DNA of 64,000 nucleotides from Lysobacter sp. ISL-50. GTDB lineage: Bacteria; Pseudomonadota; Gammaproteobacteria; Xanthomonadales; Xanthomonadaceae. Shown piece by piece: positions 1 to 64,000 of the stretch. The stretch covers positions 1 through 64,000 of the forward strand of contig NZ_JAGGRI010000020.1 of assembly GCF_018612875.1 (NCBI RefSeq), in the 5' to 3' direction. Made by a program: the position numbers and the translations under genes. The notes under the pieces were generated by a model. That model was not told the origin of the DNA. It saw only the letters and a list, made by a program, of their open reading frames with translations, and ran no database searches. Numbering within the stretch: the stretch's first letter is position 1; each line of letters begins with the position of its first letter.

Positions 1-43
1 GCAGGATCAAACGCCTAAAGCTTCCGCCATGGAGCGGCGGGTC

Positions 44-73
44 ACTTTCTTTGTCCAAAGCGACAAAGAAAGT
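44..73. repeat. inverted repeat, 12-bp perfect arms
   Basis: ACTTTCTTTGTC (44-55) and GACAAAGAAAGT (62-73) are perfect reverse complements around a 6-base loop. The match extends outward by a few bases with one mismatch. It resembles short palindromic repeats scattered in Lysobacter-type intergenic DNA. It has no T-run directly after it, so a terminator role is uncertain. Confidence 0.7.
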
Positions 74-242
74 AACCAAAGAAAGGGCTTTAGCTGTTTC
101 GAGTCAAAAGCCACGAGTGCGATGCCGACGCAGGCAGGTGCCACATTGGGCATCCTGCCCAAGGCGGCACCCGGCGCACGTCCATGTGCGCCGCCCTCCG
201 GGTGTCCATCGGTCTCGCGAGTTACAAGCGGCGCCGGGCAAC

Positions 243-383
<141 letters not shown>

Positions 384-509
384 GAAGTAAATTTCATCTT
401 TCGCCGGAATGACAGGCGTGAAAGATCGACTCCCATTGCAGCGATGAAGCAGCGACCGGCTTCTGTCGAAATTACGGGATCGTGGAGATCACAAACCCAC
501 GAACCGATC

Positions 510-1376
510 TCAGGCCCTCACAGCCGCCGCCAGCGAAGCCTCCGCGACTTCCCGATGCCCACCCGGCGCGATCGTATCGATCATCGCCTCGATCGCCTGC
601 GCCGTTTCCATCGGACGCTCCATCGGAAACAGATGACCGCCCTCTATCCACGCCCAGCGTTCGCCGACCAGACGCCGGGTCGCGGCGGTGCCGGCGTTGC
701 GCAGTTCGCGCGAATGCGTGCCGGCAAGAAAACCGACCGGAACCCGCAACTTCGACGACAACCCACTGAGCGTCGTGGTCGGCAGACTGCGATAGATTCG
801 GTATTCGATTTCACGCTCGAACGCGAGTTCGCGCGCGCCGGCGTCGTCGGCGCGCGTGCCGTGTTCGACGTAATCGTTCAACACCCGCGCATCCCAACGC
901 GCGAACGCCGGCTTGGCCAGGAAATGCGCGCGCACCGCGGCGCGGTCGGGCCAGTGCTTGCGCCGCTGCAAGGTCGCGCGCGTCGGCATCACCAGATTGT
1001 CCAGGCCGGTGCGGCGGCCGATCGACACCAGATGCGCGCGCCAGCCGGCGATCAGCGGCGAGTCGAGCATGATCACCCCGGCCAGGCGCGAGGCGCTCGC
1101 CGAATCGGCCAGACGGTGCGCGGCCAGCAGGCTCAGGTAGCCGCCGAGCGAATGCCCGACCAGCCAGATCCGGCGCGCGTTGCCGGCGGCCGCCTCGACC
1201 CGCGCGGCCAGCTCATCGACCAGATGTGGCCAGTTCAAGGTCACCGGATAACTCGGATCGTGGCCAATCCGCTCCGGTCGCACGACGCGGTAGCGCGCGG
1301 CCAGCGCGTCGAGCATCACGCGGTAGACCGGCGCGGGAAAACCGTTGGCATGGGAGAACAGCAGAAGATCAGGCAT
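510..1376 (-). CDS. alpha/beta hydrolase
   Basis: A 288-residue cytoplasmic alpha/beta-hydrolase-fold protein. The nucleophile elbow GHSLGG puts the serine at about residue 76, and the catalytic histidine is probably in GGHLFPMERP (about residue 248). The N-terminus (MPDLLLFSHANGFP) carries the strand and HANGF-type oxyanion motif common in esterase-like members. An open frame continues upstream to 1757, but that part is the SDR relic in another context, so the ATG at 1376 is preferred. Substrate cannot be told from sequence. It is separated from the downstream repeat region and appears to be a single-gene unit. Confidence 0.85.
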   Translation of the reverse strand: MPDLLLFSHANGFPAPVYRVMLDALAARYRVVRPERIGHDPSYPVTLNWPHLVDELAARVEAAAGNARRIWLVGHSLGGYLSLLAAHRLADSASASRLAGVIMLDSPLIAGWRAHLVSIGRRTGLDNLVMPTRATLQRRKHWPDRAAVRAHFLAKPAFARWDARVLNDYVEHGTRADDAGARELAFEREIEYRIYRSLPTTTLSGLSSKLRVPVGFLAGTHSRELRNAGTAATRRLVGERWAWIEGGHLFPMERPMETAQAIEAMIDTIAPGGHREVAEASLAAAVRA

Positions 1377-1509
1377 GCAGGCCGCGTCTGGGGAGAGGGC
1401 GGCGGCCAGGAACGGCCGCCGACACGATGACGGGCGAAACATACCATTGCGTACTGTCCGGCGATAGGACGCCGGACAGGGCGGCCGTCGAAAATCCGGA
1501 CGGCCGGGC

Positions 1510-1760
1510 TCAGGCGGCGGCGCGGTAACGCGGCGCCGGCTGGGATTGCATGAAATTCGCCAGCATCGCCTTGCGCGCGGCCTCGAAGACGTCCCACTGG
1601 CCGGCGTCGTGCAGGGGCGGATCGTCACCGGCTCGCGGCGGTCGTAACCGGCCAGCGCGGCATCGACCAGATCATCGACCTCCATGACCGCCGGCAAAGC
1701 GTTGACGTCCTTGCCCGAGCGCTCCCAGATCCCGGTGCGCGTCGCCGACGGCAGCACCGC
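1510..1760 (-). pseudogene. SDR oxidoreductase relic, 5'-truncated and frameshifted
   Basis: This encodes only the C-terminal third of a short-chain dehydrogenase: LPSATRTGIWERSG, then ALPAVMEVDDLVDAALAGYD, then after a frame change PPLHDAGQWDVFEAARKAML and a stop at 1510-1512. The expected ATC-CCG-CCC-CTG reads ATC-CGC-CCC-TG, so one C is missing close to 1620. The catalytic and NAD-binding parts are absent, because the homology stops at about 1760 where a plus-strand relic begins. The gene cannot make a working SDR even if the missing base is a sequencing error. Confidence 0.75.
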
Positions 1761-1765
1761 ATGAT

Positions 1766-1969
1766 CCGCGCCGGGAGCAGTCGCCGCGCGTGCGCGTGGT
1801 GCACAACACCATCATGTCGCGCGAGCCGACCGTGGCCCAGGGCATCAGCGGCGCGGCCGACGCCACCTGCATCGAGAACGTGTTCATCAACACCCAGCGC
1901 TCGGGTTTCTCCGAGTGCGCGGTCACCCGCTACAACGTCGAACAGCCGGCGCCGCCGCAAGGCCCGTAA
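1766..1969 (+). pseudogene. 3' remnant of an unidentified (beta-helix-like) protein gene
   Basis: The plus-strand frame reads VRVVHNTIMSREPTVAQGI, then ADATCIENVFINTQRSGFSE, and ends in a TAA at 1967-1969. The protein-like composition, natural stop and terminator just downstream mark it as the end of a real gene. The spacing of VHNTI and IENVFINT recalls rungs of right-handed beta-helix proteins, but the family is a guess. No start codon or 5' part remains; the left edge abuts the SDR relic on the other strand. Confidence 0.5.
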
Positions 1970-2004
1970 GCGGTTCGGGCCCGGTATCGGGTCGTCTGCG
2001 CTCC

Positions 2005-2036
2005 GCCGGCGGTGTCACCGCCGGCAGAGTTTTCGT
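2005..2036 (+). terminator. rho-independent terminator after the plus-strand relic
   Basis: GCCGGCGGTG and CACCGCCGGC form a near-perfect hairpin (2005-2025), followed by AGAGTTTTCGTTT. It sits 35 bases after the stop of the plus-strand gene remnant, supporting that remnant as a former real gene. Confidence 0.6.
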
Positions 2037-2116
2037 TTGCGGATCGGCGATGTCGGAGCGAGCCCGACGCGGCGAGGGATGCCGAGTCGCGCGGGCGCTG
2101 ACCGCTCAACCGCCGC

Positions 2117-2839
2117 TCAATCGAGCGCGGCATCGATCCACTGCAGCGAGCGATGGCCCAGTTCGCGCACGGTAGACACGCCCAGGTCGCGGATGATGCG
2201 ATGGGTGCTGTGCGGCAGCGGCGATTCGTCGATGTCGTGCGGGGCGATGTTCTTGCCGGGGACGCCGGGCAGGAATTCGATGCCGCCGGCGGCGTAGCAG
2301 TGCTGCACCAGCGCCGAGCAGTACAGCGCGCCTTCCTTGGCCAGCAGATTGCTGCGCTTGCGCAGGCGGCGGCTGTGCATGGCCATCAAGGTGCCGACCA
2401 GCTCGCTGATCGAATAGCTGGACAGCCCCGATAGCAGGTCGAGCCCGGCGATCTGGATCTTGCGCAGCTGTTCCTCGTTCAGGCCGAAATCGAGGATCGC
2501 GATGTTCGGGAACGCTTCGGCGTCGTAATAGCGCTCGACGCGGTTTTCCTGCACGCCCAGACGGATCTGCTTGTAGCGCATGTCGAGGTCGGACTCGATC
2601 ACCCACCAGTGGCCGTCGATGCGCCGCTCGCTGAACAAGAACGCGTGCGACCACAGGCTGCGATGGCCGTCCACGGTCAGCGGCGACTGCGCCTTGCGGA
2701 TCAGCTTGTTGATGAAATCGCGGCCGCCGCACAGGCCGATGCGGCCGGGGCCGGCGTGCTTCTCGATGAAGGCGGCGTTGCCGCGCGGATCCGAGGATGC
2801 TTCGTCGACGATGTCTTCGGGCAGGAGAATGTCGCTCAT
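2117..2839 (-). CDS. permuted NlpC/P60 (YiiX-like) papain-fold protein
   Basis: A 240-residue protein with the order His then Cys typical of circularly permuted NlpC/P60 (YiiX/poxvirus G6-like) enzymes: GLCGGRDFINKLI at the start, H65 in LWSHAFLF, E82 in WVIESD, and a likely nucleophile C174 in YCSALV. No signal peptide or membrane segment is visible, so it is probably cytoplasmic. Relatives cleave amide or thioester bonds, but the substrate here is unknown. The ATG at 2839 was chosen over an upstream start at 2875 because the family-like sequence begins after it. It lies downstream of metH but with its own gap of about 120 bases. Confidence 0.7.
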   Translation of the reverse strand: MSDILLPEDIVDEASSDPRGNAAFIEKHAGPGRIGLCGGRDFINKLIRKAQSPLTVDGHRSLWSHAFLFSERRIDGHWWVIESDLDMRYKQIRLGVQENRVERYYDAEAFPNIAILDFGLNEEQLRKIQIAGLDLLSGLSSYSISELVGTLMAMHSRRLRKRSNLLAKEGALYCSALVQHCYAAGGIEFLPGVPGKNIAPHDIDESPLPHSTHRIIRDLGVSTVRELGHRSLQWIDAALD

Positions 2840-2959
2840 CCGTGCAACTCTCGTATCGGTCCGGTGGATCGGCAATGGCTTCAGGCCGGCGCGCGCGGAA
2901 GGGCGGCCGGCGAGGGCTGGGGATCGAGCGACGCGGGCCGGGCGGCCCGCATCGGCGCG

Positions 2960-5692
<2,733 letters not shown>

Positions 5693-5726
5693 TGCTCGGT
5701 ATGTGTCTTAGTCTTGTGCTCTTGCT

Positions 5727-5810
5727 CGTCATTCCCGCGAACGCGGGAATCCAGGGCCTTTCGTGCGAGAACGTTCGAAGTCCGTGGATTCCCGCCTTCG
5801 CGGGAACGAC
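5727..5810. repeat. REP/BIME-like paired palindromes
   Basis: Two palindromic units (ATTCCCGCGAACGCGGGAAT and GGATTCCCGCCTTCGCGGGAA) face each other between the two metH genes. The same unit recurs at 31365, 31722 and, in a GGGGATC form, at 52311. Such paired units in transcribed spacers may stabilise mRNA or attenuate the distal gene. Confidence 0.8.
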
Positions 5811-5843
5811 GGTTGGAAAGTGGCGCGGTCGCGGAAAGAAAAC

Positions 5844-6971
5844 TCACGCCGCCGCATCGACCAACTGCAACGGCCGCCGCGGCTCCACGCCCTCGACCAC
5901 CGCGGCGATCGCGGCAATGTGCGCGGGGGTGGTGCCGCAGCAACCGCCGACCAGATTCAGCAGCCCGGCGCGGGCGAACTCGCCCAGCACCGCGGCCATG
6001 TCTTCCGGGGTTTCGTCGTAACCGCCGAAGGCGTTGGGCAGGCCGGCGTTGGGATGGGTGCTGATGTTGGCGTCGGCGATCTGCGCCAGCACGTCGATGT
6101 GCACGCGCAGGTCCTTGGCGCCGAGCGCGCAGTTCAGGCCGATCGCCACCGGCTGGTTGTGCCGCACCGAATACCAGAACGCTTCCGCCGTCTGCCCCGA
6201 CAAGGTGCGGCCGGAGGCGTCGGTGATGGTGCCGGAGATCATCACCGGCAGCCGCGCGCCGCGCGCGTCGAAGGCTTCCTCGATCGCGAACAGCGCGGCC
6301 TTGGCGTTGAGCGTGTCGAAGATGGTCTCGACCATGATCACGTCGGCGCCGCCGTCGATCAGGCCGTCGGTGGCTTCGCGGTAGGCGATGCGCAATTCGT
6401 CGAAGGTGATCGCGCGGTAGCCGGGGCGGTTGACGTCTGGGCTCAGCGACGCGGTGCGGCTGGTCGGGCCGAGCACGCCGATCACGTAGCGCGGCTTGTC
6501 CTTGCCGGCGGCGGCGTCGAGCGCCTCGGCCTCGTCGCAGGCCTTGCGCGCCAGCCGCGCGCCTTCCAGGTTCAACTCGCGCGCCAGATGCTCCAGGCCG
6601 TAGTCGCTCAGCGAGATCGTGGTCGAGTTGAAGGTGTTGGTCTCGATCAGGTCGGCGCCGGCGGCCAGGTACTGGGCGTGGATGTCGCCGATGATGTCCG
6701 GCCGGGTCAGGGTCAGCAGGTCGTTGTTGCCGCGCTGGTCGCGCTCGCAGCCACAACCCTCGCCGTGGGCGTGCTCGCCGCCGTGCGCGTCGCGCGGCGC
6801 GTACAGGCGGTCGTAGCCTTGCGCGAAGCGCTCGCCGCGGTAGTCGGCCTCGGCCAGCTCATGCTGCTGGATCATCGTGCCCATCGCCCCGTCCATGATC
6901 AGGATGCGCTGGGCCAGTCCGGTTTCCAGCGCCAGGGCGCGTTCGGGGTTGATCCACGGAAGTCGGTTCAT
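5844..6971 (-). CDS. metH: methionine synthase, N-terminal homocysteine S-methyltransferase part
   Basis: A 375-residue homocysteine S-methyltransferase module. It starts with the DGAMGTMIQ motif near residue 27 and has the zinc ligands in GLNCALG and the GGCCGTTP motif near the C-terminus. It forms the first module of cobalamin-dependent methionine synthase; modules 2 to 4 come from the gene at 2960-5692. A stretch rich in His, Gly and Cys (residues about 61-80, with [15 protein letters not shown]) replaces a short loop before GNNDLL and could bind metal. It begins 10 bases after the ArsR-methyltransferase stop, so the two are probably co-transcribed. Confidence 0.95.
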
Positions 6972-6981
6972 CGATCGGTCC

Positions 6982-7944
6982 TCACTTCTTGCCGGGCTTG
7001 CGCACCGGCTCGCCGCCGGGCTTGCGCGCCATCAGCGCGATCACTTCGAAATGCGGCGGGCGGCGCTCGCGGGTCACGGTCTGGCAGCTGACGATGTCGA
7101 AGCCGGCCTTGGTGGCGAACTTCTGCAGGTCTTTCTCGGCGAAGCCCAGGTTGACGTGGCCGAAGGCCTCGACCGCGCCGCGGTGTTCGTGCCTGGCCAG
7201 GCTGGTCACCAGCACGCGGCCGCCCGGGCGCAGCACGCGCGCGGCTTCGGCCACGGCCTGGGCCGGGTGCTCGGCGTAGGTCAGCGCATGCATCAGCACG
7301 ACCAGATCGAAGGTTTCGTCGTCGAACGGCAGCGCGTGCATGTCGCCTTCGCGCACTTCCACGTTCTTGAGCTTGCGCAGGCGCTCGGAGGCGGCGGCCA
7401 CGACCTTGGTGCTGGCGTCCAGGCAGATGTAGCGGTGCGAATGCGGCGCCAGCAGTTCGGCCAGCACGCCGTCCCCGGAGGCGATGTCGAGCACGTCGCC
7501 GGGTTGCAGCAACGGCAGAGCCGAACGCGCCAGCGCTTCCCAGGTGCGGCCGGGCGAGTAGTGGCGTTCCATGTCGCCGGCGACCGAGTCGGCCCAGTTC
7601 TGGTCGGACGCGCGCATCGCCAGCACCGCGGTGACGCGTTCGCCGTCCTGGCGCAGCAGCGGATCGTCGCTGCCGGTGCTCAGCGTCTGCCACAGCGCGC
7701 GTTGGGCGTGGTCGAGCGCGCCTTCGTCGAAGCGGTAGTACGCCGACACGCCGGCGCGGCGGTCGCGCACCAGTCCGGCTTCCTTGAGCTTGGACAGGTG
7801 CGTGGACACCCGCGGCTGAGCCAGGCGGGTGATCGCCGACAGCTCGGCCACGGTCAGTTCCTCGCGCTCGAGCAGGGCCAGCAGACGCACGCGGGTGGCG
7901 TCGGCGAACACTTTCAGACGGGACGACCAGCCTTCGAGATCCAT
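6982..7944 (-). CDS. ArsR-family HTH fused to SAM-dependent methyltransferase
   Basis: A 320-residue protein. Residues 1-90 form an ArsR-type winged helix ([36 protein letters not shown]). Residues 140-300 form a class I methyltransferase with the SAM motif [14 protein letters not shown] and a post-I CLDAS. Its place directly before the two metH genes suggests a regulator of methionine synthesis that could sense SAM or SAH through its methyltransferase domain; that role is inference. No cysteine metal-site of classical ArsR is evident in the HTH part, which agrees with a non-metal signal. Start chosen at the ATG that precedes the HTH. Confidence 0.85.
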
Positions 7945-7958
7945 GGGGGCCTTGTACG

Positions 7959-8135
7959 GGAATCGGGAATGGGGAATCGGGAATGGTCAAAGCCAAAGCG
8001 AACTGGCACAGCGGGCTTCAGCCGATTCCCGGTTCTCCATGTGCGGGAATAGGCAATCGGGAATGGTCAAAACCACAGCGGGCGGGCAGAACGGGCTTGC
8101 GTCCGATTCCCGATTCTCCATTCCCGATTCCCGCT
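7959..8135. repeat. GGGAATC repeat array in the metH operon leader
   Basis: At least three clusters of GGGAATCGGGAATGG-like units occur in both orientations (7959-7984, 8023-8064, 8102-8135). The spacers also repeat (ATGGTCAAAGCC, then ATGGTCAAAACC; GCGGGCTTCAGCCGATTCCCG, then a degenerate copy). The array lies between the ArsR-methyltransferase start and the likely operator upstream. The 510-base gap 7945-8454 holds no gene beyond this array and the sites listed next. Confidence 0.85.
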
Positions 8136-8147
8136 CTTTCATCAACG

Positions 8148-8165
8148 TATCGCGATATAGCGATA
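8148..8165. promoter_or_regulatory. palindrome TATCGC-N6-GCGATA, possible ArsR-type operator
   Basis: The perfect dyad TATCGC (8148-8153) and GCGATA (8160-8165) contains an inner ATCGCGAT palindrome. AT-containing dyads of this size are typical targets of ArsR-family dimers. It lies in the gap between the ArsR-methyltransferase/metH operon and the divergent acyl-CoA dehydrogenase gene. Binding is inference. Confidence 0.45.
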
Positions 8166-8454
8166 AGTGTGGTGGCGAAGGGCCCTCAGGTCAAGTCGTG
8201 CCGCGGCGCAGCAAGTTAGAACGCGGACTGAAAGCGGGCGGGCGTAACGCCAGATCGGGGCAGTCGGATGGGTGGGGTTATTCGGCGCGCGCGGCTACAA
8301 TTCGCATTCGCGGCTCGACGAACGGGCCGCGGCCCCTGAAACGGGCCGATGTGCAACGAGCAGGAGGTACCGCGTCGGCGCCGTGGCGGCGACAGCGCGG
8401 CGCCGACGGCTCGCCGGCTCACCGCCTGCAATCACCACATGAAGAGGTGTCGAC

Positions 8455-9615
<1,161 letters not shown>

Positions 9616-10009
9616 ACACGCCGACCGCGCCGAGTCGAACAGCCTCTCGATGAAACGCTCCGCGTCATCCTGGCCCGGCCATCGCTGCGACAACGGCGGG
9701 CCGGGCCCGCGCGTTGTCGAGCGCTTCGCGACCGCAGCCGCACTGGCGTTGTCCTCATCGGTATTTCATTCGCGCACGGCGCGCCGGGTTCAAGCCCGGC
9801 GCGCCGGTTTGCTTTTGTCCGCTACCACCGATTGTCCAATCACTTCACGACCTGGTCAGATCCTGGCGCGGTAGTTCGGCGTTCTCCGCCGATCCGAGTC
9901 AGCGCCTGAGGCAGTGGTTCGGTTTTCTTCGCCGGCATCCGATTCTCAAGCAGACATCCAGCGTCAGCCTCGTCTTTTGGCCTCATTCCATCCGGACCTC
10001 AACGTTCCC
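9616..10009. other. intergenic gap between acyl-CoA dehydrogenase and gdhB
   Basis: No gene is visible in these 394 bases. The first part ends in a strong terminator hairpin (9778-9816). The rest should contain the gdhB promoter and leader, but no confident -35/-10 pair was found. Confidence 0.6.
9778..9816 (+). terminator. rho-independent terminator after the acyl-CoA dehydrogenase gene
   Basis: GGCGCGCCGGG (9778-9788) pairs perfectly with CCCGGCGCGCC (9795-9805) around TTCAAG, followed by GGTTTGCTTTTG. It is about 160 bases after the acyl-CoA dehydrogenase stop. Confidence 0.75.
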
Positions 10010-13000
10010 ATGAGCAATAAACCCAAAGCTTCCAAGTCCGAACCCGCCAAACGCGCCGCCGCCAAACCGGCCGCGAAGCCGGCTTCGGCCAAGCAGGCCC
10101 CGGTCAAGAAAACGGCGGCGCCCGCCAGCAAGCCGGCCGCGCCGAAGAAAGCCGCCGCGCCCGACCGCAGCCGCTCGGCGCCGCCGGTCGATGCGCAGGC
10201 GGTGAATCTGCAGCCGATCGTCGCCGCGATGCACAAGCGCCTGCCCAAGACGCGCCACGCCGAGGCCGAGGCCTTCGCGCAGGCGTTCTACAAGCGCATG
10301 AGCGCCGATGAGCTGCCGCAGCACCAGCCCGACGGCTGGGCGGCGCTGGCGGCGGATTTTCTGGATTACGCGCGCGACCGCAAGCAGGGTTCGGCGCTGG
10401 TGCGTTTGTTCAACCCGACGCTGAAGTCGCATGGCTGGGAATCGCCGCACACCGTGCTGCAGATCGCCAACGACGACATGCCGTTCCTGGTCGATTCGGT
10501 GACCATGGCGCTGGCCGACCAGGGCATCGGCGTGCACGTGCTGGGCCATCCGGTGGTGACGTTCCAGCGCGACAAGGCCGGCAAGCTGCTGGCGGTCGGG
10601 CAGGGCGTGGCCGAGTCGCTGATGCATCTGGAGATCGACCGCCAGACCGCCGAATCGGCCGCCAGGATCAAGCACGCGCTGGAAGTGGTACTGGCCGACG
10701 TGCGCGCGATCGTGCGCGACTGGTCGCAGATGCGCGACAAGATGCATCAGGTCGCCGACGAACTGCCGGGCCAGAACCTGCCGATCGACGAAGACGGCAA
10801 GCGCGAGGCGCAGGCGTTCCTGCACTGGGCCGCCGAGAACCATTTCACCTTCCTGGGCTACCGCGAGTACGAAGTCGTCAAGCAAGGCGGCGACGAAGTG
10901 CTGCGCGCGATCAAGGACAGCGGCCTGGGCCTGCTGCGCGGCAAGGAAGTCGGCAAGCCGCGTCTGCTGACTTCGCTGGCGGCGCATTACATGCCGCAGT
11001 CCGGCGCGGTCGACGCGCTGATCCTGACCAAGACCAATGCGCGCTCCACCGTGCACCGTCCGGGCTACATGGACTACATCGGCGTGCTGAGCTTCGACGC
11101 CCAGGGCCGTCCGACCGGCGAGAAGCGTTTCCTCGGCCTGTACACCTCCAGTGCCTACAACCGCCGCCCCTGGGACATCCCGCTGGTGCGTCAGCGCCAC
11201 GCCTACGTGATGGAGCAGTCCGGCCTGGCGCCCGACAGCCACAGCGGCAAGGCCCTGCGCCATGTGCTGGAAACCCTGCCGCGCGACGAGTTGTTCCAGT
11301 CCAGCGAGGATGAACTGCTCAAGACCACCTCGGGCATCCTCGGCCTGCAGGAGCGCGTGCGCAGCAAGCTGTTCCTGCGCCGCGACCGTTACGGCCGCTA
11401 TTACTCGGGCCTGGTCTACATCCCGCGCGAGCGCTTCAACACCGATGTGCGCCTGCGCGTGGAGGCGATGCTCAAGGACAAGCTGCACGGCGAGCACATC
11501 GACACCACCGTGCACATCGGCGAATCGCCGCTGGCGCAGTTGCACCTGATCGTGCGTCCGAAGTCCGGCGAAGCCGCGCAGAACGGCGCGCGCGTCATCG
11601 ACAACGCCGCCATCGAAGCCGAACTGGCCGATATCGTGCGCAACCGCCAGGACGACCTGCGCGAAGCGCTGGTGCGCAACAACGGCGAGCAGCAGGGCCT
11701 GGCCCTGGCCAATCGCTATGGCCGGGCGTTGCCGCCAGGCTATATCGATGAAGTGTCGGCCGGCGTGGCGGCGCAGGACATCGCCCATCTCGCCGCGCTG
11801 AGCGGCCCGGACGATCTGCGCCTGAGCCTGTGCCGCACCCGCCAGGGCGAGGGCGGCCTGCGCTTCAAGTTCTATCGCCAGCTCGACGACATCCCCTTGT
11901 CCGACGCGCTGCCGATGATGGAGAACATGGGCCTGCGGGTGATTTCCGAACACCCCTACCGCCTCACCGTCGACGGCCAGCCGGTCTACATCCAGGACTT
12001 CGAGGTCGAGACCGCCAACAACGACATCGACGTCGATCGCCTGGACGAGAATTTCGAAGAAGCCTTCGCCCAGATCTGGCGCGGCAACGCCGAGAACGAC
12101 GGCTTCAACCGCCTGATCCTGACCGCCAACCTGTCCTGGCGCCAGGTCGCGATGCTGCGCGCGTACTGCAAGTATCTGTTGCAGGTCGGCGTGCCGTTCT
12201 CGCAGAGCTACGTGGAAGAAACCTTCAGCCGCTATCCGCTGCTGGCGCGCTTGCTGGTGGAACTGTTCGAAGCGCGCTTCGACCCGTGCACCGGCAACGA
12301 GAGCAAGGACGAGATCAAGGCCGGGCAGGAGCGCCTGGTCCAGCAGTTCGACACCCTGTCCGGCGGCGACGCCGCGGTCATGGCCGCGCTGAAGCCGGTG
12401 ATCCAGGCGCGCAGCGGCAAGCGCGACGAACAGGCCCAGGCCACGGTCGCATCGATCAAGGCGCTGCTCGACCGCGTCTCCAGCCTCGACGAAGACCGCA
12501 TCCTGCGCAGCTTCATCGGCGTGATCAACGCCACCTTGCGCACCAGCTACTACCAGAAGACGCCCGACGGCAGCGAACGCGGCTACGTCAGCTACAAGTT
12601 CGATTCGGCCCAGGTGCCGGATCTGCCCAAGCCGCGTCCGTACCGCGAAATCTTCGTGTACGGCCCGCGCGTGGAAGGCGTGCACCTGCGCTTCGGCCCG
12701 GTCGCCCGCGGCGGTTTGCGCTGGTCCGATCGCCGCGAAGACTTCCGCACCGAGGTGCTGGGTCTGGTCAAGGCGCAGATGGTCAAGAATACGGTGATCG
12801 TGCCGGTCGGTTCCAAGGGCGGCTTCTTCGCCAAGCGTCCGCCGATCGGCGGCGACCGCGACGCGGTGCTGGCCGAAGGCATCGCCTGCTACAAGATGTT
12901 CATCAACGGCCTGCTCGACATCACCGACAACATCGTCGGCGGCAAGATCGTCGCGCCGGCCAATGTCGTGCGCCACGACAACGACGACCCGTATCTGGTC

Positions 13001-15103
13001 GTCGCCGCCGACAAGGGCACCGCGACCTTCTCCGACATCGCCAACGGCATCGCCGCCGAGCACAAGTTCTGGCTCGACGACGCCTTCGCCTCGGGCGGCT
13101 CGGTCGGTTACGACCACAAGGGCATGGGCATCACCGCCAAGGGCGCGTGGGAGTCGGTCAAGCGCCACTTCCGCAGCATCGGCCGCGACAGCCAGACCCA
13201 GGACTTCACCACCGTCGGCATCGGCGACATGTCCGGCGACGTGTTCGGCAACGGCATGCTGCTGAGCGGGCACATCCGCCTGCTGGCCGCGTTCGACCAC
13301 CGCCACATCTTCCTCGATCCGAATCCGGACGCGGCGAAGACGTTCAAAGAGCGCGAGCGCATGTTCAAGCTGCCGCGTTCGAGCTGGGACGACTACAACA
13401 AGGCGCTGATCAGCAAGGGTGGCGGCGTGTATCCGCGCTCGGCCAAGTCGATTGCGTTGTCGCCGGAGATCAAGGCCGCGCTGGGCATCGAAGGCAACGT
13501 CACGGCGATGAGCCCGGTCGAGCTGATGAGCGCGATCCTCAAGGCGCCGGTCGATCTGCTGTGGAACGGCGGCATCGGCACCTACGTCAAGGCCAGCAGC
13601 GAGACCAACAGCGACGTCGGCGACCGCGCCAACAACGCGCTGCGCGTCAACGGCCGCGACCTGCGCTGCAGGATGGTGGGCGAGGGCGGCAACCTGGGCC
13701 TGACCCAGCTCGGCCGCATCGAAGCGGCGCAGCACGGCGTGCTGCTCAACACCGACTTCATCGACAACTCGGCTGGCGTGGACACCTCGGACCACGAGGT
13801 CAACATCAAGATCCTGCTCAACGGCCAGGTCCAGGCGAAGAAGCTGACGCTGCCCGATCGCAACAAGCTGCTGGCGTCGATGACGGATGAAGTCGCCGAG
13901 CTGGTGCTCAACGACAACTACCGCCAGAACCAGGCGATCAGCCTGATGGAGCGCATGAGCCTGTCGCGCCTGGGCTCCAAGCAGCACTTCATCCGCACCT
14001 TGGAATCGCAGGGCCTGCTCGATCGCCAAATCGAGTTCCTGCCCAGCGATGCTGAGATCGCCGAGCGCAAGGCGCGCGGCCAGGGCCTGACCCGTGCGGA
14101 ACTGTCGGTGCTGCTGTCGTACTCCAAGCTGGTCGCGTTCCAGCAGATGCTGGATTCCGACGTGCCGGAAGACCCGTACCTGTCGAAGGAACTGGTGCGC
14201 TACTTCCCGCAGCCGCTGCAGGCCAAGTACGCCAAGGCGATGGAGAACCACCGCCTGAAGCGCGAAATCATCGCCACCGCGGTGACCAACTCGACCATCA
14301 ACCGGATGGGCGCGACCTTCCTGCTGCGCATGCAGGAAGACAGCGGCCGCACCCCGGGCGAGGTCGCCAAGGCCTTCACGATTACCCGCGAGACCCTGGA
14401 CGCGCGCGAGCTGTGGGCGCAGATCGACGCGCTCGACGGCAAGGTCGCCGAATCGACCCAGATCGACGCCCTGCAGGTGATCTGGACCTTGCAGCGTTCC
14501 TTCACCCGCTGGCTGCTGTCGCGTCCGGGCGCGATTCCGGACATCACCACCGCGGTCGATCGCTACCACGACGGCTTCAAGAACATCCGCGCCGGCCACG
14601 GCATCCTCGGCGACGGCGAGCGTCCGGCCCACGATGCCGCCTTCGCCGACTGGAAGGCCAAGGGCGTGCCCGAGTCGCTGGCGGCGCAGCTGGCGGCGTT
14701 GCCGTACCTGGAGCCGAGCTGCGACATCATCGAACTGGCGCGCGAGCGCAAGCTCAAGCCGGTCGATGTGGCCAAGGTCCACTTCCGCCTCGGCGAAGCT
14801 CTGCGCCTGCCGTGGTTGCAGGAGCAGATCGACGCGCTCACCGTCGACGGCCGCTGGCATGCGGTGGCGCGCGGCGTGCTGCGCGAAGAACTGGCGACCC
14901 AGCAGCGCATCCTGGTCGGCCAGGTGCTCAACATGGCCGGCGCCAATGCCGATGCCAAGGTCAAGCAGTGGCTGAGCCGCGACGACCAGTCGCTGCGCTT
15001 CACCTTGGCGATGCTGACCGAACTGGCGGCGCAGAAGACCCTGGACTATCCGACCGCTTCGGTCGCGGTGCAGCGTCTGTCGCAGTTGGCGGCGCGCGGC
15101 TGA
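10010..15103 (+). CDS. gdhB: NAD-specific glutamate dehydrogenase, large (180 kDa) type
   Basis: A 1,697-residue enzyme converting glutamate to 2-oxoglutarate and ammonia with NAD. It has the long N-terminal regulatory region (ACT-like parts from about residue 70, e.g. FTFLGYREYEV), the catalytic core with the conserved lysine motif VPVGSKGGF at about residue 930, and MVGEGGNLGLTQ of the dinucleotide-binding part. Length is a little above the roughly 1,600 usual for this class because of a Lys/Ala/Pro-rich leader (residues 2-55; KPAAKPASAKQAPVKK). The ATG at 10010 is preferred over earlier in-frame starts, which would add an unlikely leader. It is monocistronic and ends at a hairpin. Confidence 0.96.
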   Translation: MSNKPKASKSEPAKRAAAKPAAKPASAKQAPVKKTAAPASKPAAPKKAAAPDRSRSAPPVDAQAVNLQPIVAAMHKRLPKTRHAEAEAFAQAFYKRMSADELPQHQPDGWAALAADFLDYARDRKQGSALVRLFNPTLKSHGWESPHTVLQIANDDMPFLVDSVTMALADQGIGVHVLGHPVVTFQRDKAGKLLAVGQGVAESLMHLEIDRQTAESAARIKHALEVVLADVRAIVRDWSQMRDKMHQVADELPGQNLPIDEDGKREAQAFLHWAAENHFTFLGYREYEVVKQGGDEVLRAIKDSGLGLLRGKEVGKPRLLTSLAAHYMPQSGAVDALILTKTNARSTVHRPGYMDYIGVLSFDAQGRPTGEKRFLGLYTSSAYNRRPWDIPLVRQRHAYVMEQSGLAPDSHSGKALRHVLETLPRDELFQSSEDELLKTTSGILGLQERVRSKLFLRRDRYGRYYSGLVYIPRERFNTDVRLRVEAMLKDKLHGEHIDTTVHIGESPLAQLHLIVRPKSGEAAQNGARVIDNAAIEAELADIVRNRQDDLREALVRNNGEQQGLALANRYGRALPPGYIDEVSAGVAAQDIAHLAALSGPDDLRLSLCRTRQGEGGLRFKFYRQLDDIPLSDALPMMENMGLRVISEHPYRLTVDGQPVYIQDFEVETANNDIDVDRLDENFEEAFAQIWRGNAENDGFNRLILTANLSWRQVAMLRAYCKYLLQVGVPFSQSYVEETFSRYPLLARLLVELFEARFDPCTGNESKDEIKAGQERLVQQFDTLSGGDAAVMAALKPVIQARSGKRDEQAQATVASIKALLDRVSSLDEDRILRSFIGVINATLRTSYYQKTPDGSERGYVSYKFDSAQVPDLPKPRPYREIFVYGPRVEGVHLRFGPVARGGLRWSDRREDFRTEVLGLVKAQMVKNTVIVPVGSKGGFFAKRPPIGGDRDAVLAEGIACYKMFINGLLDITDNIVGGKIVAPANVVRHDNDDPYLVVAADKGTATFSDIANGIAAEHKFWLDDAFASGGSVGYDHKGMGITAKGAWESVKRHFRSIGRDSQTQDFTTVGIGDMSGDVFGNGMLLSGHIRLLAAFDHRHIFLDPNPDAAKTFKERERMFKLPRSSWDDYNKALISKGGGVYPRSAKSIALSPEIKAALGIEGNVTAMSPVELMSAILKAPVDLLWNGGIGTYVKASSETNSDVGDRANNALRVNGRDLRCRMVGEGGNLGLTQLGRIEAAQHGVLLNTDFIDNSAGVDTSDHEVNIKILLNGQVQAKKLTLPDRNKLLASMTDEVAELVLNDNYRQNQAISLMERMSLSRLGSKQHFIRTLESQGLLDRQIEFLPSDAEIAERKARGQGLTRAELSVLLSYSKLVAFQQMLDSDVPEDPYLSKELVRYFPQPLQAKYAKAMENHRLKREIIATAVTNSTINRMGATFLLRMQEDSGRTPGEVAKAFTITRETLDARELWAQIDALDGKVAESTQIDALQVIWTLQRSFTRWLLSRPGAIPDITTAVDRYHDGFKNIRAGHGILGDGERPAHDAAFADWKAKGVPESLAAQLAALPYLEPSCDIIELARERKLKPVDVAKVHFRLGEALRLPWLQEQIDALTVDGRWHAVARGVLREELATQQRILVGQVLNMAGANADAKVKQWLSRDDQSLRFTLAMLTELAAQKTLDYPTASVAVQRLSQLAARG

Positions 15104-15121
15104 CAGCAACAGCGGGGCCGG

Positions 15122-15149
15122 CGCTCGCGCCGGCCCCGCGTGGTTTCAA
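15122..15149 (+). terminator. strong hairpin after gdhB
   Basis: GCGGGGCCGGCG (15122-15133) pairs perfectly with CGCCGGCCCCGC (15138-15149) around CTCG. It starts 18 bases after the gdhB stop. The following run is T-poor (GTGGTTTCAAGATCTTTT), so it may act with or without classic termination. Confidence 0.65.
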
Positions 15150-15153
15150 GATC

Positions 15154-15245
15154 TTTTGTAGGAGGGCCTTCAGGCCCGATGCTTTTCTTTCAGGTCGCCG
15201 CGATCCGAGACAAAAGCCTCGGGCCTGAAGGCCCTCCCACACAAA
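15154..15245. repeat. paired palindromic repeat, GGAGGGCCTTCAGGCCCGATGC type
   Basis: Two oppositely oriented copies of a roughly 28-base unit (TAGGAGGGCCTTCAGGCCCGA and CGGGCCTGAAGGCCCTCCCAC) flank a 30-base spacer. The same family, with GGGGCTTCAGCCCC in place of GGCCTTCAGGCC, recurs at 20778, 20971, 28286 and 50630. Confidence 0.85.
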
Positions 15246-15311
15246 GCGCCCCACAGCACGAATCCCCCGCATCGGCCGGGTTATGCTGACGGCATCCTTC
15301 CGGAGCCGCCG

Positions 15312-16091
15312 ATGACCGCGACGCCACGCATCGCCTTCCTCGCCAGTCACACCGACGACGCCCAGCGCGCGCTCGCGACGCTGTTGACCCAGCACGATCA
15401 GCACGAACCCGACAACGCCGACGTGCTGGTCGCGCTCGGCGGCGACGGCTTCATGCTGCAGACCCTGCATCGCCACGGCGCGCTCGGCAAACCCGTGTAC
15501 GGGATGAAGCTGGGTACGGTCGGCTTCCTGATGAACCAATACGCCGACGCCAGCGGCGATCTGCTAGAACGCATCGCCAGCGCCGAGCCGGCGGTGCTGC
15601 GTCCGCTGGAAATGGTCGCGCAGACCGAGTCCGGCGCGAGCTTCGGTTCGCTGGCCTACAACGAAGTGTCGCTGCTGCGCCAGACCCGCCAGGCCGCGCA
15701 CGTGCGCATCGACCTCAACGGCCAGACCCGGCTCGACGAGCTGATCTGCGACGGCGTCCTGGTCGCGACCGCGGCCGGCAGTACCGCGTACAACTTCTCC
15801 GCGCACGGGCCGATCCTGCCGCTGGGTTCGGCGGTGATTGCGTTGACGCCGATCGCCGCGTTCCGCCCGCGGCGCTGGCGCGGGGCCTTGCTCAAGGCCG
15901 ATACCGAAGTGCGTTTCCGCGTGCTCGATCCCTACAAGCGCCCGGTCAGCGCCACCGCCGACTCGCACGAAGTGCGCGACGTGGTCGAGGTGATGATCCG
16001 CGAATCGCGCGACCGCACGGTGACGTTGCTGTTCGATCCCGAGCACAATCTGGAAGAGCGGATGTTGATCGAGCAGTTCACGAGCGGCTGA
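15312..16091 (+). CDS. nadK: NAD kinase
   Basis: A 259-residue cytoplasmic NAD kinase making NADP from NAD with ATP or polyphosphate. The GGDG motif ([10 protein letters not shown], near residue 42) supplies the catalytic aspartate and the diacylglycerol-kinase-like nucleotide site, and the second conserved block reads [18 protein letters not shown]. Length matches the compact xanthomonad form. ATG at 15312 follows CCGGAGCCGCCG. It stands alone between two repeats, downstream of gdhB, which links two NAD(P)-related genes by position only. Confidence 0.93.
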
Positions 16092-16101
16092 ATCTGGCTC
16101 T

Positions 16102-16126
16102 CCCTCTCCCGCTTGCGGGAGAGGGG
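16102..16126. repeat. CTCTCCCGCTTGCGGGAGAG palindrome
   Basis: Perfect hairpin CCCTCTCCCGCTTGCGGGAGAGGGG just after the nadK stop. The same unit recurs at 22983-23107 and in a diverged form at 62060-62090. It may serve as a transcript 3' end for nadK and the convergent Nudix gene. Confidence 0.8.
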
Positions 16127-16143
16127 CTCCAATGTCGCTACCC

Positions 16144-16569
16144 TTAGCGCCGCAACCGCCCGATCAATTCGATCAGTCGCCCGTCGGCCAGATTAGTCAG
16201 CGCCCGCGCCTGCGCCGGATCGAACCACTGCAGCCGCACGTGTTCGTCGCCGCGCATGGCGACTTCGCCCTGCCAGGCGTCGACGCGATAGACGGTCAGG
16301 CTGGCGCCGGCCCACATCAACGGTTCGCCCAGTTGGCGGTAATCGGTGGCGACAACGCTGGCCTCTTCCTCCAATTCGCGCAGCAAGGCCTGCTCCAGGG
16401 TTTCGCCGGCCTCGACATGGCCGCCGAGGATGTCCCAGCAGTTCGGCGCCAGGCGCTTGTAGGCGTTGCGCAGGCCCAGCAGCAGGCGGCCGTCGCGGAT
16501 CAGCACCGCGCCGACCATCGGCGCGCCGGCTCGGCTGTCGGCGGACGGCGGGTTCGCGATCTCGCTCAT
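16144..16569 (-). CDS. Nudix hydrolase
   Basis: A 141-residue Nudix-fold pyrophosphohydrolase. The Nudix box is complete: GGHVEAGETLEQALLRELEE with the following EA (G-x5-E-x7-R-E-x2-E-E). The preceding LNxYKRLAPNCWDI-like region (LRNAYKRLAPNCWDILGGH) fits 8-oxo-dGTP or similar nucleotide-cleaning members, but the substrate is not defined. Its ATG (16569-16567) overlaps the TGA of the upstream LysR gene (16568-16566), so the two are translationally coupled. Confidence 0.88.
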   Translation of the reverse strand: MSEIANPPSADSRAGAPMVGAVLIRDGRLLLGLRNAYKRLAPNCWDILGGHVEAGETLEQALLRELEEEASVVATDYRQLGEPLMWAGASLTVYRVDAWQGEVAMRGDEHVRLQWFDPAQARALTNLADGRLIELIGRLRR

Positions 16570-17516
16570 GCCGAAGCTCCCGCGCCCGCATCGGCGCGGC
16601 CGGCCAGCCGTTGCGGCAGCCGGGCGTGTTCGCAAGCCTCGATCAGATAGTCCACGAACACCCGCGTCTTGCTCGGCAACAGATTGCGACTAGCGTAGTA
16701 CAGCGAGATCGAGCCCAGGTCGGCGTACCAGTCCGGCAGCAGCCGTTGCAGGCGGCCGTCGTCCAGGTAGGGCAGTGCGTGCTGCACCGCGACCAGGGTC
16801 ACGCCCAGGCCATCGAGCGCGGCGCGGCACATGGCTTCGGGATCGTTGAGGACGATGCGTTCGCGGGTCAGCGCCACCGCTTCGCGTCCGCGCGAATCGC
16901 GCATCGCCCAATGGCGCACGCGGCCGGTGCGCGCCGAGCGCATCGCGATGCCGTCGTGTTCGGCCAGATCCTCCGGCTCGGCCGGCAGCGGCCGCCCTTG
17001 CAGGTAGGTCGGCGAGGCCACCGCGATCACGTGCAGCGGCGCCAGCGGCCGCGCCACCATGCCGGCCGCCAGTTCGATGCCGCCGCCGATCGCCGCGTCG
17101 AAACCTTCCGCGATCAGATCGACCTGGCGGTTCTCCAGCAGCCAGTCCAGGCGGATATGCGGGTGCCGGCGGAGGAACTCGGGCATCAGCGGCAGCACGT
17201 AATCCATGCCGAATCCCGGCGCCATGCTGAGCTTCAGCGTGCCGGCCGGTTCCTCGTTCTCGACCGAAGCGACGCTGAGCGCGCTGTTCAAGGCCTCGAA
17301 GTGCTCGCGCACCGAATCGAGGAAGCGCTCGCCGGATTCGGTCAGGGTCAGCTTGCGGGTGCTGCGCTGGAACAGGCGCAGGCCCAGGTTGCGTTCGAGC
17401 ACCGCGACATTGCGGCTCACCGCCGCCGGCGTCAGCCCCAATTGGCGCGCGGCGGCGGAAAAACCGCGCAGGTCGGCACTGCGGACGAAGGATTCCAGGT
17501 TGGCCAGGGTTTCCAC
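16566..17516 (-). CDS. LysR-family transcriptional regulator
   Basis: A 316-residue LysR regulator. Residues 1-60 contain the winged HTH (ADLRGFSAAARQLGLTPAAV), followed by the effector-binding domain with TLKLSMAPGFGMDYVLPLMP. It resembles the CrgA/AaeR-like subgroup with a small aromatic or organic inducer, but the ligand is unknown. It is transcribed divergently from the F420-type reductase gene at 17684, which it likely controls, and overlaps the Nudix gene downstream by four bases. Confidence 0.9.
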   Translation of the reverse strand: METLANLESFVRSADLRGFSAAARQLGLTPAAVSRNVAVLERNLGLRLFQRSTRKLTLTESGERFLDSVREHFEALNSALSVASVENEEPAGTLKLSMAPGFGMDYVLPLMPEFLRRHPHIRLDWLLENRQVDLIAEGFDAAIGGGIELAAGMVARPLAPLHVIAVASPTYLQGRPLPAEPEDLAEHDGIAMRSARTGRVRHWAMRDSRGREAVALTRERIVLNDPEAMCRAALDGLGVTLVAVQHALPYLDDGRLQRLLPDWYADLGSISLYYASRNLLPSKTRVFVDYLIEACEHARLPQRLAGRADAGAGASA

Positions 17517-17529
17517 GGGGGCGCAGCCT

Positions 17530-17671
17530 TCAAGTGATGCTTGAAATTCATTCTAGCCATTGCCGGCTTATCCGGCCTGAGTGGGGCGCGCATAGTTCGC
17601 TCCACGGCGGCGGATCGGGTTCGAAACGACTTTAGGTTCCGGCCAATTATCCAATTTTATTAATCACTTGA
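17530..17671. promoter_or_regulatory. divergent promoter region with TCAAGTGAT / ATCACTTGA pair
   Basis: TCAAGTGAT (17530-17538) lies just upstream of the lysR start, and its exact reverse complement ATCACTTGA (17663-17671) lies just before the ribosome-binding site of the divergent reductase gene. A neighbouring ATGCTTGAAATTCAT adds a LysR-like T-N11-A dyad. This is the likely site of LysR auto- and cross-regulation; binding is inferred. Confidence 0.4.
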
Positions 17672-17683
17672 AGGAGAAACTTC

Positions 17684-18280
17684 ATGCAAATCGGCATTCT
17701 CGGCGCGGGCCATATCGGCAGCGCCATCGCACGTACCCTGGCCCGCGCCGGCATCGCGGTTTCGATCGCCAACAGCCGCGGCCCGCAGTCGCTGGCGTCC
17801 CTCGTCGCCGAGCTGGGGCCGAGCGTCACCGCGGCCACGCCGGAACAGGTCGCGCAGGCGGATCTGGTGTTCGTGGCGATCGGCTGGTCGAAACTGCCGC
17901 AGGCCTTGAAGGGCCTGGACCTGAGCGGCCGCATCGTGGTCGATGCCAACAACCCGATCGAGGCGCCGGAGTTCAAACCCTTCGATCTGCACGGCCGCAC
18001 CTCCAGCGAAGTCTTCGCCGACCTGGTCCCGGGCGCGCGGGTGGTCAAGGCGCTGAATCATCTGCTCGCCGGAGTGCTCGCCACCGACCCGCGCGGCCAC
18101 GGCGGCCAGCGCGTGCTGTTCGTGTCCGGCGACGACGTCGAGGCCAAGGCCGAGGTCACGACTCTGCTGCAAGGCACCGGTTACGCCGTCATCGATCTGG
18201 GCGGACTGGTCGAAGGCGGCCGCGTGCAGCAGTTCCCGGGCGGGCCGCTGGCGTTGCATCACCTCGTCAAGCAGGCCTGA
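17684..18280 (+). CDS. NADPH-dependent F420-reductase-like oxidoreductase
   Basis: A 198-residue Rossmann protein of the NADP oxidoreductase, coenzyme F420-dependent family. It opens with IGILGAGHIGSAIARTLA (dinucleotide motif) and SIANSRGP, where the NSRGP end suggests NADP preference. VVKALNHLLAGVLA and LGGLVEGGRVQQFPGG match the family core. In bacteria lacking F420 these proteins are usually unassigned dehydrogenases or reductases. AAGGAG at 17671-17676 precedes the ATG. It is divergent from a LysR gene. Confidence 0.87.
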   Translation: MQIGILGAGHIGSAIARTLARAGIAVSIANSRGPQSLASLVAELGPSVTAATPEQVAQADLVFVAIGWSKLPQALKGLDLSGRIVVDANNPIEAPEFKPFDLHGRTSSEVFADLVPGARVVKALNHLLAGVLATDPRGHGGQRVLFVSGDDVEAKAEVTTLLQGTGYAVIDLGGLVEGGRVQQFPGGPLALHHLVKQA

Positions 18281-18292
18281 GCCGGGCTGGCC

Positions 18293-19669
18293 TCAGCCGC
18301 GCGCGCGTACCCGCCGCGCGACTTCGCTGATCGCGGCGATGCACAGGGTCAGCGCCGCGGTCGACAGCAACTGCATGCGCGGGCCTTCGGTCAGCAGCGC
18401 CAGCACGAACACCATCGCCAGGATGCCCAGGCCCAGCCAGGTCACATACGGGAAGGCCCACATCTTGAACGGCAGCACGGTGCCGGCGCGATCGGCGCGG
18501 CGGCGCAGGATCAACTGCGACACCAGCGACAAGGTCCACACCAACAGGCAGGTCGAACCGACCACGTTGAGCAGCGTCGGCAGCACTTTCTGCGGATACA
18601 GCAGCTCAAGCGCGGTGGCGATGAAGCCGAAGGCGACGCTGGCCAGCACCGCCGCCACCGGCACCCGGTTGGCGCTGAGGTGGGCGAGGAAGCCCGGCGC
18701 CTCGCGCCGCTGCGCCAGCGAAAAGATCATTCGCGAAGCGCCGTAGAGATTGGCGTTTAGCGCCGACAGCAGCGCGACCACCGCGACCAGGGTGATGGCC
18801 GTGGCCGCGCCGGGAATCCGCGCGACTTCCAGCACCGCCGCGAACGGCGATTTCAGGCTTTCGCTGTTCCACGGCACCACCGCGATGATCACCGCCAGCG
18901 AGCCGATGTAGAACACCAGGATGCGCCAGGCCACGGTGCGGATCGCGCGGGTGATGCTGCGCTCCGGGTCCTGGGTTTCGGCCGCGGCGACCGCGACGAT
19001 CTCGGTGCCGCCGAAGGCGAACACCACCACCAGCAGGGCCGCGCCGACGCCGGACCAGCCCTTGGGCGCGAAACCGCCGTGGGCGGTGAAATTGGCGAAG
19101 CCGGGCGAGGCCACCTCCGGCAGCAGCCCCAGCAGCAACAGCGCGCCGATCACGATGAAGGCCAGGATCGCCGCGACCTTGAGGATCGCGAACCAGAATT
19201 CGAATTCGCCGAAGTTCTTCACCCCGAGCAGGTTGACGCAGGTGAACACGCTCATGAACACCAGCGACATCGCCGCGACCGGCAACTGCGGCCAGATCGT
19301 CGCCAGCAGCCCGGCCGCGCCCACCGATTCCGCCGCGATCACGATCACCAGTTGCACCCACCACAGCCAGCCCAGGGTTGCGCCCGCGGTCGGGCCCATC
19401 GCATCGGCGGCGTAGACCGAGAACGCGCCGCTGGTCGGCCGCACCGCCGCCATTTCGCCGAGCGCGCGCATCACGATGATCACCAGCACGCCGGCGATCA
19501 GATACGACAGCAGCACCGCCGGCCCCGCGGTCTGCACGCCCACGCCCGAACCGAGGAACAGGCCGGCGCCGATCGCGCTGCCCAGGCCCATCATGACCAG
19601 CTGGCGGGATTTGAGGGCGTGGCCGAGTTGCGAATCGGCGGCGGCGGGTGCGGCGGGGCTGGACGACAT
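18293..19669 (-). CDS. amino-acid permease (APC superfamily)
   Basis: A 458-residue inner-membrane transporter with about 12 hydrophobic segments. The first helix holds the APC signature GLGSAIGAGLFLGSG, and the GGTEIVAVAAAETQDPERS loop is typical of the AroP/GABA/D-serine-alanine permease group. It is expected to import an amino acid with protons; the exact substrate cannot be read from the sequence. The ATG at 19669 gives the usual short cytoplasmic N-terminus; longer in-frame extensions upstream look non-coding. It ends 12 bases after the convergent reductase gene. Confidence 0.9.
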   Translation of the reverse strand: MSSSPAAPAAADSQLGHALKSRQLVMMGLGSAIGAGLFLGSGVGVQTAGPAVLLSYLIAGVLVIIVMRALGEMAAVRPTSGAFSVYAADAMGPTAGATLGWLWWVQLVIVIAAESVGAAGLLATIWPQLPVAAMSLVFMSVFTCVNLLGVKNFGEFEFWFAILKVAAILAFIVIGALLLLGLLPEVASPGFANFTAHGGFAPKGWSGVGAALLVVVFAFGGTEIVAVAAAETQDPERSITRAIRTVAWRILVFYIGSLAVIIAVVPWNSESLKSPFAAVLEVARIPGAATAITLVAVVALLSALNANLYGASRMIFSLAQRREAPGFLAHLSANRVPVAAVLASVAFGFIATALELLYPQKVLPTLLNVVGSTCLLVWTLSLVSQLILRRRADRAGTVLPFKMWAFPYVTWLGLGILAMVFVLALLTEGPRMQLLSTAALTLCIAAISEVARRVRARG

Positions 19670-19856
19670 GGGCGTTTCCGGGCCGGGAGGCGGTGCGGAA
19701 CGATAGCAGGCTGCGGAAAAGAGTGGAGAGGAGTGAGCAGTGAGTAAAACCCCGCGGTTACCCACCCCTGCGTCCTCGCCCGGTGGTCGGCGAAGGAGCG
19801 ATAGCGGCTCTTACCAGTTCCTCACTTCTCTGCACTCACTCCTGCCACAATAGGCC

Positions 19857-20777
19857 ATGCCCGACCGTGATGCCGACCCGTTGATCGTCGCGATTTCCTC
19901 GCGCACCTTGTTCGACATGGAAGAGAGCCATGCGCTGTTCGAGCGCGAGGGCATCGACGCCTACGCCGCGTTCCAGCGCGAGCGCGAGGACGATCTGCTG
20001 CGGCCCGGCATCGCTTTCCCGCTGGTGCGCAAGCTGCTCGCGCTCAACCAGGGCGCGCCGGCCGACGCGCCGCGGGTCGAGGTGATCCTGATCTCGCGCA
20101 ACTCCGCCGACAGCGGCCTGCGCATCTTCAATTCGATCGCCCACCATGGGTTGTCGATCAAGCGCGCGGCTTTCAGCAACGGCGCGCCGCCGTTTCCGTA
20201 CATCCGGCCGTTCGGCGCGGACCTGTTCCTGTCGGCCAACGCCGAGGACGTCAGCGCCGCGCTCGCCGCCGGAGTGGCGGCGGCGACGCTGTTGCCGGCC
20301 ACGCCCAACTCGAAGCTGGCGCCGCATCTGCGTCCGGACCAGTTGCGCATCGCCTTCGACGGCGACGCGGTGATCTTCGACGACGAAGGCGAGCGGGTCT
20401 CGCGCGAAGGCGGCCTGGCCGCGTTCGCCGAGCACGAGCGCAGCCATGCCGGCGAGCCACTGTCGGGCGGCCCGTTCCGTGGCTTTCTCGATGCGCTGCA
20501 CCGCCTGCAGGCGGCGTTCCCGGTCGGCCAGGACGCGCCGATCCGCACCGCGCTGGTGACCGCGCGCTCGGTGCCGGCGCACGAGCGGGTGATCCGCACC
20601 TTGCGCGAGTGGGGCATCCGCCTGGACGAAGCGCTGTTCCTCGGCGGCCGCGCCAAGGGGCCGTTCCTGGAAGCCTTCGGCGCGGACATCTTCTTCGACG
20701 ACTCCGAGCACAACATCCTGTCGGCGCGCGATCACGTCGCCGCCGGGCATGTGCCGCATGGGGTCGCGAATCGCTGA
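19857..20777 (+). CDS. 5'-nucleotidase, cytosolic type I-like
   Basis: A 306-residue protein of the bacterial cN-I (NT5C1) family, which removes phosphate from nucleoside monophosphates. Family blocks: AISSRTLFDMEESHALFE at the start, VILISRNSADSGLRIFNSI, IAFDGDAVIFDDEGE (the acidic pair that is the phosphatase site, around residue 165), and LFLGGRAKGPFLEAFGADIF near the end. No signal sequence. It is followed directly by palindromic repeats that start at its stop codon. Confidence 0.9.
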   Translation: MPDRDADPLIVAISSRTLFDMEESHALFEREGIDAYAAFQREREDDLLRPGIAFPLVRKLLALNQGAPADAPRVEVILISRNSADSGLRIFNSIAHHGLSIKRAAFSNGAPPFPYIRPFGADLFLSANAEDVSAALAAGVAAATLLPATPNSKLAPHLRPDQLRIAFDGDAVIFDDEGERVSREGGLAAFAEHERSHAGEPLSGGPFRGFLDALHRLQAAFPVGQDAPIRTALVTARSVPAHERVIRTLREWGIRLDEALFLGGRAKGPFLEAFGADIFFDDSEHNILSARDHVAAGHVPHGVANR

Positions 20778-20872
20778 GACAAAAGCATCGGGGCTGAAGC
20801 CCCTCCCACAAAAGACCTCGCCGCCGCGCAATCTTTTGTAGGAGGGGCTTCAGCCCCGATGCTTTCCGCTCA
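20778..20872. repeat. paired palindromic repeat, GGGGCTTCAGCCCC type
   Basis: Inverted copies AAAAGCATCGGGGCTGAAGC (continuing CCCTCCCAC) and GTAGGAGGGGCTTCAGCCCC (continuing GATGC) flank a spacer rich in GC. A third single copy lies at 20971-21002. The unit begins at the stop codon of the 5'-nucleotidase gene. Confidence 0.85.
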
Positions 20873-20943
20873 GACCAAGCCAATCCCGCCCCACCCACAG
20901 ACGAGCCGGGACAAAAGCCATAGTCCTGCAATCAGTTCCAGGA
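20832..20943. repeat. 112-bp direct duplication, left copy
   Basis: This segment matches 20971-21082 over its full 112 bases with scattered mismatches. It runs from TCTTTTGTAGGAGGGGCTTC to CAGTTCCAGGA. Its right end, read on the minus strand, still encodes Ser-Trp-Asn-stop, the same ending as the LprI-like gene, so it looks like a copied gene end. Confidence 0.85.
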
Positions 20944-20970
20944 AGTCCAAAAGGCTGCGCAGCCGCGAAG

Positions 20971-21082
20971 TCTTTTGTGGGAGGGGCTTCAGCCCCGATG
21001 CTTTCCGCTCAGACCAAACCAATCCCGACCCGCCCAAAGGCGAGCCGGGACGAAAACCAGGGTCCTCAGATCAATTCCAGGA
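20971..21082. repeat. 112-bp direct duplication, right copy
   Basis: Right copy of the duplication; its last 12 bases are the final codons and stop (Ser-Trp-Asn-stop) of the LprI-like gene that ends at 21071. Confidence 0.85.
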
Positions 21083-21460
21083 CTGCTTAACGATCTCATC
21101 GTTCCGGCAAGTACCAGCCTTGCACTCGCGCACACGATCGCGCAGGTACTCGCCGCGCTCGCGGTTGACCCGGTAATTGCAATCGACATTGATCGCGCCC
21201 GACGACTCGCAACTGTTGTCGCGGTACTTGATCCAGTCCAGCTGGGTGGCCTTCAACTGCTGCTTCACCGGCTCCTTGATCAGGCCGCGCAGGTCGTTGT
21301 AGGCGGTGTTGAGTTCCTTGTCCGATTCCAGGAACAGCTTGGCGAAACAGTAGGTCTTGTCGTAGCTGGTCCGGTACTTGTCGCATTCGCCCTGGGCGTT
21401 CGCGGCGAAGGAGGCGAAGCCGAGCAGGCCCAGAGCCAGGGCGGAGAAAATCGTTTTCAT
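21071..21460 (-). CDS. LprI/DUF1311-like secreted protein
   Basis: A 129-residue precursor with a clear signal peptide (MKTIFSALALGLLGFASFAA, cleavage likely after ANA). The mature part, with SDKELNTAYNDLRGLIKEPV and QLDWIKYRDNSCE, fits the lysozyme-inhibitor LprI-like (DUF1311) domain, whose members act in the periplasm and carry paired cysteines. ATG at 21460 follows GGAATTCC spacing poorly matched to a strong ribosome site. The frame extends upstream to 21598 but that part has no signal-like features. Its last codons lie in a duplicated 112-bp segment. Confidence 0.82.
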   Translation of the reverse strand: MKTIFSALALGLLGFASFAANAQGECDKYRTSYDKTYCFAKLFLESDKELNTAYNDLRGLIKEPVKQQLKATQLDWIKYRDNSCESSGAINVDCNYRVNRERGEYLRDRVRECKAGTCRNDEIVKQSWN

Positions 21461-21618
21461 GGAATTCCTGTCCAAACGATGTGAGTGACGATCGATGCGG
21501 GACATGCCTGTCCCGGTGCCCGCCGCGCGCGTCGGCGCCGCGGGCACGCTGCAAAGTATTTCGCGCGATGCGCAAACGCAAGCTTGCGGGCGCAACACGA
21601 GCGCTCAGCGCTTATCGC

Positions 21619-22140
21619 TCAATCGTCGCCCCGGCCGCGGTTGTCGCCGAGCTGGCTGCGCACCTCTCCGCCCGGGAACTTGCTGCTGTGAACGTTGGCG
21701 TAGGCTTGCCCGCGTCGCAGCGCCCGCACCAGTTCCTCGAATTCGCCGGCGGCGATGCCTTGACCGCCCGGCCCGACGACATCGGCCGCGGTGATGATGC
21801 CCTGGACCCGCCCCGGCGATGCCGGACAGGCCTGCACGCCGGGCGGCGTCGGCGGGCTGGCGAGATTCGAGCACAGCCACACGGCGATGCCGCCGTTGAC
21901 GCTCTTCTGGCCCAGATGGATATGCGCCTGGGTGACGTCGCCTTCGAGACCGGAATACGACAGTTCGTAATGGATCGCGCCGCCGGAGGCGATACGGGCG
22001 CGGAATCCGCCGCTGGCGGCGCTGGAAACCAAAGGCACTTCCTGACTGCTTTCCAATACCGCGCGGAACTCGCGGTGATCGGCGTGCGCTGGCGCGAACG
22101 CAAGCGACGCGGCCATCGCGAACAAGGCGATGCGTGTCAT
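21619..22140 (-). CDS. CHRD domain protein, secreted
   Basis: A 173-residue protein with signal peptide (MTRIALFAMAASLAFAPAHA) followed by one CHRD domain: FRAVLESSQEVPLVSSAASG at the start and the VTQAHIHLGQKSVNGGIAVW core, ending with YANVHSSKFPGGEVRSQLG. CHRD proteins are extracellular or periplasmic with unknown molecular role, often near copper proteins; no such neighbour is seen here. A C-terminal GRGDD tail follows. Probably a single-gene unit. Confidence 0.88.
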   Translation of the reverse strand: MTRIALFAMAASLAFAPAHADHREFRAVLESSQEVPLVSSAASGGFRARIASGGAIHYELSYSGLEGDVTQAHIHLGQKSVNGGIAVWLCSNLASPPTPPGVQACPASPGRVQGIITAADVVGPGGQGIAAGEFEELVRALRRGQAYANVHSSKFPGGEVRSQLGDNRGRGDD

Positions 22141-22354
22141 GTCGTCGTTCTCCTGGTTAAGAGCAGCGGGGCGGATGCGGGGGCATCCGAGCGGACGCTG
22201 CGCCCGCTGCCGTTAGCCAGGAGTGAAAAATACGGCCGGCAAAAAACGCGCCAGAAACGCCATGAATATGACGATTGCGTCCGGTTTCGAACGGAGGATT
22301 GCGGAGCTTTGGACTGCGTCGAATCTTTGCGCGGCGCCTTGCGCGCGAAGATGA

Positions 22355-22906
22355 CTAGGGCAGCATCTTGTCCAACGGCAGGCGTATATCGGTCACCTGC
22401 CAGCTCAGCCCGTCGCGCGTGAGTACGAACACCACCGGATCGCCGTCGGCGTTGTTCACCGTGGCGGTGAAGCGCGAGGGCGATTCGAAGCGATAGCTCA
22501 GATGCTTGAGCGGCTCGGCCGGTTCGACCGGCGCGTAGGTATCGCGGCCCGCGCCGCTGCCATCGAAGCGCTTGAAGACTTTGCGGCCTTCGAGCACCGC
22601 GCCGATGCCGACCGGCGTGGCGATCGCGTCCACCGCGGTGCCGGTGACGGTGCTGGCCAGGCTCAGGCCGATCGCGCCGAGCACGCTGGATTGCACGCTG
22701 GGACCGGCGCGGCGGATCAGGTAACCATCGACCTGGGCCTTGAGGCTGAGCCGCACTTGGGCGAAGTCGATGTGCTTGGACAACTCGCCGGTATTGCCTT
22801 CCTTGACCGCGGCGCGGATGGCGTTGACGGTCAGGAACGGGCCCGCGGCGAGGTAGCCGAGCAGCAGCACCGCGATCAGAACGAGGGCGGCAATCCATTT
22901 CTTCAT
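22355..22906 (-). CDS. DUF2939 membrane-anchored protein
   Basis: A 183-residue protein with one N-terminal membrane segment (KKWIAALVLIAVLLLGYLAA) and a periplasmic DUF2939-type domain: AGPFLTVNAIRAAVKEGNTG, then LSKHIDFAQVRLSLKAQ, and a C-terminal SPSRFTATVNNADGDPVVFV strand pair. Function is unknown in the family. It has no close operon partner; the flanks are repeats and the CHRD gene 214 bases downstream. Confidence 0.85.
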   Translation of the reverse strand: MKKWIAALVLIAVLLLGYLAAGPFLTVNAIRAAVKEGNTGELSKHIDFAQVRLSLKAQVDGYLIRRAGPSVQSSVLGAIGLSLASTVTGTAVDAIATPVGIGAVLEGRKVFKRFDGSGAGRDTYAPVEPAEPLKHLSYRFESPSRFTATVNNADGDPVVFVLTRDGLSWQVTDIRLPLDKMLP

Positions 22907-22982
22907 GACGGCGATCCAGGTTGCGGACCGTCAGATTAGCGGGGTTGGCATTACCTGGGCTTAAGACGCAGCTGCCATTAAT

Positions 22983-23107
22983 CCTTCTCCCGCTTGCGGG
23001 AGAAGGTGCCCGGAGAGCCTGCCCCCGCGAAGGCGGGGGCGGATGAGGGCAACCAGGCCTTGCTGCCCTCACCCCAACCCCTCTCCCGCAAGCGGGAGAG
23101 GGGCTAT
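22983..23107. repeat. compound palindromic repeat (CTCCCGC...GCGGGAG)
   Basis: Two CTCCCGCTTGCGGGAG-type hairpins (about 22984-23005 and 23085-23107) flank a CCCCCGCGAAGGCGGGGG hairpin (about 23023-23041). Together they form a bilateral arrangement of palindromes between the DUF2939 gene and the DUF4785-like gene. Confidence 0.8.
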
Positions 23108-23155
23108 ATCAGGCTGAGGTATGACCTGCGCGGGGAGCCATGCTTTCAACTCTAC

Positions 23156-24331
23156 TCAACGCCCCACGCGCGCCACTCGCTGGCGCCGCTCGATGGGCGC
23201 CAACCGCGTCTGATCGTTGAGCTCGACATCGCGCAGCTCATACGGCGCGCCATACCCCTTGGGCAGTTGCGCGCGATCGAAAGCGAGTTCGATCCGCGCC
23301 GCGCCGCCGTCGAGCCATTGCGCGCTGTGCGCGATCGCCACCGGACGCAGTTCGCGCCGGGCGTTGCTCGCGTACAGAGTGCCGCGCACCTCATAGCGGC
23401 CCGGCGAGGCCGCGCGCAAGGGCAGGCCAAAGCTCAACTTGCCGGCATCGAAGGCATACGCGCCGTCGAGCTTGGCGGTCGGCTGGGCCACCGCGATCGC
23501 GGTGCGCGCATCGCGCTGGATCTCGCCGTCGCCGGCGAACACCTGCACTTCCCACAAGCCGGGCGGTTGCTCGCCTGCGTCGCTCGGCAACGGCACCGAT
23601 GCGCGCAAGCTGCCGTCGCTGGCGCGCTTGAGCGCCAGCGGCCAGCTGCGGCCCGACGGCGCCACCAGCAGCGCGCCGCCCTCGGCCTTGAGCGTGGCGT
23701 CGCCGCGCTTGAGGTCGACCACGACTTCGCGCGTGCCGCCGGCGAGGGCGTGATCGCGGTTGAGATGAGCGAGCAGGCGCACCTCGCTGCGCGGTTCGAA
23801 CACGTGCACGACATAACGGCCGTTGGCCTGGGCGACCTGCACCGCGTAGCGGCCCGGCGCGGCGTCGGCGCCGAGTTGCACCGCGGCGGTGCCGGCGCCG
23901 ACCGCGAGACCGGCGGCCTGCAGTTGCTCGGCGCCGGTGCGCTTGGCCGCGCCGACGCTGCGCCCGGCCTGGGTGATGCGCACCGCGTCGGCGGCGACCT
24001 TGGTCGCGCCCGCGACCGGGCTGACCCGGATCAACGCGCCCGGCGCGCTGGTGGCGATATCCAGGCCGCGTTGCAGGGCGGCGCCATCGGTTTCCTGCCA
24101 GTACTCGCGGCTTTCCACCACGGCCGGCGCGGCGTCGGCGACCAGTTCGGCCTCGGGATTCAAGGCCCAGGAAAACCGCACGGGCGCGCGTTCGGACGCG
24201 GCCTTGGGCGCGGCGAGCACCGCCAGGCGTTGCGGAATCTGATCGGATTTCGCCGACGGCAGCATCGGCGCATCGGCCGCGGCGGCATCGCTGAGCGCGG
24301 CGAGCAGGGCGAGGGTCAATATCGTTCGCAT
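23156..24331 (-). CDS. DUF4785-like secreted protein
   Basis: A 391-residue protein with signal peptide (MRTILTLALLAALSDAAAA). The body is beta-rich: GRYAVQVAQANGRYVVHVFE, GTREVVVDLKRGDATLKAEG, PPGLWEVQVFAGDGEIQRDA, LPKGYGAPYELRDVELNDQT. The arrangement matches DUF4785 proteins that carry several Ig-like domains. Function unknown. It starts 11 bases after the stop of the lipase-like gene upstream, so the two are one operon and may act on the same substrate or partner outside the cytoplasm. Confidence 0.75.
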   Translation of the reverse strand: MRTILTLALLAALSDAAAADAPMLPSAKSDQIPQRLAVLAAPKAASERAPVRFSWALNPEAELVADAAPAVVESREYWQETDGAALQRGLDIATSAPGALIRVSPVAGATKVAADAVRITQAGRSVGAAKRTGAEQLQAAGLAVGAGTAAVQLGADAAPGRYAVQVAQANGRYVVHVFEPRSEVRLLAHLNRDHALAGGTREVVVDLKRGDATLKAEGGALLVAPSGRSWPLALKRASDGSLRASVPLPSDAGEQPPGLWEVQVFAGDGEIQRDARTAIAVAQPTAKLDGAYAFDAGKLSFGLPLRAASPGRYEVRGTLYASNARRELRPVAIAHSAQWLDGGAARIELAFDRAQLPKGYGAPYELRDVELNDQTRLAPIERRQRVARVGR

Positions 24332-24342
24332 GGTCGTCGGCC

Positions 24343-25251
24343 TCACGGGGTCATGTCGCTGCGCAGGATGGTGTTGAGGTTGAAGCACGCGCGCCGGCTC
24401 TGGTTGTGGCTGAGCGGTTCGGCGCCGGCGGTGCGCTGCTTGTCCTGGAACCACACGCTGCCCGCGGCCGATTGGCTGGAGCAGTTGAGGAAGCCGTCCG
24501 AGCAACTGTTCAACCAGTTCTGCGTGGTCTCCAGACCGACGTTCTCGGTGTAGCCGCCGCAATAGCTGTCGCTGTCGAACGGCGAAGAATCCACGTCGGT
24601 GCCGACCACGGCGCGGAAGGTCTTGGGCAGCGCGGGGCGTCCGGCGGTGCCGTAGAGATTGTTCGCGTTGTAGGTCGCCATCCAGCTGACCTGCTGCATC
24701 TTCACCGCGTCGGACTTGTAGCCCAGCAGCCAACCCACGGCTTGTTCGAAGGCGTTGCCGTTCATGGCCGCGTCGGCCAGCGGCGTGCCGGCCGAGGACG
24801 GGGCGATCGCATCGACGCGCACGATCTTGCTGATGATGTTCGGGTAGCGGCTGTCGTAGGTCGGATTCGACATGATCCAACGCATCACGTTGCCGCCGTT
24901 GGAATGGGTGATCACGATCAGCTGGGTGATGCCGCGGGCGTTGATGAAGTCGGTGAGTTGCTGGGCGAGGCAGCCGGCGGCGCGGCTGTCCCACATGTAT
25001 TGCTCGAAATCGCAGTTGACCACGGTGTAGTTGGACGGATTGGCCAGGCCGCCGCGGACGCTGTCGACCATCGTGGGTTGCCAGTAATCCTGGTAGGCGT
25101 TGGTCTGCTTGCCGGTGCCGTGCACGAAGGCGACGCCGGTGGCGGCGGCGTGCGCGGCCGAAGGCGCGGCGAGCGACGACAGGCCGAACAAAGGCGCGGC
25201 CGCGAGCAGCGCCGCGGCGAGCGGCCGCTGCGTGATGCGAAGCTGATGCAT
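24343..25251 (-). CDS. secreted lipase-like alpha/beta hydrolase
   Basis: A 302-residue precursor. Residues 1-37 form a signal peptide (LAAALLAAAPLFGLSSLAAP, then SAAHA). FVHGTGKQTNAYQDYW begins the alpha/beta-hydrolase fold, and ITHSNGGNVMRWIMSN carries the nucleophile serine in a HSNGG elbow. Six or more cysteines (e.g. YCGGYTENVG, NSCSDGFLNCSS) suggest disulfides in the exported enzyme. GGAGGAGA precedes the ATG at 25251. Co-transcribed with the DUF4785-like gene. Substrate unknown; lipase or esterase is the most likely class. Confidence 0.78.
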   Translation of the reverse strand: MHQLRITQRPLAAALLAAAPLFGLSSLAAPSAAHAAATGVAFVHGTGKQTNAYQDYWQPTMVDSVRGGLANPSNYTVVNCDFEQYMWDSRAAGCLAQQLTDFINARGITQLIVITHSNGGNVMRWIMSNPTYDSRYPNIISKIVRVDAIAPSSAGTPLADAAMNGNAFEQAVGWLLGYKSDAVKMQQVSWMATYNANNLYGTAGRPALPKTFRAVVGTDVDSSPFDSDSYCGGYTENVGLETTQNWLNSCSDGFLNCSSQSAAGSVWFQDKQRTAGAEPLSHNQSRRACFNLNTILRSDMTP

Positions 25252-25555
25252 GTCTCCTCCCCAAGAGGCCGAGGGCGCGAGATCGCGGGCGTCCTGCCCG
25301 CAGGCCTTCGGTCGATATGCCGCGCGCTCCTGCACGGCGATCGGTCGAGCATACGTGGGCGAATGTTACTGTCATGCCGCAACGCCGCAGCGCGGCGCGG
25401 CAAAACGTGATCGCCAGCGGAAGCGAAAACGACTCAGCGCACAGATACGCAAAACGCCAGCGCAAATGGGCGCTGGCGACTACCGCGTCGCGGCTGGGCG
25501 CAGCGGCGATGTTTCGTCCCTTCTTTTGTGGGCAGGGCGGATATGCAGCAGCCTG

Positions 25556-25582
25556 TCGAAGTCATCGATGCGATGACTTCGA
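25556..25582. repeat. perfect 11-bp inverted repeat in a 359-base gap
   Basis: TCGAAGTCATC (25556-25566) and GATGACTTCGA (25572-25582) are perfect reverse complements around GATGC. It lies 29 bases past the stop of the DUF6196-like gene and could end its mRNA, though no T-run follows. The rest of the gap 25252-25610 holds the lipase-like gene promoter area and no gene. Confidence 0.6.
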
Positions 25583-25610
25583 TCGGGAAACCGATCCGTG
25601 CCGGTGCGGC

Positions 25611-26066
25611 TTAGACGCCGCCGCGATTGTCTTCGAGGGGCGAAGCTCGAAGATCGTCGATGGCTTGCGCAGCGAGGTCGCGCATCGATACCGGCACGCC
25701 CCAATAATCGAAAATGCCGCCACGCCGGGAGTTCTGGCCGCATACCACGAACACGCCCGTGCCCAGCCGCCGCTTGAGTTCCGACGCCAGCCAGCCGACG
25801 AAGCCGCTGTTGTCCAGACCATCCTGGAAGTGGAACGAAAACACGGCGAAGGTTTCTGCCGCGGGTCGATCGGCCGACTTGAGAATGCTCCAGACCTCGT
25901 CGTCCGCGACCGCCGCCAAAGCTCCGCTCAACGTGTCGAGGCCGAGTTCGTTTTTCGGCAGCTCATAGAATGCATACGGACCGTCGTACCAGACCAGATC
26001 CGCGGAGGCGACAACGCGCCGCAATCGCGCCTGAGTTTGGCTTGGAGTTTCACGGCTTATGTACAT
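25611..26066 (-). CDS. DUF6196-like conserved hypothetical protein
   Basis: A protein of about 151 residues. Features: SRETPSQTQARLRRVVASAD near the start, VADDEVWSILKSADRPA, FSFHFQDGLDNSGFVGWLAS and VFVVCGQNSRRGGIFDYWGV. These match my recollection of DUF6196, a bacterial family without assigned function. No signal or membrane segment. The start is uncertain: an ATG at 26066 (MYISRETPSQ) fits the family, another lies at 26111. It is isolated from neighbours by gaps. Confidence 0.7.
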   Translation of the reverse strand: MYISRETPSQTQARLRRVVASADLVWYDGPYAFYELPKNELGLDTLSGALAAVADDEVWSILKSADRPAAETFAVFSFHFQDGLDNSGFVGWLASELKRRLGTGVFVVCGQNSRRGGIFDYWGVPVSMRDLAAQAIDDLRASPLEDNRGGV

Positions 26067-26203
26067 GCAGCGACTCCAGATGGCGAAGAAGGGCCAAGTA
26101 GCGGTAGACACCGGGAATCAGGGTTCGTCTGAAACCGCCAAACAGCGCAGCCTCCGACTTGCTTGCCATTACGCGCTCGATCGCGACAGCCCTGCGTGTT
26201 CGC

Positions 26204-27403
26204 TCATGTCTCAACGGCTGGCGCGGTGCTGGTCCGGCGCTGCGTGCCCAAGTGCACGGCCAGCGACAACAGCGCGCAGACCGCGCCGGCCACGAACGCC
26301 GCCGCGCCGCCGCCGTGCTGCCAGAAGAACGCCGCCATGCCCGCGCCGAGCACGCCCCCGATGCCGCCGCTGAAGCCGTACAACATGCCTTGCGCCGAGG
26401 CCATGTCGCGCCGCGCCGGAAACAGTTCGGCCATGCGCCGCATGCAGCCTGCATGGAACGCGGCGAAGCTCACCGCGTGGCCGGTCTGCGCCACCGCCAT
26501 CCAGGCCAAGGAGTCGGTGAAGAATGCGACAAGAATCCAACGCAGCGCAGTGGCGAGAAGACACGCCGCCATCAGCCGGTGCGCGCCGAAGCGCTGCACC
26601 AACCGCGGCGCCTGCCAGAACATCACGATCTCGCACAGCACGCCGATCGCCCACAGCAGGCCGACCGCGAAGCCGTCGTGGCCATGCCCCTGCAATTGCA
26701 AGGTGTAGAACACGTAGAACGGGCCGAAGCCCAGTTGCATCAGCATCGCCGTGCCGAGCAGGGCGCGCACGCCGGGCCGTCGCCACAATTGTTCGCGCGG
26801 CGCGCCGGCTTCAGGCGCCGGCGAGGGCGGGTCGGCGCGATGCAGCCAGGCCGCGGCGGCGGTCAACGCCACCCAGGGCAGGGTGAGCCAGACGAAAGCG
26901 TCGTTGCCGAGCCGGTCGAGCAGCCAACCGTAGCTGGCAGCCACGAGCAGAAACCCGACTGAGCCCCACATGCGAATCTTGCCGTAATCGTGATTGCGCG
27001 TACCCAGCGCGTTCAAGGTCATCGCCTCGAACTGCGGCATCACCGCGTTGAAGAACAGCGCGAACGCGCCCATGACCACGAACAGCATCGCGCCATGATC
27101 GAATTGGAGGAAGCCGGCGAACATCGCCAGCGCGATCACGCAGCCGGCGACCAGCCAATGCCCCGGCGCGGGACTGCGGGCGACCTGTCGCGCCCAGGTC
27201 GGCGGTGCCAGGATGCGGCCCCCATACCAAAGCGCCAACATCGCCCCGACCGCATACGCGCCGTGACCGTTGGCGCTGACCCATCGACCGATATAAGGCG
27301 TATAGGCGCCGAGCGCGCCGAAATAACCAAGGTAGAACAGCGCGTAGCGGCGGAATTCGGCGGTGGACAAGCGCGACTCGGCGATGGGCGGACTGGCGCT
27401 CAC
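26204..27403 (-). CDS. MFS transporter, PPP/HcaT-like
   Basis: A 399-residue inner-membrane protein with about 12 helices and the MFS_1-like arrangement of 3-phenylpropionate permease relatives: FRRYALFYLGYFGALGAYTP at the N-terminus, RNHDYGKIRMWGSVGFLLVA after helix 4, and GLLWAIGVLCEIVMFWQ in the second half. The RMWGS motif is characteristic of HcaT-like proteins. GTG at 27403 is the best start (SASPPIAESRL follows); no ATG is available earlier in frame within a sensible distance. Substrate unknown. It stands apart from the DUF2461 gene by about 160 bases. Confidence 0.85.
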   Translation of the reverse strand: MSASPPIAESRLSTAEFRRYALFYLGYFGALGAYTPYIGRWVSANGHGAYAVGAMLALWYGGRILAPPTWARQVARSPAPGHWLVAGCVIALAMFAGFLQFDHGAMLFVVMGAFALFFNAVMPQFEAMTLNALGTRNHDYGKIRMWGSVGFLLVAASYGWLLDRLGNDAFVWLTLPWVALTAAAAWLHRADPPSPAPEAGAPREQLWRRPGVRALLGTAMLMQLGFGPFYVFYTLQLQGHGHDGFAVGLLWAIGVLCEIVMFWQAPRLVQRFGAHRLMAACLLATALRWILVAFFTDSLAWMAVAQTGHAVSFAAFHAGCMRRMAELFPARRDMASAQGMLYGFSGGIGGVLGAGMAAFFWQHGGGAAAFVAGAVCALLSLAVHLGTQRRTSTAPAVET

Positions 27404-27567
27404 GATACCGGAACTGCCGCGGATTCCTATCGAGATTTGGACTCGGGATCGCGGGTGGTCGGCAAGTTCGGGGCGGCGGCCGCCGCCGGTCGCGGCCGAG
27501 CCGCGAACCGGTTCAGGACAGGCGCCTTGAACCGGCGTTCTTCCTCGCTTCAGACGTGCTGACCCGC

Positions 27568-28254
27568 TCAGAACTCCAGATCCAGCGCCGCGCACAGGTA
27601 ATCGGTGAACGGCGCCAGCCCGGCCAGATCCTTTTCCAGGGTCTTGAGCAGGCGCGGGCCGGTCATGGTCTCGTCGTCGAGCGCGCGCAGGGCGACGAAG
27701 TTCTTGCGGCGCAGATCGTCGGCGAACTCGAATTCGGGCGGAAACCCGCGCGGCGAGCGCGTCAGCATTTCGCTGTCGTCCAGATCGAAGCGGCGGCGGA
27801 ACTTGGCATCGTGCGCGGCCGCCTTCCAACTGCCGGGGTTGTCGAACACGAAATGGCGGATCTTGCGCAGCGAATCGGGCTGCGGATGCCACACGCCCGA
27901 GGCGATGAAGCATTCGCCGCCTTGCAGGTGGATGTAGAACGACGGCGCCTCGACCTGGCGGCTGCGCTCGTGGAACAGGCGCGCGCCCTGCCAGTTCTTG
28001 TACGGCGTCTTGTCGTTGGCGAAGCGGGTGTCGCGATGGATGCGGAACAGCGAGCCGCCGACGGTCTTGGGCTCGCTGCGGTAATGCGGGCTCACTTGCG
28101 CCAGCACCGGCTGCAGGTCGCCGAGCAGGCTCAGGAACGGCCCGCGCACATGCTGCTCGTAGGCGTCCTTGTGCGCGTGGAACCATTCGCGATTGTTGTT
28201 GCGCGCCAGCGAGCGCAGGAACTTGAAGCTGGCCTCGGAGAAATAGCGGCTCAT
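27568..28254 (-). CDS. DUF2461 family protein
   Basis: A 228-residue protein of the DUF2461 (TIGR02453) family. Landmarks are FLRSLARNNNREWFHAHKDA, LFRIHRDTRFANDKTPYKNW, FYIHLQGGECFIASGVWHPQ and FPPEFEFADDLRRKNFVALR. Members are widespread, of unknown function, with conserved Arg and Trp residues. No signal peptide. It is followed upstream by a repeat pair and is probably monocistronic. Confidence 0.9.
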   Translation of the reverse strand: MSRYFSEASFKFLRSLARNNNREWFHAHKDAYEQHVRGPFLSLLGDLQPVLAQVSPHYRSEPKTVGGSLFRIHRDTRFANDKTPYKNWQGARLFHERSRQVEAPSFYIHLQGGECFIASGVWHPQPDSLRKIRHFVFDNPGSWKAAAHDAKFRRRFDLDDSEMLTRSPRGFPPEFEFADDLRRKNFVALRALDDETMTGPRLLKTLEKDLAGLAPFTDYLCAALDLEF

Positions 28255-28285
28255 TCAAAAGTCTCGAAAGTATGCTTTTGGCTCA

Positions 28286-28371
28286 GTGGGAGGGGCTTCA
28301 GCCCCGATGCTCTTGGCTCAGATCGCCGATGGCTGAGAGAAAAGCGTCGGGGCTGAAGCCCCTCCCACAAG
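28286..28371. repeat. paired palindromic repeat, GGGGCTTCAGCCCC type
   Basis: Inverted copies GTGGGAGGGGCTTCAGCCCC (continuing GATGC) and GCGTCGGGGCTGAAGCCCCT (continuing CCCAC) flank a 32-base spacer between the DUF2461 gene and sbcB. Same family as at 15154, 20778, 20971 and 50630. Confidence 0.85.
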
Positions 28372-28467
28372 CTCCGTCTGGCTCACATATAGCGGCGATT
28401 GCGCAGATTCCAAGCAAGGCGGCCGCGAACACAGGGCAATGCGGATACGCACCCGACCGGATCGCAT

Positions 28468-29919
28468 TCAAGCTGAAGCATTCAGATCCAGATCGATCTC
28501 GACGGCCCAGGCTTCCAGGCGATCGAGCAGCGCCTGCCTGGCGCCATCCTCGCCGGCCGCGGCGCGGGCCTGCAGCAACTCGGCGCGGAAGCGATCGAAG
28601 CTGTATTCCGACAGTCCGGACTCGGTGTACAGACGTTGCCGGCGATATTCGTTCCAGCGCTGATGCTCGGCCGGGCTCAGCGTTTGCGGCCAGTTGCGCG
28701 CGCGATAGCGGAACAGCAGCTCGGGCAGGCGCGCGTCGCGGAATTCGAACGCGGCCGCGCCCAGCGCTTCGGGCCGGGTGGTGCGCACGTTGCGGAACAG
28801 ACGCTTGTCGCCGTCGCCGATGAAGGCGTCGTAGAGCGAAGCATCGACGTCCGACGGCGCGCGCGCCTGATCGTTGGCATAGACCCGGCGCACCTTCTCG
28901 ACCAGTTCCGGGCCGGCTTCGCGAATCTGCGCGGCGCGGCGTTCGGCCACGGCCGGATCGATCTGCAAACGCTCGAAATCGGCCGGGCGCAGATGATTCC
29001 AGGCGATCAGCGCCGGGCAGCGGTTGAGGTGCACTTCCTTCAGCGCGACGCGTTCCTCGCCCTCGGGCAGGTCGGCGAACGGCGTATACAGGCGGTCGGC
29101 GATCTCATCCGGCGCCAAGGTCAGCAGCGCCTGCGGGTCCTGGGCCAGATCGAACACCAGCACGCGATTGTCGATGCGCGGATGCCGCGACAGCGGGATC
29201 ACCGGCGCCGCGCACAGGCGCGCGGCCGGATAGCGCTGCGAAACGTGCAACGCCGGCGTCATCGCGATCACATCCAGCAGGCCGGCGGCGAAGCGCTTGT
29301 CGCGCAGCCGCAGCGCGTATTCCCACAGCTTCGGCTGCGCCTGCTTGAACTTGCGGGCGATGCCGATCAACGCGCGCACGTCCGACAGTGCTTCGTGCGC
29401 GTCGCCGATGCGGACTTCGTTGGCGGTGGCCAGGTGTTCGAGCTTGAACGAAGTCGCGCCGTCCTCGCGCTTGGGCCAGATCAGCCCGTCGGGGCGCAGC
29501 GCGTGCGCCAGCCGCAGCACGTCGAGCAGGTCCCAGCGCGAATTGCCGCCGCGCCACTCGCGTTCGTAGGGATCGTAGAAATTGCGGAACAGGCCGTGGC
29601 GCACGAACTCGTCGTCGAAGCGCAGCGAGTTGTAACCAGCGCTGCAGGTTTCCGGCCGCGCCATTTCGTCGAAGATCAGCGCGAAGATTTCCGCTTCGCT
29701 GACGCCGTCGCGCAGGGCGTCCTGCGGGGCGATGCCGGTGATCAGCGTGGCCGCGGGCGAGGGCAGCAGATCGTCGGCGGGTTTGACGAACACGCTGATC
29801 GGCGCTTCGACTTCGTTGAGATCGGTATCGGTGCGCATCGCCGCGAACTGGGCGATGCGGGTCGTGCGCGGATCGGCGCCGAAGGTTTCCAGGTCGTAGA
29901 ACAGGAAGCTCGCGGGCAT
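28468..29919 (-). CDS. sbcB: exodeoxyribonuclease I
   Basis: A 483-residue 3'-5' single-strand DNA exonuclease acting in recombination and mismatch repair. The DnaQ-type fold gives FLFYDLETFGADPRTTRIAQ (ExoI DEDD motif 1), CSAGYNSLRFDDEFVRHGLF (motif 2) and GDAHEALSDVRALIGIARKF (motif 3 with the catalytic His and Asp), followed by the ExoI SH3-like and C-terminal domains. Length is near the 475 of the E. coli enzyme. Its ATG is two bases after the kmo stop, so it is translated from the kynurenine operon mRNA. Confidence 0.94.
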   Translation of the reverse strand: MPASFLFYDLETFGADPRTTRIAQFAAMRTDTDLNEVEAPISVFVKPADDLLPSPAATLITGIAPQDALRDGVSEAEIFALIFDEMARPETCSAGYNSLRFDDEFVRHGLFRNFYDPYEREWRGGNSRWDLLDVLRLAHALRPDGLIWPKREDGATSFKLEHLATANEVRIGDAHEALSDVRALIGIARKFKQAQPKLWEYALRLRDKRFAAGLLDVIAMTPALHVSQRYPAARLCAAPVIPLSRHPRIDNRVLVFDLAQDPQALLTLAPDEIADRLYTPFADLPEGEERVALKEVHLNRCPALIAWNHLRPADFERLQIDPAVAERRAAQIREAGPELVEKVRRVYANDQARAPSDVDASLYDAFIGDGDKRLFRNVRTTRPEALGAAAFEFRDARLPELLFRYRARNWPQTLSPAEHQRWNEYRRQRLYTESGLSEYSFDRFRAELLQARAAAGEDGARQALLDRLEAWAVEIDLDLNASA

Positions 29920-29921
29920 GA

Positions 29922-31292
29922 TCAGGCGTCCGCCGGCAACGGGGTCAGGCGTTCGCGCACGGCCGCATCGACCGCGCTCCAGTCCAGCGAATCCAGGCTG
30001 TCGTGGCCGCGGGTGAGTTCGACCAGCAATTCGCGCTGGCGCTGGCCGCGTTCGAAGGCGACTTCGTACGGCATGCGGTGGAAGGTCACCATCGCATAGC
30101 GCGGCATGAAGCGATCCGGGTGGCGCTCGGCCAGCTCGCGTTCCAGTGCGCGTTGCAGCAGGTAGTCGTCGTTGTCGACGCGGTCGCGCATTTCCAGATA
30201 GTTCTCCAGCGCCATCGCCTGGATCGCGCGGGCGCTGCGCAGGCGCTGTTGCTGGAAATCGGCGAAAGCGCGGGCGCGGTCGTCGCCGGCGAGCAGGCGC
30301 TCGGCCAGGGCGACGCAGTCTTCGAAAGCGCAGTTCATGCCCTGGCCGTGGAACGGCACCATCGCGTGCGCGGCGTCGCCCAGCAGCACGGCGCGGTCGT
30401 CCAGATGCCAGCGATCCAGGTACAAGGTCGCCAACAGGCCGGTGGAGTTGTGCTCGAAATCGCGTTCCAACTGCGGGATCAGCGGCAAGGCATCGGCGAA
30501 GTCGCGTTCGAACAACGCGCGCGCCTGGGCGCCGGTGCGGATGCTGTCGAAACTCGGCTCTCCCTCGTTGGGCAGGAACAAGGTGACGGTGAAGGTGCGT
30601 TCGTCGTTGGGCAGGGCGATGCACATGTAGCGGCCGCGCGGCCAGATGTGCAGCGCGTTGGGTTCGACGCTGAAGCCGCCGTCGGGCGTCGGCGGTATTT
30701 CCAGTTCCTTGTAGGAATGGCCGAGGAATTCCGTGCGCTCGCCCAGGTCGGTGGCCTGATTCATCGCCGCGCGCAGCGCCGAACCGGCGCCGTCGGCGCC
30801 GACCAGACTGTCGAAGACGATCTCGTGCGTGCTGTCGTCGCGATCGTCGTTGAAGCGGGCGATGCGCGCGTCGAAATCGACCGAACTCAGGCCGCGGTGG
30901 AAATGCAGCCTGGCGCCGGCGTCCTCGGCGATCTGCAGCAGGATCACGTTGAGCTCGCCACGATGCACCGACCAGATGACTTCGTTGTCGTCGCGGCCGT
31001 AGCGTTGCAGATCGGTGCGTCCGTCGAGGAAATGCACCATGCGCCCACGCATCATCACCGCCTGCGCCATGACCGCCTCATCCGCGCCGGCCAGCCGCAG
31101 CGCGTGGCGGCCGCGTTCGGCCAAGGCCAGATTGATCGAGCGGCCGCCGGCGTAACCCTTCAGGCGCGGATCGCCGCGCTTCTCATACACGTCCACCTGC
31201 CAGCCCTGGCGGGCGAGCAGGGTGGCGAGCAGGGCGCCGGCGAGGCCGGCGCCGATCAGGGTGATGTGGTTGGGGTTTTCAGAGGTGTTCAA
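29922..31292 (-). CDS. kmo: kynurenine 3-monooxygenase
   Basis: A 456-residue FAD hydroxylase that converts kynurenine to 3-hydroxykynurenine with NADPH and oxygen. Motifs: dinucleotide fold ITLIGAGLAGALLATLLARQ at residues 9-28, LVGADGAGSALR, and the FAD-ribityl motif VLLGDAAHAMVPFHGQGMNC. Its substrate comes from tryptophan dioxygenase and formamidase, which are not in the window. It sits downstream of kynU, separated from it by the REP-bracketed GIY-YIG gene, and directly upstream of sbcB. Confidence 0.94.
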   Translation of the reverse strand: MNTSENPNHITLIGAGLAGALLATLLARQGWQVDVYEKRGDPRLKGYAGGRSINLALAERGRHALRLAGADEAVMAQAVMMRGRMVHFLDGRTDLQRYGRDDNEVIWSVHRGELNVILLQIAEDAGARLHFHRGLSSVDFDARIARFNDDRDDSTHEIVFDSLVGADGAGSALRAAMNQATDLGERTEFLGHSYKELEIPPTPDGGFSVEPNALHIWPRGRYMCIALPNDERTFTVTLFLPNEGEPSFDSIRTGAQARALFERDFADALPLIPQLERDFEHNSTGLLATLYLDRWHLDDRAVLLGDAAHAMVPFHGQGMNCAFEDCVALAERLLAGDDRARAFADFQQQRLRSARAIQAMALENYLEMRDRVDNDDYLLQRALERELAERHPDRFMPRYAMVTFHRMPYEVAFERGQRQRELLVELTRGHDSLDSLDWSAVDAAVRERLTPLPADA

Positions 31293-31364
31293 GAATCCCG
31301 ATCCCTATGTCGGTATTTCGGTTACCGCAATGCGATGAATGACGCTGGAAGAAACCCCCACGGC

Positions 31365-31394
31365 CGTCATTCCCGCGAACGCGGGAATCCAGCG
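31365..31394. repeat. REP palindrome left of the GIY-YIG gene
   Basis: CGTCATTCCCGCGAACGCGG then GAATCCAG. Together with its inverted copy at 31722-31752 it brackets the GIY-YIG gene. Confidence 0.9.
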
Positions 31395-31401
31395 GCTTTC
31401 G

Positions 31402-31698
31402 TCAAGCGTCGAGCAAGCCCGGCCACAAGTCGAGCCAATACGGGTTGGCTGTTTCGATCAGATCGATCTTCCACTCGCGTCTCCACTTCTTGATCTGTTT
31501 CTCGCGTTTGATCGCGCTTTCGAAGGTGTCGTGCAGCTCGAACCAGACCAGCAGCTCCACTTTGTAACGTTGGCTGAAGCCGGCGACGACGTGGTCCCGA
31601 TGCTGCCACGCTCGCCGGACCAAGTCACCCGTGACGCCTGCGTACAAGGTGCCGTTGCGGCCGCTGGCCATGAGGTATGCCGCGGGTTGTTTGTTCAT
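31402..31698 (-). CDS. GIY-YIG nuclease-like protein
   Basis: A 98-residue protein of the small, YhbQ-like GIY-YIG group. The domain starts at once: AAYLMASGRNGTLYAGVTGD gives the divergent GIY-YIG pair (AYLM and YAG), RRAWQHRD carries the conserved Arg and the helix, and FESAIKREKQIKKWRREWKI gives the catalytic glutamate region. These proteins can nick DNA in vitro in some relatives; cellular role here unknown. It interrupts the kmo-kynU order and is flanked on both sides by inverted copies of one REP element, which suggests it arrived or moves with those repeats. Confidence 0.88.
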   Translation of the reverse strand: MNKQPAAYLMASGRNGTLYAGVTGDLVRRAWQHRDHVVAGFSQRYKVELLVWFELHDTFESAIKREKQIKKWRREWKIDLIETANPYWLDLWPGLLDA

Positions 31699-31721
31699 GC
31701 CTCGTCCTTGAGGAATAAAGT

Positions 31722-31752
31722 CGCTGGATTCCCGCGTTCGCGGGAATGACGG
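31722..31752. repeat. REP palindrome right of the GIY-YIG gene
   Basis: CGCTGGATTCCCGCGTTCGC then GGGAATGACGG; inverted relative to the copy at 31365-31394, same family as at 5727 and 52311. Confidence 0.9.
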
Positions 31753-31761
31753 TTGTGGGGG

Positions 31762-33048
31762 TTACGGATTCCTCCAATGCTCCACCACCTCGGTAAACCG
31801 CAGCACATCCCCATGCGTGTTGTACAACGGCGCCGGCGAGATGCGGATCACATCCGGTTCGCGCCAATCGCCCAGTACGCCGTGCTCGGCCAGATAGTCG
31901 AACAAGGCCCGCCCCGCCGCCCGGCCGGTCAGGCCGCGGCCGCCGATCACGCGCAGCGACAGCTGGCAGCCGCGCTGTTCCGGCGCGGACGGGGTCAGGA
32001 TGTCGAGGGTGTCGCTCAGGCGGTCGCGAATCAGGGTTTCCAGGTAACCGGTCAGGCGCCGCGATTTCTCGCACAAGGCGCGCATGCCGACCCGGTCGAA
32101 CAGATCCAGCGACGCGCGCAGCGGCGCCAACCCGAGGATCGGCGGATTGCTCAGCTGCCAACCGTCCGCGCCCGGGGTCGGCACGAACTGCGGGCCCATG
32201 CGGAAGCGGGTCGAGGTCTCATGCCCCCACCAACCGGCGAAACGCGGGCGATCGCTGCGGGCGTGGCGCTCGTGCACGAAACAGCCGGCGACCGCGCCGG
32301 GGCCGGAATTCAGATACTTGTAGTGACACCACACGGCGAAATCGACGCCGCTGTCGTGCAGCGCCAGTTCCAGATTGCCGACGCCATGGGCCAGATCGAA
32401 ACCGCATACCGCGCCCTGCGCATGCGCCAACCGCACGATCCGGTCCAGGTCGAACGCCTGCCCGGTGCGGTACTGCACGCCCGGCCACAGCACCAGCGCC
32501 AGGCGCGGGCCGTGCTGCGCGATCGCGCGCTCGATGCTCTCCATCGAAATCAACCCGCCGGGTTCGTCCGGCTGGAGTTCGATCAGGTCGGTGTCCGGGT
32601 CGAAGCCGTGAAAGGCGATCTGCGAGGCGACCGCGTAGCGATCCGACGGGAACGAACCGGCTTCGATCAGGATCGCCGGCCGCTCGCGAGTGGGCCGGTA
32701 GAAGCTGACCATCATCAGATGCAGATTGGCGGTCAGCGAGTTCATCGCGACCACTTCGTGCGGCAGCGCGCCGACCACGCGCGCCAGCGGTTCGCGCACC
32801 AGTTCGTGGTACGGCATCCACTGCGCCTGACCGGTGAAGTGGCCTTCGACCGCTTCCATCGCCCATTTGTCCATGACCTCTTCGACATGCGCGCGCGCGC
32901 CGCGAGGCTGCAGGCCGAGCGAGTTGCCGACGAAGTAGGTCTGTTCGCGATCGCGGTGCTTCGGGATCAGGAACTCGCCGCGCAAGGTCGGCAGCGGGTC
33001 GGCGGCGTCGAGCGCGGCGGCGTGGGCGGGCGAGTGCAGGTCGGTCAT
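31762..33048 (-). CDS. kynU: kynureninase
   Basis: A 428-residue PLP enzyme cleaving 3-hydroxykynurenine to 3-hydroxyanthranilate and alanine. The internal aldimine lysine is in VWCHYKYLNSGPG, preceded by GFDLAHGVGNLELALHDSG with the PLP aspartate. The N-terminal NSLGLQPRGARAHVEEVMDK is a family landmark. ATG at 33048 (MTDLHS) is preferred over one at 33063. It belongs to the operon that starts at the aldehyde dehydrogenase gene. Confidence 0.95.
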   Translation of the reverse strand: MTDLHSPAHAAALDAADPLPTLRGEFLIPKHRDREQTYFVGNSLGLQPRGARAHVEEVMDKWAMEAVEGHFTGQAQWMPYHELVREPLARVVGALPHEVVAMNSLTANLHLMMVSFYRPTRERPAILIEAGSFPSDRYAVASQIAFHGFDPDTDLIELQPDEPGGLISMESIERAIAQHGPRLALVLWPGVQYRTGQAFDLDRIVRLAHAQGAVCGFDLAHGVGNLELALHDSGVDFAVWCHYKYLNSGPGAVAGCFVHERHARSDRPRFAGWWGHETSTRFRMGPQFVPTPGADGWQLSNPPILGLAPLRASLDLFDRVGMRALCEKSRRLTGYLETLIRDRLSDTLDILTPSAPEQRGCQLSLRVIGGRGLTGRAAGRALFDYLAEHGVLGDWREPDVIRISPAPLYNTHGDVLRFTEVVEHWRNP

Positions 33049-33091
33049 CGAAGTCCAGAACAAAAGTGAGGCGGGCGGTGCGGGACGGGAC

Positions 33092-34102
33092 TCATGCGAA
33101 GCGCGACTTCGACAGCCCCAGCCATTCCAGCGCGGTGCCGTGATACAGCCGCGCCTGCTCGGTTTCGCCCAGATTCAACGAAGCGATGCCGGCGCCCGGC
33201 GTCTGTTCGCCGAGCGGGAAGGGATAGTCGGTACCGAGCATCACCCGCGACACGCCGCAGGTGTCGAGCAGATATTGCAGGGCGCGCGGATCGGCGACCC
33301 ACGAATCGAAGTAGAACTGCGACAGGTAATCGCGCGGATTGCGCGGGTTGTCGGTCGCGACCAGATCGGGGCGCATGTTGAAACCGTGTTCGATGCGGCC
33401 GATGGTGTACGGGAAGCTGCCGCCGCCGTGGGCCAGGCAGATCTTCAGCTTCGGCAGGCGTTCCAGCACGCCGCCGAACACCAGACAACAGGCCGCGCGC
33501 GATTGCTCGGCCGGCATGCCGACCAGCCAGGGCAGCCAGTACTTGGGCATGCTGGGCGTTCCCATCATGTCCCAGGGATGCACCAGGATCGCCGCGCCCA
33601 GGTCGGCGGCGGCTTCGAAGAATTCGAACAGTTCCGGCGCGTCGAGATTCCAGTCGTTGACGTGGCTGCCGATCTGGCAGCCCTGCAGGCCGAGTTGGTC
33701 CATGCAGCGCTCCAGCTCCTGCACCGCCAGCCGCGGCGATTGCAGCGGCACGGTGCCAATGCCGGCGTAATGGCGCGGATTGTCGCGACAGGCCTGGGCC
33801 ATGTGATCGTTGAGGGCCTGATGCAGTTCCAGCGCCTGATTGGCCTTGGCCCAGTAGCTGAACATCACCGGCACGGTGCTGATCACCTGCACCTGCACGC
33901 CGAAGCGCGCGTAGTCGTCGATGCGTTCCCGCGGGTCCCAGGTCTTGGACCAGATCTCGCGAAAGAACTTGCCGTCCTTGTAAATGCGATGACGGCCGTC
34001 GTCGGTGTGATGGATCACCGGAAAGCGATCGTCGCCGAACTTGCGCGCCAGATCGGGCCAGTCGCGCGGCAGATAGTGGGCGTGGGTGTCGATCTTGAGC
34101 AT
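33092..34102 (-). CDS. nbaD: 2-amino-3-carboxymuconate-6-semialdehyde decarboxylase
   Basis: A 336-residue amidohydrolase-fold decarboxylase (ACMSD) that removes CO2 from the ring-cleavage product of 3-hydroxyanthranilate to give 2-aminomuconate semialdehyde. Zinc ligands: H7 and H9 in IDTHAHYLP, a His in AAILVHPWDMMG, and an Asp in MLGTDYPFP; CLAHGGGSFPYTIGRIEHG adds the conserved active-site His. It avoids spontaneous quinolinate formation and thus directs carbon to 2-aminomuconate. Tight spacing (7 bases) to the dioxygenase gene upstream. Confidence 0.94.
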   Translation of the reverse strand: MLKIDTHAHYLPRDWPDLARKFGDDRFPVIHHTDDGRHRIYKDGKFFREIWSKTWDPRERIDDYARFGVQVQVISTVPVMFSYWAKANQALELHQALNDHMAQACRDNPRHYAGIGTVPLQSPRLAVQELERCMDQLGLQGCQIGSHVNDWNLDAPELFEFFEAAADLGAAILVHPWDMMGTPSMPKYWLPWLVGMPAEQSRAACCLVFGGVLERLPKLKICLAHGGGSFPYTIGRIEHGFNMRPDLVATDNPRNPRDYLSQFYFDSWVADPRALQYLLDTCGVSRVMLGTDYPFPLGEQTPGAGIASLNLGETEQARLYHGTALEWLGLSKSRFA

Positions 34103-34109
34103 CGCGGCC

Positions 34110-34655
34110 TCAGGTGTCCGGCATCACATAGCGCGCGGGCGCCGGGTTGAGGTGACCGCATTGCTGGCAAGTGCGGTGCTCGCGCGAGGAATAGAAACGC
34201 TCGAACACCGGCGGGAAGTCGGTCTCGATGTTGCGCAGGTGGAAATATTCCTCGTAGATCTTGTGGTTGCACTGCTCGCAGAACCACAGCAGGCCGTCGT
34301 CTTCGTGCGGCAGGCGCTTGCGCTCGATCACCAGCCCGATCGAATCGGGCATGCGCTGCGGCGAATGCGGCACGCGCGCGGGCAGCAGGAAAGTTTCGCC
34401 GGCGCGGATCGGGATGTCGCGCACCGCGCCGCTGCCGTCGGCAAGCGTGTCCTGGATGCGCAGGACCATCTCGCCCTCGAGCTGGTAGAACCACTCCGGG
34501 CCTTCGTCCCAGTGATAGTCGGTGCGCTGATTGGGACCGCCGACCACCATGACGATGAAGTCGCCCACGTAGATCACCTTGTTGCCGACCGGCGGCTTGA
34601 GCAGATGGCGATGCTCTTCGATCCAGGCGGCGAGGTTGATCGGTCCGGCAAGCAT
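34110..34655 (-). CDS. nbaC: 3-hydroxyanthranilate 3,4-dioxygenase
   Basis: A 181-residue cupin ring-cleaving dioxygenase. Iron ligands H48 and E54 ([14 protein letters not shown]) and H97 (PARVPHSPQ) are visible. The C-terminus keeps the rubredoxin-like pair of CxxC sites of bacterial enzymes: C126/C129 (CEQC) and C163/C166 (CQQC). It turns 3-hydroxyanthranilate into the semialdehyde used by the next enzyme. The start at 34655 is supported by [20 protein letters not shown], the usual family N-terminus. Confidence 0.95.
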
Positions 34656-34660
34656 GGTTC

Positions 34661-35098
34661 TTACTCCGTTGCGGCGCCGCGCAGGTGCGCGACGCATTTG
34701 AGTTCGATCGCGATCGGCGTGGGCAGCGCGGTGATGCCCAGCGTAGTGCGGCACGGAGCGCGGTCGATATCCGGGAAATACTCCGCCCACACCGCGTTAT
34801 AGGCGGTGAAATCGCGCTCCATGTCGGTCAGGTAGACGGTGACATCGACCAGATCGTCCCAGCTCGCGCCGCTGGCCTGCAGCACCGCGCGCACGTTGGC
34901 GAACACCGAGCGGCACTGCATGTCGATGTCGTACGCGATCAGCCGGCCCTCGGCATCGTGGACATTGCCGGGTATGGCGTTGCTGGCCGCGTCGCGCGGG
35001 CCGATGCCGGACAGGAACAGCAGATCGCCGACCCGGCGCGCATGCGGGTACAAGCCGACCGGCCTGGGCGCGTCGCCGGTGCGTACCGACCGGCTCAT
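34661..35098 (-). CDS. RidA-family deaminase, likely 2-aminomuconate deaminase
   Basis: A 145-residue RidA/YjgF-fold protein. [32 protein letters not shown] and the arginine-containing [10 protein letters not shown] fit the RidA ligand pocket, and the operon position fits NbaF/AmnD-type 2-aminomuconate deaminases that release ammonia. The assignment to this substrate rests on context. Its ATG overlaps the carbonic anhydrase stop by four bases (35095-35098). It lies five bases upstream of the dioxygenase gene. Confidence 0.85.
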
Positions 35099-35823
35099 CG
35101 CGGCGAGCCGCCGTGGGTGGAATGGACCTTGGCGATGGCGCGCTCGTAGGCCGGTTGCAGGCTCTCGAACGAATCCACGTTCATGCCGGTGTCGTGCACG
35201 CGGCCGTTGCGCAGGCTGTAGACCCAGCCGTGCACGCTCAAGGGCTGGCCGCGCGACCAGGCGTCGCGCACCACCGTGGTCAGGCAGACGTTCTGCACCT
35301 GCTCGATCGCGTTGAGCTCGCACAGGCGGTCGTGACGCTCGCTCTCGTGCACGTGGGCGATGCAGCCCACGTGCTTGTCGGCGACATCGCTGACATGGCG
35401 CAGCCAGTTGTCGGCCAGGCCCACGCGCAGCCCGTGCAGGGCCGCGTGCACGCCGCCGCAGCCGTAGTGGCCGACGACCAGGATGTGCTTGACCTTGAGC
35501 ACATCGACCGCGTACTGGATCACCGACAGGCAGTTCAGGTCGGTATGCACCACCACGTTGGCGATGTTGCGGTGGACGAAGACCTCGCCCGGCGCCATGT
35601 CGATGATCTGGTTGGCCGGAACGCGCGAGTCCGAGCAGCCGATCCACAGATACTCCGGCGCCTGCTGATGCGAGAGGCGGTCGAAGAACTGCGGGTCTTC
35701 GGCGTTGATGCGTTCCGACCACTCGCGATTGCGTTCGAGCAGATCGTCCAGCGTGGTCGAGGCGCCGGCGTTGAGCTCGCCGGTCGCGCCGGAATTGTTG
35801 GAACTTGAATCCTTGGAACTCAT
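35095..35823 (-). CDS. beta-class carbonic anhydrase
   Basis: A 242-residue beta-carbonic anhydrase interconverting CO2 and bicarbonate. Zinc ligands C63 (IGCSDSRVPA, with D65/R67 dyad), H119 and C122 (VVGHYGCGGVHAAL) are present, so it should be active. A Ser/Asn-rich start (SSKDSSSNNSGATGELNAG) precedes the domain. It is embedded between the aldehyde dehydrogenase gene (7 bases) and the deaminase gene (4-base overlap) in the kynurenine operon, possibly to handle CO2 released by the decarboxylase; that link is inference. Confidence 0.93.
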   Translation of the reverse strand: MSSKDSSSNNSGATGELNAGASTTLDDLLERNREWSERINAEDPQFFDRLSHQQAPEYLWIGCSDSRVPANQIIDMAPGEVFVHRNIANVVVHTDLNCLSVIQYAVDVLKVKHILVVGHYGCGGVHAALHGLRVGLADNWLRHVSDVADKHVGCIAHVHESERHDRLCELNAIEQVQNVCLTTVVRDAWSRGQPLSVHGWVYSLRNGRVHDTGMNVDSFESLQPAYERAIAKVHSTHGGSPR

Positions 35824-35830
35824 GCAGCGG

Positions 35831-37258
35831 TCATCCCAGGTGAAGACCGACGTTCTTCGCGTCGGTGAAGAAACGCATGGCCTCGATACCGCCTTCGCGG
35901 CCGAGTCCGGACGCGCCGGTGCCGCCGAACGGCGTGCGCAGGTCGCGTTGCAGCCAGGTGTTGATCCAGACCATGCCCACGTCAAGGCGCGCGGCGACGC
36001 GGTGGGCGCGGTTGAGATCGCGCGTCCACAGCGAAGCGCACAGGCCGTAGTCGCTGGCGTTGGCCAGGGCGAGGGCGTGTTCGTCGTCGTCGAAGGACTG
36101 CAAGGTCGCGACCGGGCCGAAGATTTCCTCGCGATTGCTCACGCAGTTCGGGCCCAGGCCTTCGATCAGCGTGGGCGCGACGTACCAGCCCGGCCGATCC
36201 AGCGCCGAACCGCCGCACAGCACGCGGCCGCCCTCATGGCGGGCGCGGGCCAGCGCCGCCATCACCTTGTCGAAATGCGCCTGCGAGACCAGCGGGCCGA
36301 GCGTGGTAGTTTCATCGGAGGGCTCGCCGATCTTCAGCGCCAGCGCGCGCTCGACCAGCGCGTCGCGGACTTCGGCGTAGATGCCGCGCTCGATCAGGAT
36401 GCGCGAACCGCATAGGCAGATCTGCCCGGAGTTCTGGAACGCCGAGCGCACCAGCACGTCGAGGTTCGCGCGCCAGTCGCTGTCGGCGAAGATCAAGGTC
36501 GGGTTCTTGCCGCCCAGCTCCAGCGAGACCTTGCGCAGCAGCGGCGCGGCGATGCCGGCGATGCGCCGGCCGACCGAGGTGCTGCCGGTGAACGACACCG
36601 CGCGCACGTCGCGGTGACCGACTAGCGCTTCGCCGACCTGCGGCCCCAGGCCGTGCACGATGTTCAGCACGCCGCGCGGAAAACCGATCTGCGCGCACAA
36701 CTCGCCGAGCATCGCCGCCGTGGCCGGGGTGACCTCCGAGGGCTTGGCCACCACGGTGTTGCCGGCCGCGAGCGCCGGCGCGATCTTCCAGGTGAACAGG
36801 TACAGCGGCAGGTTCCAAGGCGAAATCGTCGCGACCACGCCCAGCGGCGCGCGCAGGGTGTAGTTGAGCCCGGCCTGGCCGTGATGGGATTCGCTCGCGA
36901 ACTGGGTCGCGGCCTGGGCGAAGAAGCGCAGGTTGGCGACGGCGCGCGGAATCTCGGCCTCGCGCGCGAGCCGGATCGGCTTGCCGCCGTCGCGCGATTC
37001 GGCCTGGGCGAACTCGTTCAGGCGCGCCTGAAGGGCCGCGGCCAGGGCCTCCAGCCAATGCGCGCGTTCGCTGTGGGGCAGGCCCGACCAGGCTGGAAAC
37101 GCGGCCTTGGCGGCGGCGATGGCGGCCTCGACATCCTCCGCGTCGCCGGCGGCGACCTGCGCATACGGCTGCGCATTGGCCGGATCGAAGACGTCGAGCC
37201 AACGGCCGCCGGCCGCATCGCGCGGCTGGCCGTCGATCCAGTGCCGGAATCTTTGCAT
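35831..37258 (-). CDS. nbaE: 2-aminomuconate semialdehyde dehydrogenase
   Basis: A 475-residue NAD-dependent aldehyde dehydrogenase. Landmarks are TISPWNLPLYLFTWKIAPAL and KPSEVTP for NAD binding, the general base E in SLELGGKNPT, and the catalytic cysteine in NSGQICLCGSRI (first Cys by alignment). The C-terminus REEIFGPVATLQSFDDDEHA is typical. It oxidises 2-aminomuconate semialdehyde to 2-aminomuconate, feeding the RidA-like deaminase. It is the first gene of the kynurenine operon. Confidence 0.9.
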   Translation of the reverse strand: MQRFRHWIDGQPRDAAGGRWLDVFDPANAQPYAQVAAGDAEDVEAAIAAAKAAFPAWSGLPHSERAHWLEALAAALQARLNEFAQAESRDGGKPIRLAREAEIPRAVANLRFFAQAATQFASESHHGQAGLNYTLRAPLGVVATISPWNLPLYLFTWKIAPALAAGNTVVAKPSEVTPATAAMLGELCAQIGFPRGVLNIVHGLGPQVGEALVGHRDVRAVSFTGSTSVGRRIAGIAAPLLRKVSLELGGKNPTLIFADSDWRANLDVLVRSAFQNSGQICLCGSRILIERGIYAEVRDALVERALALKIGEPSDETTTLGPLVSQAHFDKVMAALARARHEGGRVLCGGSALDRPGWYVAPTLIEGLGPNCVSNREEIFGPVATLQSFDDDEHALALANASDYGLCASLWTRDLNRAHRVAARLDVGMVWINTWLQRDLRTPFGGTGASGLGREGGIEAMRFFTDAKNVGLHLG

Positions 37259-37696
37259 GCGCCAAGCTTAACGCGTGGGCGCGATGGCGCCCATAGCGCG
37301 ACCGGGCGGGTGCGGGGACGGCGCTCGCAGCACCGCGGGACGGACGCCGCGGCGTCGCGACGGCGCGGGCCGAACGCTCGTTCGTCATGGCGCGGCGGCC
37401 GCATCGCCGCGCGCATCTTGCGCTTCATCGCAAGCTCACCGCGACATCACGGCTTTGCCGATCGTGCTGTCACGATTTCGTCGTAGGTCGAAAGTAATGC
37501 TCGATGCGTCCGCTGCGCAAAAGCGCCTGGACCAAGCGCGAAAAACGCTCGATCACGGCGATCGGCAAATGCGTCGATAGCGCCTCTCGGCACTTGACGC
37601 GCAAGTACGACGCTGCGCACATTCCGGCGGGGACACTTTCATCCATGCCTGGCGATCGCCACGCGCGCTCGTGGGCCACAACGGCGGAACCATCAC
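37259..37696. other. divergent intergenic region (kynurenine operon / tldD cluster)
   Basis: 438 bases separate the minus-strand aldehyde dehydrogenase gene from the plus-strand TldD-like gene. It must hold two divergent promoters. No gene with recognisable features is present; short open frames on both strands look like chance. No clear -35/-10 pair or regulator site could be assigned with confidence. Confidence 0.6.
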
Positions 37697-39325
37697 GTGG
37701 ATAGACGCAACTTTCTGGGCATGTCCGGACTCGGCATCGCCGGGCTCATGATTCCCTTCGGTAATCTCATCGCCGCCGAGGATTTGCTGGCGCCGCTGGA
37801 CGTGGGCAAGAAAAAGGTCTGGGCCGACGCCGCGCTCACCGCCGCCAAGGCCGCCGGAGCCAGCTATTGCGACGTGCGCATCGGCCGCTATCTGCGCCAG
37901 TTCGTGATCACGCGCGAGGACAAGGTCCAGAACGTGGTCAACACCGAATCGACCGGCATCGGCATCCGCGTGCTGGTCGACGGCGCCTGGGGCTTCGCCG
38001 CGACCAATCAGCTCAACAACGACGCGGTGGCCAAGGCCGCGCAGCAGGCCGCGGCGATCGCCCGCGCCAACGCCAAGAGCCAGACCGCCAAGGTCGAGCT
38101 GGCCAAGGCGCCCGGCGCCGGCGAGGTCAGCTGGAAGGCGCCGATCCGCAAGAACGCGATGGCGGTGCCGCTCAAGGACAAGGCCGATCTGTTGCTGAGC
38201 GTCAACGCTGCGGCGATCAACGCCGGCGCCGACTTCGTCAACTCGATCCTGTTCCTGGTCAACGAGCAGAAATACTTCGCCTCCACCGACGGCTCCTACA
38301 TCGATCAGGACGTGCACCGCATCTGGGCGCCGCTGACGGTCACCGCCATCGACAAGGCCAGCGGCAAGTTCCGCACCCGCGACGGGCTGTCCGCGCCGAT
38401 GGGCATGGGCTACGAATACCTGGATGGCGCGGCCGCGGGCAAGATCGTCTCGCCCAACGGCGTGATCACCTATCACAAGTCCTACGACATGCTCGGCGAC
38501 GCGGTCGCCGCGGCCAAGCAGGCGCGCGAGAAGCTCACCGCGCCTTCGGTCAAGCCGGGCAAGTACGATCTGGTGCTCGATCCTTCGCACACTTGGCTCA
38601 CCATCCACGAATCCATCGGCCATCCGCTGGAACTCGACCGCGTGCTCGGCTACGAAGCCAACTACGCCGGCACCAGCTTCGCCACGCTCGACAAGCTCAA
38701 GGCCGGCTTCAAGTACGGCAGCGATCAGGTCACCGTGTTCGCCGACAAGACCCAGGAAGGCAGCCTGGGCGCGGTCGGCTACGACGACGAGGGCGTCAAG
38801 ACCAAACGCTGGAACCTGATCAAGGACGGCGTGCTGGTGGACTATCAGGCCATCCGCGATCAGGCCCACATCCTGGGCAAGACCGAGTCCGACGGCTGCT
38901 GCTATGCCGATTCGTGGTCGTCGGTGCAGTTCCAGCGCATGGCCAACGTGTCGCTGGCGCCGGGCAAGAATCCGCTCAGCGTCGCCGACATGGTCAAGAA
39001 CGTGGAGAACGGCATCTACATCATCGGCGCGGGCTCGTTCTCGATCGATCAGCAGCGCTACAACGCCCAGTTCGGCGGCCAGCTGTTCTACGAGATCAAG
39101 AACGGCAAGATCACCGGCATGCTCGAAGACGTGGCCTATCAGATCCGCACGCCGGAGTTCTGGAATTCCTGCGCCGCGGTCTGCGACCAGAGCGACTACC
39201 GCTTCGGCGGCTCGTTTTTCGACGGCAAGGGCCAGCCCGGACAGGTCTCGGCGGTCTCGCACGGTTCCAGCACGGCGCGGTTCAACGGCGTCAACGTCAT
39301 CAACACCGCCCGCAAGCTCGGCTGA
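37697..39325 (+). CDS. tldD: TldD-like metalloprotease with Tat-like signal
   Basis: A 542-residue TldD/PmbA-family protein. The N-terminus MDRRNFLGMSGLGIAGLMIP has a twin arginine, hydrophobic stretch and an AA-type end (NLIAAEDLL), so it may be exported by Tat. The zinc motif is H304-E305-S-I-G-H309 followed by PLELDRVLGYEAN; a third ligand is expected in the C-terminal cysteine/glycine region (NSCAAVCDQSDYRFGGSFF). Canonical TldD works in the cytoplasm with TldE on peptide substrates. It starts with GTG at 37697 and is followed 20 bases later by tldE. Confidence 0.9.
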   Translation: MDRRNFLGMSGLGIAGLMIPFGNLIAAEDLLAPLDVGKKKVWADAALTAAKAAGASYCDVRIGRYLRQFVITREDKVQNVVNTESTGIGIRVLVDGAWGFAATNQLNNDAVAKAAQQAAAIARANAKSQTAKVELAKAPGAGEVSWKAPIRKNAMAVPLKDKADLLLSVNAAAINAGADFVNSILFLVNEQKYFASTDGSYIDQDVHRIWAPLTVTAIDKASGKFRTRDGLSAPMGMGYEYLDGAAAGKIVSPNGVITYHKSYDMLGDAVAAAKQAREKLTAPSVKPGKYDLVLDPSHTWLTIHESIGHPLELDRVLGYEANYAGTSFATLDKLKAGFKYGSDQVTVFADKTQEGSLGAVGYDDEGVKTKRWNLIKDGVLVDYQAIRDQAHILGKTESDGCCYADSWSSVQFQRMANVSLAPGKNPLSVADMVKNVENGIYIIGAGSFSIDQQRYNAQFGGQLFYEIKNGKITGMLEDVAYQIRTPEFWNSCAAVCDQSDYRFGGSFFDGKGQPGQVSAVSHGSSTARFNGVNVINTARKLG

Positions 39326-39345
39326 CCGGCGCAGGAGAATCCAAC

Positions 39346-40680
39346 ATGAGCATTTTCACCGAAGCCCAGTCCAAAGCCATCCTCGACAAGGTCATCGCCC
39401 TGTCCAAGGCCGATGAGTGCACCGCCAGCCTGACCGGTTCGATCGAAGGCAACGTGCGGTTCGCGCTCAACAACATTTCCACCAGCGGCATCGTCAGCGA
39501 CGTCAGCCTGGCCGTGCAGGTCGCCTTCGGCAAGCGCGTGGGCACCGCGACCATCAACGAGTTCGACGACGCCGCGCTCGAACGCGTGGTCCGCCGCGCC
39601 GAGGATCTGGCGCGCCTGGCCCCGGAAAATCCCGAGTTCGTTCCGGCGATCGACAAGCAGACCTACAAGTCCAGCCCGACCTTCAGCGCCGCCACCGCCG
39701 CGATCACGCCCGATTACCGCGCCAAGGTCGCCGCCGACGCGATCGCGCCGTGCCGCGAAAACAAGCTCACCGCGGCCGGCTTCCTGGAAGACGGCCAGAG
39801 CTTCGTCGCCATCGCCAACAGCAAGGGCAACTTCGGCTACCAGACCTCGACCGGCTTCAACTACACCTGCACCGTGCGCACCGACGACGGCCGCGGTTCG
39901 GGCTGGGTCGGGCGCAACCTGCAGGATTCGACCGACTTCAAGGGCGAGTCCGACGTGCGCGTGGCCATGCGCAAGGCCACCGAGTCGGCCGAGGCCAAGG
40001 CGCTGGAGCCGGGCAAGTACACGGTGATCCTGGAGCCGCACGCGGCCGCCGGCCTGATCTCGTTCATGATGGCGTTCTTCGACGCGCGCCAGGCCGACGA
40101 AGGCCGCAGCTTCCTGTCGAAGAAGGGCGGCGGCAACAAGCTCGGCGAACTGGTCTACGACTCGCGCGTCAACATCAGCGCCGATCCCTGGGATTCGCGC
40201 GCACCGGTGCTGCCCTGGGACCAGGACGGCCTGCCGCGCGAGAAAATGGCGATCATCGAGAACGGCAAGGTCGCCTCGCTGAACTATTCGCGCTATTGGG
40301 CGCAGAAGCAGGGCAAGAAAGCGGTCGGCGCGCCCGGCAACCTGCTGATGGCCGGCGGCGACAAGTCCACCGCCGAGCTGATCAAGGGCACCCAGAAGGG
40401 CATCCTGGTCACCCGCACCTGGTACATCCGCATGGTCGATCCGCAGACCGTGCTGCTGACCGGCCTGACCCGCGACGGCACCTTCTACATCGAGAACGGC
40501 GTGATCAAGCATCCGGTGAAGAATTTCCGCTTCAACGAATCGCCGGTGATCATGCTCAACAACATCGAAGAACTCGGCCGTCCGGTGCGCGTGGCCGGCG
40601 ACGAGTCCAGCTTCGTGATGATGATCCCGCCGATGAAGCTGCGCGATTTCACCTTCACCTCGCTGTCGGACGCGGTCTGA
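39346..40680 (+). CDS. pmbA: TldE/PmbA-like protein
   Basis: A 444-residue TldE (PmbA) homologue that lacks the HExxxH zinc motif, as expected for the inactive partner of TldD. It has no signal peptide (MSIFTEAQSKAILDKVIALS). Landmarks: TVILEPHAAAGLISFMMAFF, EGRSFLSKKGGGNKLGELVY and GTQKGILVTRTWYIRMVDPQ. GCAGGAG lies 8-14 bases before the ATG. It should form the TldD/E heterodimer with one or both flanking TldD-like proteins, but those appear to be exported while this one is not. Confidence 0.92.
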   Translation: MSIFTEAQSKAILDKVIALSKADECTASLTGSIEGNVRFALNNISTSGIVSDVSLAVQVAFGKRVGTATINEFDDAALERVVRRAEDLARLAPENPEFVPAIDKQTYKSSPTFSAATAAITPDYRAKVAADAIAPCRENKLTAAGFLEDGQSFVAIANSKGNFGYQTSTGFNYTCTVRTDDGRGSGWVGRNLQDSTDFKGESDVRVAMRKATESAEAKALEPGKYTVILEPHAAAGLISFMMAFFDARQADEGRSFLSKKGGGNKLGELVYDSRVNISADPWDSRAPVLPWDQDGLPREKMAIIENGKVASLNYSRYWAQKQGKKAVGAPGNLLMAGGDKSTAELIKGTQKGILVTRTWYIRMVDPQTVLLTGLTRDGTFYIENGVIKHPVKNFRFNESPVIMLNNIEELGRPVRVAGDESSFVMMIPPMKLRDFTFTSLSDAV

Positions 40681-40775
40681 CCGGGTGACCCGGGCGGCGC
40701 GGCCGGTGCATCGGCCCGCCGCCCGCCGCTTCGTCGCCGCATCACGCCCCTTGTCTTCCTGCGAGTCTGTCCGCT

Positions 40776-42401
40776 GTGCAACGACGCGATTTCCTCAGTT
40801 TCACCGGCCTGGGCCTGGCCGGCCTGGCGCTTCCCTACGGCCGCAGCATCGCTGCCGAAGCGCTGCTTGAACCGGCCGACACCGCGCAGCGCCGGCGTCT
40901 GGCCGACATCGCCCTGAACGCCGCGCGCGAAGGCGGCGCGGATTATTGCGATGTGCGCATCGGCCGCTATCTGCGCCAGTCGGTCATCACCCGCGAAGCG
41001 CAGGTGCGCAACATCGTCAACGCCGAATCGGCCGGGATCGGCATCCGCGTGCTGAGCCAGGGCGCGTGGGGCTTCGCCGCGGTGGCACATGCGAACCCGG
41101 ACACGGTGGCCGCCGCGGCGCGTCAGGCCGTGGCGATCGCGCGCGCCAACGCCCGCGTGCTCACGCGCAAGGTCGAACTGGCGCCGGTCAGCGGCGTCGG
41201 CGAGGTCCGCTGGGCCACGCCGGTGCGCAAGAACGCCATGGCGGTACCGATCAAGGACAAGGTCGATCTGCTGCTCTCGGTCAACGCCGCCGCGCTCAAG
41301 GCCGGCGCCGATTTCGTCAATTCGACCTTGTTCGCCATCAACGAACAAAAATACTTCGCCTCCACCGACGGCAGTTACATCGACCAGGACGTGCACCGCA
41401 TCTGGCTGCCGCTGACCGCGACCGCGGTCGACAAGGCCAGCGGCAAGTTCCGCAGCCGCGACGGTTTGTCCGCGCCGATGGGCATGGGCTACGAATACCT
41501 CGACGCCGATCCGGCCGGAAAATTCGCCTTGCCCGGCGGCCTGACCGGTTACGGCCGCTCTTACGACGTGATCGAGGACGCCGCCGCCGCCGCGCGCCAC
41601 GCCCGCGCCAAGCTCAAGGCGCCGTCGGTAAAACCGGGCAAATACGATCTGGTCCTGGACCCGTCCAATCTGTTCCTGACCATCCATGAGAACGTCGGCC
41701 ATCCGTTGGAACTCGACCGCGTGCTCGGCTACGAGGCCAACTACGCCGGCACCAGCTTCGCCACCCTGGACAAGCGCGATCAGGGTTATCGCTACGGCAG
41801 CGAGGTGGTCAACTTCGTCGCGGACAAGACCCGCCCCGGCAGCCTGGGTGCGGTCGGCTACGACGACGAGGGCGTGAAAACCCGCGAGTGGGACCTGATC
41901 CGCGACGGCATCCTGGTGGACTATCAGGCCACGCGCGATGAAGCGCATCTGCTCGGCCACAAGCAGTCGCACGGCTGCAGCTATGCCGACTCGTGGTCGA
42001 GCGTGCAGTTCCAGCGCATGGCCAACGTGTCGTTGAAGCCGGGCAAGCAGCCGCTGAGCGTGGCCGAGATGGTCAAGGGCGTGGAGCGCGGCCTGTACGT
42101 GCACGGCCGCGGCTCGTATTCGATCGATCAGCAGCGCTACAACGCTCAGTTCGGCGGGCAGTTGTTCTTCGAGATCAAGAACGGCCAGGTGACCGGCATG
42201 ATCGAGGACGCGGCCTACCAGATCCGCACGCCGGAATTCTGGAATTCCTGCGTGGCGGTGTGCGACGAACGCGACTTCCGCCTGGGCGGCTCGTTCTTCG
42301 ACGGCAAGGGCCAGCCCAGCCAGGTCTCGGCGGTGTCGCACGGGTCGAGCACCTCGCGCTTCAACGGCATCAACATCATCAACACCGCGCGTGCGCTGTA
42401 A
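40776..42401 (+). CDS. tldD: second TldD-like metalloprotease with Tat-like signal
   Basis: A 541-residue paralogue of the protein at 37697-39325, similar along the whole length. The start MQRRDFLSFTGLGLAGLALP again has twin arginines and a hydrophobic stretch. The zinc motif is H304-E305-N-V-G-H309, at the same residue numbers as in the first copy, so the signal segments are equal in length too. The GTG at 40776 is the start. The duplicate probably arose by tandem duplication with tldE kept between. Whether both pair with one TldE is open. Confidence 0.9.
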   Translation: MQRRDFLSFTGLGLAGLALPYGRSIAAEALLEPADTAQRRRLADIALNAAREGGADYCDVRIGRYLRQSVITREAQVRNIVNAESAGIGIRVLSQGAWGFAAVAHANPDTVAAAARQAVAIARANARVLTRKVELAPVSGVGEVRWATPVRKNAMAVPIKDKVDLLLSVNAAALKAGADFVNSTLFAINEQKYFASTDGSYIDQDVHRIWLPLTATAVDKASGKFRSRDGLSAPMGMGYEYLDADPAGKFALPGGLTGYGRSYDVIEDAAAAARHARAKLKAPSVKPGKYDLVLDPSNLFLTIHENVGHPLELDRVLGYEANYAGTSFATLDKRDQGYRYGSEVVNFVADKTRPGSLGAVGYDDEGVKTREWDLIRDGILVDYQATRDEAHLLGHKQSHGCSYADSWSSVQFQRMANVSLKPGKQPLSVAEMVKGVERGLYVHGRGSYSIDQQRYNAQFGGQLFFEIKNGQVTGMIEDAAYQIRTPEFWNSCVAVCDERDFRLGGSFFDGKGQPSQVSAVSHGSSTSRFNGINIINTARAL

Positions 42402-42472
42402 GCGATGGGCGTGATCGGCCAGGCCGCTTCATCCGCTTCATCCGCCGCGGCGCGCGGCGCGGGCAGGGCGCC

Positions 42473-43174
42473 GTGAACCGGGCGCAGTTCCTGCGGCTGA
42501 TGCTCGGCGCCGCCGCCGGCGCGTGGCTGGCGCGTTCGCCGCCGGCGCGGGCGGGCGCCGACTACGATTTCTGGTTCACCCGGCTCAAATACGATTCCGG
42601 CGACTGGGACGTGGATCAGCGCATGCCGGCGAACCTGATCACCTCGCTGATCGACTACACCAACCTGCGCGTGGACCCGAAGGAACACGTGCTGGCGCTG
42701 GCCGATCCGAAGATGCTGACCGCGCCGTTCTGCTATCTGGCCGGGCACAAGCTGGTCGAATTCAATCCGGACGAGCGGCGCAATTTCGAACGTTATGTGC
42801 GCAATGGCGGTTTCGTGTTCGTGGACGACTGCAATCACGACATCGACGGTTTGTTCGCGAAGTCGTTCGAAGCGCAGATGGCGAAGATCTTCGGCGCCAA
42901 GGCGCTCAAGCGCTTGCCGAAGAACCACCCGATCTACCGCAGCTTCTTCGTCTTCGACGGCCCGCCGGCGACCGGCTTCGAGCTCAATGGCTGGGGCGAC
43001 GATCTGGTGCACGATTATTTGCGCGGCATCGACATCGACGGCCGGCTCGGGTTGCTGTACAGCAACAAGGACTATGGCTGCGAGTGGGATTACGACTGGC
43101 GCAACAAGCGGTTTTTGGCCGAGGACAATACGAAGTTCGGGGTCAATATCGTGATGTATGCGTTGAATTCGTGA
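42473..43174 (+). CDS. DUF4159 protein with signal peptide
   Basis: A 233-residue protein with an N-terminal signal (MNRAQFLRLMLGAAAGAWLA) and a DUF4159 domain: FWFTRLKYDSGDWDVDQRMP, FCYLAGHKLVEFNPDERRNF, NGGFVFVDDCNHDIDGLFAK. DUF4159 has a flavodoxin/GATase-like fold and often occurs with MoxR and DUF58 genes. The GTG at 42473 was chosen for the signal. It may be the last gene of the TldD transcript or the first of the MoxR group; a large hairpin separates it from MoxR. Confidence 0.85.
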   Translation: MNRAQFLRLMLGAAAGAWLARSPPARAGADYDFWFTRLKYDSGDWDVDQRMPANLITSLIDYTNLRVDPKEHVLALADPKMLTAPFCYLAGHKLVEFNPDERRNFERYVRNGGFVFVDDCNHDIDGLFAKSFEAQMAKIFGAKALKRLPKNHPIYRSFFVFDGPPATGFELNGWGDDLVHDYLRGIDIDGRLGLLYSNKDYGCEWDYDWRNKRFLAEDNTKFGVNIVMYALNS

Positions 43175-43226
43175 GCCGGGAGTAGGGCGTCGAGCTAGTG
43201 ATTGTGCAAGGACGCGACGGCAGTTG

Positions 43227-43351
43227 CCCCCTTTAAAAAAGGGGGAGGCGACCGCGAAGCGGACGCGGGGGATTTGCTTTTGATTTTGCTGTTGCGCGGG
43301 AAGGGCAAAGCAAAAGCAAATCCCCCCTAGCCCCCCTTTTTCAAAGGGGGG
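43227..43351. repeat. large nested palindrome (CCCCC...GGGGG)
   Basis: CCCCCTTTAAAAAAGGGGG and CCCCCCTTTTTCAAAGGGGGG sit at the two ends, and inside them GGGGGATTTGCTTTTG pairs with CAAAAGCAAATCCCCC. The outer arms are hairpins on their own, the inner pair forms a larger stem over about 125 bases. This structure lies between the DUF4159 and MoxR genes and may block or modulate read-through. Confidence 0.85.
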
Positions 43352-43399
43352 AACTTTGACGCTGTCGTTTGGGGCAGCGTCGTTTCATGGGAAGCGTAG

Positions 43400-44407
<1,008 letters not shown>

Positions 44408-44505
44408 GCGGCGGTGAACGGCATCGCGATCGGCCATCGTGCCGGCATCGCCGCGTCCGCGGCGGCGGCCGCGCGTGCATGCGCGCCCAGCCGCGGGAGC
44501 CGCCC

Positions 44506-45399
44506 GTGCACGATCTGATTCCGCCGAAAGTGCGCGCGCGCCTGCGCAACCTGCACCTGACCTCCAAGCGCGCGGTCGGCACCCACGGCATCGGCATGCA
44601 CAGCAGCCGCAGCCGCGGCGCCGGCCTGGAATTCGCCCAGTACCGCGCCTACGAGCCCGGCGACGAACTGCGCCAGATCGACTGGAAACTCTACGCGCGC
44701 TCGGACCGCTTCTTCGTGCGCGAGGCCGAACGCGAAAGCCCGCTGGCGATCTGGCTGTTGCTCGACGCCACCGCCTCGATGCGCCAGGAAGACGCGGCGC
44801 GGCCGGGTTGGTCGCGACTGGACGCGGCCAAGGCGCTGAGCGCTTGCGTGGCCGAACTGGCGCTGCGCCAGGGCGACCGCTTCGGCCTGATCGTGCTGCG
44901 CGGCGACGGCCTGCGCCTGCTCGCGCCCGCGGCCGGCGCGCGCCAGCGCGATCGCCTGCTGCTGGAACTGCACACCGTGTCGGCGCAGGGCGCGTGGCCG
45001 GCGGCCGAGCAATTGCGGCCGCTGTGGGAGCGCATCGGCGCCGGCGATCTGGCGCTGATGATCGGCGACGGCTTCGATGAAGACGCGGTCGCCATCGCCG
45101 AGCGCCTGGCTTCGGCGCGGCGCGAAGTGCTGAGCCTGCGCATCGTTACCGCAGAAGAACGCGATTTTCCGTTCCGCGGCGGTTACCGCTTCCGCGACCC
45201 GGAAACCGGCGAAGAACTGCTTGGCGACGGCGCAGCGCTGCGCGATGAATTCCTCGCCCGCTTCGCCGCCGCGCGCAAGGCGCTGGACGCGCGCCTGGAC
45301 GCCAGCGGCATCCGTCACGCCGAGTACGTGCTCGACGAAGAACTCGATCTGCCTCTGCGCCGTCTGTTCGGCGCGCGCGATGCGATGGAGGCGTCGTGA
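44506..45399 (+). CDS. DUF58 (VWA-like) protein
   Basis: A protein of about 297 residues with the DUF58 signature: RAVGTHGIGMHSSRSRGAGL, YRAYEPGDELRQIDWKLYAR and FVREAERESPLAIWLLLDAT, the last beginning the VWA-like metal-binding fold (LDATASM). DUF58 proteins are the usual partners of MoxR. The GTG at 44506 has GGGAG seven bases before it and gives the familiar HDLIPPKVRARL start; an ATG at 44479 is an alternative. Its stop overlaps the start of the next gene (GTGA). Confidence 0.88.
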   Translation: MHDLIPPKVRARLRNLHLTSKRAVGTHGIGMHSSRSRGAGLEFAQYRAYEPGDELRQIDWKLYARSDRFFVREAERESPLAIWLLLDATASMRQEDAARPGWSRLDAAKALSACVAELALRQGDRFGLIVLRGDGLRLLAPAAGARQRDRLLLELHTVSAQGAWPAAEQLRPLWERIGAGDLALMIGDGFDEDAVAIAERLASARREVLSLRIVTAEERDFPFRGGYRFRDPETGEELLGDGAALRDEFLARFAAARKALDARLDASGIRHAEYVLDEELDLPLRRLFGARDAMEAS

Positions 45400-46574
45400 C
45401 GCCGGTGCTGTTGCTGCCGATCGGCCTGGCCGCGCTGGCGGCGCTGGCGATCCCGCTGCTGATCCATCTGGCCCGGCGCAGCGAACAGCGGCCGACCGAT
45501 TTCGCCGCGTTGCGCTGGCTGCGGCAAAAACCCAAGCCGCGTCATCGCATCCGTTTCGATGAGTGGCTGTTGTTGGCGCTGCGCCTGTTGTTGCTGGCGG
45601 CGCTGGCGCTGCTGCTGGCCCGGCCGGCGCTGTTCGGCGCGCACAGCGACACGCCCTGGGCCGTGGTGGTGCCCGGGGTCGACGCCAAGGCCGCGATTGC
45701 GCAGGACGGATCGCGGGGCCTGGAATGGCATTGGTTGGCGCCGAGGTTCCCAGCGCTCGATCGCCCGGCGCCGACGTCAGTACAGCCGGTCGCCAGCCTG
45801 CTGCGTGAGTTGGATGCGACGTTGCCGGCCGAGGTCGCCTTGACCGTGTACGCACCGCGACGGTTGACCGGCGCCGATGGCTCGCGCCTGCAACTGTCGC
45901 GGCCGCTGCAGTGGCGGATCGTGGACGGCGCCGTGACCGATGCGTCCGCGCCCGCGTCGCCGCGTTCGCCGCCGCCGCAGATTCGCTACGCCGCCGATCG
46001 CGCCGCGGCCCTGCCGTATCTGCGCGCCGCCATCGCCGCGGGCGTCGATGCGAACGCCGCGGGCGATCCCGCATCGGCGTCCATCGCGCCGATCGAACAA
46101 GCCTTCGACCCGCAGGGCCGCTCGTTGATCTGGCTGGCGCCGGGCCCGGTGCCCGCGGCGGTGAGCGCGTGGGTGGAGCAGGGCGGCAGCGTGTTGATCG
46201 ATGCCGACAGCCGCTGGCCCGGTGCGGCGTTGCGGTTCGACGCGCCGGTCTGGCGCGATGGCGACGGAACGCTGCGCATCGAAGGCGCGCCGTTCGGACG
46301 CGGCCGCGTGCTGCGCCTGACCGGGCCGTTGTCGCCGCGCGCCTGGCCGCAGATGCTGCAACCCGGATTCGCCCAGCGCTGGCTCGCTTTATTCGAACCG
46401 GCCGTCGCGCAACCGGCGCGAGTGCTGGCGCAGGATTACGCGCCCAGCGCGGGCGGGCCGTCGTTCGCGCGGCCGCCGCTGGATCTGCGGCCGTGGCTGG
46501 CGCTGCTGATCGCCTTGTTGTTCCTGATCGAGCGCTGGTTCGCCACCGGCCGTCGACGCGGAGCGGCGCCATGA
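45396..46574 (+). CDS. BatA-like membrane protein
   Basis: A 392-residue membrane protein. The N-terminal BatA-type region has TM1 (LLLPIGLAALAALAIPLLIH), the LARRSEQRPTDFAALRWLRQ linker and TM2 (LLLALRLLLLAALALLLARP). A periplasmic-side domain of mixed alpha/beta character follows, and a C-terminal TM segment closes it (WLALLIALLFLIERWFATG). It starts with GTG at 45396 overlapping the DUF58 stop and ends by overlapping the next gene's ATG (46571-46574). It is probably a scaffold for the MoxR group. Confidence 0.87.
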   Translation: MTPVLLLPIGLAALAALAIPLLIHLARRSEQRPTDFAALRWLRQKPKPRHRIRFDEWLLLALRLLLLAALALLLARPALFGAHSDTPWAVVVPGVDAKAAIAQDGSRGLEWHWLAPRFPALDRPAPTSVQPVASLLRELDATLPAEVALTVYAPRRLTGADGSRLQLSRPLQWRIVDGAVTDASAPASPRSPPPQIRYAADRAAALPYLRAAIAAGVDANAAGDPASASIAPIEQAFDPQGRSLIWLAPGPVPAAVSAWVEQGGSVLIDADSRWPGAALRFDAPVWRDGDGTLRIEGAPFGRGRVLRLTGPLSPRAWPQMLQPGFAQRWLALFEPAVAQPARVLAQDYAPSAGGPSFARPPLDLRPWLALLIALLFLIERWFATGRRRGAAP

Positions 46575-48760
46575 GCGCGGCGCAACGCCTGCATCGATAC
46601 CTGCGCGATGCGCGGCGCCGGCGCGGCGTCGACCTCGCGCTGACCTTGCTGCCGTGGTTGGCGCCGGTCGCGCTACTGATCGCTCGCTGGCAGGGCGCGG
46701 CATCGGCCGGGATCGCGGTGTTCGTGGGCCTGGGCTTGATCGTAGCGATCGCCTGGCGACATGGCTCGCGATTGGATACGCCGTGGCTGATCCGCCGGCT
46801 CAACGCCTTGCGCCCCGACATGGACGACAGCGCCGATCTGTTGTTCGCGCGCGAGGAAGCTCTAAACGGGCTGCAACGCCTGCAACAGGCGCGGCTGCGG
46901 CAGCGGATCGAAACCGCACCGACAACGGAATTGCGTCCGGCGTGGTCGCGGCGCCGCTCGATCGTGTCGCTGCTGCTCGCCGCGCTCGCGTTGGCGGCTG
47001 TGGCGTTGTGGCCGGCCGCATCGGCGCCGGCCGCGCTCGATCGCTTGTCGCCATCGCCGCAAATCGCCGCCGCGCCGGGCCAAGCCCGGCTGATCCAGCA
47101 GGCCTTGCGCATCGACTCCCCGGCGTACACCGCGCTGCCGCCGCGCAACGAGCCGAGCCTGGAAGGCCGCGTCGCCGAAGGCGCACGCCTGCGCTGGACG
47201 CTGCGCTTCCAACCGCAGCCCAGCGCAGTGGCGCTGGTGTTCCACGACGGCCAGCGGCTGGAGCTGAGCCGCGCCGGCGAGGACTGGAGCGCGCAACGGG
47301 TGATGACGAAGTCGGTGCTATATCGCATCGAAGCGACCAGCGCGCCGCCAGCGCAGACGCGCAGGCTCTATCGCATCGACGTCACTCCCGACCGTGCGCC
47401 GCAACTGCGCGTAGTCGAACCCGATCGCGGACTGAGCCTGATGACGCCCGGGCAGAAGGCCTGGCCGCTCGCGTTCGAGGCCAGCGACGATTACGGCCTG
47501 GCCGACAACGCGCGGCTGCGCATCACCCTGGCCCAGGGTAGCGGCGAGAACATCACTTTCCGCGAGCAGTTCGTCAACGTGCGCGGCAGCGGCGGTGCGC
47601 GGCTCAAGCGTTACCGGCACCGGCTGGATCTGGCCGCGCTCGGCTTCGCCGTCGGCGACGATCTGATCGTGCAACTCGCGGTCGACGACCATCGCGCGCC
47701 CAAGCCGCAGAGCGCCTTGAGTCCGAGCCTGATCCTGCGCTGGCCGGCCGATCTGGGCAGCGAGGCCACCGGCATCGAGGGCATGGTCAAGACCACCTTG
47801 CCGGCGTACTTCCGCAGCCAGCGCCAGATCATCATCGACGCCGAAGCGCTGATCGCGCAGCGGCGCAAGCTCGACGGCGAGCGTTTCCTCAAACGCTCGG
47901 ACGAGATCGGCGTGGATCAGCGCCTGCTGCGGCTGCGCTATGGCCAGTTCCTCGGCGAAGAAGCCGAGGGCGAGCCGAAGTTGCCGACCAGCGACAGCGA
48001 ACAGACGGCAGACGACGCGCACCCGACCGAGGCCGGCGCCGCGACCAAGTCCGAGGCGCACGACGATCACGACGATCACGATCACGACCACGCGCCCGAC
48101 GCCAAGCCGGCGGTGTTCGGCGAAGAAGGCTCGGTGCTGGAGCAATACGGCCACACCCACGATCACGCCGAGGCCGCGACCTTGCTCGATCCGCAGACCC
48201 GCAAGCTGCTCAAGTCCGCGCTCGACGAGATGTGGCAATCGGAGCTGCATCTGCGCCAGGGCCATCCGCAACAGGCCTTGCCGTATGCGTACAAGGCGCT
48301 GGCCTTCATCAAGCAGGTGCAGCAGGCCAGCCGCATCTATCTGGCGCGGGTCGGGCCGGAGTTGCCGCCGATCGACGAAACCCGCCGGCTCGGCGGCGAA
48401 CGCAAGGGACTGGCGCGGCGCGGCGATGAGCTGCGCGCGGCCACCGCGTCCGATCCGACCCTGACCGCGTTGTGGCGCGAACTCGAACCCGGCGCGGGCG
48501 GCGCGGCATCGGCGTCGATCGACTACGCCGCGCTGGAGCGCTGGCTGCGCGAACACGACGAGCGCGTGCCCGATCCGCTGGCCTTCGCCGCCGCGTTGGC
48601 GGCCTTGCGCGATCAACCCGATTGCGTGAGCTGCCGGGCGCAACTGCGCGGCCTGTTGTGGCCGCTGTTGAACCGGCCGGCGGCGTCGGTGCGGCCGCGC
48701 GACGGCGGCGACGCCAGCGACCGGCGTTACTTCGACGCCTTGCGGCAGGCGCGGCCATGA
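46571..48760 (+). CDS. large membrane protein, DUF4175-like, with His/Asp-rich segment
   Basis: A 729-residue membrane protein. Two or three N-terminal TM segments (LTLLPWLAPVALLIARW; ASAGIAVFVGLGLIVAIAWR; IVSLLLAALALAAVALWPAA) precede a long soluble part with beta-rich sections (APQLRVVEPDRGLSLMTPGQ, FEASDDYGLADNARLRI), resembling DUF4175 proteins in MoxR operons. Residues about 497-507 are HDDHDDHDHDH and 528-532 HTHDH, which could bind divalent metal. A helical region follows. Overlaps both neighbours by four bases. Function unknown. Confidence 0.83.
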   Translation: MSAAQRLHRYLRDARRRRGVDLALTLLPWLAPVALLIARWQGAASAGIAVFVGLGLIVAIAWRHGSRLDTPWLIRRLNALRPDMDDSADLLFAREEALNGLQRLQQARLRQRIETAPTTELRPAWSRRRSIVSLLLAALALAAVALWPAASAPAALDRLSPSPQIAAAPGQARLIQQALRIDSPAYTALPPRNEPSLEGRVAEGARLRWTLRFQPQPSAVALVFHDGQRLELSRAGEDWSAQRVMTKSVLYRIEATSAPPAQTRRLYRIDVTPDRAPQLRVVEPDRGLSLMTPGQKAWPLAFEASDDYGLADNARLRITLAQGSGENITFREQFVNVRGSGGARLKRYRHRLDLAALGFAVGDDLIVQLAVDDHRAPKPQSALSPSLILRWPADLGSEATGIEGMVKTTLPAYFRSQRQIIIDAEALIAQRRKLDGERFLKRSDEIGVDQRLLRLRYGQFLGEEAEGEPKLPTSDSEQTADDAHPTEAGAATKSEAHDDHDDHDHDHAPDAKPAVFGEEGSVLEQYGHTHDHAEAATLLDPQTRKLLKSALDEMWQSELHLRQGHPQQALPYAYKALAFIKQVQQASRIYLARVGPELPPIDETRRLGGERKGLARRGDELRAATASDPTLTALWRELEPGAGGAASASIDYAALERWLREHDERVPDPLAFAAALAALRDQPDCVSCRAQLRGLLWPLLNRPAASVRPRDGGDASDRRYFDALRQARP

Positions 48761-50610
48761 GCGCGGGCATGAACCTCGAACTCGCCGTCGCCCTCGTGCT
48801 GGGACTGGCCGCGATCCTAGCGACCGCGCGGCTGTTGTATCGCCAGTACCGTAGCGATGCGTCGACGCGCTCGCGCGGCTGGCGCATGGCGGTGCTGCTG
48901 ATCGCGCAACCGCTGATCGCCGCGCTGCTGTATTTCGCCGTGTTGCCGCCGCGGTTGCCGGGTCAGGCCGGAACCATGATCGTCAGCACTGCCGGCACCG
49001 CCGACGGCGCCAGCCAGGGCGCCGGCGATATCCGCGTGGCCTTGCCCGAAGCGCCGCCCGCCGCGGTCGGCGAACGCGTTGCGGATCTGGCCAGCGCGCT
49101 GCGCCGCCATCCCGGCACCCAGCGCTTGCGCGTACTCGGCGCGGGTCTGCCGCCGCGCGATCGCGACGCCGCGCGCGGGCTGGCGATCGAATTCGTCGCC
49201 GCGCCATTGCCGCGCGGGTTGAGCGGGCTGTGGTCGCCGGCGCGGGTCGGCGAAGGCGAAGAGTTCTGGCTGTCCGGACGGGTCGAAGCCATGCCGGGCG
49301 GCAGCGTGGAACTGCTCGATCCAGGCTCGCAGCGGGTGGACCGCGCGGAGCCGCGCGGCGACGGCGGCTTCGCCCTGAGCGCGGTCGCGCGCAGCGCCGG
49401 GTTGGCGATGTTCCGGTTGCGTTTGCGCGATGCGCGCCAGCAGGTGATCGAACAGGTCGACGTGCCGGTCGCGATCGAAGCGCGGCCAGCGCCGAAGCTG
49501 TTGTTGCTGGCGGGCGCGCCCGGTCCCGAGCTCAAGTATCTGCGCCGCTGGGCCGCCGACGCCGGGCTCAAGCCGCACACCCAGATCAGCGTCGGCGCGG
49601 GGCTGCAGCTCGGCGATGCGCCGTTGAGTCTGAACGTGGCGACCCTGGCCGGATTCGATCTGCTGGTGTTGGACGAACGCGCTTGGGAATCGCTCGGCGA
49701 AACGCAGCGCAACGCGGTGATCGCGGCGGCGCGCGGCGGCCTGGGCGTCTTGTTGCGCGTCGGCGGGCCGTTGTCGCCGCGCACCCGCGCGCAGTTGCGC
49801 GAACTGGGGTTCGAGCCCGGTGCCGGCGCGGACGCGAGCGAACTGCGTCTGCCGGCGCTCGGTGCCGACGAAGCGGCCACGCGCGCGCGCCTGGGGCCGG
49901 GCAGCGTCGACGCGCCGCGTCCGCGCGATCAGGCGCCGGCCGAGGCGCCGGTATTGACGCGGCGCGTGCTGGCGCTCGACGGCGCCACCTTGCAACCGCT
50001 GGCGCGCGATGCCGACGGCAAGGCGTATGCGGCGTGGCGCGCGCTCGGGCAGGGACGGATGGCGCTGTGGGGCCTGAGCGACAGTTTCAAGCTGGTGCTG
50101 GCCGGGCGCGACGATCTGCATGGCCGGCTGTGGAGCGATGCGTTGTCGACGCTGGCTCGGGCGCGTTCGAGCGAAGCGGCGCGCATCGACGGTTGGCCGC
50201 GCCAGGATGAGCGCACGCGCATGTGCGGCCTCGCCGACGGCGCGCAGGTTCTGCCGCCGCGCGGGCCGGCGGTGGCGCTGGCGATCGATCCGGATGCGGG
50301 ACGCGAGCGCTGCGCCGGGTTCTGGCCGGCGTCGGCGGGCTGGCATTCGCTGCGGCAAGGCGAGCGCTTGCTGCCGTTCTATGTGCGCGCTCGCGATGAA
50401 GCGCCGGGGTTGCGGGCCAGCGAGTTGCGCGAGGCCACGGCGGGGTTGAGTCTGGCGTCGGCGCGACGCGGTAGTGCGGCGGGACTGCCGGCCGCCGATG
50501 GCGAACGCGGCTCGCCTTGGCCGTGGTTCTTCGTCTGGCTGATGCTCAGCGCGGGCTTGTGGTGGTTCGAGCGTTCGCTGCGCGGTCGCTATTCGCCGGC
50601 GGCGGAGTAG
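48757..50610 (+). CDS. membrane protein with GATase-like domain, last gene of the MoxR operon
   Basis: A 617-residue protein with two N-terminal TM helices (NLELAVALVLGLAAILATAR; MAVLLIAQPLIAALLYFAVL) and one at the C-terminus (PWPWFFVWLMLSAGLWWFER). Between them lie Ig-like sections (FWLSGRVEAMPGGSVELLDP) and an alpha/beta part with KLLLLAGAPGPELKYLRRWA and LLVLDERAWESLGETQRNAV, as in GATase-like membrane proteins that close such operons. The ATG overlaps the previous stop by four bases. Function unknown, but probably structural or regulatory within the MoxR group. Confidence 0.83.
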   Translation: MSAGMNLELAVALVLGLAAILATARLLYRQYRSDASTRSRGWRMAVLLIAQPLIAALLYFAVLPPRLPGQAGTMIVSTAGTADGASQGAGDIRVALPEAPPAAVGERVADLASALRRHPGTQRLRVLGAGLPPRDRDAARGLAIEFVAAPLPRGLSGLWSPARVGEGEEFWLSGRVEAMPGGSVELLDPGSQRVDRAEPRGDGGFALSAVARSAGLAMFRLRLRDARQQVIEQVDVPVAIEARPAPKLLLLAGAPGPELKYLRRWAADAGLKPHTQISVGAGLQLGDAPLSLNVATLAGFDLLVLDERAWESLGETQRNAVIAAARGGLGVLLRVGGPLSPRTRAQLRELGFEPGAGADASELRLPALGADEAATRARLGPGSVDAPRPRDQAPAEAPVLTRRVLALDGATLQPLARDADGKAYAAWRALGQGRMALWGLSDSFKLVLAGRDDLHGRLWSDALSTLARARSSEAARIDGWPRQDERTRMCGLADGAQVLPPRGPAVALAIDPDAGRERCAGFWPASAGWHSLRQGERLLPFYVRARDEAPGLRASELREATAGLSLASARRGSAAGLPAADGERGSPWPWFFVWLMLSAGLWWFERSLRGRYSPAAE

Positions 50611-50629
50611 GGCGAGCCGGGCTTTGATC

Positions 50630-50735
50630 GGAAAGCGTCGGGGCTAAAGCCCCTCCCACAAAAGATTGCCCGGTCTTCGCGAGGCGACGAGGTTTTTTTG
50701 TGGGAGGGGCTTCAGCCCCGATGCTTTCCGCTCAG
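50630..50735. repeat. paired palindromic repeat, GGGGCTTCAGCCCC type
   Basis: Inverted copies GCGTCGGGGCTAAAGCCCCT (continuing CCCAC) and GTGGGAGGGGCTTCAGCCCC (continuing GATGC) lie at the joint 3' end of the MoxR operon and the convergent SDR gene, the same family as at 15154, 20778 and 28286. Confidence 0.85.
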
Positions 50736-50755
50736 CCACCGCGAACCAAAAACCC

Positions 50756-51541
50756 TCAAATCGACTGCATCCGCCCGCCATCCACCGCCAGACTCACGCC
50801 GTTGACGTACCCCGCCGCCGGCGAACACAGAAACGCGATGCACGCGGCGATCTCCGCCGCTTCGGCGAAACGGTTGAGCGGCACGGTCCTGCGCATGGCC
50901 TCGATCACCGCGTCCTCGCTCTGGCCGCTGTTGCGCGCGCGATCGCCGATGATCTGTTCGATGCGCGCGGTCTTGGTATAGCCGGGCAATACGTTGTTGA
51001 CGGTGATGCCGTCGATGGCCAGTTCGCGCGACAAGGTCTTGGCCCAACTGGCGACGGCGCCGCGGATCGTGTTGGACACGCCCAGGCCGGCGATGGGTTC
51101 CTTGACCGAGGTCGAGATCACGTTGACCACGCGGCCCCACTGCGCCGAGCGCATGCCCGGCAGCACCGCGCGCACCAGGGTCTGATTGGCGATCAGGTGG
51201 CGCGCGAACGCGTCCTGATAGGCCGCATCGAGCGCGGTATGCGCCGGCCCGCCCGGCGGACCGCCGGTATTGTTGACCAGGATATGCACCGGCTTGCCGG
51301 CCGCCAGCGCCGCCACCTGCGCGCTGAGCGCGGCGGCGTCGCCGACGTCGGCGGCGATCCAGCCGTGCGCCTGCGCGCCGCTGCGCGGCAGGCCTTCGGC
51401 GACCGCGGCCAGGGCCTCGGGGCGGCGCGCCAGCACGGTGACGTCGCAGCCGAGCAGGGCCAGTTCGTGCGCGCTTGCGCGGCCGATGCCTTCGGAGGCG
51501 CCGCAGACCAGGGCATGTTTGCCGGTGAGGTTGAGGTCCAT
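50756..51541 (-). CDS. SDR-family oxidoreductase with atypical active site
   Basis: A 261-residue short-chain dehydrogenase-like protein. The cofactor motif is CGASEGIGRASAHELALLGC and NNTGGPPGGPAH replaces the usual NNAG. The catalytic YxxxK is not there: the aligned region reads GVSNTIRGAVASWAKTLS, so Tyr is Ser and Lys is Arg. A ser-rich NVISTSVKEP precedes it. The C-terminus is normal (AACIAFLCSPAAGYVNGVSL). It may use a different residue set, or bind without catalysis. Monocistronic on the minus strand. Confidence 0.85.
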   Translation of the reverse strand: MDLNLTGKHALVCGASEGIGRASAHELALLGCDVTVLARRPEALAAVAEGLPRSGAQAHGWIAADVGDAAALSAQVAALAAGKPVHILVNNTGGPPGGPAHTALDAAYQDAFARHLIANQTLVRAVLPGMRSAQWGRVVNVISTSVKEPIAGLGVSNTIRGAVASWAKTLSRELAIDGITVNNVLPGYTKTARIEQIIGDRARNSGQSEDAVIEAMRRTVPLNRFAEAAEIAACIAFLCSPAAGYVNGVSLAVDGGRMQSI

Positions 51542-51584
51542 GCGGGGCTCCGGATGCGGCGACGGTGAGCGTTCGTGTAGCGCG

Positions 51585-51896
51585 TCAGTGGCGCGGCGGC
51601 AGCTTTTGCATCATCAGCGCGGCCAGCGCCTGATCGTCGGCGGCCTGCGGCGGCGTCAGTTCGGCCAGCGAGAAACCGCGGCTTTGCGCGTCGTCATCGT
51701 CCAGGCCGCTGAGTTCGACGAACTCCGCGTCCATCAGCGCCGCACGCGCGGTGTCTTCGCTGTCGTAGGGCAGGACCTTGCCGTCGCTGTCCAGGACCTC
51801 GGCGGTGCCGGCTTCGAGCACGCGCAGCCGCGCCCAGACCAGGGTGCGGCCGAGCGTGGCCAGCCACCATTGTTCGTTTTCGTACGTATCGTTCAT
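51585..51896 (-). CDS. small hypothetical protein
   Basis: A 103-residue soluble protein that I do not recognise. It has NDTYENEQWWLATLGRTLVW at the start, a central EVLDSDGKVLPYDSEDTARA and a tail of acidic and hydrophobic residues. Its ATG (51894-51896) overlaps the stop of the small membrane-protein gene upstream (51896-51898), so the two are coupled. The frame extends upstream but without protein-like features. Confidence 0.65.
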   Translation of the reverse strand: MNDTYENEQWWLATLGRTLVWARLRVLEAGTAEVLDSDGKVLPYDSEDTARAALMDAEFVELSGLDDDDAQSRGFSLAELTPPQAADDQALAALMMQKLPPRH

Positions 51897-52201
51897 CAGG
51901 ACACCACGGAGGAAAGCAGCCAGAGCAGGCCGGCGCAGGCCAGCGACGCGAACACGATCAGCAGCGACACCCGCGCCGGCGTCGCCAGACCGTCGAGATT
52001 GCGGTCGGCGGCGGCGCGATAGCGCTGGCGCAGCAGCCAGTTCCACGCCGCCGGATGCACGAACGCGGCCTCGCCGAGTTGCCCGCGCAGGGCCGGATGG
52101 CGGTCGCGCAGATGCACCAGCGCCAGCGGCCAGAAGATCGCGAAGGCGCAGAACGCGGATATCGCGATGCCTACGAAGGTCAGGGCCAGGAACAAGATCA
52201 C
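51896..52201 (-). CDS. small inner-membrane protein
   Basis: A 101-residue protein with two hydrophobic segments: residues 2-29 (ILFLALTFVGIAISAFCAFA) and the C-terminal part (VSLLIVFASLACAGLLWLLS). The middle part is charged with several Arg (HLRDRHPALRGQLGEAAFVH). No known family recognised. It overlaps the hypothetical gene downstream by one codon and probably shares a transcript. Confidence 0.7.
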   Translation of the reverse strand: MILFLALTFVGIAISAFCAFAIFWPLALVHLRDRHPALRGQLGEAAFVHPAAWNWLLRQRYRAAADRNLDGLATPARVSLLIVFASLACAGLLWLLSSVVS

Positions 52202-52310
52202 TTGAGCATTACCTCTTTAACCGGACGAAGCGGCGATGCGAGTCGAACTGCCACTTGGCGATTCAAGTCGAGTGCCGCGCCGTTTCACGCGTATCGCGTA
52301 CTTTTCAGAC

Positions 52311-52395
52311 CGTCATCCCCGCGAAGGCGGGGATCCAGGGCTGTACCGCGACATGGCTCTGAAGTCTCTGGATCCCCGCCTTCGCGGGGATGACG
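52311..52395. repeat. REP/BIME-like paired palindromes
   Basis: CGTCATCCCCGCGAAGGCGG and its inverse CCGCCTTCGCGGGGATGACG flank a 45-base spacer, between the small membrane-protein gene and asnS. Same general family as at 5727 and 31365. Confidence 0.85.
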
Positions 52396-52452
52396 AGCAA
52401 AAAAGCGAAGACCGAAGCACACGCTCCGCCTCGACGGGGCGCGTGCCGCGAA

Positions 52453-53853
<1,401 letters not shown>

Positions 53854-53971
53854 GTCGTGCCGCCTTAGCGCAATGAAAAGTGAGGGACGGCGATCATAAC
53901 GGATGGGACCGGCGCAGCGCGCCGCCGGCGGCGCCCGTAGACTGCGCTATCGATCACGGGTGGGGCGCGGC

Positions 53972-55198
53972 ATGAGCGGAATCGGGGCGGGCGGCAAGGG
54001 CCGGATCGGCGCGCGGCGATGGCTGCGGGGCGGTGCGCGGACGGCGCGGGCGTGGGCCGCGCTGGCGCTGCTGTGCTGCGCGGGCGGCGTATCGGCGCAG
54101 GAGCCGATGCCCAAATCGGCGCTGTTGCCCGAGCCGGAGATGGTCTCGCTGGACGAAGCCCACGCCGCCCATTTCGCCGGTCTGGCGCTGAGCTGCGTGG
54201 GCCGCGAGTACCCGAACAAGATCGCCCACCGCCTGGAAGGCGCCGGCGATGTCGCCGCGCCGAGCAAACTCTATCCGGCGTTTTTCGGCTGCTACGACTG
54301 GCATTCCTCGGTCCACGGCCACTGGCTGCTGGCGCGGCTGGCGCAGCGGTTTCCGCAGGCGCCGTTCGCCGTCCAGGCCCGCGCGGCGCTGGCGCGCAGC
54401 CTGACGTCGGGCAATCTCGCCGGCGAACTGGCCTATCTGCGCCACGCCGACGAGAGTTTCGAACGTCCCTACGGCCTGGCCTGGCTGCTGCAACTGGGCG
54501 CGCAACTGCGCGGCTGGGACGACCCGCAGGCGCGGCAATGGGCGAAGGCGCTGGAGCCGCTGGAACGCGAGGCGTCGGAGCGGTTGCAGCGCTGGCTGCC
54601 CAAGCTGACCAAGCCGATCCGGGTCGGCGAACACAGCCAGACCGCGTTCGCTTTCGGCCTGGCCCTGGACTGGACCCGGGTCAGCGGCGACAACGCCCTG
54701 CGCGAGGCGCTGATCGTCCGTTCGCGCATCTATTACCTGCGCGACCGCGACTGCCCGCTGGCGTACGAACCTTCGGGTCAGGACTTCCTCTCGCCGTGCC
54801 TGGCCGAGGCCGATCTGATGCGGCGGGTGCTGCCGGCGCCGGAATTCGCCCGCTGGCTCAAGGACTTCCTGCCGCGGATTCCGCGCCGGGCCCGCGCCGA
54901 CTGGCTGAGCCCGGGGCTGGTGCTGGACCCGGGCGACGGCAAGCTGGCGCACCTGGACGGGCTCAATCTCAGCCGCGCCTGGATGTTGGAAGGCATCGCC
55001 CGCGGCCTGCCGCCGCGCGACCGCCGCATCGGCGCCTTGCGCGCGGCCGCGGCGGTGCATCGCGAACTGGGGCTGATCGCGGTCGGCGACACTCACTACG
55101 CCGGCGCGCATTGGCTGGGCAGTTTCGCGACCTATCTGCTGGCGCCGCCGGAGTCAGAACCGGCGCCGGGCGCGAGCGCGGCGGGCGGGGGCGGGTGA
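53972..55198 (+). CDS. DUF2891 secreted protein
   Basis: A 408-residue protein whose first 43 residues include an arginine-rich start and a hydrophobic stretch (AWAALALLCCAGGVSAQEP), a likely signal peptide with a possible lipid-site cysteine not well placed. The body matches DUF2891: FFGCYDWHSSVHGHWLLARL, FERPYGLAWLLQLGAQL, EHSQTAFAFGLALDWTRVS, and DTHYAGAHWLGSFATYLL. Tryptophan/histidine-rich motifs suggest an alpha/alpha-barrel enzyme of unknown substrate. The C-terminal tail is Ala/Gly-rich. Starts at an ATG after a GGGTGGGGCG stretch. Confidence 0.85.
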   Translation: MSGIGAGGKGRIGARRWLRGGARTARAWAALALLCCAGGVSAQEPMPKSALLPEPEMVSLDEAHAAHFAGLALSCVGREYPNKIAHRLEGAGDVAAPSKLYPAFFGCYDWHSSVHGHWLLARLAQRFPQAPFAVQARAALARSLTSGNLAGELAYLRHADESFERPYGLAWLLQLGAQLRGWDDPQARQWAKALEPLEREASERLQRWLPKLTKPIRVGEHSQTAFAFGLALDWTRVSGDNALREALIVRSRIYYLRDRDCPLAYEPSGQDFLSPCLAEADLMRRVLPAPEFARWLKDFLPRIPRRARADWLSPGLVLDPGDGKLAHLDGLNLSRAWMLEGIARGLPPRDRRIGALRAAAAVHRELGLIAVGDTHYAGAHWLGSFATYLLAPPESEPAPGASAAGGGG

Positions 55199-55426
55199 CT
55201 CCAATTGCGGCCGATCGGCGCTGATCGGCGCCGATCGAAGCCCGAACCGCGGCGAACCCTGGCACCGCCGCCGGTTCAGCCCGGCTTGAACCGGCCGCAC
55301 ATGCCGCCATATCGGGTACAGCCCCCGAATGCCGGACTGATAAGATTCCGTCATCGGTGAATCATCGCAGCCGGCCGGACCGACCGGCTCAGCCAGCACG
55401 TCGAGCCGCATCCTACGAGTACCGTC

Positions 55427-55765
55427 ATGCCCGTCACCCTCGCTCCCGCCGCTCTTGCCCGCGTCCAGAACTTCCTGGCCGAGACGCCGACCGCCCTGGG
55501 CCTGCGTTTCGGCGTGACCCGCACCGGTTGCTCGGGCTGGCAGCACACCGCCGACCTGGCCCGCGAAGAACGCGCCGGCGACACCGTGTTCGAACAGGAC
55601 GGCGTGCGCATCTACGTCGATCCGATCAGCCTGCCGCTGGTCGAAGGCACCCGCATCGATTTCCTCAAGCAGGGCCTGGGCGAGATGTTCGTGTTCCAGA
55701 ACCCCAATGCCACCGCGGAATGCGGTTGCGGTGAGAGCTTCACCACGCAGGTCGACGCGGCCTGA
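55427..55765 (+). CDS. IscA/HesB-type iron-sulfur assembly protein
   Basis: A 112-residue A-type carrier for iron-sulfur cluster assembly. The three ligand cysteines are C35 (VTRTGCSGWQ), C99 and C101 (AECGCGESF). It is the IscA-like rather than ErpA-like version (GCSGW instead of the ErpA-typical GGGCSG). It is not in an isc or suf cluster here and stands alone, so it may serve a housekeeping pathway. The 228-base gap before it holds its promoter; no IscR site is evident. Confidence 0.92.
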   Translation: MPVTLAPAALARVQNFLAETPTALGLRFGVTRTGCSGWQHTADLAREERAGDTVFEQDGVRIYVDPISLPLVEGTRIDFLKQGLGEMFVFQNPNATAECGCGESFTTQVDAA

Positions 55766-55801
55766 CGCCACGCGGCCCGAAACCGGGCCGGCGGTTTCCC
55801 A

Positions 55802-57931
55802 TCACTGCTCCGGTTGGCCGGAACGCTCGCCGTCGGCGACAGGCTGGCAGCCTGCGTCGAGACGCTTGCAGACGCGCATGGGCTGGTTGTTTTTCGGGCC
55901 GATGCTCAACCGAACCAGCGAGATGCCGAGTGTGCGCGGGTCCTGGCCGATCCCGAGCTGCCGCGGCGAGGTCGGCTGCGGCACGCGGATCACCAAGGTC
56001 CGGGCATCGACCACATCGGGAAAATACAGCGTGCGAACCTGCGCCGTGGCCTCCAGCAGCAGCGGCCGCTCCATGTCGCCGAGCGCAATGGCGAACGGTC
56101 GACCGATGTTGGGTCCGAACGCGCTGGCTTCGATGGTCACCTGCAGGTCGCCGGAAATCGGCTCATCGAGAACCAGCACGACTTGTTTGTCCTGCGACCA
56201 GCGTCCGAACGATTCCGGCGCCGCCAGGCCTTGCGCCGATTTCACCGAAGCCGGCAGCGGCTTGCTGAAATCCAGCGTATCGCGCTTGCGCAGCCAGTAG
56301 ACAGTGAAACCCTCGTACGCCCGCTTGCGGTGGTAACTGCCGGGCGGCAGTTGCCAATCGTCGAACAACACCGCGCTATCGCGCGTCCAGTCCAGGCCTT
56401 TGTCGAAGCCGCCGCTGGGATTGGTGGCGACGACTTCGAGCGTGTTCGAGTCGGCATAGAACTTCGCCTTGAGCAGTCCGGCGTATAGATCGCCCACCAA
56501 CTGCCCATGTCGGGCGACATCGGGGTACTGGGTACGGAGCAACTGCCCGGCCTGCGTGAACGGGTCGGCGTAGGTGCGCGAACGCGTCGTCACCGTCGCC
56601 GCCGTCGTGCCCGCGGCGACGATCAGCACGTAGTAGCCCAGGGCGGCCAGACGGGCCTTGCGCAGATCGCTGAAAATGAAACTCAAGCAGGCGATCGCGC
56701 CGATGCCGCCGATCAGCGCCGGCAACAGGCGCCGGCCCTGGACCCAGCTCAATTCGGGCGAATCGACGAAATACGGGGTGTAGAGCCGAAGTCCGATGGT
56801 GGCCGCATACAGCATCAGCAGCGCGATGATCACCGTCGCGACGCGGGTGAGCGTCTTCTTCCACGCTGCCGGATGGGACTCCAGTCCGCGCCAGGCGAGC
56901 GGACCGAGCAACAGCAGCGGCAAGCAGAAATCGTAATAGCGCTGGTGCAGGCGGCCGATGTTTTCGCTGTAGCTCATGCTGGCGGTGAAATACGCGGTGA
57001 TCGTCACCAGCGCCGCCAACATGGTCAACCCGAACAGGACCGCGCTGCGCGCGCGTTGCGATTCCTCGTCGTTGCCACGCACCAGATTGAACACGGCGGC
57101 GACCAGCAACGGTCCGAACAGCATGCACAGCCCGATCACATGGCCCCAGCCGGACTTCATCGTGTTCAAGATCAGCGCGCCCAGCGGAAGTTGTCCCTTG
57201 CTCACGTTCGCCTGGGTCGAATAGAACTCGCCCATCAAGCTCAGCGCGCCCTTTCCGCCGAGCACATAGCCCAGGCCGAAGCGCACGGCGAAGAACACCG
57301 CGACGGTCGCAGCCAGTACGACCAACGCTGGTTTAAGCCGGCCGCGCACTCCGGGCCACAGCGCGTCGATCAGCACGAAGGCGCAAAAGCCGCCCAGCAA
57401 GAACAAGGCATGCAGCTTGACCAGGCACATCAGGCCGAGCATCGCGCCGCATTGGGCCGCATAGCGCCAAGGGCGGGCGGCATACGGACGCAGCGCCACG
57501 AAGCTCAGCACCCAGAACATGAAGAAATACAGCGATTCGGGCATGAACAAGGTGGCGAACGAATTGGCCGGCGCGGCGATCGCCACCAGCGTCAGCGCCA
57601 CGGCTTTTCCCGGGCTGGTGTAAGGCTTGAGCACCGCGTAGATGAAGGGCGCCGCGGCGACGAAGAAAATCGCGTTCAACCAGCGCGCACAGCTCAGAAA
57701 GTCGTCGCCGCATTGATTGGTCAGCCGGTATATCCACAAATACAGATAGGACGGGATTTTCGCATCCGCGATCGGAGCCAGGCGCGAGTTGGAGCTGTAC
57801 GTCCATTCATCGCCGAATACCGATGCGTACAGGCCGGTATCGCGCACGACGATCGCCGCCAGCACCGCGACGGCGCCGAGCGCGAGAACTGCATTCCAGT
57901 GATTAAAACGGGTCGGCTGATCGAGCTTCAA
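55802..57931 (-). CDS. GT-C family membrane glycosyltransferase (GT39/PMT-like)
   Basis: A protein of about 709 residues with an acidic GT-C motif in the first loop (SVFGDEWTYSSNSRL) and 10 or more TM helices, followed from about residue 480 by a soluble domain (LLKAKFYADSNTLEVVATNP; VIRVPQPTSPRQLGIG). This is the layout of polyprenyl-phosphate-sugar-dependent transferases. The preferred start is TTG at 57931 (MKLDQPTRFNHWNAVLALGA), with AAGGA upstream; an ATG at 58084 would overlap the GT2 gene by 74 bases. It is directly downstream of the GT2 gene, and the two should act in sequence. Final acceptor unknown. Confidence 0.83.
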   Translation of the reverse strand: MKLDQPTRFNHWNAVLALGAVAVLAAIVVRDTGLYASVFGDEWTYSSNSRLAPIADAKIPSYLYLWIYRLTNQCGDDFLSCARWLNAIFFVAAAPFIYAVLKPYTSPGKAVALTLVAIAAPANSFATLFMPESLYFFMFWVLSFVALRPYAARPWRYAAQCGAMLGLMCLVKLHALFLLGGFCAFVLIDALWPGVRGRLKPALVVLAATVAVFFAVRFGLGYVLGGKGALSLMGEFYSTQANVSKGQLPLGALILNTMKSGWGHVIGLCMLFGPLLVAAVFNLVRGNDEESQRARSAVLFGLTMLAALVTITAYFTASMSYSENIGRLHQRYYDFCLPLLLLGPLAWRGLESHPAAWKKTLTRVATVIIALLMLYAATIGLRLYTPYFVDSPELSWVQGRRLLPALIGGIGAIACLSFIFSDLRKARLAALGYYVLIVAAGTTAATVTTRSRTYADPFTQAGQLLRTQYPDVARHGQLVGDLYAGLLKAKFYADSNTLEVVATNPSGGFDKGLDWTRDSAVLFDDWQLPPGSYHRKRAYEGFTVYWLRKRDTLDFSKPLPASVKSAQGLAAPESFGRWSQDKQVVLVLDEPISGDLQVTIEASAFGPNIGRPFAIALGDMERPLLLEATAQVRTLYFPDVVDARTLVIRVPQPTSPRQLGIGQDPRTLGISLVRLSIGPKNNQPMRVCKRLDAGCQPVADGERSGQPEQ

Positions 57932-58010
57932 CAGAACTTGTCCTTGCGATGAAGTTGAGGCGCGCGGCCGGATCGGCTGTCGAGCCGGCGCGGGCGCGGA
58001 TACCGAGCCA

Positions 58011-59006
58011 TTATCTATCGCGAAGCTTGTCCGGCAGCAGGGGAGCGATGGTGCGGGACGGAACATTGGCCACGTCGAAGGCAACGAAGGCGAGCACGAA
58101 CTGCAAGCCCACGATCAACGGCAACGCCGCCAGCATCACCGAGCCGGCCGGCGTGGTCACGCCCAACTGCATGGACGAGAACCACTGCCAGCAGCCGTAG
58201 ATCAGGCCGAAGGCAATGAGCACGCTGCCGAACGCCAGTTCCAGCGACGCGGCCGACATGTCGCGCAGGAAATAGTTGTAGAAGATGCGCTTGAAGAAAT
58301 TGCGGATGTGCTTGCCGAGGAACTCGCCGAAGATCTTGCGGATGTGCAGGTTGCTTTCCTCGTCCGCGTAGACCGCGTCCATCGGGATGTCCAGCACGGC
58401 CGCGCGGGCGATATTGAGCCGGAACAGCAGATCGGTCTCGAAGAAATAGCGGCGGCTGATGCGGTCGAACGGCAAATGCGCGGCGACCCGGGTATGGATG
58501 GCGGTGTAACCGTTGGTGGGATCGAAGGTGTTCCAGTAGCCGGTCGACAGCTTGCTCAGGAACGACAGGCCGGCGTTGCCGATCAGGCGGATCTTGGGCA
58601 TGCGCTGGATCTGCGACAGATCGTAGAAGCGGTTGCCCTTGGTGTAGTCGGCGCGGCCTTCGAGGATGGGCTGGACGAAGATGGGCAGCAGGCGCGGGTC
58701 CATCTGGCCGTCGCCGTCGATCTTGACCGCGATGGCGAAGCCGTCCGCCGCCGCCGCCGCGTAGCCGGTCATGACCGCGCCGCCGACGCCCTGGTTGACC
58801 TCATGCCGCAGCACCGCCACGCGCGGGTCGCGGCAGTTCTCCGCGACGTAGCGTCCGCTTTCGTCCGGGCACTGATCGTCGACCACGTAGATGCGCTCCA
58901 CTTCCGGGCCGATCGCCTGGATCACCGCGAGAATGTGACGGCGAACCTTGTAGCTGGGGATCACCACCGCGATGCGGGGCGGGGCGGACAAATCGGGGAC
59001 GTTCAA
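58011..59006 (-). CDS. GT2 polyprenyl-phosphate glycosyltransferase, DPM1/GtrB-like
   Basis: A protein of about 331 residues with a GT2 domain and two C-terminal TM helices (LELAFGSVLIAFGLIYGCWQ; VMLAALPLIVGLQFVLAFVA). Motifs: IAVVIPSYKVRRHI, IYVVDDQCPDESG and the DGDGQMDP metal site. Such enzymes load a sugar onto undecaprenyl phosphate. TTG at 59006 gives MNVPDLSAPPRIAVVIPSYK; an ATG at 59141 adds an unlikely leader. Gene order with the GT-C gene 79 bases downstream suggests one glycosylation pathway. Confidence 0.85.
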   Translation of the reverse strand: MNVPDLSAPPRIAVVIPSYKVRRHILAVIQAIGPEVERIYVVDDQCPDESGRYVAENCRDPRVAVLRHEVNQGVGGAVMTGYAAAAADGFAIAVKIDGDGQMDPRLLPIFVQPILEGRADYTKGNRFYDLSQIQRMPKIRLIGNAGLSFLSKLSTGYWNTFDPTNGYTAIHTRVAAHLPFDRISRRYFFETDLLFRLNIARAAVLDIPMDAVYADEESNLHIRKIFGEFLGKHIRNFFKRIFYNYFLRDMSAASLELAFGSVLIAFGLIYGCWQWFSSMQLGVTTPAGSVMLAALPLIVGLQFVLAFVAFDVANVPSRTIAPLLPDKLRDR

Positions 59007-59206
59007 TACAGAGGCCTGCGGGTCGGCGCGTGCGGGACGCAGGGCGCCATGGTAACCAAACCGTCGCCGCGAGCCGATCCCGCGATCGCCGAGCCGAAGT
59101 TCAGGAAGGCCGACGCCGGCGCTTCGCCCAACTTCTGTCACGCGGCCGGCCGGCCGCGGCCGACTAGACTCGATAGCTCGCCTTCATCCGCTCCAGGAGT
59201 TCCCGC

Positions 59207-61006
59207 ATGCTTCGTCCCGTCCTGCTCGCCGCGGCCATCGCCGCCGGGCTGTCCTGCGCGCCGACCGCTTTCGCCGCGGCTTCTCCCGGCACCGCGACCG
59301 CCGCGTCCGCTCGCAGCGTCCAGGCCCAGGCCCTGCATGGTTTGTTCGACGCGCAATGGGAACGCGGCTTGCGCGAAAGCCCGGAAGGCGCCAGCTACAA
59401 CGGCGACAAGCGCTACAACGACCGCTGGACCGACCAGAGCCTGAGCGCGATCCAGGCGCGTGCCGAAGGCGATCGCAAGGCGTTCGCCGAGCTCAAGGCG
59501 ATCGATCGCGGCCAGCTATCGGCGACCGATCAGCTCAACTACGACGTGTTCGCCTGGAACCTGGAAAAAGCCATCGGGCGGCAGAAATACCGCGAGTACC
59601 TGATGCCGCTCAGCCAGCAGGGCGGAGTGCAGACCCTGGACGGCGTGGTCGAAGCGCTGAGCTTCACCGAGGTCAAGGACTACCGCGACTGGCTCGCGCG
59701 CATGCGCGCGGTGCCATTGGTGATCGAACAGAACCAGGCGCTGCTGCGCGAGGGCGTCAAGGCCGGCCTCACCCCGCCGCGGGTGCTGATGCAGCGCGTG
59801 CCGGGCCAGATCGCCAAGCAGGTCGTGAGCGATCCGAGCAAGAGCCCGTTCTACAAGCCTTTCACCCGTTTCCCCGACAGCATCCCGGCGGCCGAGCGCA
59901 GCGCGCTGCAGGCGCAGGCCAAGAAGGTGATCAGCGAAACGCTGGTGCCGGCCTACCGCGGTTTCGGCGAGTTCTTCGACAAGGACTACCTGCCGAACAC
60001 CCGCGCCAGCATCGCCGCCGCCGATCTGCCCGACGGCAAGGCCTATTACGACTTCCTCGCCGCCGACTACACCACCACCGACCTGAGCGCCGATGCGATC
60101 CACCAGATCGGCCTGAAGGAAGTCGCGCGCATCCGCGCCGAGATGGAGAAGATCAAGAGCGAGGTCGGCTTCAAGGGCGACTTGCCGGCGTTCTTCCATT
60201 ACCTGCGCACCGATCCGAAGTTCTTCCACAAGACCCCGGCCGAGCTGCTGGAGGCGTACCAGGCCGCGGCCAAGCGGATCGATCCGGAACTGGTGAAGAT
60301 CTCCAAGATCATCCCGCGCCAGCCCTACGGCGTGCGTTCGATCCCGGACAACATCGCGCCCGACACCACCACCGCCTATTACTTGGCCGGCGCCGTGGAC
60401 GGCAGCCGAGCGGGGTACTACTACGTCAATCTGTACAAGCCCGAGATGCGCCCTACCTGGGAAATGATTCCGCTGTCGCTGCACGAAGCGGTGCCGGGCC
60501 ATCACTTCCAGTTCGCCCGCGGCCTGGAACTGCCCGACGCGCCGATGTTCCGCCGTACCGGCTACTTCGTCGCCTACGGCGAGGGCTGGGGCCTGTACGC
60601 CGAGCGCCTGGGCTACGACATGGGCCTGTACGACGATCCCTACGACCGCATGGGCCAGCTGTCCTACGACATGTGGCGGGCGGTGCGGCTGGTGGTCGAC
60701 ACCGGCATGCACGCCAAGGGCTGGAGCCGCGAGCAGGCGATCAAGTTCTTCACCGACAACGCGCCCAAGACCGAGCAGGACGTGGTCAACGAGATCGACC
60801 GCTACATCGGCACCCCGGGGCAGGCGCTGGCGTACAAGATCGGCCAGCTCAAGATTTCCGAGCTGCGCGAGCGCTCGCGCCAGGCGCTGGGCAAGGACTT
60901 CGATCTGCGCGACTTCAACGATGAAGTGCTCTCGACCGGCTCGGTGCCGCTGAGCGTGCTGGAGAAGCATATCGATGCCTGGATCGCCAGTAAGAAGCGC
61001 ATCTAA
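59207..61006 (+). CDS. DUF885 metalloprotease-like secreted protein
   Basis: A 599-residue protein with signal peptide (MLRPVLLAAAIAAGLSCAPT...FAA). The DUF885 domain holds a gluzincin-type zinc motif in LHEAVPGHHFQFARGLE (HExxPGHH), with FVAYGEGWGLYAERLGYDMG as the downstream glutamate region and MRPTWEMIPLS upstream. Members are probably carboxypeptidases or di/tripeptidases of the envelope; the substrate is not known. The C-terminus STGSVPLSVLEKHIDAWI is typical. Monocistronic, divergent from the GT2 gene. Confidence 0.92.
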   Translation: MLRPVLLAAAIAAGLSCAPTAFAAASPGTATAASARSVQAQALHGLFDAQWERGLRESPEGASYNGDKRYNDRWTDQSLSAIQARAEGDRKAFAELKAIDRGQLSATDQLNYDVFAWNLEKAIGRQKYREYLMPLSQQGGVQTLDGVVEALSFTEVKDYRDWLARMRAVPLVIEQNQALLREGVKAGLTPPRVLMQRVPGQIAKQVVSDPSKSPFYKPFTRFPDSIPAAERSALQAQAKKVISETLVPAYRGFGEFFDKDYLPNTRASIAAADLPDGKAYYDFLAADYTTTDLSADAIHQIGLKEVARIRAEMEKIKSEVGFKGDLPAFFHYLRTDPKFFHKTPAELLEAYQAAAKRIDPELVKISKIIPRQPYGVRSIPDNIAPDTTTAYYLAGAVDGSRAGYYYVNLYKPEMRPTWEMIPLSLHEAVPGHHFQFARGLELPDAPMFRRTGYFVAYGEGWGLYAERLGYDMGLYDDPYDRMGQLSYDMWRAVRLVVDTGMHAKGWSREQAIKFFTDNAPKTEQDVVNEIDRYIGTPGQALAYKIGQLKISELRERSRQALGKDFDLRDFNDEVLSTGSVPLSVLEKHIDAWIASKKRI

Positions 61007-61203
61007 TTATTTAATTCAATTACTTACAAATCGTACTTAAGGTTCTACATAAGTAGGCGCCGTGCCCGGGTCACGGCGTCGGCCGCGGCCGCCGGCCTGA
61101 CGGGGCCCGATCTCGCGGTCCCGGCAATGGAGCAGCCCGGCGTCCGGCCGGGCTGCGGGCCCGCAGCCGAAGCGCCGGCCGCGTTCTCCGCCCTGGCGTC
61201 GAT

Positions 61204-61233
61204 TTGCGCGTAAGCCCCTGTCCCTGCCATACT
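61204..61233 (+). promoter_or_regulatory. candidate promoter of the rpsF operon
   Basis: TTGCGC (61204-61209) and CATACT (61228-61233) are spaced by 18 bases, a plausible sigma-70 promoter ahead of rpsF. The remaining leader (to 61352) is long enough for the S6:S18 autoregulatory RNA, but that structure was not verified. The gap 61007-61352 otherwise contains an AT-rich segment (61011-61052) and no gene. Confidence 0.45.
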
Positions 61234-61352
61234 TTCCGGCTCCCACACGGCCTGCGGCCATGTCGGGACCTTGCTCCACCGGACCCGATGCGGGTCTTGG
61301 GGGGCTGAATCGGGTCGCCCTCGGCGATCCCTCATCCACAAGGAATCACACC

Positions 61353-61781
61353 ATGCGTCATTACGAAGTCGTGTTCCTGGTCCATCCGGACCAGAGCGAG
61401 CAGGTGCCGGCCATGATCGAGCGCTACAAGTCGCTGATCGAAGCCGGTGAAGGCAAGATCCACCGTCTCGAAGACTGGGGCCGCCGTCAGCTGGCGTACC
61501 CGATCTCGAACCTGGTCAAGGCCCACTACGTCCTGCTGAACATCGAAGTCACCCAGACCGTGCTCAACGAGTTGGTCGACGGTTTCCGTTTCAACGATGC
61601 CGTGCTGCGTCATCTGGTCATGAAGCGCGACGACGCCGACACCGAACAGTCCCTGATCATGAAGTTCAAGGACGAGAAGGGCGACAAGCCCGAGCGTGGC
61701 GAACGCCGTCGTCGTGACGATGACAGCGACAACGCCGTCGGCACCGCCGACAGCGCCGAAGACAACGCCGAAGCCGCCTGA
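61353..61781 (+). CDS. rpsF: 30S ribosomal protein S6
   Basis: A 142-residue S6 protein of the small subunit, partner of S18. The core runs [20 protein letters not shown] to [12 protein letters not shown], followed by an acidic and charged tail ([25 protein letters not shown]), as in other xanthomonads. The ATG at 61353 follows AAGGAATC. First gene of rpsF-rpsR-rplI. Confidence 0.97.
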
Positions 61782-61792
61782 GGATTGCCCCC

Positions 61793-62023
61793 ATGTCCAA
61801 GTTCTTCCGTCGCCGCAAGTTCTGCAAGTTCACCGCCGAGGGCGTCAAAGAGATCGATTACAAGGATCTCAACACCCTGCGCCAGTACCTGACCGAGACC
61901 GGCAAGATCGTGCCGAGCCGCGTCACCGGCACCAAGTCCAAGTACCAGCGCCAGCTGGCCACGGCGGTCAAGCGCGCTCGTTTCCTGGCGCTGATCCCGT
62001 ACACGGACAACCACAACGCTTGA
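61793..62023 (+). CDS. rpsR: 30S ribosomal protein S18
   Basis: A 76-residue S18 with the typical basic start ([20 protein letters not shown]) and the RNA-binding core [20 protein letters not shown]-like segment ([20 protein letters not shown]). It binds S6 in the 30S platform. Eleven bases separate it from rpsF, with GAGGA before its ATG. Confidence 0.97.
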
Positions 62024-62059
62024 AAAAAGCAGTCAGTCCGCTCAGCGGGCTGACTCTTT

Positions 62060-62090
62060 GCCCCCCTCTCCCGCCAGCGGGAGAGGGCAG
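62060..62090. repeat. CCCTCTCCCGCCAGCGGGAGAGG palindrome
   Basis: A GC-rich hairpin of the CTCTCCCGC family sits in the 208-base gap between rpsR and rplI, where ribosomal operons are usually tight. It may weaken or set rplI expression. Confidence 0.7.
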
Positions 62091-62231
62091 GGGTGAGGGA
62101 CCACCAGATCGCAAAGTTCTGCATAGAACCCGCATCTGGCCTCCTCACCAACACAGACCCCGATTCCAGCTCTTCGGACAGCGAATCCCGCTGCGGACCT
62201 ACAGGCCCGCTAACGAATACGGAGCAATCCC

Positions 62232-62684
62232 ATGCAACTGATCCTCCTGCAGAAAGTCACCAACCTCGGCAACCTCGGCGACAAGGTCAACGTGAAGCCG
62301 GGCTACGGCCGCAACTTCCTGGTCCCGCAGGGCAAGGCCGTTCCGGCCACCGCCAGCAACCTGGCCGAGTTCGAAACCCGTCGCGCTGAGTACGAAGCCA
62401 AGGCCAAGTCGCAGTTCGAAGGCGCCGAGGGCCGCAAGGCCAAGCTGGAAGGCGCCACGGTGACCGTCCACGCCAACGCCGCGACCGAAGGCAAGCTGTA
62501 CGGTTCGGTGACCCCGCGCGATATCGCCGAGGCGCTGACCAAGGCCGGCTATCCGGTCAACAAGTCGGAAGTGATCATGGGCGAAGGCCCGATCCGCCGC
62601 ACCGGCGAGTACGACGTGCTGATCCACCTGCACGCCGACGTCGAAATCACCGTCAAGGTCACGGTCGCCGGCGAAGTCGCCTGA
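62232..62684 (+). CDS. rplI: 50S ribosomal protein L9
   Basis: A 150-residue L9 of the large subunit. N-domain: [20 protein letters not shown] and [21 protein letters not shown]-domain: [20 protein letters not shown]. Length is normal. GGAGC lies before the ATG. It ends at a rho-independent terminator. Confidence 0.97.
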
Positions 62685-62708
62685 TCCGAGCCTGACACGG
62701 TACGAATG

Positions 62709-62736
62709 AGGGCGCCGCGAGGCGCCCTTCGTTTTT
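62709..62736 (+). terminator. rho-independent terminator of the rpsF-rpsR-rplI operon
   Basis: AGGGCGCC (62709-62716) pairs with GGCGCCCT (62721-62728) around GCGA, followed by TCGTTTTT. It is 25 bases after the rplI stop. Confidence 0.85.
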
Positions 62737-62870
62737 GCGGCGGCGGATCGCGGCGCCGCGATGGCCGGGTGGAGCGCGAGGAGCGCGTGCTTTCGCCGCC
62801 GTTCGCCGGCAGTGGGCGCAGATCGCCCGATCTCATCGCTTGCGACGACGATGTGCAATAGAAGCACAGC

Positions 62871-62902
62871 TTATCCCGCTGTTATCCACAAGCTTATCTG
62901 CA
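62871..62902. promoter_or_regulatory. three DnaA-box-like sites upstream of dnaB
   Basis: TTATCCCGC (62871-62879), an exact consensus DnaA box TTATCCACA (62882-62890) and TTATCTGCA (62894-62902) are in the same orientation with start-to-start spacing of 11 and 12 bases, about one helical turn each. They lie 172 bases before dnaB. The gap 62685-63073 holds this cluster, the L9 terminator and no gene. Confidence 0.55.
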
Positions 62903-63073
62903 ACCAGAACGGCGCTTTCGCATCTACTATCGAAATCCGGTTCCGATTCGCCATCGCGCGGCGCTCGTCATGAGCCCGCTCGTTAGATCGGCCGGCACGC
63001 CAATGACCAGTTCCGGGCCCTTGCGGGCTCGATCGGCCGCGTTGCGGCCGAAACGACGAGGATCGTCTCCCCG

Positions 63074-64000
63074 ATGAGCGCACGTGCCGGCGGATTCCGT
63101 GGCGAAAAACGTTTCGAGACCCGCGCCGAACAGCGCATCGACCAGCTGCGCGTGCCGCCGCAGTCGGTGGAGGCCGAACAAGCCGTGCTCGGCGGCCTCA
63201 TGCTCGCGCCCGACGCTTACGACCGCGTCGCCGACCAGATCGTCGAAGAAGACTTCTATCGCCGCGATCACCAGCTGATCTACCGCGCGATCCGCGAGCT
63301 GGCGGAAAAGAGCCGCCCGTTCGACGCGGTGACCCTGGGCGAATGGTTCGAGTCGCAAGGCCTGACCGAGCAGGTCGCCGGCGGCGCTTACCTGATCGAA
63401 CTGGCCACGACCACGCCGTCGGCGGCCAACATCACCGCCTACGCCGAGATCGTTCGCGACAAGGCGGTGATGCGCAAGCTGATCGAGGTCGGCACCGAGA
63501 TCGTCAACGACGGTTTTCAACCCGATGGCCGCGACAGCGGCGAGATCCTGGCCAAGGCCGAGCAGCAAGTGTTCGCGATCGCCGAAGCCGGCGCCCGCGG
63601 CCGCACCGACTTCACCCCGGTCACCAAAGCGCTGTCGGAAGCCTTCGACGTGCTGCAGACCCGCTACGCCAACGGCGGCTCGGTCACCGGCATTCCGACC
63701 GGCTACACCGAATTCGACGAGATGACGGCCGGCCTGCAGAACACCGATCTGCTGATCCTCGCGGCGCGCCCGGCGATGGGCAAGACCGCCTTCGCCCTCA
63801 ACATCGCCGAGCACGCCGCGTTCCGCACCAAGAAAGCGGTGGCGGTGTTCTCGATGGAAATGTCCGCCAGCCAGCTGGCGCTGCGACTGATCTCCTCGGT
63901 CGGCCGCGTCAACGCCCAGCGCCTGCGCTCGGGCCAGCTGGAGGACGAGGATTGGGCGCGCGTCACCGGCGCGATCCGCCAGCTGCGCGAGGTCAAGATC
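63074..64000 (+). CDS. dnaB: replicative DNA helicase DnaB (5' part, cut by window end)
   Basis: The first 309 codons of DnaB are present; the frame is still open at the window end. N-terminal domain: VPPQSVEAEQAVLGGLMLAP and RRDHQLIYRAIRELAEKSRP. RecA-like domain: GIPTGYTEFDEMTAGLQNTD, Walker A AARPAMGKTAF and VFSMEMSASQLALRL (DnaB motif). It unwinds DNA at the replication fork. ATG at 63074 follows GGATCGTCTCCCCG; the remaining domains and stop lie beyond the window. Confidence 0.97.
   Translation, partial: MSARAGGFRGEKRFETRAEQRIDQLRVPPQSVEAEQAVLGGLMLAPDAYDRVADQIVEEDFYRRDHQLIYRAIRELAEKSRPFDAVTLGEWFESQGLTEQVAGGAYLIELATTTPSAANITAYAEIVRDKAVMRKLIEVGTEIVNDGFQPDGRDSGEILAKAEQQVFAIAEAGARGRTDFTPVTKALSEAFDVLQTRYANGGSVTGIPTGYTEFDEMTAGLQNTDLLILAARPAMGKTAFALNIAEHAAFRTKKAVAVFSMEMSASQLALRLISSVGRVNAQRLRSGQLEDEDWARVTGAIRQLREVKI

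What the first reader, a model, noticed from the sequence alone, without database searches (positions are those of the whole stretch)
37697..42401. TldD-TldE-TldD array in which both TldD copies carry Tat-like signals but TldE does not
Seen: both TldD-like proteins begin with RRxFL plus a hydrophobic stretch and AA-type ends, and have the zinc motif at identical positions (H304-E305-H309). The TldE between them has a plain cytoplasmic start. Known: TldD and TldE form a heterodimer in the cytoplasm that cuts peptides. Inference: either TldE is carried across the membrane bound to TldD (Tat hitchhiking), or these TldD forms have a new periplasmic role with TldE as a partner only in part, or the signals are retained anchors.
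Basis: partly seen in the sequence, partly recalled or inferred. Interest (0 to 1): 0.72.

Follow-up and report, generated by a model that had tools for sequence, protein, structure and literature searches.

The report
Exported TldD/TldE protease, single-signal pair
A peptide-cutting enzyme pair known from inside bacterial cells occurs here in a version whose catalytic half carries an export tag and whose partner does not, so the partner is probably carried along into the cell envelope, next to genes linked to envelope integrity.

Summary
In 79 related loci all 129 TldD copies carry a Tat-type signal and none of 78 TldE copies does. TldE starts at an ATG in 78 of 78, with no upstream in-frame start codon at all in 61 of 78. 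The array heads a conserved module, TldD(1-2)-TldE-DUF4159-MoxR-DUF58-BatA plus two large putative membrane proteins. In 398 genomes of the phylum, the 13 with a strong match to this TldD are exactly the 13 with DUF4159 as a small separate frame; in the other 93 carriers it lies in a long frame, BatA-fused in 6 of 6 tested. These TldDs have Asp509 where signal-less TldDs have the third metal-ligand Cys (129 of 129). One genome rated 100% complete (G122) has no TldD without a signal. Best reading: a TldD/TldE dimer exported by Tat with TldE as hitchhiker, working in the envelope. Export itself is untested. New variant of a known protease family; a second group (2 genomes) also shows a signal on TldD only.

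The parts
37697..39325 (+). TldD1: metalloprotease of TldD/PmbA family, Tat-type signal (residues 1-27), HExxxH 304-309, Asp509 at the place of the third metal-ligand Cys
37697..37777 (+). TldD1 Tat-type signal peptide MDRRNFLGMSGLGIAGLMIPFGNLIAA (GTG start)
39346..40680 (+). TldE (PmbA-type) subunit, no signal, no HExxxH, ATG start with Shine-Dalgarno, 20 bases after TldD1 stop
40776..42401 (+). TldD2: second Tat-type TldD, 73.6% identical to TldD1, same motif positions
40776..40856 (+). TldD2 Tat-type signal peptide MQRRDFLSFTGLGLAGLALPYGRSIAA (GTG start)
42473..43174 (+). DUF4159 protein, stand-alone form, N-terminal R-A-x-F-L plus hydrophobic stretch (export-type signal, no RR)
43400..44407 (+). 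MoxR-type AAA+ ATPase
44476..45399 (+). DUF58 protein with weak VWA match; start approximate
45396..46574 (+). BatA N-terminal double-transmembrane protein (PF07584, TIGR02226)
46571..48760 (+). large protein with an N-terminal hydrophobic stretch (by eye), no Pfam match, conserved in the module
48757..50610 (+). large protein with hydrophobic N- and C-terminal stretches (by eye), no Pfam match, conserved in the module

Best explanation
This is an exported branch of the TldD/TldE (PmbA) heterodimeric metalloprotease. In the cytoplasm TldD (either copy) takes up its metal and pairs with TldE (inferred). The folded dimer is exported by Tat using the one signal on TldD, so TldE travels as a hitchhiker (inferred), and the signal is cut at the conserved [IV]AA|E-type site (inferred). 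In the periplasm the dimer trims small unfolded peptides, as its E. coli relative can (inferred), and it serves as the extracytoplasmic part of a MoxR-DUF58-BatA-DUF4159 envelope module whose relative in Rhizobium leguminosarum matters for envelope integrity (published for the relative; the link to TldD/TldE is inferred from gene order and co-occurrence). Shown here: signals, motif conservation, gene order, co-occurrence, and no signal-less TldD found in genome G122.
For: Signal in 129 of 129 TldD and 0 of 78 TldE from 79 loci; basic c-region residue in 118 of 128 and a modest h-region, mean Kyte-Doolittle 1.31. TldE starts with ATG in 78 of 78 and has no upstream in-frame start codon at all in 61 of 78. 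TldD-to-TldE gap 11-31 bases in 74 of 78. The 13 of 398 genomes with a strong TldD match are exactly the 13 with DUF4159 in a small open frame, against 0 of the 93 others. Of 12 long-frame DUF4159 loci fetched, 12 have MoxR and DUF58 and 0 have TldD or TldE in the 17-19 kb stretch. Of the 10 genomes with weaker TldD matches 7 were inspected: 0 of 7 have the motif. G122, rated 100% complete: all 3 TldD/PmbA-family matches lie in the array, by two domains. TatC in 14 of 14 genomes tested plus the own one. E. coli TldD/E is active only with both subunits (PMC5810440, passages); hitchhiking is known for hydrogenases and for PaoABC, 135 kDa (PMC10924467, PMC4273604, abstract and passages), and TldD1+TldE is smaller, 58.1+48.1 kDa.
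Against: No localisation data. 12 of the 13 Tat-type genomes also hold two further TldD/PmbA members outside the array, with which this TldE could in principle pair. The heterodimer interface was not tested: no complex model, and no coordinates to hand. The TldD1 model is weak at the active site (pLDDT under 50 at 301-327 and 508-517). Substrate and role in the envelope are inference from gene neighbourhood; the family also holds N-deacetylases (title of Vobruba 2022 and a passage citing it), so even the reaction is not certain. The DUF4159 protein mostly lacks the second arginine (TatP motif in 9 of 73), so it may leave by Sec. The module is not universal in its order: 1 of 6 other sampled genomes of the same family and 2 of 3 others of the same order lack the TldD match.
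Confidence: 0.62

Rival explanations
1. TldD is exported by Tat and works without TldE (as a homodimer, or TldD1 with TldD2), while TldE stays in the cytoplasm and pairs with the canonical TldD.
For: Two TldDs to one TldE in 50 of 79 loci (41 TldD-TldD-TldE, 9 TldD-TldE-TldD); further family members outside the array in 12 of 13 Tat-type genomes. PMC5810440 cites a report of an active Sulfolobus TldD homodimer (passage).
Against: In G122, and in the genomes behind L072 and L083 (completeness of these two not told), no other TldD/PmbA member was found. TldE follows a tagged TldD in 78 of the 79 loci. E. coli TldD/E activity needs both subunits and the TldD homodimer is described as not stable enough to purify (PMC5810440, passages).
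Confidence: 0.17
2. The signals are uncleaved N-terminal anchors, so that TldD and TldE sit on the inner membrane rather than free in the periplasm.
For: Cleavage was not measured; some Tat signals act as anchors (general knowledge). One distant copy (L126) lacks a good site (AVSLDQ).
Against: [IV]AA followed by E, Q, D, A or S in 124 of 129; the other 5 are ISAE, PAAT and three that my pattern did not match, two of which read IAAG. Copies with 65% identity to TldD1 have VSA|E (L124, L125).
Confidence: 0.1
3. The signals are Sec signals with an accidental twin arginine.
For: The motif alone has false positives (7% of Gram-negative Sec proteins, 15% of cytoplasmic proteins with RR; PMC1182353, passages).
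Against: RR and the phenylalanine at +2 are in 129 of 129, a basic c-region residue in 118 of 128, hydrophobicity is modest. Sec would not carry a folded partner (general knowledge).
Confidence: 0.06
4. Mis-called starts; all three proteins are cytoplasmic.
For: Both window copies start with GTG; an in-frame ATG at 37721 in TldD1 would remove the RR; weak Shine-Dalgarno match at TldD2.
Against: The start nearest the aligned start is ATG in 41 of 129 relatives, 118 of 129 have a Shine-Dalgarno-like match there, and 48 of 129 have no ATG between the RR and residue 60.
Confidence: 0.03

Closest known systems
E. coli TldD/TldE (PmbA) metalloprotease (PDB 5NJ5 and others; PMC5810440, passages)
   Same: Same Pfam domains, matching folds for both subunits (TldD1 best hit TldD 5njc; TldE best hits 6j6a, 1vpb, 1vl4, 3qtd, 5nj5_B), HExxxH only in TldD.
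   Different: Tat-type signal on TldD; Asp at the place of Cys454; in a DUF4159/MoxR module; often two TldDs to one TldE; 21-22% identity to the E. coli TldD chains in the structural alignment.
Asp-type TldD noted for Gemmatimonas sp. (PMC5810440, passage)
   Same: Asp suggested there as a substitute for Cys454 as metal ligand.
   Different: The main text of that paper has no word beginning with 'periplasm'.
R. leguminosarum RL3499-RL3502 / cmdA-cmdD operon and Bat operons (PMC5700661, PMC3893208, passages)
   Same: MoxR, DUF58 and Bat-type genes in a row; envelope and cell-shape defects when mutated in R. leguminosarum.
   Different: In long-frame DUF4159 loci inspected here DUF4159 is the C-terminal part of a BatA protein (6 of 6 tested) and no TldD/TldE is near (12 of 12). 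That RL3501 is itself such a fusion is recalled, not tested.
Tat hitchhiker complexes (hydrogenases, formate dehydrogenases, PaoABC; PMC10924467, PMC4273604, abstract and passages)
   Same: One subunit bears the Tat signal, partners bear none.
   Different: Those are redox enzymes with cofactors; here the pair would be a peptidase.

Membership tests
TldD/PmbA (TldD/TldE) metalloprotease family | Three PmbA_TldD Pfam domains above gathering score | tested here: met
   All three proteins match PF01523, PF19290 and PF19289 above cut-off.
TldD/PmbA (TldD/TldE) metalloprotease family | TldD fold and TldE fold | tested here: met
   TldD1 model best matches 5njc (TM 0.70/0.78), TldE model 6j6a, 1vpb, 5nj5_B (TM 0.78-0.81). 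The TldD1 model has low confidence at the active site.
TldD/PmbA (TldD/TldE) metalloprotease family | HExxxH in TldD, absent in TldE | tested here: met
   129 of 129 TldD, 0 of 78 TldE; window proteins.
Canonical TldD (E. coli type) | Third metal ligand Cys (Cys454) | tested here: not met
   Asp in 129 of 129; Cys in all 13 canonical TldDs with the motif readable and in the 10 signal-less TldDs aligned.
Canonical TldD / PmbA (NCBIfam equivalogs) | Equivalog score cut-off | tested here: not met
   TldD1 124 and 83 bits against 635 and 513; TldE 62 against 438.
TldD/TldE protease | Active only as TldD-TldE heterodimer | not testable with these tools
   No complex prediction or assay.
Tat substrates | RR motif, weakly hydrophobic h-region, c-region with basic residue, cleavage site | tested here: met
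   rule-based only, no TatP or SignalP run.
Tat substrates | Tat-dependent export | not testable with these tools
   Needs tatC mutant fractionation; TatC is present.
Tat hitchhiker complex | Partner subunit has no export signal of its own | tested here: met
   TatP motif in 0 of 78 TldE.
Tat hitchhiker complex | Export of the partner depends on the tagged subunit | not testable with these tools
   Only indirect: in G122 no TldD without a signal was found.
MoxR-DUF58-BatA-DUF4159 envelope operon | MoxR, DUF58, BatA and DUF4159 genes in a row | tested here: met
   Window. In 14 Tat-type loci annotated: DUF4159, MoxR, DUF58 in 14, BatA in 13.
MoxR-DUF58-BatA-DUF4159 envelope operon | Needed for envelope integrity | not testable with these tools
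   Reported for the R. leguminosarum relative only (PMC5700661, passage).

The most novel reading that the evidence does not exclude
A whole lineage of the ancient TldD/E protease has moved to the periplasm: a dedicated TldE without signal rides out through Tat on either of two alternative, signal-bearing, Asp-type TldDs. In the envelope the dimer forms the peptidase arm of a MoxR-DUF58-BatA machine, in which DUF4159 has become a separate protein with its own signal. A signal on TldD only arose at least twice.
Probability: 0.45. Interest if true: 0.75.

Novelty: new variant of a known kind. Interest (0 to 1): 0.6.

Why it matters
TldD and TldE genes are in about 60% of bacterial and almost all archaeal genomes and their function remains elusive (PMC5810440, passage). 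An exported branch, tied to envelope genes and with a changed metal site, gives a way to ask what it cuts. It would also be a Tat hitchhiker pair that is a peptidase rather than a redox enzyme. Genomes such as G122, in which no other TldD was found, make the hitchhiking question directly testable. No paper with TldD, TldE and 'twin-arginine' together, with TldD and DUF4159, or with DUF4159 at all is in the held CC-licensed PMC library; other papers were not searched.

Tried and rejected
Mis-called start: judged unlikely. Chance RR: rejected. Sec route: disfavoured. Different Shine-Dalgarno strength as a reason for more TldE than TldD: not supported, p = 0.12; the difference lies in start codons only (ATG in TldD 41 of 129, TldE 78 of 78, MoxR 68 of 74, DUF4159 54 of 73). 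Metal site from the predicted model: not used, since confidence there is low; D509 rests on sequence alignment. The class-level search found only genomes already seen (4 of 369), so it adds no new members. Independent origin of the second signal-bearing group (G852, G991): the tree places them beside signal-less G187, but it is a quick tree with long-branch warnings; likely, not shown. The TldE of G852 (L149) matches the TatP motif at residues 14-15 with no hydrophobic stretch behind it by eye; I take it as a false positive of the pattern, and it is not among the 78. Literature on a Tat signal of TldD: one search lists 9 papers holding TldD, 'signal peptide' and Tat; two of the nine were opened at passages: one lists a Bradyrhizobium TldD as cytoplasmic by prediction, the other says nothing on export in the passages seen; the other seven were seen as listings only, and so were the lists apart from PMC5810440, PMC10924467, PMC1182353 and PMC4287336.

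Weak matches G237, G286 and G310 were not inspected. I take the two 398-genome draws as the same draw because the handles agree. Only 12 of the 93 long-frame DUF4159 loci were fetched, and 6 of these 12 were tested for fusion.
Full report
What is there. The window lies in a 5.9 Mb genome (G000) whose closest relatives for this locus are Lysobacter species (88-89% identity over TldD1). All three carry the TldD/PmbA Pfam domains; the nearest solved structures are E. coli TldD for TldD1 and TldE/PmbA proteins for TldE. Motif positions are identical in both TldDs: RR at 3-4, HExxxH at 304-309, end of signal at 27.

Is the asymmetry real? A collection scan kept 79 loci, by record titles mostly Xanthomonadales and Sphingomonadales. 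In them I found 129 TldD and 78 TldE genes. RRxF is present in 129 of 129 TldDs, and so is the TatP default motif (given in PMC1182353, passage); the motif is in 0 of 78 TldEs. The signals look like Tat signals in other ways: a basic residue in the c-region in 118 of 128, modest hydrophobicity (mean 1.31), and [IV]AA followed by E, Q, D, A or S in 124 of 129. TldE begins at an ATG in 78 of 78, mostly with M-S-I-type sequences; in 61 of 78 no start codon lies upstream in frame, so no signal can be hidden there. One TldE (L064) crosses my simple hydrophobicity threshold but has no RR.

Context. The genes after the array encode a DUF4159 protein with an export-type N-terminus, a MoxR ATPase, a DUF58 protein, a BatA-type membrane protein and two large proteins with hydrophobic N-termini and no Pfam match. 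The order TldD-TldE-DUF4159-MoxR recurs in the other loci. In the 14 loci annotated further, DUF4159, MoxR and DUF58 were found in 14, BatA in 13, and the two large proteins in 13 and 12 (L059 shows neither; L123 lacks a BatA match and the last one). In 41 loci the order is TldD-TldD-TldE, in 28 TldD-TldE, in 9 TldD-TldE-TldD as here, and 1 locus has a TldD only. The copies after TldE form one group (SH-aLRT 99) among upstream second copies in a quick tree, so the window's TldD2 is most simply an old second copy that moved behind TldE; the tree carries long-branch warnings and other duplicates fall elsewhere.

Co-occurrence. In 398 genomes of the phylum TldD1 has strong matches (E below 1e-200) in 13 and weaker ones in 10. 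DUF4159 occurs in 106 of 398. In the 13 genomes with the strong match its open frame is 229-410 codons and lies within a few kb of TldD; in the other 93 it is 578-1253 codons. Six long proteins were tested and all six are BatA-DUF4159 fusions. Twelve of the 93 loci were fetched: 12 have MoxR and DUF58, none has TldD or TldE in the 17-19 kb stretch. Fisher's exact p for the split is 6e-17, but related genomes are not independent. Of the 10 genomes with weaker matches I inspected 7; none has the motif on TldD; a Nonomuraea TldD, another outgroup, has none either. The module is not universal nearby: in the same draw 1 of 6 other genomes of the family and 2 of 3 others of the order have no match.

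Metal site. E. coli TldD binds its metal through His262, His267 and Cys454; none of these is conserved in TldE (PMC5810440, passage). The Cys aligns with Asp509 here. Asp is present in 129 of 129, Cys in the 13 canonical TldDs whose motif could be read and in the 10 signal-less TldDs aligned. The same paper remarks that Asp can replace Cys in some species such as Gemmatimonas, so the substitution itself is not new. A reason may be that a free Cys ligand suits an oxidising compartment badly; that is inference, and the second group, which keeps Cys, speaks against a strict rule.

A second case. In a search of 385 genomes of another class of the phylum (that of G024), 3 had matches at 1e-60 or better: G024 itself, G852 and G991 (47% and 44% identity). 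G852 and G991 have TldD with an RR signal, TldE without a hydrophobic signal, Cys kept, and no DUF4159 or MoxR match in the 10.7 kb and 19 kb fetched; their whole genomes were not searched for DUF4159. They group with signal-less G187 in the quick tree. So the pattern 'signal on TldD only' probably arose more than once.

Does TldE travel with TldD? The strongest hint is genome G122 (100% complete, 0% contamination): the only TldD/PmbA-family matches found are the two signal-bearing TldDs and the TldE of the array, by two domain searches. The genomes behind L072 and L083 look the same, but they are MAGs and their completeness is not told (such genomes are 3 of 30 searched). In E. coli the protease is active only with both subunits, and the heterodimer is the preferred form (PMC5810440, passages). 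If TldD leaves and TldE stays, G122 would keep a TldE with no partner. Hitchhiking through Tat is established for hydrogenases and for the 135 kDa PaoABC (PMC10924467, PMC4273604, abstract and passages). TatC is present in 14 of 14 genomes tested and in the own genome. In 12 of 13 Tat-type genomes two further family members lie outside the array, so for those the argument is weaker.

Start codons. TldE starts with ATG in 78 of 78, TldD in only 41 of 129 (51 GTG, 37 TTG), MoxR in 68 of 74. This could keep TldE in excess, so that each TldD finds a partner before export; it is a guess, and Shine-Dalgarno strength does not differ (p = 0.12).

Likely function. E. coli TldD/E degrades unfolded peptides; casein and BSA were not cleaved (PMC5810440, passages). 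The family also holds N-deacetylases (a title and a passage citing it). The MoxR-led operon RL3499-RL3502 of R. leguminosarum affects envelope and cell shape when mutated (PMC5700661 and PMC3893208, passages; the original J. Bacteriol. paper was seen only as a reference). I therefore infer a periplasmic peptide-trimming enzyme serving that envelope module. Substrate and partner contacts are unknown.

Limits. No export, activity or complex was measured. Signal calls are rule-based. The TldD1 model is poor at the active site. The genome sample is confined to one phylum. Literature statements are bounded by the held library and by the searches named.

Noticed in passing
window 43225-43355: Long intergenic hairpin between DUF4159 and MoxR (151-base stretch: MFE -88.7 kcal/mol, z -8.7); a 20-base core occurs 122+116 times in the genome (up to 1 mismatch) against 0 for the reversed control, often as facing pairs.
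   Followed up: partly
window 42473-42560 and DUF4159 genes of L006-L084: The DUF4159 protein mostly has R-A/S/G-x-F-L where a Tat motif would have RR; by one pattern 17 of 75 still have RR, and 9 of 73 match the TatP motif. It looks like a Tat signal that lost its second arginine in many lineages.
   Followed up: partly
L006-L084, TldD and TldE starts: TldD uses GTG or TTG in 88 of 129, TldE ATG in 78 of 78.
   Followed up: partly
L123 (G294): Two complete TldD-TldE pairs in tandem before DUF4159, again the motif on TldD only.
   Followed up: no
L127 (G373): A second Tat-type TldD stands alone at the far end of the module, pointing the other way.
   Followed up: no
window 34661-37258, minus strand: Aldehyde dehydrogenase resembling 2-hydroxymuconic semialdehyde dehydrogenase below that family's cut-off, with carbonic-anhydrase-like and RidA-like frames next to it (by eye, from memory of the families).
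   Followed up: no
L118-L122, L131 (G246, G130, G190, G344, G350, G298): Signal-less TldD-TldE pairs with about 30-36% identity to TldD1, Cys kept at the metal site: a further paralogous group in other genomes of the same class.
   Followed up: no
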